A stretch of 40,674 nucleotides of DNA from Gomphosphaeria aponina SAG 52.96 = DSM 107014 (GTDB lineage Bacteria > Cyanobacteriota > Cyanobacteriia > Cyanobacteriales > Gomphosphaeriaceae). The DNA lies in NCBI GenBank assembly GCA_016903655.1, contig JADQBC010000014.1, positions 1 through 40,674 on the forward strand. Direction: 5' to 3'. Below the pieces are notes generated by a model that was given only the letters and a program-made list of their open reading frames with translations, was not told the origin of the DNA and made no database searches. Within the stretch, counting starts at the first letter, position 1, and each line of letters starts with the position of its first letter. This document shows positions 1 through 40,674 of this stretch, in pieces. A program made the position numbers and the translations under genes.

Positions 1-61
1 CGATCGCCAATATCTTAAATAAGCTAAGTATAAGTACTTAATTAGCCTCTAAAAATAGTTG

Positions 62-92
62 TCTGCGTAGGCGCAGCCCGCCGCAGGCATCG
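62..92. repeat. Cyanobacterial interspersed GC-rich repeat
   Basis: A GC-rich tract built around GCGCAGCCCGCCGCAGGC sits in otherwise AT-rich non-coding DNA. Very similar tracts are scattered through many cyanobacterial genomes, so I read it as a member of that dispersed family. Only one copy is seen in this window. Confidence 0.55.
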
Positions 93-150
93 CCGATTTC
101 GTCTGAATTGGTATATTGCAAAATGACGTGCGGAATGTGGGATCTAATAT

Positions 151-360
151 CTAAAAATAGATAATCAGGAACCAAGTAACGAACAATATTTAATCATCAA
201 TGCTTTACAAACTCTCGAACTCATCAATTATGATTGGTATGAGAGTGAACGAGGATTATGGTTGATTACCACTCCTAGTTCAAGCTTACCTACCGCAGTG
301 ATTCTCCGTAATGGAGACATTTATCCACTTAATTGGGTTCAAGATTATGACAAAAAATAA
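151..360 (+). pseudogene. Fragment of a small unknown gene, no start codon
   Basis: An open frame of about 69 codons ends at the TAA at 358-360. It is preceded in frame by a TAA at 145-147 and has no ATG, GTG or TTG in its first two thirds. The translation looks protein-like, with segments such as YDWYESERGLWLITTP and LRNGDIYPLNWVQDYDKK. Its stop codon overlaps the ATG of the next small gene, as in a translationally coupled pair. I infer a gene that has lost its 5' end. No family is recognised. Confidence 0.35.
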
Positions 361-598
361 TTGTATTCAAGAAAAAATTAATCGCTTAAATGAATTGGCA
401 GCAATTTCTAGACAAAGATACTTAGAAAATGGTGGTAATCCTCAGCTTTCTGTAGGAACTTTAAATAATAATGACTGTTTAAATGAGTGGGAAAAAGAGG
501 AGTTGCGTAACTTATTTAAGCAAGTGGTGACAGATGAAAATATTGCTAATTATCAAAAAATAAATGTTAGTTGGCAAGGTAAATTTGCTGCAAAGTAA
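347..598 (+). CDS. Small hypothetical protein
   Basis: An 83-residue protein beginning MTKNNCIQEKINRLNELAA. An upstream in-frame ATG at 311 would add 12 residues. I prefer 347 because that ATG overlaps the stop of the upstream fragment (ATGACAAAAAATAA), a usual coupling arrangement, and because the extra residues lie over the end of that fragment. The protein is soluble and charged, without signal peptide or membrane segment. Its C-terminal half (EKEELRNLFKQVVTDENIANYQKI) looks helical. I do not recognise the family. With the broken frame before it, it may be a leftover of a two-gene unit. Confidence 0.5.
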   Translation: MTKNNCIQEKINRLNELAAISRQRYLENGGNPQLSVGTLNNNDCLNEWEKEELRNLFKQVVTDENIANYQKINVSWQGKFAAK

Positions 599-606
599 AG
601 TAAATT

Positions 607-666
607 TCAGAAGTTAAAGGGCGATCGCTTTTGATTTTTTATTCTCAGAAGTTAAAGGGCGATCGC
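607..666. repeat. Direct repeat carrying HIP1 octamers
   Basis: A 22-bp sequence containing GAAGTTAAAGGGCGATCGC is present twice in direct orientation, at 607-628 and 645-666, separated by 16 bp of AT-rich DNA. Each copy ends in a HIP1 octamer (GCGATCGC). It lies in the non-coding DNA after the small hypothetical gene. Confidence 0.7.
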
Positions 667-754
667 CAACCAAAAATATCGGCATTGCTGAAAGCGCGCT
701 AACGCACCTCATAATCTACATTTGTAAATTATTGTCAATGACCAAAAAGATAAT

Positions 755-949
755 TTACTCTACTGTATGACCAACAGCCACAATCATTTCCTTAATTGAC
801 TCTTCAGAAAGAGTACTTTCAACAGTAACTATTTTTCCTGTTAAATCAACATTCACTTTTGCTTCTGGGTCATGGGTATTAATTTCTTTAGTAATTCTTT
901 CCCCACAACCCTCACAAACCATACTCGGTACTTTTAATGTCATTACCAT
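755..949 (-). CDS. HMA-domain heavy-metal-binding protein
   Basis: A 64-residue single heavy-metal-associated domain, of the kind found in copper chaperones such as CopZ/Atx1 and at the N-terminus of P-type ATPases. The metal loop is visible as MVCEGC, giving a CxxC pair at Cys12 and Cys15. It is followed by a pattern matching the beta-alpha-beta fold, including VNVDLTGKIVTVES. A GGAG Shine-Dalgarno sequence lies about 9 bases before the ATG. Small free HMA proteins usually carry Cu(I) to an ATPase, but no transporter is adjacent, so the metal and partner are inferred. Other soft metals are possible. Confidence 0.8.
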   Translation of the reverse strand: MVMTLKVPSMVCEGCGERITKEINTHDPEAKVNVDLTGKIVTVESTLSEESIKEMIVAVGHTVE

Positions 950-986
950 GCTTTTCTCTCCTATTAATAAATTATTAAGTAATTAG

Positions 987-1094
987 ACAAAATTAATTAC
1001 ATGGGTGAGGGCGGGTTTTGAACAATCAATTTTTGTTGTGCAACATAGGTGATCCCTAAACCCGCCCCTACAGAAATTGTATAAATAATTTTGC
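987..1094. mobile_element. MITE-like element, copy A
   Basis: About 108 bp bounded by imperfect inverted ends: ACAAAATTAATTAC at 987-1000 and ATAAATAATTTTGC at 1081-1094. Inside are opposed arms GGGCGGGTTTTG and AAACCCGCCCC. The reverse complement matches a second element at 20430-20534 over both ends and both GC-rich arms, while the centres differ. It has no coding capacity. I infer a non-autonomous mobile repeat or a structured intergenic repeat. Confidence 0.65.
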
Positions 1095-1111
1095 CTACCT
1101 ACTTAATTAGC

Positions 1112-1357
1112 TTACCATTTCAGCACTGCTGCATCAATGCCTTTTTCTCTGCGAATTTTACTATCCTGCTCAAACCATCCTATCACCTGCTCATAGGTTA
1201 ATTCTTCAATTGGCACTGCCACATCTTGGGCAATAATTTTTAATAGTCTCAGGGATGAAATGGTTAAGCGAGTGAGAAATTTTTCGGGAGAAGAAAGCAA
1301 AGCTTTATCTACATCTGCTGATTCTTCTGGGGTTAAAAATTGTGCTTGGGAATTCAT
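1112..1357 (-). CDS. Hypothetical protein paired with sufR
   Basis: An 81-residue soluble protein. Its ATG lies 2 bases after the stop codon of sufR on the same strand, so the two are almost certainly co-transcribed and perhaps translationally coupled. No cysteines, signal peptide or membrane segments are visible. The sequence is amphipathic and helical, with a conserved-looking end (YEQVIGWFEQDSKIRREKGIDAAVLKW). I cannot name a family. The context suggests a link to Fe-S homeostasis or to sufR expression, but that is inference only. Confidence 0.7.
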   Translation of the reverse strand: MNSQAQFLTPEESADVDKALLSSPEKFLTRLTISSLRLLKIIAQDVAVPIEELTYEQVIGWFEQDSKIRREKGIDAAVLKW

Positions 1358-1359
1358 AA

Positions 1360-2007
1360 TTATTGTTTTAGTTGAATTAAATAACCACAGCGATGTTCTC
1401 CATTATTAATCCAGTGAGTTCTTTCCACGATACAATCTGGTAAAACTGCGCCAAACATTTCTAATTCATGTCCACAAACACTAGGATAGGACTCAGCTAC
1501 ATCAACTATTGCACAATTATGTTCTGCCAGGAAAAATTTGTTTCCATTTTTCGTTTCATCGATTTTATGTAGCTCTGCCATATAACCTTCTTGGCGACGT
1601 AATTCTACTAATTTTGTCATCCGCTCTTGCAGAGAACCATCACTTAAAAATTTACTGTATTCTTTGGCTTTTCTTTCCCATTGTTTGCGTAAAACCTCCC
1701 CTACTTGTTTTTCCCCGAAAGTGTCTGCTAAAATATCTAAAAAAGATACAGCAAATTCGCCGTAACGGTGGGGAAAGACTCCCCGTCCAATTCGACTTAG
1801 TTGATACACATACTGAGGTCTTCCCATTTTCGGTTGTACCGCTGCATGTTCTACCAACTCCTCCTCTTCTAAATCTTTTAAATGACGGCGTGTCGCCTGT
1901 GGCGTAATCTCCAAGGCTTCTGCTATCTGTGTCGCTGTTGCTTCACCTTCTTTAAGCAGATATTGCAATATATCTTGTTTAGTGGAATGTTGCTGAATGA
2001 TTTTCAT
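1360..2007 (-). CDS. sufR: SufR, Fe-S-responsive repressor of the suf operon
   Basis: A 215-residue winged-helix repressor. The HTH occupies roughly residues 10-55 (TKQDILQYLLKEGEATATQI, then ITPQATRRHLKDLEEEELV). The C-terminal half carries four cysteines at 165, 178, 192 and 207, spaced C-X12-C-X13-C-X14-C, the known SufR signature for cluster binding. In characterised cyanobacteria, cluster-loaded SufR represses sufBCDS and its own gene, and loss of the cluster relieves repression. The gene is divergent from sufB, with two matching operators in the shared intergenic region. Length and context are typical. Confidence 0.96.
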   Translation of the reverse strand: MKIIQQHSTKQDILQYLLKEGEATATQIAEALEITPQATRRHLKDLEEEELVEHAAVQPKMGRPQYVYQLSRIGRGVFPHRYGEFAVSFLDILADTFGEKQVGEVLRKQWERKAKEYSKFLSDGSLQERMTKLVELRRQEGYMAELHKIDETKNGNKFFLAEHNCAIVDVAESYPSVCGHELEMFGAVLPDCIVERTHWINNGEHRCGYLIQLKQ

Positions 2008-2102
2008 GGTCTTACTTTAATGAGCAGTGATCGCTGAAAGCCCCTTCCCCCTTAAGCTAGAAGATGGCTTTACCCCAAATCAAAAAATTTTTTTAACTTA
2101 AA

Positions 2103-2116
2103 CAACAATTTTGTTG
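2103..2116. promoter_or_regulatory. SufR operator 1 (CAAC-N6-GTTG)
   Basis: A perfect inverted repeat, CAAC-AATTTT-GTTG, in the sufR-sufB intergenic region. It matches the CAAC-N6-GTTG motif described for SufR. This copy is nearer sufR and is the likelier autoregulatory site. Confidence 0.85.
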
Positions 2117-2141
2117 CTCAAGTAGGTAAAATAAAGTTAAA

Positions 2142-2155
2142 CAACAAATTTGTTG
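2142..2155. promoter_or_regulatory. SufR operator 2 (CAAC-N6-GTTG)
   Basis: A second perfect copy, CAAC-AAATTT-GTTG, starts 39 bp from the first. It covers the position expected for the -35 region of a candidate sufB promoter whose -10 (TATAGT) is at 2169-2174. Bound SufR would therefore block polymerase. The promoter placement is inferred. Confidence 0.85.
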
Positions 2156-2168
2156 CCTAAGTCCATAG

Positions 2169-2174
2169 TATAGT
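2169..2174 (+). promoter_or_regulatory. Candidate -10 element of the suf operon
   Basis: TATAGT lies 14 bp after operator 2 and 56 bp before the sufB ATG. No good -35 is present at the normal spacing; the SufR operator occupies that place. Opposed arms TTTTCGG (2176-2182) and CCGAAAA (2200-2206) just downstream could form a leader hairpin. No transcript data support the start point. Confidence 0.45.
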
Positions 2175-2230
2175 ATTTTCGGTAAGCAGTCTCGCCCAGC
2201 CGAAAAAAACCTTCAGCGAGAGAACACTTT

Positions 2231-3670
2231 ATGAGTACAGCAGTTACAACATTAGTCAATCAGCCCTATAAATACGGATTTATCACAGATATTGAAGCGG
2301 AAACCGTACCACGTGGACTAAATGAAGAAACTATCCGCATGATTTCTGCATTAAAAAATGAGCCAGAATTTATGCTGGACTTCCGTCTCAAAGCTTATCA
2401 GCAATGGCAGAAAATGGCAGAACCTACTTGGCCCCATGTCAACTATCCTGCTATTGACTACCAAAATATAATCTACTACTCAGCCCCAAAAAAGAAAGAC
2501 AAAAAACTCAACAGTTTAGAAGAAGTTGATCCAGCTCTGCTAGAAACTTTCGAGAAGCTGGGTATCTCTCTCTCAGAACAAAAGCGACTGTCAAATGTAG
2601 CGGTAGATGCAATCTTTGATAGTGTTTCCATTGCCACCACTTTTAAAGAGAAACTGGCAGAAGATGGAGTAATTTTCTGTTCTATTTCAGAAGCATTGCA
2701 GGAACACCCAGAACTGGTAAAAAAATACCTCGGCAGTGTTGTTCCAGTCGGGGATAATTACTTTGCAGCTCTCAACTCTGCTGTATTCAGTGATGGTTCT
2801 TTTGTGTTTATTCCCAAAGGAGTAAAATGCCCAATGGAACTAAGCACCTACTTCCGCATTAATAATGGTGAAACGGGACAATTTGAGCGGACATTGATTA
2901 TAGCTGAAGATGGAGCATCGGTGAGTTATTTAGAAGGGTGTACTGCGCCAATGTACGATAGTAATCAACTGCACGCGGCAGTGGTGGAACTGGTAGCTTT
3001 GGACAATGCAGAAATTAAATACTCTACGGTACAAAACTGGTACGCAGGGGACGAAAATGGCAAAGGTGGCATATATAACTTTGTTACCAAGCGTGGTTTA
3101 TGTAAAGGAGTTAATTCTAAAATTTCCTGGACACAAGTAGAAACTGGTTCGGCGATTACTTGGAAGTATCCCAGTTGTGTTTTAGTAGGAGATAATTCCA
3201 TTGGGGAATTTTACTCTATTGCTCTGACTAATCATAAGCAACAAGCGGATACGGGGACAAAAATGATTCATATTGGGAAAAATACCCGCAGCACCATTAT
3301 TTCTAAAGGAATTTCGGCAGGAAACTCGAAAAATAGCTATCGCGGGCTAGTAAAAATGGGCCCAAAAGCCAAAGGTGCAAGAAATTATTCCCAGTGTGAT
3401 TCAATGTTAATTGGAAATAATGCCGAAGCTAACACTTTTCCCTATATTCAAGTTGATAATAACACTGCCAAAGTTGAACACGAAGCTTCTACTTCAAAAA
3501 TTGGGGAAGATCAACTGTTCTATTTTGCTCAACGGGGTATTTCTGAAGAAGATGCAGTTTCTATGTTAGTGGGTGGTTTCTGTAAAGATGTTTTAACTCA
3601 ATTACCAATGGAATTTGCCTCTGAAGCAGATAAACTTTTAAGTTTGAAATTAGAAGGCACAGTCGGCTAA
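2231..3670 (+). CDS. sufB: SufB, Fe-S cluster scaffold subunit
   Basis: A 479-residue SufB, full length for the family. SufB with SufC and SufD forms the SufBC2D complex that builds Fe-S clusters with sulfur from SufS. The C-terminal beta-helix domain is recognisable ([20 protein letters not shown], then [13 protein letters not shown] and [20 protein letters not shown]). The segment [10 protein letters not shown] is a typical SufB/SufD family motif. It is the first gene of the operon, under the SufR operators. Start ATG 2231 follows a purine-rich GAGAGAAC stretch and gives the usual N-terminus. Confidence 0.98.
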
Positions 3671-3765
3671 ATCAGTTGTAGGGTGCGTTAGGCGTAAGCA
3701 GTAACGCACCGCAATTATCAGTTGTAGAGTACCTTAGGCATAAGCAGTAACGCACCGCAGTAATT
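3671..3765 (+). repeat. Tandem hairpin repeat between sufB and sufC
   Basis: Two adjacent direct copies (3671-3716 and about 3717-3765) of a 46-49-bp unit starting ATCAGTTGTAG. The first has perfect 9-bp arms, GGTGCGTTA (3682-3690) and TAACGCACC (3702-3710), around an 11-base loop. In the second copy the left arm is mutated (AGTACCTTA), which weakens the hairpin. The unit begins directly after the sufB stop codon. GGTGCGTTA hairpins are a dispersed repeat type in cyanobacteria. Confidence 0.75.
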
Positions 3766-3789
3766 AATACTTAGAATAGAAAAGAAACA

Positions 3790-4578
3790 ATGATTAAAGA
3801 AGGTAGCGAAGTAATTTTATCAGTGCGGAATTTAACAGCAAATGTAGATAGTACACCCATTCTTAAAGGTGTCAACCTGGAAATAAAAGCAGGAGAAGTT
3901 CACGCAATAATGGGGCGTAATGGTTCAGGAAAAAGTACATTTTCCAAGATTTTAGCAGGACACCCAGACTATGAAATCACAGGTGGGGAGATAATTTATA
4001 AAGGGAATAATATGCTGGATTTAGAACCAGAAGAAAGAGCATTAGCTGGCATATTTCTGGCTTTTCAATATCCCATTGAAATTCCTGGGGTAAGTAATTT
4101 AGATTTTCTCCGTACTGCCTATAATTCCCGTCTCAAACACCAAGGGTTGGAAGAATTAGATACTTTTGATTTTGAGGATTTGGTGGAAGAAAAGCTGAAA
4201 ATAGTACAGATGAATCCTAGCTTTTTAGAACGGAGTTTAAATGAAGGTTTTTCTGGGGGAGAAAAGAAGCGCAATGAGATTTTACAAATGGCATTGCTTG
4301 AACCTTCTTTAGCAATTTTGGATGAAACAGACTCAGGTTTAGATATCGATGCGCTCAAAATTGTGGCTCATGGGGTTAACCAATTAAAAACTCCTGATAA
4401 TGCTTATATTCTCATTACTCACTATCAGCGACTGCTTAATTATATTCAACCAGATTATGTGCACGTGATGCATTCTGGACAAATTATTAAAAGTGGTGGG
4501 AAGGAATTAGCACTGGAATTAGAATCTCGTGGTTATGAGTTTATTGATGAACAAATACTGTCGGAGGTGGGTGCATAA
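3790..4578 (+). CDS. sufC: SufC, ABC-type ATPase of Fe-S assembly
   Basis: A 262-residue soluble ABC ATPase with no membrane segment. Visible motifs are Walker [10 protein letters not shown] (42-50), Q-loop Gln93 (AFQYP), signature FSGGEKKR (154-161), Walker B LAILDE (174-179) with the D-loop DSGLDIDAL, and switch His211 (ITHYQRLL). [12 protein letters not shown] is diagnostic of SufC rather than of transporters. ATP hydrolysis reshapes the SufB-SufD pair during cluster assembly. It lies 119 bp after sufB, the gap being filled by the hairpin repeat, and its stop overlaps the sufD start by one base. Confidence 0.98.
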
Positions 4579-5927
4579 TGAGTACATCAGTTATGTCTTT
4601 AAAACTTCCAGCAGAGGTAGAATTTAATGATGTTTATTTGGGGAAGTTGTTAAAAAGTACCCAGGAGCAACAGTTATTTTTTACTCCAGAAATTGCTGAT
4701 TGGTTGCAAGATTTGCGCAATAAAGCAGCTACGGCGGTGGTGGAATTGAGAATGCCTTCAACTAAAGATGAAGAGTGGCGTTTTACTGATTTATCAGAAC
4801 TTTTGCAAGTAAATTTTCAACCTGCTACAGTAAAATTAACCTCAGATGTTACTCGGTTTGCTTTACCAGAAGCTACTCAAAGTCGCTTGGTATTTGTCAA
4901 TGGGGTTTATTGCGCTGATTTATCAGATGTTTCTGCTGTACCTGAAGGGGTATATGTGGGGAATTTAGGAAATTTACCCCAGGAAAATAGGGGGAAAATT
5001 ACTCAGTATTTTTCAGAAAACAATCTGGAAGTATTTACGGCTTTGAATACTGCCAGCATAAGTGATCTAGCAGTGATTTGGGCTAACCCCAATGTGGTAG
5101 AAGAAAACCCAATTCAGCTCATCAATATTTCAGTAGGAGGAGAAGGGCCAAGTTTTTCTCAACCCCGCACATTAATAGTGGCAGAAACTGGTTCTTGTTT
5201 GCAACTGGTTGAGTATTTTGTGAGTGAGGAATGTGGAGAAAGTAAAGCTAATTTCTACTTTACTAATGCAGTAACAGAAATTTGGTTAGCAGCAAATGCG
5301 CAAGTAATTCATAACCGCATTCAACAAGAGTCAAAAAATACCTTTCATCTTGGGAAAAGTGCGATCGCCCAGGGGCGTGACAGTCGTTATACTTGTAATG
5401 AGATTAGTTTGGGAGGTAAGCTTTATCGCCACAATTTAGTAGTTAGGCAAACAGGGGAACAAACAGAAACCATCCTCAATGGTTTAACGATCATTAAGGG
5501 TGAACAATTAGCAGATACACACAGTACAGTTTCCTTAACCCAACCTCACGGAAATGTGAATCAACTACACAAATGTATTGTTGATGAAAAAGCACGGGCT
5601 GTATTTAATGGGAAAATATTTGTTCCCCAAGCAGCGCAAATGACCAATGCTACCCAAATTAACCGCAATTTATTGTTATCTCCCAAAGCGCGGGTGAATA
5701 CGAAACCAGAATTGCAAATTACCGCAGATAATGTAAAATGTTCTCATGGAGCTACGGTGAGTCAATTAGAAGCAGATGAAGTCTTTTATTTGCGTAGTCG
5801 CGGGTTAAGTGAAGATAACGCCCGTCACTTATTAATTGATGCCTTTGCTGCGGATATAATTGAGCGTATTCCCGTAGAGTCTTTACGTCAAAGACTAACA
5901 CAGTGTTTTAGTTGTTTGGTTCCATAA
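4578..5927 (+). CDS. sufD: SufD, Fe-S assembly scaffold partner
   Basis: A 449-residue SufD, paralogous to SufB and its partner in SufBC2D, needed for iron acquisition by the complex. The C-terminal domain shows family segments such as GKIFVPQAAQMTNATQINRN, LLSPKARVNTKPELQI and CSHGATVSQLEADEVFYLRS, ending RGLSEDNARHLLI. The N-terminal helical region contains TKDEEWRFTDLSELL, also typical. The ATG at 4578 overlaps the sufC stop (TAATG), so translation is probably coupled. Length is normal. Confidence 0.97.
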   Translation: MSTSVMSLKLPAEVEFNDVYLGKLLKSTQEQQLFFTPEIADWLQDLRNKAATAVVELRMPSTKDEEWRFTDLSELLQVNFQPATVKLTSDVTRFALPEATQSRLVFVNGVYCADLSDVSAVPEGVYVGNLGNLPQENRGKITQYFSENNLEVFTALNTASISDLAVIWANPNVVEENPIQLINISVGGEGPSFSQPRTLIVAETGSCLQLVEYFVSEECGESKANFYFTNAVTEIWLAANAQVIHNRIQQESKNTFHLGKSAIAQGRDSRYTCNEISLGGKLYRHNLVVRQTGEQTETILNGLTIIKGEQLADTHSTVSLTQPHGNVNQLHKCIVDEKARAVFNGKIFVPQAAQMTNATQINRNLLLSPKARVNTKPELQITADNVKCSHGATVSQLEADEVFYLRSRGLSEDNARHLLIDAFAADIIERIPVESLRQRLTQCFSCLVP

Positions 5928-5985
5928 TTTTTTGGGGGTACGGTTATGCCGTGTCCCTTGTATTTTAATAAATAAAAAATAAACA

Positions 5986-7248
5986 ATGGTATTAACACAA
6001 GAAAAAAGTATCGCGGCTAAAATTCGTTCAGAGTTCCCAATTTTGCATCAAGAAGTACATGGGAAACCGTTAATTTATTTTGACAACGCGGCCACTTCCC
6101 AAAAACCTTTAGCAGTGTTAGACAGTTGGCGGCATTATTATGAGAAAGATAATGCCAATGTTCATAGGGGTATTCATAGTTTAAGTGGAAGAGCAACAGA
6201 TGCTTATGAAGCAGCAAGGGATAAGTTAGCTGAGTTTGTCAATGCAGCATCCCGTAAAGAAATTGTTTTTACCCGCAATGCCACAGAAGCAATTAATTTA
6301 GTAGCCTATAGTTGGGGTTTAAATAATTTAAAATCGGGGGATGAAATCATTCTCTCAGTGATGGAACATCACAGCAATATAGTACCCTGGCAAATTATTT
6401 CCCAAAAGACAGGGGCGGTGATTAAATATGTGGAATTAACAGAGACAGAAGAGTTTAATTTAGAACAGTATAAGTCACTGCTTTGGGAGAAAACAAAGTT
6501 AGTCTCAGTGGTGCATGTTTCTAACACTTTGGGTTGTATCAATCCTGTGGAAGAGATAGTAAAATTAGGACATGAAAATGGGGCCAAAGTATTAATTGAT
6601 GCTTGTCAAAGTTTGCCTCATACTAAGATAAATGTCCAGGGAATAGGATGTGATTGGTTAGTAGGTTCGGGACATAAAATGTGTGGGCCCACAGGGATTG
6701 GGTTTCTGTATGGAAAAGAGGCAATTTTAACAGCAATGGAGCCATTTTTAGGCGGTGGGGAAATGATTGCTGACGTATTTTTAGAAAAGTCAACATATAG
6801 CGAATTGCCCCATAAATTTGAAGCAGGAACACCAGCCATAGGAGAAGCGATCGCCCTGGGTGCAGCAGTGGACTATCTAACTAAGATTGGGATGGAAAAC
6901 ATCCATACTTATGAGGAGGAATTAACTGCTTATTTATTTAAGCAATTGGGAGAAATCCCTAATTTAAGAATTTACGGACCCAAACCCAGTTTAGAGGGGA
7001 AAGGGAGAGCAGCATTAGCAGCATTTAATGTAGAAGGGATTCATGCTAGTGACCTCTCAACTTTATTAGACCATGAAGGAGTGGCAATTCGTTCAGGTCA
7101 TCATTGTACCCAACCATTACACCGCATTTTAGGAGCTGCGGGGAGTGCCAGAGCAAGTTTATATTTCTACAATACTCGCGAAGAAATTGATGCTTTTATT
7201 GTGGCATTAAAAGATACTATTGATTTTTTTGGTACTGTGATGGAGTAA
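5986..7248 (+). CDS. sufS: SufS, cysteine desulfurase
   Basis: A 420-residue class V PLP-dependent aminotransferase-fold enzyme that takes sulfur from cysteine as an enzyme persulfide for the SufBCD scaffold. The PLP lysine is Lys231 in [11 protein letters not shown]. The catalytic cysteine is Cys374 in [11 protein letters not shown], where the RSGHHC loop marks the SufS/group II type rather than IscS. Other PLP-site residues are in EHHSNIVPW (from Glu127) and [11 protein letters not shown] (from Asp205). It is the last gene of the operon, 58 bp after sufD. No sufE gene is adjacent. Confidence 0.97.
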
Positions 7249-7270
7249 TTGTTTTTATTAGATCTAGTAG

Positions 7271-7287
7271 GGTGGGTTTTGCCCACC
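7271..7287 (+). terminator. Terminator-like hairpin after sufS
   Basis: GGTGGG (7271-7276) and CCCACC (7282-7287) form a perfect 6-bp stem around TTTTG, 22 bp past the sufS stop. No clear T-run follows, so this may be a dispersed hairpin repeat that also ends suf transcription. Confidence 0.4.
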
Positions 7288-7319
7288 ACCAACCTATAAG
7301 GGAAAATCCAACTGTAAGC

Positions 7320-7489
7320 TAGGAATTATATTAGTTCAATGGATTGTTTTTGAAGAATTTAAAGAGATAATAGCACAAAGATTAAAATACAATTGTTTAT
7401 GCTGATCACCCTGAGCAAAAAGCAGAAAATTGGTTATTAGAAGATGAGTATGAACCTGTTGATGGAAGTTTACAAGAGTCCGTTTTATA
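7320..7489 (+). pseudogene. Frameshifted gene remnant
   Basis: Two short open stretches in different frames look like pieces of one protein. The first reads LVQWIVFEEFKEIIAQRLKY and ends at a TGA near 7415. The second overlaps it at its start and reads YADHPEQKAENWLLEDEYEP, ending in a TAG at 7487-7489. Neither has a proper start with a ribosome binding site. A single-base shift near 7400 would join them. The family is not recognised. Confidence 0.3.
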
Positions 7490-7800
7490 GATAAGTAGTC
7501 CAAATTAATTGGATAATTTGCATAGGGACGGGAAAGTGCCAAGATCCTGTTATTCACAATTGTTTATTATCTTAACTTGTCAGCAATAGGTTGGGATAGG
7601 GGGCGATCGCCTTTTCTTTTAATAGATAAAGTACAATAAACAATATTGCAACTAAGGAAAAAATCTCATAAACACATTGCTAGATCTGCCCCAATTTTGG
7701 CAGCAAAAACTTAATGATTTACCTGATGATCAAATTATTTTTCAACCATAAATATATTAGCTTTGTGTAGTACAAAAGATTAATAGAGGTTAGGGAAAAA
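7490..7800. other. Gene-poor stretch before the methyltransferase
   Basis: AT-rich DNA with one HIP1 octamer near 7604 and a short open frame at 7677-7751 (TTG start possible) whose translation contains LPQFWQQKLNDLPDDQIIFQ. That is protein-like and may be the end of a lost gene. A weak GAGGTTAGGG ribosome-binding-like stretch precedes the methyltransferase ATG. No RNA gene or clear promoter is seen. Confidence 0.4.
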
Positions 7801-8985
7801 ATGAAAATATTAGATGTATTTTCTGGTGCGGGAGGATTTAGTTTAGGATTTAAACTAGCAGGGTGTGATCTTATTGGTGCTGTGGAACAGGACGAATGGG
7901 CAGGAGCAACTTTTGCTCATAATCATAAAGATGCAAAAGTAATTATTGGCAAGATTGAAAATTATGCCGATGATTATTTGAGAAATGTATTTAATAACAA
8001 TTATCCTAACATTATTCTAGGAAGTCCACCATGTCAAGGATTTTCAATTTGTACTAAAAATGCAGGGGATCCAAAAGACCCGCGCAATTCCCTGTTTCAA
8101 GAATTTTTAAGAATGGGAAAAATATTTTTCCCAGATTATTTAATCATGGAAAATGTGCCTAATCTCCTTAAAGCTAAGACAAGTTCAGGAGGAGCTGTTC
8201 TAGATATTATTATAACTGAACTCAAGCAATTAGGATATTGGGTATATAGTGAGATTTTAGAAGCAACTAACTATGGTGTACCTCAAATCAGAAAAAGGCT
8301 ATTTATTATTGCTTCTCGCTATGAACTCACAAACCCTTTTCCCCTAGGTACTCACTCTTTTTTAGATAATGGTCAATTATCCCTACTTAATAGTAGAAAA
8401 CCTTGTCCAACTTTATGGGAAGCAATTGCAGATTTACCCGAAATTGAAGCGAGAGAAGGTGCTGAAGAAATGGAGTATGATAAAGAAGCAACTAATGAAT
8501 ATCAAAAACAAATGCGTCTGGGGTCAGTCAAAGTTTATAATCATGTAGCCATGAAACATTCAAGGCGAACAGTAGAACGGTTTGCTACTATGTCTTGGGG
8601 TGATTCTTTAGTAAATGTTCCTGAACATTTACGACCATTTCAAAGGAATAGTAATGGAATAATATCAACTAAAGTTTATGAGCAAAACAGTAGAAAAATG
8701 CACCCAGATAAACCCTGTCATACTATCCCTGCATCCTTTTATGCTAATTTTGTTCATCCTTATAAAAATCGCAACTTTACTGCTAGAGAAGGAGCAAGAC
8801 TGCAATCTTTTCCTGATTGGTTTATTTTTCAAGGTAAACCCACTGTGGTTAGTCAAAAGTTACTAGCAAGGGAAGGAAGAACAAAGGAACAACATCTGTG
8901 TCAATATAATCAGATTGGTAATGCAGTACCTCCTTTAATGGCAAAGGCGATCGCCCAAAATTTACTCAAACAAACCACTAGATAA
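7801..8985 (+). CDS. DNA (cytosine-5) methyltransferase
   Basis: A 394-residue C5-cytosine DNA methyltransferase with the family motifs in normal order: I DVFSGAGGFSLGF (residues 5-17, AdoMet binding), IV GSPPCQGFS with catalytic Cys78, VI MENVP (Glu117), VIII QIRKRLF (162-168), and X QIGNAVPPLMAKAIA near the C-terminus. The target-recognition region lies between VIII and IX and does not reveal the site. No restriction endonuclease or Vsr-like gene is adjacent, so it is probably an orphan methyltransferase or a relic of a restriction-modification system. Methylation of HIP1 sites is a tempting but untested idea. Confidence 0.95.
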   Translation: MKILDVFSGAGGFSLGFKLAGCDLIGAVEQDEWAGATFAHNHKDAKVIIGKIENYADDYLRNVFNNNYPNIILGSPPCQGFSICTKNAGDPKDPRNSLFQEFLRMGKIFFPDYLIMENVPNLLKAKTSSGGAVLDIIITELKQLGYWVYSEILEATNYGVPQIRKRLFIIASRYELTNPFPLGTHSFLDNGQLSLLNSRKPCPTLWEAIADLPEIEAREGAEEMEYDKEATNEYQKQMRLGSVKVYNHVAMKHSRRTVERFATMSWGDSLVNVPEHLRPFQRNSNGIISTKVYEQNSRKMHPDKPCHTIPASFYANFVHPYKNRNFTAREGARLQSFPDWFIFQGKPTVVSQKLLAREGRTKEQHLCQYNQIGNAVPPLMAKAIAQNLLKQTTR

Positions 8986-9066
8986 ATCCACGTTCATGGT
9001 CACAATTTCAAGTAAAAGCTCTTTATATTATTTTTTATCTGAAAGAACAACTTTTATAGTAGTAAA

Positions 9067-9114
9067 AGGTAAATAAAGGACATTTTGACTACGATCAATG
9101 TCCTTTATTTACCT
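9067..9114. terminator. 18-bp perfect palindrome between convergent genes
   Basis: Arms at 9067-9084 and 9097-9114 are perfectly complementary over 18 bp (core GGTAAATAAAGGACATT) around a 12-base loop. It lies between the convergent methyltransferase and membrane-protein genes, which suits a bidirectional terminator. The stem is AT-rich and lacks a strong T-run, so a protein-binding or mobile-element role is also possible. Confidence 0.6.
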
Positions 9115-9149
9115 ATTCGGGGTTGCTGAATAACCGTTCTAATTCTTGA

Positions 9150-9172
9150 GGGTTAAGAACCCGTCTTAACCC
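9150..9172. terminator. Second hairpin between convergent genes
   Basis: GGGTTAAG (9150-9157) and CTTAACCC (9165-9172) form an 8-bp perfect stem with a 7-base loop, 12 bp past the stop of the minus-strand membrane protein gene. It is probably part of that gene's terminator. GGTTGCTGAAT at 9121-9131 resembles the end of the MITE at 19298, but only one end is present. Confidence 0.45.
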
Positions 9173-9184
9173 AAACACTCTCTG

Positions 9185-10048
9185 CTATTCATTCAAATCT
9201 TTAAAACCATGTTTTTTACACCATGCAATTGACGTTTTTTCAATTTCTATTAATAACTCTAGAAATTTCAATAATGGAAGACCTTCTCTGTTCAACAGAT
9301 TAGGATTCTTAATGAATTGCTCCTTAGAGAAGTTTTTATTTAGGTCATAGTTATATTCATTAACACTTAAATGATATTCATTATATTGTTTAATTGTGTC
9401 ATCATGACGAAAATACCATAATGAAGTGTCAAATATTTTTTTAATTGATTTTGCAATTTCTTTAGGGAGTAGTGGATTTACTCTATGATGTTTTAGTTTT
9501 TCAAGTACTTGTTCATGAAAAGTTATGCAAATATGTAATCTATCATTATTTGTTAATGTAAAATCATTGCTTTTTTCTTTTTTTTGTAAGAAACCTTTAA
9601 TAGTAACACTCAGATCCGTCATTTTTCCAAGTATATGGTTGTAACCTCCGTCTTTTAATGTAAGATAAAAGGAATCTTCTTGGGATGTTGTAAAAAGCTG
9701 AATTATCTCAATAACCAAATCTAGTTGCTTTTCTGATAGCTTATTTTTAATAAATGTACTATAAGCTAAATAACCTATATACATGGTTCCAACGGGAGTA
9801 AGAGTTCTAATAACTTCAAAAATATTTTTCCATGAATCCCATTCCACAAAAGATAACATATAGGCCAAAAAACTTATGATGATGATAGACAAAAAAATGC
9901 AAACGCAATAGAATTGTACTTTGAATTTAGTTAATAAATAATCAATTATTTTTTGCAAATATCCATTTTCTATATTCAAATAAACTGAAATTGCCATCAA
10001 GCCAAGTACAAGACCAACTATAACAAACTGCTGTATATTACTAAACAT
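9185..10048 (-). CDS. Membrane protein of unknown function
   Basis: A 287-residue protein. The N-terminal third has about three hydrophobic segments: residues 8-24 (FVIVGLVLGLMAISVYL), about 46-66 (FYCVCIFLSIIIISFLAYML) and about 82-98. A charged, helix-rich, probably cytoplasmic domain of about 180 residues follows. No catalytic motif is visible. Base composition is markedly AT-rich compared with the suf and ribosomal genes, which fits horizontal acquisition. It is convergent with the methyltransferase and shares a palindrome with it. I do not recognise the family; the layout resembles several membrane-anchored accessory proteins. Confidence 0.75.
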   Translation of the reverse strand: MFSNIQQFVIVGLVLGLMAISVYLNIENGYLQKIIDYLLTKFKVQFYCVCIFLSIIIISFLAYMLSFVEWDSWKNIFEVIRTLTPVGTMYIGYLAYSTFIKNKLSEKQLDLVIEIIQLFTTSQEDSFYLTLKDGGYNHILGKMTDLSVTIKGFLQKKEKSNDFTLTNNDRLHICITFHEQVLEKLKHHRVNPLLPKEIAKSIKKIFDTSLWYFRHDDTIKQYNEYHLSVNEYNYDLNKNFSKEQFIKNPNLLNREGLPLLKFLELLIEIEKTSIAWCKKHGFKDLNE

Positions 10049-10106
10049 AATTTATCAATGGTAAAAAACGAAAGCGGGAATAATGGAAGTTTTCCCTATT
10101 AACTAC

Positions 10107-10222
10107 ATTATAGCAATTTGGTCAGGATAATGAGGTATTGTTTCCCCCTTTACCTGGGAGAGGGGCTTTTTTGGAGGTGAGGGTAGGTTTTTTTGTGCCT
10201 CATACCAGATAAACTGCTATAA
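10107..10222. mobile_element. MITE-like element upstream of the Rpn-type gene
   Basis: About 116 bp with terminal inverted repeats. The outermost 9 bp match perfectly (ATTATAGCA and TGCTATAAT), and imperfect homology continues inward for nearly 30 bp (GGATAATGAGGTA against TGCCTCATACC, in opposite orientation). The interior includes CCCCTTTACCTGGGAGAGGGG followed by CTTTTTT, a terminator-like hairpin reading on the plus strand. It is non-coding, and only one copy is seen here. Confidence 0.5.
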
Positions 10223-10259
10223 TAAGGGAAGAAAGCGATCAGTTGTTAACTATTGTAAG

Positions 10260-11081
10260 ATGAGTTTTGATAATGTCTGTAAACACCTAGCGGAAAAATA
10301 TCCATCAAACTTTGTCAGATGGTTATTAAACATTGAACCTGTTAATGTAAGAATCCTAAAAACAGAACTCAATGTTGATCCCATTCACGCGGATTCCATT
10401 TTATTATTAAAAATGGGAGAACAAATTCTACACATAGAATTTCAAACCATACCCCAGTCTAAACCCCCTTTACCCTTAAGGACCCTAGACTATTACGTGC
10501 GTCTCAAGCGCAAATACCGCTGTTCTGTGATTCAGGTTATAATCTTTTTACAGGAAACAGAATCAGAACTGGTATTCACTGACAAATACGAAGATGAAAA
10601 TACAATTCATCATTATCGAGTTATTCGGTTATGGGAACAAGACCCTAACTTATTTATTAATCAACCAGGATTATATCCTTTTGCGCCCTTAACCAAGAGT
10701 AAAAACCCTGAGTTTTTACTGCAACAAATCGCTGACAAAATCAATCAGATAGAGGATAGGGAACAGCGTCAAATCTTAGGAAGTTGTACCAGTATTTTAG
10801 CTGGCTTAAGATTCGAGAAAACTTTAGTTAACTCATTATTTCAGGAGGAAATTATGAAAGGTTCTGTCATTTATCAAGATATCTTAGAAAAAGGGGAAAA
10901 AAAGGGAGAACTCAAATTAGTAATGATGCTCTTAGATCAGCGCTTTCCTCAATTACAGGAACGATTAACCAGTAAAATTAAAACCCTTTCTCTCTCAGAT
11001 TTAGAAGATTTAGCTGTTTCTTTACTAAAGTTTAAAGATGTCAATGATTTAGATGCTTGGCTAGGTTATCCTGAATTATAA
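10260..11081 (+). CDS. Rpn-type nuclease-like protein with DUF4351 domain
   Basis: A 273-residue protein of the Rpn/PD-(D/E)XK family, often annotated as a recombination-promoting nuclease or putative transposase. The N-terminal nuclease-like core shows DPIHADSILLL followed by ILHIEFQT, the expected acidic residue and ExQ pair, then LRTLDYYVRLKRKY. The C-terminal 55 residues (LVMMLLDQRFPQLQERL through LEDLAVSLLKFKDVNDLDAW) match the DUF4351 helical domain common in cyanobacterial members. Family proteins occur in many diverged copies and spread horizontally. Whether this copy cuts DNA is unknown. It follows a MITE-like repeat. Confidence 0.85.
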   Translation: MSFDNVCKHLAEKYPSNFVRWLLNIEPVNVRILKTELNVDPIHADSILLLKMGEQILHIEFQTIPQSKPPLPLRTLDYYVRLKRKYRCSVIQVIIFLQETESELVFTDKYEDENTIHHYRVIRLWEQDPNLFINQPGLYPFAPLTKSKNPEFLLQQIADKINQIEDREQRQILGSCTSILAGLRFEKTLVNSLFQEEIMKGSVIYQDILEKGEKKGELKLVMMLLDQRFPQLQERLTSKIKTLSLSDLEDLAVSLLKFKDVNDLDAWLGYPEL

Positions 11082-11116
11082 GATAACTTGTTCCAGCAAA
11101 AACTCGCCAAAATAAA

Positions 11117-11140
11117 CCGCCTGTACCCAAATACAGGCGG
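11117..11140 (-). terminator. Terminator between convergent genes, mainly for hspA
   Basis: CCGCCTGTA (11117-11125) and TACAGGCGG (11132-11140) form a perfect 9-bp GC-rich stem with a 6-base loop. Read on the minus strand, the stem is followed by TTTATTTT, as in an intrinsic terminator for hspA. The plus side has a weaker AT-rich tail, so it may serve both genes. Confidence 0.75.
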
Positions 11141-11154
11141 CAATTAATTATTGC

Positions 11155-11598
11155 TTAACCAAGGCTAACTTTAACAACCTTGTTTTTTTCTTCCTCAGCT
11201 TTAGGGAGAGTTAGGTTTAAAATACCGTCTTTATATTCAGCTTGAACATCGGTATTTTGCACCTGAACAGGTAGAGGAATTACTCTTTGGAATTTACCAT
11301 AACGGAACTCAGTGCGCACTGTACCATTTTCTTCACTTTTAGTTTCTTGTTTCCTTTCCCCAGTAATGGAAACGCTATCTTTACTCACTTCAATATTGAG
11401 ATCTTTTGCTTCCATTCCAGGAACTTCTAATTTTAGGTAAACAGCTTCTTCTGTTTGGTGAATTTCAGCAGCAGGAGTATGCACTAAAATGTCATTGTTT
11501 TCTCTCCAATTGGGAGCTAGAAAATCATCAAACAAGTGGTTCATGTGCCGTTGTAAGCGGTCAATTTCACTCAAGGGTTGATAACGCAGAATAGCCAT
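11155..11598 (-). CDS. hspA: Small heat-shock protein, Hsp20 family
   Basis: A 147-residue Hsp20/alpha-crystallin chaperone that holds unfolding proteins and associates with membranes under heat and oxidative stress. The N-terminus (MAILRYQPLSEIDRLQRHMN) is typical of cyanobacterial Hsp16/17. The alpha-crystallin domain covers about residues 40-138, with VYLKLEVPGMEAKDLNIEVS, VSITGERK, FQRVIPLPVQVQ and YKDGILNLTLPKAE. A GGAGG Shine-Dalgarno sequence lies close before the ATG. No CIRCE element is visible upstream. An operator-like palindrome lies at 11748-11760. Confidence 0.95.
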   Translation of the reverse strand: MAILRYQPLSEIDRLQRHMNHLFDDFLAPNWRENNDILVHTPAAEIHQTEEAVYLKLEVPGMEAKDLNIEVSKDSVSITGERKQETKSEENGTVRTEFRYGKFQRVIPLPVQVQNTDVQAEYKDGILNLTLPKAEEEKNKVVKVSLG

Positions 11599-11710
11599 AT
11601 CATTGCCTCCATGTTTTCTTTAAAGGGTTTGTTTAGTTCCTTTGTTTTTATAATATCTAGCTAGCAAAAACTCAGGGATGGGGAAAAGTGAACCACATCA
11701 GGGCTAATTA

Positions 11711-11762
11711 CCGAACTGTTATCATAAAAAAGAAAGTGCGGTTAACTGAACTATTAGTTCGG
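11711..11762. promoter_or_regulatory. Operator-like repeats between hspA and a small ORF
   Basis: A 13-bp palindrome, GAACTA-T-TAGTTC, is at 11748-11760 and extends as AGTTCGG to 11762. A further half site in inverted orientation, CCGAACT, lies at 11711-11717. The cluster is about 113-150 bp upstream of hspA on one side and 72 bp upstream of the 27-residue ORF on the other. The binding protein is unknown. Confidence 0.45.
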
Positions 11763-11833
11763 AATACCCTAATTTATGTCTTTAATTTCCAGGTTAAAAT
11801 AAAGTCATTATGAGTTTATTGTGGAGGTAGAGG

Positions 11834-11917
11834 ATGCACAGGACAGACTGGGAAGTGATAGTTGTGTCATTTTGGGCTAGTTTGTTTGCTGGGTTCTTAT
11901 GCTTGGTGGCTATTTAG
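11834..11917 (+). CDS. Candidate 27-residue single-pass membrane peptide
   Basis: A short ORF reading MHRTDWEVIVVSFWASLFAG followed by FLCLVAI and TAG. A GGAGG Shine-Dalgarno sequence is 6 bases before the ATG, with a -10-like TAAAAT at 11795-11800. About 20 residues are hydrophobic, so the peptide would span a membrane once with a short charged N-terminus. The size recalls small photosystem, cytochrome b6f or oxidase subunits, but it matches none I can recall (PetN, PetL, PsbT and PsaM all differ). It lies alone between hspA and the DUF4336 gene, with a T-run straight after the stop. The function is unknown. Confidence 0.5.
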   Translation: MHRTDWEVIVVSFWASLFAGFLCLVAI

Positions 11918-11989
11918 TTTTTTTTTCTCCCAACACTAGAATTTAGCTAACAACTAGATTAAAATAAGAATTTCTGGAGATAAGAGGGG

Positions 11990-13219
11990 GTGTGGTTGGG
12001 AACACAAAAGCAAACACAACAGGTTAATGGGGCAAAAAATCTGTCATGGCCTTTTTGGCCTGTTGTACCCCTATATCCCTATGGCAAGCGGCAAACCCTC
12101 CGTAGAGAAGTGATGAAAGATAGGGTATGGACTTTTGATCAGCAACAAGGCATATTTTATGTAGTAGTGCCAATTAGAATGACGGTGGTCAAAATAGATA
12201 GAGGAGGGCTACTAGTCTATGCCCCTGTTGCGCCTACTTCAGAGTGTGTGAGACTGGTTGAGGAGTTGGTGGAACAACATGGAGCAGTAAAGTATATTAT
12301 TTTGCCTACTATTTCTGGAGTGGAACATAAAGTATTTGTGGGGCCATTCGCCAGACGTTTTCCTAATGCCCAAGTATTTGTGGCACCTTCTCAATGGAGT
12401 TTTCCCCTGGATCTTCCCCTTAGTTGGCTAGGTTTTCCCAGAGGACGGACTTATATATTACCAGAAGATAGTAGCAAAGCACCTTTTGCCGATCAGTTTG
12501 ACTACGCCATCAATGGACCCATCGACTTGGGACCTGGCAAGTTCGCCGAAGTTGCCTTGTTTGATAGGCGATCGCACAGTCTCCTAGTGACAGACACGGT
12601 GGTTTCTGTGCCAGAAACTGCCCCAGCCATAGTGCAACAAAACCCCTATCCCCTACTTTTTCATGCCAAAGAAGAAGCTGGCGAAGTAATTTGTGATACG
12701 GAAGCAAACCGACGTAAAGGGTGGCAGCGCATCTGTTTATTTGCTCTTTACCTTCGTCCTACTGCCCTGGAAACCATTACTACTTTAGAGATGATCCAGG
12801 AGTCGCTAAAAGCCCCAGATCGCTCAAAAAAGGCTTACTTTGGCTTATTTCCTTTTAAATGGAACCAAGACTGGGAGCAATCTTTTGAGCAGTTGCGCCA
12901 TGGTGGGCGACTCTTGGTAGCCCCCATTCTCCAAAACCTAATTTTTAATCGATCGCCCAAAGAAACCCTCAACTGGGCTGATCGGGTAGCTTCCTGGGAT
13001 TTTGAGTGGATCATTCCCAGTCATTTTGACTCCCCCATTCAAGCAACTCCTCAGCAGTTTCGTCAAGCTTTTGCGCCCTTAGAAGGAAATAACCATTGCC
13101 CAAGGGGCAAGGCCTGCGGCCATCAGACAGTGCCAGAAAAAGATGTACAATTTTTAAGAGAATTAGATCAATTTCTCACTCGCAGAAATATCATCCCACC
13201 ACCTCAACCAAAAGTATAA
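11990..13219 (+). CDS. DUF4336 domain protein
   Basis: A 409-residue protein of the DUF4336 family, found in cyanobacteria and plants and distantly like metallo-beta-lactamase folds. Recognisable segments are WPFWPVVPLYPYGKRQTLRR at the N-terminus, then VWTFDQQQGIFYVVVPIRMT, LPTISGVEHKVFVGPFARRF and VAPSQWSFP. The usual metal-binding histidine cluster of that superfamily is not complete, so enzymatic activity is uncertain. The start is GTG at 11990, chosen because the WPFWP region is conserved and a GGAG lies about 10 bases upstream; an internal ATG at 12112 would lose it. The gene ends 3 bp from a convergent small gene. Confidence 0.85.
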   Translation: MWLGTQKQTQQVNGAKNLSWPFWPVVPLYPYGKRQTLRREVMKDRVWTFDQQQGIFYVVVPIRMTVVKIDRGGLLVYAPVAPTSECVRLVEELVEQHGAVKYIILPTISGVEHKVFVGPFARRFPNAQVFVAPSQWSFPLDLPLSWLGFPRGRTYILPEDSSKAPFADQFDYAINGPIDLGPGKFAEVALFDRRSHSLLVTDTVVSVPETAPAIVQQNPYPLLFHAKEEAGEVICDTEANRRKGWQRICLFALYLRPTALETITTLEMIQESLKAPDRSKKAYFGLFPFKWNQDWEQSFEQLRHGGRLLVAPILQNLIFNRSPKETLNWADRVASWDFEWIIPSHFDSPIQATPQQFRQAFAPLEGNNHCPRGKACGHQTVPEKDVQFLRELDQFLTRRNIIPPPQPKV

Positions 13220-13222
13220 AAA

Positions 13223-13513
13223 TTATTTTTGAAAATAACTACAGATAAATTCTCCTGCACCTTCAGGCGCAAAAGGAACAATGGTTTGATCGGATTTAAT
13301 TCTCACTTTTTCCCGACAATTATATATTTCTATTGGTCGAGTTACACCATTAATCCTAACACTAGCTCGATACTCCCAATAATACTTAGCACTGCGTTTA
13401 ATACTGAGAATACAAATTAAATTATCATTGTATTGACGGCAAAGAGAAGCCTGAACTGGAGAGACAAAAGCCAAAGATATGATTATTAATAATAGAAAAG
13501 TAAGATATTTCAC
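13223..13513 (-). CDS. Small secreted protein with four cysteines
   Basis: A 96-residue protein with a clear Sec signal peptide: MKYLTFLLLIIISLAFVSPV followed by QAS, with probable cleavage after Ala22. The mature part of about 74 residues has cysteines at 25, 34, 66 and 91, consistent with two disulfides in the periplasm. It is rich in beta-forming stretches (YWEYRASVRING). I do not recognise the family. It is convergent with the DUF4336 gene, leaving almost no space for a terminator. Confidence 0.7.
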   Translation of the reverse strand: MKYLTFLLLIIISLAFVSPVQASLCRQYNDNLICILSIKRSAKYYWEYRASVRINGVTRPIEIYNCREKVRIKSDQTIVPFAPEGAGEFICSYFQK

Positions 13514-13563
13514 AGTGATTTTTTCTGCTAATATTGATAAATGTTTGAGAATAAGCCCTGACT

Positions 13564-13944
13564 ATGCTAAATGAATTGCTTCCCTTTAAAATAAACCTTG
13601 ATCAAGCAATGATTGCTGGTAGCTGTCTTTGGGCATTAGCCCTCTATATTGGATTTACAGCAGTGAGATTTTGGATTACAGAAAAACTAGATTGGTGGTT
13701 CAACTTTGCCGATCGCTCCCTCTACACCTCCACTGAAGAATTTGAAAAAAGCCGTCCAGTGCGAGAAGCTCAAAACGCCTTTTATGCTTCACTCTTCAGT
13801 ATAGTCCCTTTTTTAGCAGTAGGAGGAATTTGCAACTGGGGCGTTGAACTGGGTTTAGGTAAAAGTTGGGCAATAAGTATGGGCATATTAGCTTGTATTG
13901 CTTGCGGAGTTTATGATCTGGGCCGCCGAGATACTCGTGCTTAA
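13564..13944 (+). CDS. Small membrane protein of unknown function
   Basis: A 126-residue protein with about three hydrophobic segments: residues 15-35 (MIAGSCLWALALYIGFTAVR), about 75-90 (YASLFSIVPFLAVGGIC) and about 100-115 (WAISMGILACIACGVY). A soluble stretch of about 35 residues, rich in Trp and charged residues, separates the first two. Such proteins are common in cyanobacteria without known function. It starts 50 bp from the divergent secreted protein gene, so the two share a promoter region. The tail GRRDTRA runs into heptamer repeats. Confidence 0.7.
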   Translation: MLNELLPFKINLDQAMIAGSCLWALALYIGFTAVRFWITEKLDWWFNFADRSLYTSTEEFEKSRPVREAQNAFYASLFSIVPFLAVGGICNWGVELGLGKSWAISMGILACIACGVYDLGRRDTRA

Positions 13945-13945
13945 A

Positions 13946-14067
13946 TGGTTGATAGTTGATAGTTGATGGTTGATGGTTGGAGGTATAGTAGTTGCGCAAA
14001 GCGCGCCCTCTCGTTAATGAACATGGTTGATGGTTGATGGTTGATAGTTGATGGTTGATGGTTGATC
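13946..14067. repeat. Heptamer arrays of GGTTGAT type
   Basis: Tandem 7-bp units GTTGATG/GTTGATA occupy 13946-13980 and 14023-14067. They flank about 40 bp of unique sequence that contains GTTGCGCAAAGCGCGCC. This is the short tandemly repeated type common in filamentous cyanobacteria. Confidence 0.9.
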
Positions 14068-14081
14068 ACCAACACTCAGAT

Positions 14082-14153
14082 GCTCCCCACTCCCTTCTCC
14101 CCACTCCCCACTCCCTTCTCCCCACTCCCCACTCCCCACTCCCCACTCCGCAA
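14082..14153. repeat. Heptamer array of CACTCCC type
   Basis: About ten tandem 7-bp units, mostly CACTCCC with some CTTCTCC variants, directly follow the GGTTGAT array and precede the SNF2 gene. Together the arrays fill nearly all of 13945-14242, with one HIP1 octamer near 14194. Confidence 0.9.
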
Positions 14154-14242
14154 CTCCGCTTCTCCCTAGTCTTCTATCAGCCTCGAAAGAAAGCGATCGC
14201 TTTGTCTTGAAATTTTTTTTATTTAAATATTAGGGGTCAGAT

Positions 14243-17200
14243 ATGTCTGCTTTGCACGGTAGTTGGATAATTTTGCAGGAAAATAGCTATTTTTTTCTTT
14301 GGGGGGAAACATGGCGTGCTATGGGTTGGGTGGAAAGTGAATCATCAGTTTTCCATCCCTTCAATATGAATTGTCAAGAATTGCTCGCTTTTTTGCAATC
14401 CCGCCATCTTTCCCCAGAAGAATTATTCAATATTAAGCAAAGTAATCTTAGCCCAGAAGATTGGTGGCAAACAGAAGTTATTAGCCTCCCCAGTCACAGG
14501 ATAGACTCTGGGGAATTAATTCCTATATTATCAGCACAAACTCTACAAACAACAAACTCGACAAACAAACTGAATTTATATTCCTGGCAAGTTGAAGGTT
14601 TGCGTTTGCCACCAAAAGAAGCAGTAAAATTTTTACAAGCATTACCCCTAGGTTCATTTGCAAGTAACTATCTTGGAGATGACTTGCGCTTTTGGTCTTT
14701 TATTTATCGCTGGAGTTTAGATTTATTAGCGCGGGGAAAATTCTTACCTGGAATAAGCCAAGAAAATGGCACAACAATAAGTTGTTGGCAACCATTATTA
14801 GATAGTGCTATAGATCAAGCACGTTTGAGCAAATTTACAGCACTTATGCCCCGTGCTTGTTGCGCCTATCAACACCTACAAACTGCACAAAAAGAGCCAG
14901 AAGAATTATTATTAGGAAGTTTGCGAATAACTCTTGATGCTCAGTTACGAATTTGGTTAAAAAATAATTCAGAAACCCATCAAACTGCTGTGCAGAAATG
15001 GTTAAATTCCCTGGCTTTAGAAACAAATAATTTTGTGGCGGCACCCAAAGATATCAACTATTTAACCATCGCCTTAAATAATTGGACATTACCCGTACAA
15101 GATTATTTAGTAACTAGCTCAAACACATTAGCATCAATTCAGTTTCGCACCTGTTTCTTGCTCCAACCTCCCTCTTCTGGAAATGTTAGTTGGGGTTATG
15201 TAAATTGGAAATTACAATATTATTTACAGGCTTTAGATGACCCAGAATTTTTAATAGATGCTCAAACCATTTGGCAAAATCCTGTAGAAGAATTAGTGCT
15301 CAAAGGTCGTACCATTGAAAAGCCCCAAGAAACTCTTCTGAAAGGGTTAGGTTTCGCTGCGCGGATCTATGCTCCCATAGAAAATAGTCTCCAGGAAAAA
15401 TACCCCCTTCACTGCGAATTAGATCCCATCGCTGTTTACCAATTTATTCGCGCTAGTGCTTGGCAGTTACAAAATAACGGACTATCCGTTATTTTACCTC
15501 CAGGTTTAGCAGAAGGGAAAGGAGAAAAACGTCTGGGAATTAAAATTAATGCACAAGTAAATCCCCAGAAAAAAAGTGAAAGGTTGGGTTTAAACAGTCT
15601 GCTCAATTATGAATTAAAATTAGCCCTAGGCGATAAAATTATCTCGAAAAAAGACTTTGAGCGTATGTTAGCGCAAAAGTCACCCATAGTAGAAATAAAT
15701 GGGGAATGGATCGCCTTACAGCCAGCAGATGTGAGAGCAGCACAAGCAGTTTTAGAGCAGTCTAATGAGCAGCTAAATTTATCGGTGGAAGATGCTTTAC
15801 GTCTGAGTACTGGGGAGACTAAAACTATTGCTAAATTACCCGTTGTGAGTTTTGAAGCCGCTGGCATTTTGCAAGAATTAATTAGTAATCTTAACCATAA
15901 TCAAGGACTAGAACCGATGGAAAAACCTCGAGATTTCCGCGGGGAATTAAGGCCTTATCAAGCACGGGGTGTGAGTTGGTTATCCTTCTTAGAACGTTGG
16001 GGTTTAGGGGCTTGTTTAGCCGATGATATGGGCCTGGGAAAAACAATTCAGCTCATTGCTTTTATGTTAAATCTTAAAGAACAAAACCCTTTACAAAATC
16101 CCACTCTGTTAGTTTGTCCGACTTCTGTACTCAATAATTGGGAAAGAGAGGTGCAGAAATTTGCACCTACTTTGAAAGTATTAATTCATCATGGTGATAA
16201 GCGGAGCAAAGGGAAAGATTTTGTGCAAGCAGTAAAAAAGCAAGATTTACTAATTACCAGTTATGCCCTAGTATATCGAGATGAGCAAACCCTTGAACAG
16301 ATAAAATGGGAAGGAATAGTAATTGATGAAGCCCAAAATATTAAGAATCCTCTAGCAAAACAATCTCAAGTAATTCGTAAATTAAAATCAGGATTCCGCA
16401 TCGCTTTAACAGGAACTCCTGTGGAAAATCGTTTATCAGAGTTATGGTCAATTTTAGATTTTCTCAATCCAGGATTTTTGGGGAGTCGTCAATTTTTCCA
16501 AAAACGTTTTGCTATTCCCATTGAAAAATATGGAGATCGGGAGTCTCTAATTACTTTACGTTCTCTGGTTCAACCTTTCATTTTGCGTCGTCTGAAAACA
16601 GATAAAAATATTATTCAAGATTTGCCAGAAAAACAGGAAATGACTGTTTATTGCGGTTTGTCAGCAGAACAGGCACAAATGTACCCCAGGTTGGTGGATG
16701 AATCTTTAAAAGAAATTGATGCAGCAGCAGGAATTAAACGGCGAGGCTTAATTTTAACTTTACTTTTGCAATTAAAACAATTATGTAACCATCCTGCCCA
16801 ATATCTGAAAGAGAAAAGTTTAGATTCAGGGGAACGTTCTGGTAAACTTCTGCGCTTAGAGGAAATGTTGGAAGAGGTAATTAATAACAACACCGACAAA
16901 GCTTTAATTTTTACTCAATTTGCTGAGTGGGGAAAATTACTCCAACCCTATTTAGCTAAAAAATTGGGGGTAGAAACTATGTTTTTATCTGGCGCAACTA
17001 CGAGGGAAAAGCGCGTGGAAATGGTCGATCGCTTTCAAAATGACCCGACCGGACCACCAATTTTTATTCTCTCCCTGAAAGCAGGGGGAACTGGTTTAAA
17101 CCTCACCAGAGCAAATCATGTTTTTCATGTCGATCGCTGGTGGAACCCAGCAGTGGAAAATCAAGCCACCGATCGCGCTTTTCGTATTGGTCAACAGCGC

Positions 17201-17395
17201 AATGTTCAAGTACATAAATTTGTCTGTACAGGCACTTTGGAAGAACGCATTTCTGATATGCTAGAAACCAAGCAACAATTAGCAGAGCAAACTGTGGATG
17301 CAGGGGAAAATTGGTTGACTGAACTTGATACAGAACAATTGCGTAATTTACTCTTACTTGATCGGGAAAAAATAATTGATAGTTCAATAAACTAG
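14243..17395 (+). CDS. SNF2/SWI2-family DNA-dependent ATPase
   Basis: A 1050-residue helicase-like protein of the bacterial SNF2 family. A long N-terminal region (about 1-560) matches the accessory region seen in cyanobacterial homologues. The ATPase core follows: motif I DDMGLGKTIQLIAF near residue 595, Ia LVCPTSVLNNWERE, II IDEAQN near 695, and III ALTGTPVENR. The C-terminal lobe has motif V GGTGLNLTRANHVFHVDRWW and VI QATDRAFRIGQ. Such proteins move along double-stranded DNA and remodel protein-DNA complexes; the exact role of this type is not settled. purH starts 7 bp after its stop, so the two probably share a transcript. Confidence 0.93.
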   Translation: MSALHGSWIILQENSYFFLWGETWRAMGWVESESSVFHPFNMNCQELLAFLQSRHLSPEELFNIKQSNLSPEDWWQTEVISLPSHRIDSGELIPILSAQTLQTTNSTNKLNLYSWQVEGLRLPPKEAVKFLQALPLGSFASNYLGDDLRFWSFIYRWSLDLLARGKFLPGISQENGTTISCWQPLLDSAIDQARLSKFTALMPRACCAYQHLQTAQKEPEELLLGSLRITLDAQLRIWLKNNSETHQTAVQKWLNSLALETNNFVAAPKDINYLTIALNNWTLPVQDYLVTSSNTLASIQFRTCFLLQPPSSGNVSWGYVNWKLQYYLQALDDPEFLIDAQTIWQNPVEELVLKGRTIEKPQETLLKGLGFAARIYAPIENSLQEKYPLHCELDPIAVYQFIRASAWQLQNNGLSVILPPGLAEGKGEKRLGIKINAQVNPQKKSERLGLNSLLNYELKLALGDKIISKKDFERMLAQKSPIVEINGEWIALQPADVRAAQAVLEQSNEQLNLSVEDALRLSTGETKTIAKLPVVSFEAAGILQELISNLNHNQGLEPMEKPRDFRGELRPYQARGVSWLSFLERWGLGACLADDMGLGKTIQLIAFMLNLKEQNPLQNPTLLVCPTSVLNNWEREVQKFAPTLKVLIHHGDKRSKGKDFVQAVKKQDLLITSYALVYRDEQTLEQIKWEGIVIDEAQNIKNPLAKQSQVIRKLKSGFRIALTGTPVENRLSELWSILDFLNPGFLGSRQFFQKRFAIPIEKYGDRESLITLRSLVQPFILRRLKTDKNIIQDLPEKQEMTVYCGLSAEQAQMYPRLVDESLKEIDAAAGIKRRGLILTLLLQLKQLCNHPAQYLKEKSLDSGERSGKLLRLEEMLEEVINNNTDKALIFTQFAEWGKLLQPYLAKKLGVETMFLSGATTREKRVEMVDRFQNDPTGPPIFILSLKAGGTGLNLTRANHVFHVDRWWNPAVENQATDRAFRIGQQRNVQVHKFVCTGTLEERISDMLETKQQLAEQTVDAGENWLTELDTEQLRNLLLLDREKIIDSSIN

Positions 17396-17402
17396 GAAAA
17401 AG

Positions 17403-18941
17403 ATGAAAAAATTAGCATTATTAAGTGTATATGACAAAACAGGAATCATCGCACTAGCAAGGGAGTTAGTTGAGGAATTTGATTTTGAATTAATTAGCAG
17501 TGGGGGAACAGCAAAAATACTTCTAGATGCAGGAATAACTGTTACGAAAGTAAGTGAATATACAGGTGCCCCAGAAATATTAGGCGGGAGAGTAAAAACC
17601 CTCCACCCTCGCATTCATGGAGGTATTTTAGGCAGGCCAGATATTCCAACAGATTTGACAGATATGGAAGCAAATAATGTCAGACCATTAGATTTAGTAG
17701 TAGTTAATCTTTATCCCTTTCAAGAAACCATCGCCAAACCAGGAGTAACAGTAGCAGAAGCAATTGAACAAATAGATATTGGTGGGCCAGCAATGTTGCG
17801 AGCAGCGGCAAAAAACTTTGCTCATGTAACCGTTATATGTCAACCAGAGAGATATGGAGAGTATTTAGGAGAATTAAAACAACAGGGAGGAAAAACATCC
17901 TTAGAATTTAGGCAAAAAGTAGCAGGAGAAGCATTTGCTATGACAAATGGCTATGATGGAGCGATCGCCTCCTATTTTGCCAGCTTAAACCCAGAGGCCA
18001 ACTTACCAAAACAATACAGCATTTCTGGCAAAGAAATCCAAGCTCTGCGTTATGGGGAAAACCCCCACCAAAAAGCAGCTTGGTATCAAACAGGAAACAA
18101 TGGTTTTACAGGAGCAAGAAAACTCCAGGGAAAAGAACTTAGTTATAACAATTTAGTAGATTTAGAAGCAGCCAGAAGACTCATTGGGGAATTTGACACA
18201 GAAACAGCAGCAGTAGCCATTCTTAAACATACAAACCCCTGCGGAGTAGCTAGGGGAAAAACCCTAGCCGCAGCTTATGATAAAGCATTAAATGCCGATC
18301 CAGTTTCAGCATTTGGGGGAATAGTGGCAGTAAATAAACCAATAGATGCAGCTACAGCTAAAGCCTTGACAAAAACATTTTTAGAATGTATAATTGCCCC
18401 AGAATGTGAGCGTGCAGCCCAAGAAATTTTAGGGAAAAAAAGCAATTTAAGAGTGTTGATTTTGCCAGACTTAAAAACAGGGCCAAAAGCAACAGTAAAA
18501 GCGATGGCAGGTGGTTTTCTGGTACAAGAAGCAGATGATGTAGCAGAAAATCCCCAACAGTGGCAAGTAGTCACAGAAAAACAGCCAACTCCCGCAGAAA
18601 TGGCAGAATTACTATTTGCTTGGCAAGTCTGTAAGCACGTTAAATCAAATGCTATTGTGGTAACAAAAGAACTAGCTACTCTAGGTATAGGCGCAGGACA
18701 AATGAATCGTGTAGGATCAGTAAAAATAGCCCTAGAACAAGCAGGGGAAAAAGCCAAAGGAGCGTGTCTGGCCAGTGATGGTTTCTTCCCCTTTGATGAC
18801 TCAGTGCGCACCGCAGCAGCAGCAGGCATAACAGCCATAGTGCAGCCTGGAGGGTCACTGCGAGATCCAGACTCAATTAATGCGGCTAATGAATTAGGAA
18901 TTACTATGGTCTTCACTGGTCTGCGTCACTTTCTCCATTAA
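17403..18941 (+). CDS. purH: PurH, AICAR transformylase/IMP cyclohydrolase
   Basis: A 512-residue bifunctional enzyme for the last two steps of IMP synthesis: formylation of AICAR with 10-formyl-THF, then ring closure. The N-terminal MGS-like cyclohydrolase domain spans about 1-150 (LLSVYDKTGIIALARELVEE, GGRVKTLHPRIHGGILGR, VVNLYPF). The transformylase domain contains RYGENPHQ, AILKHTNPCGVARG, SAFGGIVAVN and a C-terminal DGFFPFDDSVRTAAAAGITA. Length is normal. An AGGAAAAAG ribosome binding region lies in the 7-bp gap after the SNF2 gene. Confidence 0.98.
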   Translation: MKKLALLSVYDKTGIIALARELVEEFDFELISSGGTAKILLDAGITVTKVSEYTGAPEILGGRVKTLHPRIHGGILGRPDIPTDLTDMEANNVRPLDLVVVNLYPFQETIAKPGVTVAEAIEQIDIGGPAMLRAAAKNFAHVTVICQPERYGEYLGELKQQGGKTSLEFRQKVAGEAFAMTNGYDGAIASYFASLNPEANLPKQYSISGKEIQALRYGENPHQKAAWYQTGNNGFTGARKLQGKELSYNNLVDLEAARRLIGEFDTETAAVAILKHTNPCGVARGKTLAAAYDKALNADPVSAFGGIVAVNKPIDAATAKALTKTFLECIIAPECERAAQEILGKKSNLRVLILPDLKTGPKATVKAMAGGFLVQEADDVAENPQQWQVVTEKQPTPAEMAELLFAWQVCKHVKSNAIVVTKELATLGIGAGQMNRVGSVKIALEQAGEKAKGACLASDGFFPFDDSVRTAAAAGITAIVQPGGSLRDPDSINAANELGITMVFTGLRHFLH

Positions 18942-18946
18942 AATTA

Positions 18947-18973
18947 GTTGATGGTTAATTATCAACCATCAAC
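18947..18973 (+). terminator. Hairpin after purH made of heptamer-like arms
   Basis: GTTGATGGTT (18947-18956) and AACCATCAAC (18964-18973) pair perfectly over 10 bp with a 7-base loop, six bases past the purH stop. The arms are GGTTGAT heptamers in opposite orientation, so a repeat unit may have been recruited as a terminator. No long T-run follows. Confidence 0.5.
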
Positions 18974-19021
18974 AATTAACAAAACTTTTGTTAAAATGAA
19001 AAGTTAGACACAGTGAAAGGG

Positions 19022-19074
19022 ATGCCCGTAGGGCATGCACTTACGCCCATCCCAGTTGCACAAGCGGGTGCAAC
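19022..19074 (+). promoter_or_regulatory. Structured leader upstream of rpsU
   Basis: Two perfect hairpins precede rpsU: ATGCCC-GTA-GGGCAT (19022-19036) and GTTGCAC-AAGCGG-GTGCAAC (19055-19074). GGGATG at 19019-19024 and CATCCC at 19048-19053 could instead close a larger fold around the first. The region may be an RNA leader or a GC-rich interspersed repeat; no known riboswitch class is recognised. Confidence 0.45.
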
Positions 19075-19104
19075 GACAACAATTATGTATAAGGAGGAAA
19101 CTGA

Positions 19105-19281
19105 ATGACAAAAGTGATGGTAGGACAAAATGAGCATATAGAATCAGCTTTGCGGAGATTTAAACGTCAAGTATCTAAAGCAGGAATTTTTGCGGACATT
19201 AAAAGTCACCGTTACTTTGAAACACCTATAGAAAAGAAAAAGCGGAAGGAAATAGCACGCCGTAAAAAGCGTTTCCGTTAA
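19105..19281 (+). CDS. rpsU: 30S ribosomal protein S21
   Basis: A 58-residue S21, reading [20 protein letters not shown] and ending [14 protein letters not shown]. The basic C-terminal tail and the [16 protein letters not shown] helix are diagnostic. S21 sits near the 3' end of 16S rRNA and helps in mRNA binding at initiation. A strong AAGGAGG Shine-Dalgarno sequence is 7 bases before the ATG. It stands alone, with a structured leader upstream and a MITE just downstream. Confidence 0.95.
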
Positions 19282-19297
19282 AAAAATTTGGTAGGGG

Positions 19298-19423
19298 GGG
19301 CGTTGCTGAATTGAGTTATGAATTATATTTTTACAAAAACTACTAACCAAACTCAAACCCTCTGGCCACTCCCTACTCCCCACTCCCTACTTTAAGGGTT
19401 CATGCTTCAATTCAGCAACGCCC
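19298..19423. mobile_element. MITE with GGGCGTTGCTGAATTGA ends
   Basis: A 126-bp non-coding element with perfect 17-bp terminal inverted repeats at 19298-19314 and 19407-19423. TAGGGG stands directly outside both ends (19292-19297 and 19424-19429), as a target duplication would. The centre contains CACTCCC/CTACTCC heptamers. Similar GTTGCTGAAT ends are found on cyanobacterial insertion sequences, so an IS transposase elsewhere probably moves it. Confidence 0.75.
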
Positions 19424-19460
19424 TAGGGGGAAGGGGAATTTTCAATCTTACCATTACCAA

Positions 19461-20324
19461 TTAATACATAATTTGTTCAATCATGCGGGCAGCCTGACTA
19501 CCATAGCCACCGCCAAAAAGATTGAAGTGATTGAGGATGTGGTAGAGATTATAAAGAGTTTTGCGCTGTTGATAACCCTCGGCTAAAGACCACACCTCAT
19601 TGTAACCGTGATAGAAAGCAGCGGGAAAACCACCAAACAATTCAGTCATCGCCAAGTCAACCTCGCGATCGCCATAATAAGTGGCAGGATCTAAAATAAC
19701 TGGTTCTCCTGCAACTGTTACCGCTGCATTTCCCGACCACAAATCCCCATGGACTAAAGAAGGTTGAGGATTTATCTGGGCTAAAATTTGCCGTACCGTC
19801 CCCACAACTCTCTCAGTTGCAGGAAAACTACCACCTCTACCCTTAGCTAATTGCAACTGATAGCCAATTCTGTATTCAGCAAAAAAATCCGCCCAGTTTG
19901 ATGTCCAGGGATTGAGCTGGGGGGTAGAACCGATCGTATTATTTCGCTCCCAACCAAATTGAGAAGCACCTCCAGCCTTGTGCATAGCGGCTAATTTACG
20001 CCCCATTTCTTCCCAAGATTGCGTATTACCTCGCCCAAACTCCATCCATTCTAAAACCAGATAACTATGTTTGTCGGTCATTCCCCAACATAAAGGCCCG
20101 GGAACAAGAATAGTCTGAGTAGCAAGCATTTGTTTTAAACCCAATGCTTCTGCTGCAAACATCTCAACTTGAGAGGGATGATTAATTTTAACAAAATAAG
20201 TTTTACCATTTCCAGTTAGTTGATAACCTTGATTAATGCAACCGCCACTCACAGAGCGGTGGTTTTCAACTTGAAATTTTGTTTCGGTTGTTTTAGAGAT
20301 TTCTGCTGCAATTTCTGTCCACAT
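19461..20324 (-). CDS. Fructosamine kinase family protein
   Basis: A 287-residue aminoglycoside-phosphotransferase-fold kinase of the fructosamine/ribulosamine kinase family. Visible features are the N-terminal lobe YFVKINHPSQVEMFAAEALG with the ATP-binding lysine, the catalytic loop LVHGDLWSGNAAV and the metal-binding segment VILDPATYYGDREVDLAMTE. Bacterial members phosphorylate sugar-amine adducts on proteins or amino acids so that the adduct falls off (deglycation repair). The substrate here cannot be told. The gene stands alone between a MITE and a heptamer array; its start at 20324 gives a full-length N-terminus. Confidence 0.93.
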   Translation of the reverse strand: MWTEIAAEISKTTETKFQVENHRSVSGGCINQGYQLTGNGKTYFVKINHPSQVEMFAAEALGLKQMLATQTILVPGPLCWGMTDKHSYLVLEWMEFGRGNTQSWEEMGRKLAAMHKAGGASQFGWERNNTIGSTPQLNPWTSNWADFFAEYRIGYQLQLAKGRGGSFPATERVVGTVRQILAQINPQPSLVHGDLWSGNAAVTVAGEPVILDPATYYGDREVDLAMTELFGGFPAAFYHGYNEVWSLAEGYQQRKTLYNLYHILNHFNLFGGGYGSQAARMIEQIMY

Positions 20325-20330
20325 CGCATT

Positions 20331-20428
20331 GTTGATGGTTGATGGTTGATGGTTGATAGTTGATGGTTGATGGTTGATGGTTGATGGTTGATAGTTGATA
20401 GTTGATGGTTGATAGTTGATGGTTGATA
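20331..20428. repeat. Heptamer array of GTTGATG type
   Basis: Fourteen 7-bp units (GTTGATG or GTTGATA) stand in tandem just upstream of the fructosamine kinase gene. An oppositely oriented array lies at 20602-20630. Confidence 0.95.
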
Positions 20429-20429
20429 A

Positions 20430-20534
20430 GCAAAATTATTTACACAATTTCTTACGGGGCGGGTTTATCCTTGAGCTTTGTGAGCAATTGATCTTTAAAT
20501 CAAAACCCGCCCTTACCCAGGTAATTAATTTTGT
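20430..20534. mobile_element. MITE-like element, copy B
   Basis: About 105 bp, homologous to the reverse complement of copy A at 987-1094. Matching parts are GCAAAATTATTTACACAATT at the left, GGGGCGGGTTT, AAAACCCGCCCT, and GTAATTAATTTTGT at the right end. The roughly 30-bp centre differs. The arms could form a long hairpin. It starts directly after the heptamer array, so it may have inserted into or beside the repeats. Confidence 0.65.
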
Positions 20535-20601
20535 GCGACCACTTATATGCTACCGTGTAAAAATCGGGTTTTCTGGAGATGTCTAATCATATTCTTCATT
20601 T

Positions 20602-20630
20602 CAACCATCAACCATCAACCATCAACCATT
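20602..20630. repeat. Inverted heptamer array, CAACCAT type
   Basis: Four units of CAACCAT in tandem, the reverse complement of the array at 20331-20428. About 170 bp containing MITE copy B lies between them. The rest of the 20325-20660 gap holds no gene. Confidence 0.9.
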
Positions 20631-20660
20631 AACTAATCATGAGTATCATAGTTATAGAGA

Positions 20661-21965
20661 CTAGGCGGGGCGCACCACAACGATACCATAAGCAGTGGGA
20701 GAAAGATAATTTTGCGCCGCAGTTTGCAAGTGGTGGGGGGAGAGAGCTTTAATGTAATCAGGATAATTTAAACCTGACTCAATATCTCCCAATAAAGACT
20801 GATAATAACCATAAAGTCCCGCGCGATCGCTTGCTCTTTCATTCCCAAAAATAAAACGATTTGCCACTTGGGTTTTAAGACGTACAACTTCAGAATTATT
20901 TACGCCTGCTGTTTGAATAGTAGCAATGTGAGAAGCGATCGCCTTTTCCACCTCCGCTACATTTTCTGTGGGTAATTTAGCGTATACATAAAACAACCCC
21001 TGACACCCAAAAGTCATATTACTCACACTAATTTGAGATACTAGCTCCCTGTCTTCGCGCAAATCACGAAACAGACGAGACATTTTTCCCCGTCCCAAAA
21101 TGCCTGCCAACACATCCAGAGCATAAGTTTCGGACAAGTTCTTTCTGCCAGGAACGCGCCACATCATCACCAGCCGCGCTTGTTGCAAACTCTCATCCAC
21201 ATACTCCCGACGCACAATTTCCTGATGAGGAAGTTCAGGTTCTAATTCTGCACTTGGCAAAAAACAATTTTCTTCTTTAACAAAAGGAAGTTGGGGGAGG
21301 TTAAGAACCGACTCAGCAACAATTGCAATCAACTCATCCACTGGCAAATTCCCCACCACCGCCACAGTCATAGAAGTAGGGTTATACCACTGGGAATGAA
21401 ATTCCCGCATTTGCCTAGCAGTTAACCCAGTAATTACCCCAGTTGTCCCCAAAACCTGACGACGATAGGGCAATTTGGCAAAACCCATCTCCATCGCCCA
21501 AGAAAAAGTGCGACGCCCAGGATTATCTTCTGCACGGTTAATTTCTTCTAAAACAACCAAACGCTCTCGCTCAAAAGCATCTTCAGCAATGTTAGGATTT
21601 AATACCACATCCAATTGTAAAGGCGCTAAGGCTGCAAAATCTTTTGGGGCAGTCGTAATATAATACTGAGTATATTCCTGGCTAGTTGCGGCATTAGTAA
21701 CAGCACCTCTTTCCTCAATAATACGCTCAAACTCCCCAGGAGAGAGTTTAGGAGTTCCTTTAAACACCATGTGTTCTAAAAAATGAGCCATCCCATTAAT
21801 CTCATCAGACTCAACTACCGAACCTACATTGAGCCACACATTCAAATTAACCACTTCAGTGGGCATTTGTTCAGCCACTATTGTCAGACCATTCCCCAGT
21901 TGGTGAATTGTTGGGGCATTGATTTTCTGAGATTTTACCACAGTTGATGTCATTTGCTTAGGCAT
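20661..21965 (-). CDS. M16 family zinc metallopeptidase
   Basis: A 434-residue M16B peptidase, related to mitochondrial processing peptidase and bacterial PqqL/YmxG. The inverted zinc motif HFLEH is at residues 61-65 (His61, catalytic Glu64, His65), with the third ligand probably in the downstream EEINRAEDNPG region. The core reads HQLGNGLTIVAEQMP, NVWLNVGSVVESDEINGMAH, QYTQYYITT and later RVPGRKNLSETYALDVLAGI. The length suits a single M16 unit with active and inactive halves. Substrates are unknown. No signal peptide is seen, so it is probably cytoplasmic. An alternative start four codons in (MTSTVV) is possible. Confidence 0.93.
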   Translation of the reverse strand: MPKQMTSTVVKSQKINAPTIHQLGNGLTIVAEQMPTEVVNLNVWLNVGSVVESDEINGMAHFLEHMVFKGTPKLSPGEFERIIEERGAVTNAATSQEYTQYYITTAPKDFAALAPLQLDVVLNPNIAEDAFERERLVVLEEINRAEDNPGRRTFSWAMEMGFAKLPYRRQVLGTTGVITGLTARQMREFHSQWYNPTSMTVAVVGNLPVDELIAIVAESVLNLPQLPFVKEENCFLPSAELEPELPHQEIVRREYVDESLQQARLVMMWRVPGRKNLSETYALDVLAGILGRGKMSRLFRDLREDRELVSQISVSNMTFGCQGLFYVYAKLPTENVAEVEKAIASHIATIQTAGVNNSEVVRLKTQVANRFIFGNERASDRAGLYGYYQSLLGDIESGLNYPDYIKALSPHHLQTAAQNYLSPTAYGIVVVRPA

Positions 21966-22055
21966 TGCTTATTTTTTGCTTATTAGATGATCAATGTGTC
22001 ATAAAAGAGACTAAAGGTTTAACACATGATCAAAGGTAACTCAAGTCTAATATAG

Positions 22056-22391
22056 CAGAGTAGAGAGTAGGGAGTAGGGAGTAGGGAGTAGGGAGTAGGG
22101 AGTAGGGAGTAGGGAGTAGGGAGTAGGGAGTAGGGAGTAGGGAGTATGAAGTAGGGAGTAGGGAGTAGGGAGTAGGGAGTAGGGAGTATGAAGTAGGGAG
22201 TAGGGAGTAGGGAGTAGGGAGTAGGGAGTATGAAGTAGGGAGTAGGGAGTAGGGAGTAGGGAGTATGAAGTAGGGAGTAGGGAGTAGGGAGTAGGGAGTA
22301 GGGAGTATGAAGTAGGGAGTAGGGAGTAGGGAGTAGGGAGTAGGGAGTAGGGAGTAGGGAGTAGGGAGTAGGGAGTAGGGAGTAGGGAGTA
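22056..22391. repeat. 48-unit GGGAGTA heptamer satellite
   Basis: 336 bp of unbroken 7-bp periodicity: 41 GGGAGTA units, 5 TGAAGTA variants and two degenerate units at the start. The variants begin at 22147, 22189, 22231, 22266 and 22308, that is at spacings of 42, 42, 35 and 42 bp. Blocks of six (once five) heptamers have therefore been copied as higher-order units. It lies between an M16 peptidase gene and a membrane-protein gene and is not itself coding. The rest of 21966-22451 shows no gene. Confidence 0.97.
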
Positions 22392-22451
22392 GCCAGAGCA
22401 ACGCCTCTAATCGTAGTCCTCATTTAATCCTGAGTATCAAAAGTGACAATT

Positions 22452-23354
22452 ATGAAGAATTATTTACGCTGGCTAATTTTGGGCGGAACCCTATTTTTCT
22501 TGCTGGCGGCGTTTAAAGACCATTGGCGAGAAGTTGTTGCGGTGCGCATTGAACCACAGGGATGGCTGATGCTATTTTTTGCCCTGCTTTCTACTTTTGC
22601 AGCCCATATTTGGTCAGCTTGGGTGTGGACTTGGATCCTCAAAGCTTTTCACCAACCTTTCGGTGGCGCCACCGCAATTAAAATTTATCTCATTACCAAT
22701 CTTGCTAAGTATTTACCTGGTAATATTTGGCATTTTTATGGTCGGATCTCAGCAGTTACTAAGGCTGGGGGTTCTCTTGAGGTTGCTAGTCTTAGTGTTT
22801 TATTAGAACCTTTATTAATGGCCGCTGCTGCTTTATTAATCGCTTTGACTAGCAGTAGTTTTGGTTGGCTGACAACAAGTCAAGTTGGGTTACAATTTCT
22901 AGTATTAGCAATTGTTCTCCTGGGAATAAATCCTCATATTCTTAACTGGGGTATTCGTCTTTTAAGTCGTCTTAAAGGCCAGAAAACTGCAACTATGGAA
23001 ATTAAACAATATCCTCTTTTGCCTTTGTTAGGAGAATTGTGTTTTTTGCTCTTACGAGGTACTGGTTTCTTATTCGCTGTAGCTGCATTAATGCCAGTCA
23101 ATTATTATGATATTCCCCAACTTTTAAGTGTGTTTAGTTTTGCTTGGTTATTGGGTTTAATTGTTCCTGGAGCCCCAGGAGGTTTGGGGGTGTTTGAAGC
23201 AACGGCGATCGCTTCTCTTGACAGTGAACTTTTTCCTCCTGCTCTTGTTCTTACTGTTGTTGCTTTTTTTCGGGTAGTTAGTTTGCTTGCAGAAGCTTCT
23301 ACTGCGGGACTTGCTTATTTAATGAAAGAACAAAATTTTATTCCCAAAAATTAA
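22452..23354 (+). CDS. Flippase-like integral membrane protein (LPG synthase TM family)
   Basis: About 300 residues with eight or so membrane segments, in the family of the lysylphosphatidylglycerol synthase transmembrane domain (formerly UPF0104). Family-like segments are FALLSTFAAHIWSAWVWTWI, LITNLAKYLPGNIWHFYGRI (the NLAKYLPGNIW segment is characteristic) and GLIVPGAPGGLGVFEATAIA. Members act in lipid or polyprenol-linked intermediate translocation; the substrate here is unknown. I take ATG 22452; a GTG at 22443 is an alternative, and neither has a good Shine-Dalgarno sequence. The 3' end overlaps the next convergent gene by 4 bp. Confidence 0.85.
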   Translation: MKNYLRWLILGGTLFFLLAAFKDHWREVVAVRIEPQGWLMLFFALLSTFAAHIWSAWVWTWILKAFHQPFGGATAIKIYLITNLAKYLPGNIWHFYGRISAVTKAGGSLEVASLSVLLEPLLMAAAALLIALTSSSFGWLTTSQVGLQFLVLAIVLLGINPHILNWGIRLLSRLKGQKTATMEIKQYPLLPLLGELCFLLLRGTGFLFAVAALMPVNYYDIPQLLSVFSFAWLLGLIVPGAPGGLGVFEATAIASLDSELFPPALVLTVVAFFRVVSLLAEASTAGLAYLMKEQNFIPKN

Positions 23355-23683
23355 TTCTTCTCTATTTCTTCGAGCCTTTTTTCTAATTCTACCACCCTTT
23401 CCTTGAGTTCAATTACTAAAGTAGCGAGCCGTTCAAACATGGGGTCACTTGCGCCAATTTGGGTATTATTTCCAGGTGGGGGAACATAATTCTGACCGTT
23501 TTGTTGAGCAATTAACTGACGCAAACTACGGGTTTCTGTTTCTAATTGAGTTACTCTTGTTCTCAGCCCATTTATTTCTGAAGCCAGAGTACTGTTTGAC
23601 TGCGCAGCAACTGAAGTAATCTGATTTATCTCTATCCCAATTATCAACAATAACATTAAGCCAAACAATAATTTATTGTTCAT
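23351..23683 (-). CDS. Small exported coiled-coil protein
   Basis: A 110-residue protein with an N-terminal hydrophobic signal or anchor (LLFGLMLLLIIGIEINQITS, then VAAQS). Two heptad-rich helices follow, about residues 33-62 (LASEINGLRTRVTQLETETR) and about 80-110 (MFERLATLVIELKERVVELE). A Pro/Gly/Asn-rich linker (VPPPGNNTQIG) separates them. It is probably a periplasmic or membrane-tethered oligomer. No family is recognised. It is convergent with the flippase-like gene. Confidence 0.7.
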   Translation of the reverse strand: MNNKLLFGLMLLLIIGIEINQITSVAAQSNSTLASEINGLRTRVTQLETETRSLRQLIAQQNGQNYVPPPGNNTQIGASDPMFERLATLVIELKERVVELEKRLEEIEKN

Positions 23684-23695
23684 ATAAAATCAACC

Positions 23696-23722
23696 TTGGG
23701 CTCAAGCCCCAATTTTTTTTTT
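23696..23722 (+). terminator. Intrinsic terminator reading on the plus strand
   Basis: TTGGG-C-TCAA-G-C-CCCAA (23696-23712) folds as a GC-rich hairpin with one bulge and is followed by ten T residues (23713-23722). It points along the plus strand just beyond the start codon of the minus-strand coiled-coil gene. It would stop transcripts that run from the flippase-like gene through that gene in antisense. Confidence 0.7.
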
Positions 23723-23819
23723 GAAGACTTTTTTCAAGGTATGTTACTATTTTTGTGAAGTTTATTTATTCCTTGCTGATCTGCTATAATTTCTATTTTA
23801 TAAAATACTGAACCCAACC

Positions 23820-24002
23820 ATGACCAACCAACAAGAAAACTGGTATATTGTCAAAAACCAAGACAATCATTGCCAAATTATCCTAGGAGAAAAAGAGAAA
23901 GTCCCAGAAGCAGAAACCATCTGGGGCCCATTTCCCACACAAACCGAAGCCATCGCCCGTCGTGTAGGACTAATTCGTGCTGGTAAATGCCAACCATTTT
24001 AA
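23820..24002 (+). CDS. Small conserved-type hypothetical protein
   Basis: A 60-residue soluble protein beginning MTNQQENWYIVKNQDNHCQI. It is rich in Trp and charge, with a compact pattern WGPFPTQTEAIARRVGLIRA ending GKCQPF. Short proteins of this appearance recur in cyanobacteria, but I know no function. It ends with a 4-bp overlap with the convergent processing protease gene, so no terminator lies between them. Confidence 0.65.
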   Translation: MTNQQENWYIVKNQDNHCQIILGEKEKVPEAETIWGPFPTQTEAIARRVGLIRAGKCQPF

Positions 24003-25285
24003 CGGGCCAAGGCTGCCCCCCCTTTTTGCTGCTCAATCTCTCGGTTAAGAACCTGCAAACCCAAAGCAAACTGAGGATCATTTTTCGTCCCGATTTTCGT
24101 GCGATCGCCCTGCAACTCTTTCATTTGGGCATCCGTAAGTTCCAACACCACATCTGGCTCAATCCCTTCCTTATTAATATCGCGACCATCAGGAGTCAAA
24201 TATTTAGAGATAGTAACAGCCAAACCAGAACCATCCCCCAAACCCCGCACCGACTGCACCAATCCCTTGCCAAAAGTCTTAGTGCCAACTAAAACTCCTC
24301 GCTCATGATCTTGGAGCGCCCCTGAGAGAATTTCACTCGCACTTGCTGACCCCCCATCCACCAACACTACCAATGGTTTATCAGTCAATGCCCGATGATT
24401 AGCCTGATGAACCTCTCCTCTCCCCACTCGATCTACCGTAGAAACAATAGTTCCTTGGTCAATCCACATTCTAGCTATTTCCACACTCGAATACATTAAC
24501 CCTCCAGGGTTTGATCGCAGATCCAAAACATACCCTGCAACCCCTTCCTCTTCAAATTTTCTCATCGCCTCTTCCATTTCCTGAGACGATTGAGCGCTAA
24601 ATTGATTCAAGCGAATGTAGCCTATCTTCTCATTAGGAGTTTCTTCTAGCCTCGCCTTAACAGGATGAATTTCAATTTTCGCCCTCGTCAGCGGATAATC
24701 TATTTCTTTTTCCCCCCGCTGAATTGTCAGCGTCACCACAGTCCCAGGCTTCCCTCTGATTAAATTTACGGCATCATTAATTTCCATGCCATCAGTACTT
24801 TTGCCGTCTATTTTCGTTAGAATATCTTGAGCAAGTATTCCAGCCGTAAATGCAGGACTTTCTTCGATCGGCGCAATTACAATTAATTTATTAGTTTCTT
24901 CATCCTTAGTTATTTGTATTCCCACACCCGTCAACTCTCCAGCCGTATCAATTTGCATATTTTGAAACTCTTCTGGATCCATAAACCGAGTATAGGGATC
25001 TCCTAACTTCTCCAACATTTCTCGAACCGCACCATAAGCCTCGCTCTTATTCGCATAAGAGCGACCTAGATACTCTGTGCGAACTTCTCGCCAATCTGTT
25101 TGGTTAAAAGTTCCATCTACATACTGATAATTAATAATTTGCCATACTTCATCTACCACCTCTTTCGGATTATCGCGAAAGAAAGCTTGACTTGGAGAAA
25201 AGCGCACTCCTACTCCCATCACCGCTACTGTAGCTACTACTACCACAGCCGCACCGAGAATAAGTTCGCGGGATTTAATACTCAT
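23999..25285 (-). CDS. Carboxy-terminal processing protease (S41)
   Basis: A 428-residue S41 peptidase of the Ctp family. An N-terminal membrane anchor or signal is seen (ELILGAAVVVVATVAVMGVG). The PDZ domain (about residues 90-190) includes GVGIQITKDEETNKLIVIAP and GKPGTVVTLTIQRG. The catalytic serine is in VDGGSASASEIL and the lysine in TKTFGKGLVQ. In cyanobacteria CtpA trims the D1 C-terminus of photosystem II; CtpB and CtpC are paralogues, and I cannot say which this is. I choose ATG 25285 because the longer frame (to 25360) would start with TTG and place a charged tail before the signal. Confidence 0.9.
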   Translation of the reverse strand: MSIKSRELILGAAVVVVATVAVMGVGVRFSPSQAFFRDNPKEVVDEVWQIINYQYVDGTFNQTDWREVRTEYLGRSYANKSEAYGAVREMLEKLGDPYTRFMDPEEFQNMQIDTAGELTGVGIQITKDEETNKLIVIAPIEESPAFTAGILAQDILTKIDGKSTDGMEINDAVNLIRGKPGTVVTLTIQRGEKEIDYPLTRAKIEIHPVKARLEETPNEKIGYIRLNQFSAQSSQEMEEAMRKFEEEGVAGYVLDLRSNPGGLMYSSVEIARMWIDQGTIVSTVDRVGRGEVHQANHRALTDKPLVVLVDGGSASASEILSGALQDHERGVLVGTKTFGKGLVQSVRGLGDGSGLAVTISKYLTPDGRDINKEGIEPDVVLELTDAQMKELQGDRTKIGTKNDPQFALGLQVLNREIEQQKGGAALAR

Positions 25286-25448
25286 AAGCTCAACTTCTTG
25301 CCAGTGTAAAACTACTACTGCGCTATCTTTTTTTACTCTAACATAAATTTTTTCTCGCAATAGTTAAGGTAGGGTGGGCAAACCTCACTCCTACCTTGAT
25401 TAAATCATTTGTCCTTATTTTTTAAAATTAGGGATTTCAAAATCATGA

Positions 25449-25853
25449 CTACTTCACACTAACTTTTGCCCCAGCAGCTTCAAGTTGCTTCTGAATTTTT
25501 TCAGCTTCTTCTTTGGGAATCCCTTCTTTAATAGCCTTGGGTGTTGATTCTACCACATCTTTAGCTTCTTTGAGGCCCAACCCCGTGATTGTCCGTACTT
25601 CTTTAAGAATAGCAATCTTCTTATCAGCAGGAAATTCTTCCAAAATAACGTCAAATTCAGTTTTCTCTTCCACTTCTTCAGCAGGAGCAGCAGCACCAGG
25701 AGCAGCAGCACCAGGTGCCATCATCATCATTCCCCCAGCAGGAGCAGCAGCACTTACACCAAATGCTTCTTCAATTTGCTTTACCAGCTCTGAAGCTTCG
25801 AGCAAACTTAGTGATTTTAATTTTTCCAAAATTTCGTCAGTTGCAGCAGACAT
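25449..25853 (-). CDS. rplL: 50S ribosomal protein L7/L12
   Basis: A 134-residue L7/L12 stalk protein that recruits translation GTPases. The N-terminal dimerisation domain is [20 protein letters not shown]. An Ala/Gly/Met-rich hinge follows ([20 protein letters not shown]), then the C-terminal domain with [20 protein letters not shown]. It follows rplJ by 60 bp and is last in the block. Confidence 0.98.
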
Positions 25854-25913
25854 TGATAAACTCCTTATAGATGAACTTTTTTCATTGATAAACTTTGATT
25901 TTCAGGCAGTGAC

Positions 25914-26483
25914 TTAACCACCACTGCCTTCTTCTTTGGTGGCTATCCCTTGCACACAGCGTCCGAGAGATGCTGGCACTTCGTTGATACTCCGTCCCAG
26001 AGATGCTGGTACTTCCTTGAGCCCCACTGCCAGTTTCGTAGCAATAGCATTGATTGCCCCAGCAACTTGGGCGATGAGTTGTTCTTTGGACGGCAAGTCG
26101 GCGATCGCTTTGACCTGGTCTTGGTTGAGTGCCATCCCCTGCATTACCCCACCGCGAAATTCTGTTTTCTTGGTGTCTTTTTGGAATGCTTGGTATGCCC
26201 TAATCGCACTCCCAATATCATCTTTCACAAAGATAAAAGCTGATGACCCTGACAAAAACTTAGTCATCGGCTGCCAGTCAGCATTCTCTTTCACTGCCTG
26301 TTCCATTAAGGTATTTTTTGTTACCTTACAAATTGTCCCACTCTCACGCAAACGATTGCGCAAGTCTGTGATTTCCTTTACTGATAAGCCCTGGTAATCG
26401 ATAATTACCGCTAATTGAGACTCATTCAATATTTGCTTGAGATCCGCCACCACAGCTTCTTTATTGGCGCGAGTTCTCCCCAT
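25914..26483 (-). CDS. rplJ: 50S ribosomal protein L10
   Basis: A 189-residue L10 that anchors the L7/L12 stalk to 23S rRNA. The N-terminal part (MGRTRANKEAVVADLKQILN and VIIDYQGLSVKEITDLRNRL) is typical. I start at ATG 26483; the AGGAGG at 26495-26500 lies 11 bases upstream, whereas a GTG at 26495 would overlap it. An oddity: near the C-terminus an 11-residue unit occurs twice in tandem (EVPASLGRSIN then EVPASLGRCVQ, at 25950-26015), apparently a 33-bp duplication inside the L7/L12-binding end. An L10 leader precedes the gene. Confidence 0.97.
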   Translation of the reverse strand: MGRTRANKEAVVADLKQILNESQLAVIIDYQGLSVKEITDLRNRLRESGTICKVTKNTLMEQAVKENADWQPMTKFLSGSSAFIFVKDDIGSAIRAYQAFQKDTKKTEFRGGVMQGMALNQDQVKAIADLPSKEQLIAQVAGAINAIATKLAVGLKEVPASLGRSINEVPASLGRCVQGIATKEEGSGG

Positions 26484-26509
26484 CCTTTTTTTCACCTCCT
26501 AAAAACAAA

Positions 26510-26665
26510 ACCCCAGCCTTCCTTGCCGAGGTTTAATTGCCCTGTCCCCACTCCCCCAAAAGGAGGCGCAGTTCAACTCAGGGCCTTAACCTCGGCAGGA
26601 TATTAAGTCTATGACACCTGCTGTCTTTGGCTTTGGCCTATTTTTTTTTACCCAGTCTCTAACTA
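26510..26665 (-). promoter_or_regulatory. L10 leader RNA (autoregulatory)
   Basis: In the 180-bp rplA-rplJ gap, the minus strand carries arms TGCCGAGGTT (26588-26597) and AACCTCGGCA (26524-26533) enclosing GC-rich sequence. Upstream of them is AAAGACAGCAGGTGTC, the conserved part of the ribosomal L10 leader, followed by CCTGCCGAGG. In other bacteria L10-L12 binds this RNA to repress rplJL. The exact ends are approximate. Confidence 0.8.
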
Positions 26666-26675
26666 TAGCATCAAT

Positions 26676-27389
26676 CTAAGCTTCTGTCAACTTTAAATCT
26701 CGCAAAGCATTAACATCCACTTCAATAGACGGGCCCATTGATGCTGATACAAATACGCTGCGCCAGTAGCGACCTTTTGCTCCCGAAGGACGATTGCGGT
26801 CAACCACGTCTTGTAATGCCTTGAGATTGATCAGTAAATCTTCTGCTGTAAAGGATGCTTTCCCAAACATGACGTGAACTATCCCCGTTCTGTCAGCGCG
26901 AAATTCCTGTTTACCTGCTTTAAAATCGGCGATCGCCCCTACCAAATCCGTAGTCACCGTTCCTCCTTTTGGTGAAGGCATTAAACCTCTTGGCCCTAAC
27001 AACCGCCCTAATTTTGCCACTTTCGGCATCATGTCTGGTGTCGCTATTAATACTTCAAAATCCATCATACCTTTTTGGATTTCATCGATTAATTCTTCTT
27101 CCCCTACCAGATCTGCTCCTGCATTATTTGCTTCTTGTACCTTTTCCCCTCTGGTGATCACTGCCACTCTTACTCTTTGCCCAGTTCCTTTGGGGAAACT
27201 CACCGTTGTCCGCAGTTGTTGGTCTGTATATTTAGGGTCTATTCCCAAACGGATATGAGCTTCTGCTGTTTCGTCAAATTTTGCTGTTGCGGTTTCTTTC
27301 AGCAGCTTCAGTGCTTCAAGGGGCTCATATTTTTTCTCTTCTACTTTTGCGATCGCCTCTCTCATGCGGCGCGATATTTTTTTTCCCAT
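26676..27389 (-). CDS. rplA: 50S ribosomal protein L1
   Basis: A 237-residue L1, the mobile stalk protein that helps release deacylated tRNA. It is recognised by [60 protein letters not shown] and a closing [16 protein letters not shown]. An AAGGAG Shine-Dalgarno sequence precedes the ATG. It lies 59 bp after rplK; L1 often represses the rplK-rplA mRNA. Confidence 0.98.
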
Positions 27390-27448
27390 TTTTTTCTCCT
27401 TGGGTCAATAACGAAGCTCTGCCTCTCCCCTGTTCAACTCCTTTTCAA

Positions 27449-27874
27449 TTATTCCTTTATTGTCACGCCCATATTTTTTGCTGTTCCTGCTATTATTTTC
27501 ATTGCTGCCTCCAGATCGTTAGCATTGAGGTCTGGCATTTTTGTTGTGGCTATTTCCCGCAGTTGGTCGCGAGTTATCGTCCCCACTTTTTGTTTGTTTG
27601 GTTCTTTCGACCCTGTTTCTATGCCCGCAGCTTTTTTTATTAGCACCGATGCTGGTGATGTTTTCAGGATAAATGTAAAACTTCGGTCTTCAAATACCGA
27701 AATTTCTACTGGTATTACCGTTCCTACTTGATTCGACGTTCTCGCATTGTATTCTTTACAGAACGCCATGATATTCACCCCGTGCTGACCTAGTGCTGGT
27801 CCCACTGGGGGAGCTGGGTTAGCCTTCCCCGCAGACAAAGCTAACTTAATTATCGTTACTACTTTCTTTGCCAT
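27449..27874 (-). CDS. rplK: 50S ribosomal protein L11
   Basis: A 141-residue L11, part of the GTPase-associated centre. Visible are [20 protein letters not shown] with the proline-rich N-terminal segment, [18 protein letters not shown], and the rRNA-binding C-terminal domain ([20 protein letters not shown]). It starts 2 bp after the nusG stop, so translation is probably coupled. Confidence 0.98.
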
Positions 27875-27876
27875 TT

Positions 27877-28515
27877 TTAGCCTTGTTTCTCAACTTGGTT
27901 AAACTCCAATTCTACAGGTGTATCTCTTCCGAAAATCGACAGCAGCGCTTTTAGCTTACTTCTTTCTGGGATCACTTCGATCACTTCTCCTTCAAAATCT
28001 TTAAACGGTCCTGAAATCACCAGTATCTTGTCTCCCACCTGCATCTTGATTTTGATCACTGGTTCTTCTTCAGCTTGTTTAAAGATTCTTTCCACTTCTG
28101 TTAAACTCAGTGGTACTGGTTTTACGTGTCCCCTGCCCTTCCCATAGCGACGCTTTTGTTCTGCGCCTACAAAGTTAATGACATGAGGTGTGTTTTTTAC
28201 TACCTGCCATGCGTCATCATCCATTATCATTTGGACTAACACATAACCTGGGAACACTTTTTCTTCCCCGTGCTGCCTCGAACCATCTTTACGGATTTTT
28301 ACCGTTGATGCTTGGGGTATTTGCACGTGCAGTATTCTATCTGCTACTTCTAGGGTGTGAATTCTTTGTTCCAAATTTGTTTTCACTCGCTTTTCGCACC
28401 CCGAAGCTACTTGTACTGCATACCAGTGAGCTTTTTTTGGTTTTTCCTGTTCTTGTTGTTCTTGCTCTTGCTCTTCTTGTTCCAACTCTTCTGAATTATC
28501 CGCTGCCAAACTCAT
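27877..28515 (-). CDS. nusG: Transcription factor NusG
   Basis: A NusG of 212 residues from the ATG at 28515. The NGN domain ([20 protein letters not shown] through [20 protein letters not shown] and [10 protein letters not shown]) and the KOW domain ([20 protein letters not shown]) are clear. It binds RNA polymerase and controls pausing and Rho action. A Glu/Gln-rich stretch near residues 9-25 precedes the NGN domain. I choose 28515 because ATG overlaps the secE TGA (ATGA); a start at 28539 would lie inside secE. Confidence 0.97.
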
Positions 28516-28754
28516 CAGAACACCATCCCTGCAGCCCAAGCAAAAATATTATCTACCAAATAAATCACTGTTGCCACTAGAATTACCATCAAGATTACGG
28601 CAGCCGCCTCACCTAGCAATTGTTGACGTGATGGCCAGGCTACTTTCTCTAGTTCTTGTTTTGTTTCCTTGGTAAATCCAATTAACCCTTCACTTGTCTT
28701 TTCTTTTGTTTCTTTTTTCTCCTCTTTCGTTGCCACATCTTTTTTTCCTACCAT
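28515..28754 (-). CDS. secE: Preprotein translocase subunit SecE
   Basis: A 79-residue short-form SecE with a single membrane helix (residues about 50-72, AAAVILMVILVATVIYLVDN), normal for cyanobacteria. The conserved amphipathic cytoplasmic segment is FTKETKQELEKVAWPSRQQL. It clamps SecY in both plasma and thylakoid membranes. The N-terminal 20 residues are very Lys/Glu-rich. The gene overlaps nusG by one base and follows tRNA-Trp. Confidence 0.95.
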   Translation of the reverse strand: MVGKKDVATKEEKKETKEKTSEGLIGFTKETKQELEKVAWPSRQQLLGEAAAVILMVILVATVIYLVDNIFAWAAGMVF

Positions 28755-28864
28755 TTATGCCCTCCCCAATTTTTCTCATTCCCATTTTTCTGCCCTGTAC
28801 TGGGCAGTTTCTGCTTGCTCTTGCTTTCAAGCTACAATTTAGTCTAGCATAATGGATCAGCCTA

Positions 28865-28937
28865 CGCGCCCTGGAGGACTTGAACCCCCGACATCAGGTT
28901 TTGGAGACCTGCGTTCTACCAACTGAACTAAGAGCGC
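28865..28937 (-). tRNA. trnW: tRNA-Trp (anticodon CCA)
   Basis: Read on the minus strand, the acceptor arms GCGCTCT and AGGGCGC pair over 7 bp with one G-U pair. The D-loop AGTTCAGTTGGTAGAAC, anticodon loop CTCCAAA and T-loop GGTTCAAGTCC are normal. The anticodon is CCA. The CCA end is not encoded. There is no intron. It lies between rplS and secE, a usual place in cyanobacteria. Confidence 0.97.
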
Positions 28938-29032
28938 ACGAGTTGAGCTTTAACAGTTAACATTTATCCATTTCAGCTCTTCTGTTCTATTATAACCCAA
29001 TTTATCCATCTGCACCCTTTTTTTCCCTTTAT

Positions 29033-29416
29033 TTACATGGGGCGATCAAAACGTTGTTTGATCCTAGTTGCTTTTCCTGCTAGCTTACGCAAGTAATATA
29101 GCTTCGATCTTCTTACTTTCCCTCTTCGCTTAATTTCTATGCTTGCCACAATGGGGGAATGGAGTAAAAACACCCGTTCTACCCCTACTCCTTGGAATAC
29201 TTTGCGCACTGTTATGGTTTCACTTATGCCACCATTTCTTTTGGCGATTACAGTCCCTTCGTATGGCTGAATCCTTTCTTTGTCTCCTTCTTTTATCTTT
29301 ACTCCTATCCTAACTGTATCACCTACATGCATAACTGGCAAGTCGGTTTTTAACTGTTCTGCTTCTATGGAATTAATTATTGCTTCTGCATTCATGGCTT
29401 TCTTTTTATCCACCAT
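29033..29416 (-). CDS. rplS: 50S ribosomal protein L19
   Basis: A 127-residue L19 at the 30S-50S interface. It shows [60 protein letters not shown] and [20 protein letters not shown]. An internal ATG at 29395 ([16 protein letters not shown]) matches the usual cyanobacterial N-terminus and may be the true start. It precedes tRNA-Trp and follows the pstS terminator. Confidence 0.97.
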
Positions 29417-29471
29417 TTCTCATTCTAACTTGACTTATATTCTTTGTCAAGGGGTTTTCTCCCTATAAATC

Positions 29472-29497
29472 TAAAAAAGCCTCCTATACTGGAGGCT
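29472..29497 (-). terminator. Intrinsic terminator of pstS
   Basis: On the minus strand AGCCTCC (29491-29497) and GGAGGCT (29478-29484) form a perfect 7-bp stem with a 6-base loop, followed by TTTTTTAG. It lies 29 bp past the pstS stop and isolates the PHO island from rplS. Confidence 0.9.
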
Positions 29498-29525
29498 CTC
29501 TTTCAATTTAACCTTGTATCCCACT

Positions 29526-30629
29526 TTACTCGATGGTGTTCAATGCCTCTTGCACTTTGACTACCACATTTTCAGGGAGGGGGATATAACCTAATTCTGC
29601 CGACATTGCTTGTCCATCGGTTAACGCCCAGTTAATGGCTTCTTTAAAAGCTGGGGCTTTGGCATCATCCATATCTTTATATGCCAGAATCCAGGTATAA
29701 GTCACAATTGGATAAGAATTTTCTCCTTCTGGATCTGTAATGAAGGCACGAAGGTTTCCTGGTAGTTCTACTGCCGCCAGAGCTTCTGAGGCTGTTTCAC
29801 TACTTGCTGCTACAAAGGTTCCTGTTTTGTTTTCTAAGCTGGCTATGGGGATACCTTGTTGTTCGGCGTACCCGTACTCAATGTAACCTACTGACCCTTC
29901 AGTTTGGAGAATTTGAGCTGTTACTCCTTCGTTTCCTTTTGCCCCAATGCCTGTGGGCCATTCTACTGTTTTTCCTTCTCCTACACTCTTTGCCCATTCT
30001 TCGCTGATGGCATTCAGATGACTTGTGAATACTCCAGTTGTTCCACTACCATCGGAACGAAATACTACTGTAATTGCTTCGTCTGGCAACTCCACTCCTG
30101 GGTTGGTTGCGGCGATCGCTGGGTCATTCCATTTAGTTATTTTCCCCAAGAAAATATCTACATAAGCTTGTCGCGACAGTTTTAGTTCTTCTACCCCTGG
30201 CAAATTGTATCCCAATACTATACTTCCAGCAGTCATTGGCAATAAAACAACGCCCTGTGGTACTTTGGCTATTTCTTCGTCTGTCATAGCCACATCGCTG
30301 GCTCCAAAATCTATTGTTCCTTGGGTAAACTGTTCTACTCCAGCTCCACTTCCCACTGACTGATAACTTATTTGTACCTCTGGATTTATTTTGTTATATT
30401 CGGAAAACCATCTTTGATATAAAGGAGCTGGAAAACTAGCACCTGCTCCTGTGAGGGATGCTTTACCCCCGCCTCCTCCCCCGCCACTTGCTTGTGGGGT
30501 TGGAGTTGGGCTTGGTGTTTCTGTTGGCGTACCCCCGCCTCCGCCTCCGCCACAGGAAGCTAAACCTAAACTTAGTGCTAGTATTGGCCCTAACCAAACT
30601 TTTTTGCTCTTAATGATGAAACCAATCAT
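29526..30629 (-). CDS. pstS: PstS, phosphate-binding lipoprotein
   Basis: A 367-residue periplasmic phosphate-binding protein of the PstSCAB ABC importer. The lipoprotein signal ends in a lipobox LASC with Cys26 as lipidation site. A low-complexity Gly/Pro/Thr linker (GTPTETPSPTPTPQASGGG) follows. The binding core shows LTGAGASFPAPLYQRWFSEY, YQSVGSGAGVEQFTQGTIDF, VFRSDGSGTTGVFTSHL and PIVTYTWI. Ser, Arg, Asp and Gly residues in SDGSGTT bind the anion. pstC, pstA and pstB do not follow; the gene ends at a strong terminator. A Pho-box-like repeat is about 123 bp upstream. Confidence 0.97.
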   Translation of the reverse strand: MIGFIIKSKKVWLGPILALSLGLASCGGGGGGGTPTETPSPTPTPQASGGGGGGGKASLTGAGASFPAPLYQRWFSEYNKINPEVQISYQSVGSGAGVEQFTQGTIDFGASDVAMTDEEIAKVPQGVVLLPMTAGSIVLGYNLPGVEELKLSRQAYVDIFLGKITKWNDPAIAATNPGVELPDEAITVVFRSDGSGTTGVFTSHLNAISEEWAKSVGEGKTVEWPTGIGAKGNEGVTAQILQTEGSVGYIEYGYAEQQGIPIASLENKTGTFVAASSETASEALAAVELPGNLRAFITDPEGENSYPIVTYTWILAYKDMDDAKAPAFKEAINWALTDGQAMSAELGYIPLPENVVVKVQEALNTIE

Positions 30630-30751
30630 ATTAATCCTTTAATCTTTAGAACAAGTTACCTGTTGTCTGCTGATGATGCTGGTTCTGGATAACTATACAG
30701 TAGCGCTTTTCTGTTTTTCCCCCTTATTCTAATTCTTCTCTCACTCGGATT

Positions 30752-30770
30752 TGGTTATCAAAAGGTTAAG
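30752..30770 (-). promoter_or_regulatory. Pho-box-like repeat upstream of pstS
   Basis: Read on the minus strand: CTTAACCT-TTT-GATAACCA. The first half matches the cyanobacterial SphR/PhoB consensus CTTAACCT exactly; the second matches 5 of 8. The 11-bp period is right. The rest of the 304-bp porin-pstS gap (30630-30933) is T-rich and without genes. Confidence 0.65.
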
Positions 30771-30867
30771 CTTTTCTCTTTCTTGTCTTTTTTGAGCTTA
30801 CTTTTTTTTCTTCTGTTTAATTAATCTTTTTTGCTTCTTGCAGCTCAGTTGAAGTTTTTTAAACTAT

Positions 30868-30909
30868 GAGAGCAAAATCCTCCCTAATTTTCAAGGTGGT
30901 TTTGCTCTC
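30868..30909. terminator. Hairpin downstream of the porin gene
   Basis: GAGAGCAAAA (30868-30877) and TTTTGCTCTC (30900-30909) are perfectly complementary, with further imperfect pairing inward (TCCTCC with GGTGG). It lies 25 bp past the porin stop. The following T-tract on the minus strand is weak. Confidence 0.6.
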
Positions 30910-30933
30910 TCTATCATTTGAAAACCTTATTCC

Positions 30934-32538
30934 TTAGAACTTAAATGTTGTCCGAATTGCCCCAATATAGATAGTGTCCCTGTTGTCATCATGGTCAGGG
31001 TTTAAAATCAGATAAACTCCTGGTGTAATCAAGATATTATCCGTGAGCGGATATTTGTACTGGACTTCTATTATATAAGAGGTGTTGGGGTCTTTTTCTC
31101 CCCCATCTACGCTGGTGGCTTTTGGTGGCATACCTCCTGCGATTGATGCTACAGCCCCTTCTTTCCCTAAGTCGATGAAGGAAAAGTTGGCGCTCCAAGT
31201 CCACAGATCGGCGCTGTCTCCTTCCCTGCTTCCTGCTTGCGCTTCTGCGTTGGCGTAACCTCCCCAAGCGGCGAAGTTGATTTTTGGCGTAATCAGCCAG
31301 CTTGCTTGTAAGCCAAATCTTTGGGCTGTTGTTGCTACATCTCCAAATGGTTTTTTGCCTATGTCGCTACCTGTACTGCCAGTTAGGTTGACTTCGTTTC
31401 CTGTCTGATAGCTGTGCAGGAAGGTAAATGCTAAGTCTAGGGTTTCCATGGGGGAGAAGTCCACTTGCAGTCCTGTACTATAAGCCCCGTTGAAAATACC
31501 ATTTCTTTCCCCTGGATCGGAGGCTGTTTCTGAATCGGCTAGATATAGGGCTGAAACTGCAAATTGCTCGCTAAATTCGTATTTTAAACCTGCTCCCGAC
31601 CCCTCTACGCTGCGATACACCAGGGGATTGTAACGGATAAACCTGCTCAATGCGCCTGTCCCACTGCTTTCTAAGTAGGGATTGGTTACACTGAAAATAT
31701 CGTCTAAGTCTGTGCCATTTGTCCCAATCCAAGTTGTGATTTTTTCACCTATGGGAAAGCGATAGTACAAATCGTCGAGTACTATATCGTTGCCATTGCT
31801 GGTATCAAATCCCAACCTTGCCATCTCTGTACCAGTTACGTCATCATAACGGGGCATACTGCCTGCTTGCAAACGAATTCTTAAGCGGTCTTTGCCTGTA
31901 AAACTGGTGTCAAAGTTTAAACGGACCCGATCGCCAAAGGTTGCTTGACTATCATTGTTATCTTCGTCTCCAAATGCGTTACTCACATTAAAGATCACCT
32001 CTCCATTCAGTTTTGTGGTGGTAGAAAATTGATGATCTTCTAAAAAGGCTACTCGCCCTTCCAGATTATCTACCCTGGCGCCGATCGCTGCTAGTTCTGC
32101 TTCAAACTCTTGGGTTAATCTCTGTAGCTTTTCCATATCTTCTCTTAATACGGCTTCGCTGGCAGCAATTAACCTTTCCATCTGGTTTAAACATGCGTTC
32201 AAACCTGCTGCAAATTCATAGCGAGTCATTGCTTGATTCCCAAGATATACTCCACTTGGAAATCCTTCTATACAACCATATCGTTCTACCAAGCTTCGCA
32301 GTGCTTCAAAAGCCCAGCCTGTGGGATCTACGTCTCGAAACTCTGATACGCTGGTAACTTGCTCCATTGAGTTTTCTGTTTGGTTATATTCGCTAATTTG
32401 CTCAATGATTTCAGCGTCATTATTTTGACCTGTTTGGGCTACCACAGTTTCGGCTGCTACTGGGTTGGTAGCTACCAAAAAGGATGCTCCTAAGATAGCT
32501 GGACTTGCTTTGATTATTCTCCAGATCTGTTTTGCCAT
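30934..32538 (-). CDS. SLH-domain outer-membrane porin
   Basis: A 534-residue cyanobacterial porin of the SomA/iron-uptake-porin type. It has a signal peptide (SPAILGASFLVATNPVAA), one SLH domain around residues 65-110 (FRDVDPTGWAFEALRSLVER, then YGCIEGFPSG and MTRYEFAAGLN), a coiled coil about 115-160 (LQRLTQEFEAELAAIGARVD), and an OprB-like beta-barrel ending in aromatic TTFKF. I start at ATG 32538 because TGAGGA lies 8 bases upstream; the longer frame adds 19 charged residues before the signal. It sits between phoX and pstS, so a role in phosphate or phosphoester passage is inferred. Confidence 0.9.
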   Translation of the reverse strand: MAKQIWRIIKASPAILGASFLVATNPVAAETVVAQTGQNNDAEIIEQISEYNQTENSMEQVTSVSEFRDVDPTGWAFEALRSLVERYGCIEGFPSGVYLGNQAMTRYEFAAGLNACLNQMERLIAASEAVLREDMEKLQRLTQEFEAELAAIGARVDNLEGRVAFLEDHQFSTTTKLNGEVIFNVSNAFGDEDNNDSQATFGDRVRLNFDTSFTGKDRLRIRLQAGSMPRYDDVTGTEMARLGFDTSNGNDIVLDDLYYRFPIGEKITTWIGTNGTDLDDIFSVTNPYLESSGTGALSRFIRYNPLVYRSVEGSGAGLKYEFSEQFAVSALYLADSETASDPGERNGIFNGAYSTGLQVDFSPMETLDLAFTFLHSYQTGNEVNLTGSTGSDIGKKPFGDVATTAQRFGLQASWLITPKINFAAWGGYANAEAQAGSREGDSADLWTWSANFSFIDLGKEGAVASIAGGMPPKATSVDGGEKDPNTSYIIEVQYKYPLTDNILITPGVYLILNPDHDDNRDTIYIGAIRTTFKF

Positions 32539-32703
32539 GTCTTTTTCCTCACACCTAACTAACTTTATTTCAGCCTTTGTTTTTTGCTTAAACAAAATTC
32601 ACTTTTTAGTTTACTACTGTTTTTCTTTTTCTGCCTCACTTCTGCCAAATTTTTCTGGACTTTCTCGGTCTGTGCCTTTACCTGCTTGACTTCTAGCTTC
32701 TGT

Positions 32704-34908
32704 TTATGTGGGAAAATTTACGATCACAACTGCTGGACGGGGCGGTTCATTTTCTTTCCCTGGCCAGTTTGACCCAATTGGTACTTGTCGCTTTTGCATA
32801 AATTCTACTCCACTGGAGGTACGCATTGCCAACTGGCGTTCTTCTGTTGCTAAATTTTGCCGAGTTCCTCCTACTTCTCCTGGATGTTGAATTGCTAAAA
32901 ATAGGTTTTGTTGGTCGGGTGTTAAACACAGTCCACATATTTCTGTGTCCATAGGCCCGATCGCAAAGGGATAAGCTTCTCCTGCTTTTTCTCCTGTTGT
33001 GGGTATCACCCAGGCTGAGTTGTTGCCAAATATACCGATCAGGTCTTTTTGACTTACTGGTTTTCCTTGTTCTTCCCTTACTGGTACTGCTTTGTTATGG
33101 CTACTTGTTGAGATATCTGTCACCATCCACACATTCCCATTGTTATCTATTTCTAGGTTATCGGGATTGGAAAAGCCTAAGCCTCCTGCTGCTGGTTCTC
33201 CTCCGAGGGCTAACATTTCCCAGCGGAATTTCATCGCCTCTGGATCTTGGTTTTCTTCTACCAGTTTCATAATCCACCCAAATTCATAGGGACTTTCTCC
33301 CTTTGGCCCTAGAAAAATCTGTTTGTCTGGTCCCCCATCTCCTCCTGGTGTACCTGATGTATATGCAATATACAAAGTTCCATCTGCCGCTACTTCTGTG
33401 TCTTCTGGTCGGGCGGTACAGGTTACTCCTGCTGCATTGGCTGCAAAATGGGCATCTATTAGTATTGCTCCTTGTTTTTCTGCTTCACTTCCTATGTAAA
33501 GGTCGCCCAGGGTCTGAAATTTTAGGGCAAATTCACTGATTTCACTATCATTGCTTATTTCGACTATGCCTCCTTCGGCGCGGTTAGGGTTTGGCAGGGG
33601 AACCATGTTGCCTTCTACTTGCAGGGGTTTTACTGGTTTTACTGGTGTCTCTGGTTTGAGGGGTATCCATTCTCCTGTTCCATCAGGGTAAAATTTAGCG
33701 CCGTAAAGCATTCCTGCTGTGAGGAGTTGGGAGTTGGCTTTGTCTTGAATATTTGTTACTTTTGCTTGGGAAATAAATTTATAGAGATGTCCCCCACGGC
33801 GATCGCAGCCTGAATATACTCCTAGTTTTTTTCCTGCTTCGGCGCGGACTGCTACTGCTTCATGGCGAAACCTCCCTAACCAGGTATGTTTAGTGCCATA
33901 ATCATTGGGATTTGCTGGATCCACTTCTACCATCCAGCCATATTTATTTCCTGCTAGTCCGAAAACATTCCCTCTCCCATCTAGCTCTTCATCTGTAATT
34001 AAAAAGGGGGTCTTAGCTGGATCTAAAGAGGAACCATCTGCCATTACTGGTTCTGGTACTTGGTCTTGAAAGTTTTCTTCTGCGCTTAAGACTGTTCCCC
34101 AGGGAGTTTTCCCTCCAGCGCAGTTTTGCAATGTGCCAATTATTTTGCTTCCGAGTCCATCTTCATAACCTTTTTTGTTTTTTTTCTCAAAAATCCCTAC
34201 TCCTGGGCCTGTTGCTTGTAGATATCTGCCATCTTCTAGGCCTGAAATGCCTGTTATGCGGCGATCGCTCTGGGAAAATGTTCTTTCCCATTTCCCTTCT
34301 GGGTTACGTCTCAGGGAAATTATGCCTATTCCCTGGTCGATCATTGCTTCTTTGGCTATTGCTTCAATTTGGCTTTTGAGCTGATCTCCTTGTGCTAGTG
34401 CCAAAGTGTTGATTTTTCCTTCATTTGCTGCTGCTGCTGTTTTTACTTGTGCAAATGGTAAATTTTTCTTAATTACCTCGGGATAGGTTTCCATCCAGGT
34501 TTTCCCACTAATATATTCAAAGTTAATGGTGAGCAAGCCTTCATTGGGTGCCGTTTCTATCCAGGCTAAATAGTCATTATTATACCCAAAGCGGGAATCT
34601 CCTACTTGATCGCCCCACATACCGATGATTTGATATGTGTATCCTTCTGGCAAGACTAAATCATCTATGACTGAATAGGTGCTGTAGGCTGCTATTTGTT
34701 CTGCTTCGGTCATGTCGTCTAATTCTAGCGGCATTGGCAGTTTTACTGGTTTAAAATTTAATCCCTTGAGGTTTGGCCCAGTATTTGCTGTTGCTCGAGG
34801 AATCAATGACAGGGATTTTGTATCATATAAAGATTTTTTTTCGAGCATGACTGACCCTGCAGTTGCCCCGAGCATAAAATATAGAAATTTTCGCCGTTTT
34901 ACTGTCAT
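32704..34908 (-). CDS. phoX: PhoX-type alkaline phosphatase (DUF839), Tat-exported
   Basis: A 734-residue PhoX-family phosphatase, which in studied members uses Fe and Ca to release phosphate from phosphomonoesters. The Tat signal is KRRKFLYFMLGATAGSVML near the N-terminus. Family segments include NCAGGKTPWGTVLSAEENFQ, WLGRFRHEAVAVRAEAGKKL, DRRGGHLYKFIS, ARPEDTEVAADGTLYIAYTS and FLAIQHPGEVGGTR. I choose ATG 34908 because AGAAGGAGG stands directly upstream; an earlier ATG at 34956 would put 16 extra residues before the twin arginines. A strong Pho box lies 78 bp upstream. Confidence 0.92.
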   Translation of the reverse strand: MTVKRRKFLYFMLGATAGSVMLEKKSLYDTKSLSLIPRATANTGPNLKGLNFKPVKLPMPLELDDMTEAEQIAAYSTYSVIDDLVLPEGYTYQIIGMWGDQVGDSRFGYNNDYLAWIETAPNEGLLTINFEYISGKTWMETYPEVIKKNLPFAQVKTAAAANEGKINTLALAQGDQLKSQIEAIAKEAMIDQGIGIISLRRNPEGKWERTFSQSDRRITGISGLEDGRYLQATGPGVGIFEKKNKKGYEDGLGSKIIGTLQNCAGGKTPWGTVLSAEENFQDQVPEPVMADGSSLDPAKTPFLITDEELDGRGNVFGLAGNKYGWMVEVDPANPNDYGTKHTWLGRFRHEAVAVRAEAGKKLGVYSGCDRRGGHLYKFISQAKVTNIQDKANSQLLTAGMLYGAKFYPDGTGEWIPLKPETPVKPVKPLQVEGNMVPLPNPNRAEGGIVEISNDSEISEFALKFQTLGDLYIGSEAEKQGAILIDAHFAANAAGVTCTARPEDTEVAADGTLYIAYTSGTPGGDGGPDKQIFLGPKGESPYEFGWIMKLVEENQDPEAMKFRWEMLALGGEPAAGGLGFSNPDNLEIDNNGNVWMVTDISTSSHNKAVPVREEQGKPVSQKDLIGIFGNNSAWVIPTTGEKAGEAYPFAIGPMDTEICGLCLTPDQQNLFLAIQHPGEVGGTRQNLATEERQLAMRTSSGVEFMQKRQVPIGSNWPGKENEPPRPAVVIVNFPT

Positions 34909-34985
34909 TTTCCTCCTTCTCCTCTGATCATAAATTTTACCAAAATAATTAGACATTAAACATTCTTTTCTAAGATAAAATACTT

Positions 34986-35004
34986 AGGTTAAGAAGAAGT
35001 TAAG
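34986..35004 (-). promoter_or_regulatory. Pho box of phoX
   Basis: On the minus strand CTTAACTT-CTT-CTTAACCT, two 8-bp direct repeats at an 11-bp period, matching 7/8 and 8/8 of the cyanobacterial SphR consensus. A -10-like TATTTTAT follows at 34975-34982. It lies between the phoU stop and phoX, giving phoX its own starvation promoter. Confidence 0.85.
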
Positions 35005-35007
35005 AAA

Positions 35008-35673
35008 TCAACGAATGCCTGTTACGATATAAAAAACTCTTTGCCCAATGTTGGTAGCATGGTCTGCCATTCGTTCTAAGTGACGAATAACCAGAACTAA
35101 GAGTAAAATTGGTTCTAGTACTCCTCTGATATTTTGCTGGTAAGCGAAAGCCTGATAGAGTTGCTCGTAGGCATCATCTACTGTATCGTCTAACTGTTTA
35201 ATGGCTTGCCCACTTTTAGCGTCTAATTCTGTTAATGCTACTAAGCTGGTTGCTAACATTAACTGAGCGTGTTGAGACATGGCGGCAATTTCTCCCATGG
35301 ACGGGTGTGGTGGGTAAGGAAAAAGTTTAACTGCAATTTCGGCTAGGTCTTTGGCGTAGTCGCCAATCCTTTCTAAGTCTCGCACTAATTGCATAAAAGC
35401 AGTTAACATTCTTAATTCTTGAGCCACTGGTGATTGAAGTGTTATTAAAGTACCACAATCAATTTCGATTTGATGATAATATTTGTCAATTTGTTTGTCC
35501 AGTGCTGTGATTTTTTTACCTGCATCAATGTTGCGGTCAAATAGACATTGATGACTAAGACGAAAAGATTCTTCGACAAGAGAACCCATCCGCAAAACAT
35601 CTTGTTCTACTCGTCTGAGACACCGATAGAAGTGGGTTTTGTCAGGGTTTATGTTTGGAGGGCGAATGGACAT
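35008..35673 (-). CDS. phoU: PhoU, phosphate signalling regulator
   Basis: About 221 residues with two three-helix PhoU repeats; the metal-coordinating helices include LERIGDYAKDLAEIAVKLFP and LERMADHATNIGQRVFYIVT. PhoU links Pst transport to inhibition of the sensor kinase when phosphate is plentiful. ATG 35673 (MSIRPPN) is chosen over an upstream in-frame TTG at 35700. It follows sphS on the same strand, so the sensing genes run sphR-sphS-phoU. The Pho box of phoX begins right after its stop. Confidence 0.93.
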   Translation of the reverse strand: MSIRPPNINPDKTHFYRCLRRVEQDVLRMGSLVEESFRLSHQCLFDRNIDAGKKITALDKQIDKYYHQIEIDCGTLITLQSPVAQELRMLTAFMQLVRDLERIGDYAKDLAEIAVKLFPYPPHPSMGEIAAMSQHAQLMLATSLVALTELDAKSGQAIKQLDDTVDDAYEQLYQAFAYQQNIRGVLEPILLLVLVIRHLERMADHATNIGQRVFYIVTGIR

Positions 35674-35880
35674 TGCTGATACTTGGGGAATAAAGAGCAA
35701 TATTTATTTGACTTCTCCCTGCTTTTAAAAAAACGGGAATTTTTTCACATACTATGCAACAGGTTGCTACCTGCTCACTCTTTTTAATACAATTTCAACG
35801 TAGCAACTAAATTATATCGCTTATTTCTTCGGGCTGTTTCATTCTCCCAAGGTAAAAATTTGTTTGATTATGTCTATTGG

Positions 35881-37134
35881 TTAATTTTGCTCTTTATGGG
35901 GCAAGATAATTTGTAACCAAGCTCCACCCGTTGCGGGATGATTTTTAGCTGTAATTGAACCGTTATGAGCGTTAATAATTTGCTTGACTATGGCTAGTCC
36001 TAAACCACTGCCGTGTTGGGAAAAATTAGCGGCAAGTCTAGTTCTGGAAGGATCTCCTCGATAAAGTCTTTCAAATACATGGGGTAAATCTGGTTCTGAA
36101 AAGCCTTTTCCTGAGTCAATTATGTTGATAATTATTTCTTTTATATTAACTTGAACTTCAATATTAATCACTTCCTGGGGAAGACTATGTTTAATACTAT
36201 TGTCGAATAAGTTAAGAAATACTTGAGTGAGACGATCTCGGTCTGCTTCGAGGGAGATGGGAGCAACTCCTGAATAGGTAAGGGTAATTTCTTTTTGTTG
36301 GGCGATGGGTTGTAGGGTTTCCCAGCTAGCAAGAATTAATTCTTGTAGTTCGAGTGATTGATAATGAAGATGTTGGGTAGGGTTTTCATTGAGTTTGCTG
36401 ATTTCTAACCAATCTTTGACTAGGTTACTGAGGCGTTGGGTTTGTTGAAGCATTTTTGTTACCCAACCCAGTTCTGGATTTTGGAGTCGATTTTGTAAAG
36501 CTTCTGCTACGAGAGCGATCGCTGTGAGTGGGGTTTTGAGTTCATGGGCTAAATCAGAGAAAGTTTGATCGCGAGCGCGTATTAGTTCGACTAAAGGTTG
36601 TCGGTTTTCCAGAAAAATACCTACTTGTTTTGCGGGGAGTGGATAGCTAAACCCTTTTAAAGCAAGCGATCGCGTTTTTTGAGTTTCTGTAATGTAAAAC
36701 ACCCATTCTTTTATTTGCTTTTCTTGAGTGCGACGGGTTTCTTCTATGAGCTGGTCGATTTCGTAAGAACGAACTAACTCTAGAAGTAAGCGTTGCTTTC
36801 CTGGCTGCCAACGATCTATTTTTAATAGTTGTTTTGCCTGTTCATTACACCACAACAGTTGATTTTCTTCATCTACTTGTAGATACGCTATTGGTGCAAA
36901 GAAGAGCAAATCTTGCAGAATAGCTAGTTCTTTTTCTAGCTGTTGCCTCTGCTCATATACATAAGTAAACTCTCTGCGTACTAGAGAAGTTATTGGCAAA
37001 GAATCTACCCTGTCAAAATTGGGAGAAAACGAACTCAGTAGCTTTTTTATTTTGCTATTTTTTTGGTTTTCTTTCCAGAAATAAATGGCAATTCCTATTG
37101 TCAAGCCTAGAATAAAAGCAATCCAGCGAGTCAT
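35881..37134 (-). CDS. sphS: SphS, phosphate-sensing histidine kinase
   Basis: A 417-residue kinase. It has one N-terminal membrane segment (WIAFILGLTIGIAIYFW), needed in Synechocystis SphS for Pst/PhoU control, and a PAS-like region about 70-175 (LLFFAPIAYLQVDEENQLLW). The H-box FSDLAHELKTPLTAI has phospho-acceptor His197. The ATPase domain has N-box LFDNSIKH (Asn312), G1 DSGKG and G2 GSGLGLAIVKQI. It is separated from sphR by 39 bp, so they form an operon. A 180-bp gap before phoU holds no obvious Pho box. Confidence 0.94.
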   Translation of the reverse strand: MTRWIAFILGLTIGIAIYFWKENQKNSKIKKLLSSFSPNFDRVDSLPITSLVRREFTYVYEQRQQLEKELAILQDLLFFAPIAYLQVDEENQLLWCNEQAKQLLKIDRWQPGKQRLLLELVRSYEIDQLIEETRRTQEKQIKEWVFYITETQKTRSLALKGFSYPLPAKQVGIFLENRQPLVELIRARDQTFSDLAHELKTPLTAIALVAEALQNRLQNPELGWVTKMLQQTQRLSNLVKDWLEISKLNENPTQHLHYQSLELQELILASWETLQPIAQQKEITLTYSGVAPISLEADRDRLTQVFLNLFDNSIKHSLPQEVINIEVQVNIKEIIINIIDSGKGFSEPDLPHVFERLYRGDPSRTRLAANFSQHGSGLGLAIVKQIINAHNGSITAKNHPATGGAWLQIILPHKEQN

Positions 37135-37173
37135 TATGATTTTTTCTTTTTCTTACAAACTTGCTAGCTTTCA

Positions 37174-37926
37174 TTAGCCTAATCGATAACCAAAACCACG
37201 AACAGTAATCAAATATTTTGGATATTTAGCATCTCTTTCTAATTTTTCTCGTAACCAGCGAATATGAACATCTACAGTTTTTGTGTCTCCCATAAATTCT
37301 GCCCCCCAGACATGCTCAATTAATTGTTCTCTTGACCACACTCGGCGAGGATAACTCATAAATAGCTCCAGCAACCGTAATTCTTTGGGAGATAGCTTTA
37401 TTGCTTGTCCTCTAACAATCACACGACACTCTTTTGGATAAAGTGTAATATCTCGAAACTGTTTAATTGCTGTTGGCGGATTCATATAACTTTGCCTGCG
37501 TAAAATTGCACGACAACGAGCTAGCAATTCTTTCATACTAAAGGGCTTAGTGAGGTAGTCATCTGCGCCTACTTCTAACCCAATTACCCTGTCTGCTTCG
37601 CTACTTAAGCAACTCAGAATCAAAATTGGTACCATACTTCCTTGATTTCGCAGTAAGCGACAAAGATCTAAACCTTTGACCTTGGGGATCAGCAAATCCA
37701 GAATAATCAAATCTAAGGGAAACTCAGAATCTGGACTTTCAGTACTTTGAAGAATGTTTAACGCTTCTTGTCCATCGCTGGTATAAATTACCTCGTAATC
37801 TTCTTCTTTCAGAGCTGTAACAATCATCTCTTGAATCAGTTCTTCATCTTCTACCACCAAAATCCGAGTAGTCGGGGTAAATGGAGCTGTTTGGTAACTC
37901 GTTTGAGGTGCATCAGTGACTAGCAT
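37174..37926 (-). CDS. sphR: SphR, PhoB-type response regulator
   Basis: A 250-residue OmpR/PhoB response regulator. The receiver domain (about 20-140) has acidic pair Glu26-Asp27, phospho-acceptor Asp77 (DLIILDLLIPK) and Lys127 (LTKPFS). The winged-helix DNA-binding domain includes ELRLLELFMSYPRRVWSREQ, VWGAEFMGDTKTVDVHIRWL and YLITVRGFGYRLG. It activates pst and phosphatase genes under phosphate starvation. A 20-residue N-terminal extension is present. It is divergent from the creatininase-family gene. Confidence 0.95.
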   Translation of the reverse strand: MLVTDAPQTSYQTAPFTPTTRILVVEDEELIQEMIVTALKEEDYEVIYTSDGQEALNILQSTESPDSEFPLDLIILDLLIPKVKGLDLCRLLRNQGSMVPILILSCLSSEADRVIGLEVGADDYLTKPFSMKELLARCRAILRRQSYMNPPTAIKQFRDITLYPKECRVIVRGQAIKLSPKELRLLELFMSYPRRVWSREQLIEHVWGAEFMGDTKTVDVHIRWLREKLERDAKYPKYLITVRGFGYRLG

Positions 37927-38049
37927 AAAAAATATATTTTTCTCTTCGCTGTTATTATAGATTAAAATAATGTGCTTTTATCTGTTAAATTTATTAAGAA
38001 AAAGTTTAAATTAATCTTTAAATTTAGTGATTTTTTTGAAGTTAATAAT

Positions 38050-38796
38050 ATGTTGCTACACTTAAGTACTTGGCAAGAGGTAGAAGCTTACTTAAAGCAA
38101 TCCCAGGGAATAATTATCCCCATCGGTTCGACGGAGCAACATGGGCCCACTGGTTTGATGGGAACAGATGCGATTTGTGCAGAGGCGATCGCCAGTGGTG
38201 TTGGTAAGGTTACTGAGGCAATGGTTGCTCCGACTATAAATGTGGGGATGGCGTTACACCATACGGGTTTTCCTGGTACTATTAGTTTGCGTCCCAGTAC
38301 GATGATCTTGGTAATTCTTGATTATCTCACCTGTTTGGTTAGATCTGGTTTTACGCAGTTTTTCTTGATCAATGGTCATGGTGGTAACATCGCCACACTC
38401 AAGTCTGCTTTTTCAGAAACTTACTATCATTTAGCTAACTTGAATTTGCCTAATGCTTCTCAGGTAAAATGTCAAGTAGGAAATTGGTTTATGTGTCGTT
38501 CGGTTTATCAGCTAGCTCAAGAGTTGTATGGAAGTCAAGAAGGTTCTCATGCTACTCCAAGTGAGGTAGCTTTAACTCAGTATCTTTATCCAGAGGCAAT
38601 TAAACAAGCACCTCTCTCAGAAAATGTGGCTTCAAGTTCTTCTATTTATAGTGCTGCTGACTTCCGCGCTCGTTATCCCGATGGGAGAATGGGTTCTAAC
38701 CCAGCTTTAGCTACTCCAGAACATGGTAAGCAGTTTTATGATTTAGCAGTGCAGGAATTGAGTAAGTCTTATCAAGAATTTTTGACTCCTGGTTGA
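38050..38796 (+). CDS. Creatininase family amidohydrolase
   Basis: A 248-residue creatinine amidohydrolase-fold enzyme. Metal-site segments are IIPIGSTEQHGPTGLMGTDA (Glu, His, Asp), MALHHTGFPGTISLRPST, NGHGGNIATL and SQEGSHATPSEVAL. Relatives cleave creatinine, formamidopyrimidine intermediates (riboflavin/F420 routes) or peptides in maturation of redox cofactors; the substrate here is open. I choose ATG 38050; a GTG at 37972 would add 26 basic, poorly folding residues. Its promoter region is shared with divergent sphR, but no Pho box is seen there. Confidence 0.9.
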   Translation: MLLHLSTWQEVEAYLKQSQGIIIPIGSTEQHGPTGLMGTDAICAEAIASGVGKVTEAMVAPTINVGMALHHTGFPGTISLRPSTMILVILDYLTCLVRSGFTQFFLINGHGGNIATLKSAFSETYYHLANLNLPNASQVKCQVGNWFMCRSVYQLAQELYGSQEGSHATPSEVALTQYLYPEAIKQAPLSENVASSSSIYSAADFRARYPDGRMGSNPALATPEHGKQFYDLAVQELSKSYQEFLTPG

Positions 38797-38897
38797 TGGT
38801 TAATGGTTCATTATCCATTGTGATGATTCTGCCTTATAAAAAGCAAAAAAACTGGAATTTGGCTAGATAAGTAATTAGGAAACAAAAAAGGCTAATT

Positions 38898-38914
38898 ATG
38901 TCTAAGAAACAAAA
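38898..38914 (+). other. Possible 5' exon of a gene split by the intron
   Basis: ATG TCT AAG AAA CAA AA (MSKKQ plus two bases) ends directly at the intron start GTGCG. It could be the first codons of a host gene whose rest lies beyond the intron, outside the window. No convincing Shine-Dalgarno sequence precedes it, so this is only a candidate. Confidence 0.3.
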
Positions 38915-40674
38915 GTGCGATTCGTTTAGGCGAAAATGATGGAGTCTAACTCCAAAAGTGTATGCCTAGCAAGGGACAAGGCTCACAACGAGCAGAACCT
39001 TGACAACTTTGTATTCTTGGAGGTGCAAAACCTCCCGTCCAGTGCTTGGATTGACAGCATAACCCAAGCTCACTTGAGGTGGTATCTCATAGGCTAAAGC
39101 GGGGTTAAAACCAGGTAACTACAAGCCTATGTGGAATCCCTGGAAGCAGTGCAGTCATGGGTAGGAACACGAACTCTCGTCAGAACCATCGTTATGACCA
39201 AGTAGTGAAATTAGGTCTAAGTCATTGCAAAATGACTAACCACTACAACCAAAAGGTAACAATCTAACGTGCCAGAAGACTTTGATTTCTTAACTGGAGA
39301 GCATCACACAGATTCGGTGGAGAGAGAGACCCTAAAACTGCGTAATAAGGATACAAGGAACGAAGTAAACCCTTTATGGCTCTTGAGTAGGTCGGTACTC
39401 AAGTAGTAACCAGCGCAAGCCACATTGGGGAAAGATTGTGTAAGAAGCAAATGCTCAACCGTAATAGTTGAGATAAGCAGACGTACACACTGAGATATGT
39501 AATAAATAGTTTTGAGTAGTAATAGAAAGTATGAGTACAGAGCAATCTAGTATATGCAGTGAATGGAAGGATGTCAACTGGAGAACAGTTGAGTTCGCCG
39601 TTTATAAGTTACAAAAGAGAATATTTAGAGCAAGTCAAAGTGGTGATGTAAAAAGAGTACGCAGTTTACAACGTTTACTGACAACTTCTTACTATGGGAA
39701 ATTATGGGCCCTGCGGAAAGTAACTCAAGATAACCAAGGGAAAAAAACCGCTGGCGTTGATGGGAAAAAGGCACTTAGTCCAAAAGAACGGGTTGAGTTA
39801 GTACAAAACCTGAAGATTGGGACGAAAGCTAAACCCCTAAGACGCGTGTGGATACCAAAACCCGATGGGAGTCAAAGAGGACTGGGAATACCAACCATAC
39901 ACGACCGTGCGCTTCAATGCTTAGTAAAATTAGCATTTGAACCGCAATGGGAGGCACTCTTTGAGGAAAATTCCTACGGATTCAGACCAGGACGGGCGTG
40001 TCACGACGCTATAGATGCAATATTTAACGCCATAAGGTACAAACCTAAATATGTGTTAGATGCAGACATAGCCAAATGTTTTGACAGGATTGACCACACT
40101 AAACTACTTGCAAAGCTCAATACATACCCTCTCCTGAAAAGACAGATTAAATACTGGCTTAAAGCGGGAGCAATGGATAAAGGCAATTGGTTTCCCACTG
40201 ACGAGGGAACGCCACAGGGCGGGGTCATATCCCCACTACTGGCAAATATCGCTCTTCACGGCATGGAAACCGAATTAATGAATTACGCCTGCACCCTCAA
40301 GGGAAGTAAAAGAGACAACAAACAAGCACTATCACTAATCCGATATGCAGATGACTTTGTTATTATGCACAAAGATTTAGAAGTAGTGCTAGAGAGCAAG
40401 CGGATTATAGAAAACTGGCTGAAGTCCATAGGTTTGGAGCTTAAGGAAACTAAAACCCGAATTACCCACACTCTCGATGAGTACGAAGGTAAAACGGGCT
40501 TTGACTTCCTAGGATTTACTGTAAGACAATTCCCAGTTGGGAAAACTCACAGTAAGCAAGGCTTCAAAACCATAATAACCCCCTCAAAAGAAAAAATCAA
40601 GACTCACATCAAGAAAATTGGAGAGGTTATAGACAAGCACAAATGCGCACCGCAAGAAGCATTGATAAGACAAC
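38915..40674 (+). mobile_element. Group II intron, 3' part outside the window
   Basis: The intron begins with the GTGCG consensus at 38915-38919. It is followed by about 610 bases of structured, GC-richer RNA sequence, including GGAGTCTAACTCC (38941-38953) and GGAGGTGCAAAACCTCC (39019-39035) hairpins. Then comes a reverse transcriptase ORF from 39531. This is the layout of a mobile bacterial group II intron with the ORF in domain IV. CTTTGT at 39007-39012 could pair with the last 5'-exon bases ACAAAA at five of six positions, a possible exon-binding site. Domains V and VI and the 3' exon are beyond the window. Confidence 0.9.
39531..40674 (+). CDS. Group II intron reverse transcriptase/maturase, partial
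   Basis: At least 381 codons, open to the end of the window. It starts MSTEQSSICSEWKDVNWRTV, with the N-terminal RT0-like region continuing to GKKTAGVDGKKALSPKERVE. The RT domain has RVWIPKPDGSQRGLGIPTIH, FRPGRACHDAI, VLDADIAKCFDRIDHTKLL, GTPQGGVISPLLANIALHGM and the catalytic YADD at residues 272-275. A maturase region begins near the end (GFDFLGFTVRQF). It promotes intron splicing and retrohoming. All RT motifs seen are intact, so the copy may be active. Whether an endonuclease domain follows cannot be seen. Confidence 0.95.
   Translation, partial: MSTEQSSICSEWKDVNWRTVEFAVYKLQKRIFRASQSGDVKRVRSLQRLLTTSYYGKLWALRKVTQDNQGKKTAGVDGKKALSPKERVELVQNLKIGTKAKPLRRVWIPKPDGSQRGLGIPTIHDRALQCLVKLAFEPQWEALFEENSYGFRPGRACHDAIDAIFNAIRYKPKYVLDADIAKCFDRIDHTKLLAKLNTYPLLKRQIKYWLKAGAMDKGNWFPTDEGTPQGGVISPLLANIALHGMETELMNYACTLKGSKRDNKQALSLIRYADDFVIMHKDLEVVLESKRIIENWLKSIGLELKETKTRITHTLDEYEGKTGFDFLGFTVRQFPVGKTHSKQGFKTIITPSKEKIKTHIKKIGEVIDKHKCAPQEALIRQ

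Follow-up and report, generated by a model that had tools for sequence, protein, structure and literature searches.

Cyanobacterial genomes carry short tandemly repeated repetitive (STRR) heptamers, whose classical units are CCCCARTC-like or CAACAGT. The use of STRR heptamers for fingerprinting goes back to Rasmussen and Svenning (1998), as cited in PMC5088731, and STRR fingerprinting has been applied to Nostoc (PMC5088731). In Nostoc PCC 7120, arrays of the heptamer GGGGA(T/C)T reach up to 26 units and are mainly intergenic, the gaps between divergent genes being the least favoured intergenic setting (9%), and heptamers related to GGGAGTA form G-quadruplexes in vitro (PMC4692102). In the tRNA-Leu intron of Nostoc, length variation is driven by the number of heptanucleotide repeats, which differs between genotypes (PMC3488679).

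The array described here lies in a stretch of 40,674 nucleotides of Gomphosphaeria aponina SAG 52.96 = DSM 107014 (hereafter the window), which belongs to a draft assembly of 3.67 Mb in 146 contigs, 76% complete. The window is recognizable as cyanobacterial because its 40.7 kb contain 23 HIP1 octamers (GCGATCGC) and because the GGGAGTA repeat occurs in many named cyanobacteria. The array has the following parts:

22056..22391, + strand: heptamer array of 48 units (41 GGGAGTA, 5 TGAAGTA, 2 degenerate)
22056..22069, + strand: degenerate edge units CAGAGTA and GAGAGTA (units 1-2), from the unit listing
22147..22314, + strand: zone with a 42-bp higher-order register, from the TGAAGTA spacing

The heptamers are arranged head to tail, all in phase, and span about 335-336 bp according to the unit listing and to TRF, which reports a single array with a period of 7, 47.9 copies and a score of 593; a near-perfect array of 335 bp with such a score lies far beyond chance. 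The two degenerate units leave a core of 46 units, and the complete order reads vv-o11-X-o5-X-o5-X-o4-X-o5-X-o11, where o stands for GGGAGTA, X for TGAAGTA and v for a degenerate unit. The TGAAGTA units start at positions 22147, 22189, 22231, 22266 and 22308, giving spacings of 42, 42, 35 and 42 bp. An earlier note on this DNA, which had reported 48 in-phase heptamers with five such variants, was exact in its coordinates, counts and spacings. It had also called the strand strongly purine-rich, and purines do make up 84% of it; the array is nevertheless not a pure purine tract, because T is present in every unit.

Of the 477 bp that separate two divergent genes, the array takes up 336, in the following surroundings:

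20661..21965, - strand: M16 family peptidase gene, divergent, with its start codon 90 bp from the left edge of the array
21977..22057, + strand: imperfect hairpin-forming sequence touching the left edge of the array, from a DNA fold
22019..22423, - strand: mechanical ORF of 134 aa, repeating YSLLPTP, judged to be no gene
22443..23354, + strand: membrane-protein gene with weak similarity to the lysylphosphatidylglycerol synthase TM region, starting 51 bp beyond the right edge of the array

The product of the right-hand gene, for which an alternative ATG lies at 22452, matches the lysylphosphatidylglycerol synthase TM region with 24.9 bits, under the Pfam cut-off of 33.4. The predicted fold of the hairpin-forming sequence has an energy of -11.8 kcal/mol (z -2.8, with 2 of 200 shuffles equally good); this left flank occurs once in the genome and was not called by the inverted-repeat finder, because its arms are interrupted. 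Neither a sigma-70-like promoter nor an intrinsic terminator was found in 21900-22500. Two further identities were considered and rejected: a known structured RNA, as no Rfam family matched in 20200-23800, and a coding repeat, as stop codons interrupt each of the three + strand frames and the ORF on the minus strand (22019-22423) has no Pfam match.

The distance between variant units is a fixed multiple of the monomer length, as expected of a higher-order repeat, except that one of the four intervals is one unit short. If five units are placed at random among the 46 of the core, the probability that all spacings agree within one unit is 0.00245, and that of obtaining the spacings {5,6,6,6}, whatever their order, is 6e-5, both values coming from post hoc tests; P is 0.017-0.019 in a weaker, less tailored shuffle test that scores the best same-variant lag count. 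The longest exact self-match in the array, 116 bp, is found at offsets of 42 and 119 bp. More specifically, the five TGAAGTA units carry two substitutions relative to GGGAGTA, identical in all of them, and the pairing of TGAAGTA with an adjoining GGGAGTA is otherwise nearly absent: our search of this assembly found no second place, and among 149 genomes of the order one other genome has it, as a single occurrence. The five units are thus copies of one changed unit, and the shared double substitution is a stronger argument than the spacing P values for copying over independent mutation. The higher-order repeat claimed in the earlier note therefore corresponds to a true register (spacing P ~0.002, double substitution common to the five variants), and its proposal that six-heptamer blocks were copied, one of them losing a heptamer, is sound in view of the regular spacing and of the five copies of the same variant.

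Heptamer arrays of this type abound in the genome. In a 441-kb sample consisting of the window and 20 sample stretches, period-7 rows represent 62 of the 123 TRF calls (about half), and 57 of these 62 arrays lie outside long ORFs, versus 32 of 61 for the other periods, in a sample where long ORFs cover 80% of the bases. The leading unit families in these 441 kb are AACCATC/AACTATC-like and ACTCCCT/AAGGGAG-like, the window array belonging to the second. Runs of at least three GGGAGTA units are present on at least 10 further contigs of the assembly, in a search in which the backwards-read GGGAGTA control pattern gave zero matches. Other GGGAGTA arrays with TGAAGTA variants had been suggested as something to look for: the arrays do exist, whereas TGAAGTA stands beside GGGAGTA nowhere else in the assembly. 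Six more heptamer arrays are found in the window itself (13948-13979, 14023-14066, 14083-14166, 19368-19391, 20331-20427 and 20601-20633), all between long ORFs, and a 46-bp unit in two copies that are 90% alike lies between genes at 3671-3759. Within the order, (GGGAGTA)4 occurs in 13 of 149 genomes, two of which, besides this one, have hundreds of matches; among the matches listed for (GGGAGTA)5, most are from cyanobacteria (Moorena, Okeania, Nostoc, Calothrix, Hassallia and others). Many dispersed arrays, mostly intergenic, in a cyanobacterial host are what characterizes STRR repeats, and all of this is found here. What had previously been missed is that the array belongs to this abundant and already known class of cyanobacterial heptamers, whose arrays often show higher-order periods.

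With its 48 units, the array is the longest among the ~160 GGGAGTA arrays examined and within the 441-kb sample, the runner-up having 31 units, in a comparison where 22 of 125 runs are possibly truncated by a nearby locus or contig end, and where lengths taken from a draft assembly can be wrong. Its length alone is therefore somewhat unusual; the maximum in a second genome from the same order is 42.6 units. As for secondary periods, 16 TRF rows with a period of 14, 21 or 28 bp overlap the 62 heptamer arrays of this genome, and 47 such rows overlap the 159 arrays of the second genome, some of these rows being weak or plain multiples of the monomer. Examples are the window array at 14083-14166 (21 bp), L214:10344-10441 (14 bp, 7 copies) and L220:13215-13345 (28 bp, 4.6 copies). 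In L013, a further GGGAGTA array of this genome, units of the variant GGGAGTG stand six units apart, without excess over the shuffles of that array. A compound array at L014:1103-1290 contains a longer higher-order block, TTTAGTA(GGGAGTA)2-3...GGGATTT, of ~33-41 bp or more. Higher-order structure is not special to the array at 22056-22391: given the other registers of 14, 21 and 28 bp, 42 bp is the longest of several register lengths, and what is unusual is the length of the array together with the tidiness of its 42-bp register. A preference for six units through helical turns (42 = 4 x 10.5 bp) was considered and rejected, since the other arrays show 2-, 3- and 4-unit periods and therefore no visible preference for six.

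We consider it very likely that we are dealing with an STRR-type intergenic array that grew by slippage or unequal recombination, in which a variant block was duplicated, and which probably has no dedicated function. Neutral growth through strand slippage is the likeliest account, slippage, event order and neutrality all being inferred. A plausible history would be as follows: (i) a short GGGAGTA run would have been lengthened by replication slippage or unequal recombination; (ii) two substitutions in one central unit would have produced TGAAGTA; (iii) a block of about six units containing TGAAGTA would have been copied in tandem some four times, larger blocks requiring fewer steps; (iv) one block would have dropped one heptamer, leaving the 35-bp spacing. 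The G-rich strand and the adjoining hairpin may stall the replication fork and thereby favour slippage. The homogeneity of the outer units had been taken to indicate two growth phases; a single phase of monomer growth combined with a few central 42-bp duplications fits the array equally well. Hypervariability between strains, also put forward in the earlier note, is a prediction. At most, changes in array length would modify the upstream region common to the two divergent genes.

Could the variant spacing or the array length be partly an assembly artefact? The assembly is a draft in 146 contigs, 76% complete, and the longest exact self-repeat of 116 bp is near the limit of short-read assembly. 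However, the lone 35-bp spacing breaks the symmetry of the array, so that k-mers longer than 116 bp would resolve it uniquely; the array and both neighbouring genes lie in one contig, with a left flank that is unique; and a genome with a 1.7-Mb contig has similar arrays and periods. We therefore regard such an artefact as unlikely.

The five TGAAGTA units split the array into six segments containing 11, 5, 5, 4, 5 and 11 G-tracts, each of which fits the pattern G3+N1-7 and contains at least the four consecutive G3 tracts used as a threshold by Rehm et al. The G-rich structures considered possible in the earlier note are thus predicted, on paper, for every segment. This raises the question of whether the array acts as a cis-regulatory length switch for the M16 peptidase and the LPG-synthase-like gene, through spacing or through a G-quadruplex in a 5' region. 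The share of the gap between the divergent starts that the array occupies (336 of 477 bp) would suit such a role, as would the G-rich strand being sense for the right-hand gene, the six G4-capable segments, each with at least four G-tracts, and the in vitro behaviour of related heptamers (PMC4692102). On the other hand, heptamer arrays are scattered genome-wide, a divergent-gene setting is found for 6 of the 50 placed heptamer arrays, and the interval 21900-22500 yielded no sigma-70-like promoter. A conserved regulatory array is also rejected at the order level: the loci of the right-hand gene in 29 relatives, inspected with ~1.5 kb of flank, show neither a neighbouring M16 gene nor an intervening array. 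Altogether, a length switch appears improbable.

The genome also contains a dispersed element of ~118 bp, present in 46 near-identical copies (e.g. L170, L171, L183, L019), 41 of which have an identical 37-bp piece. Its termini are AGAC...GTCT and most copies are flanked by matching 3-bp AT-rich triplets (AAT/AAT, ATT/ATT), ends and triplets which suggest that it is probably a MITE-like mobile element. It has an inner tract of GGGAGTA-type heptamers whose length varies among copies, with 17 units in the copy at L019:888-1006 versus few in most others, a naturally occurring instance of an array growing within a mobile element. This element may merit more attention than the array at 22056-22391. 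The array could in principle stem from a decayed copy whose inner tract expanded: the 46 element copies carry the same heptamer family, and the 7-mer AAGTCTA is common to the left flank of the array and to the left arm of the element. One common 7-mer is a weak link, though, the left flank has no second copy in the genome and the right flank does not contain the conserved TTTTACATGAAATAAATATAAAAATTGATT; since the flanks fail to match, we rejected the array as a part of the dispersed element, and descent from a decayed copy is very unlikely. Finally, the notion that the TGAAGTA units are selected spacers producing a row of discrete G-quadruplexes, a length-tunable divider of the two divergent promoters in which each TGAAGTA would interrupt one G-tract and leave blocks of 4-5 tracts, strikes us as barely credible.

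With neutral growth of an STRR-type array as the preferred reading, the locus leaves current knowledge of such repeats unchanged; it provides a legible record of block duplication in a long cyanobacterial heptamer repeat. Heptamers being the dominant tandem repeats of this genome, and often showing secondary periods, these arrays would be suited to measuring the block size of slippage in bacteria.

The comparison with eukaryotic satellites made in the earlier note holds insofar as variant units return at a multiple of the monomer in higher-order satellites too, but it was an over-reading without support in any functional sense: what we have here is a single intergenic bacterial array of 335 bp with five variants, and no centromere-like role is implied. 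The repeat of the Nostoc tRNA-Leu intron (PMC3488679) also has a 7-bp unit, and its copy number differs between strains; unlike the present array, it lies within a structured intron and forms a hairpin. The GGGNATC and GGGGA(T/C)T repeats of Xanthomonas and Nostoc (PMC4692102) are similar in having a G3 tract every 7 bp, up to tens of units, a mostly intergenic location and the capacity to form G-quadruplexes, whereas GGGAGTA does not match the consensus of Rehm et al. and the array sits between divergent genes, the setting least favoured in Nostoc. The cyanobacterial STRR heptamers share the 7-bp tandem unit, the many dispersed arrays per genome and the mainly intergenic location, and the present locus differs from them by its GGGAGTA unit and by its long array with a 42-bp register. 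Arrays of this type being frequent both in this genome and in certain other cyanobacteria, the one at 22056-22391 is a long but ordinary member of the known class of STRR heptamers.
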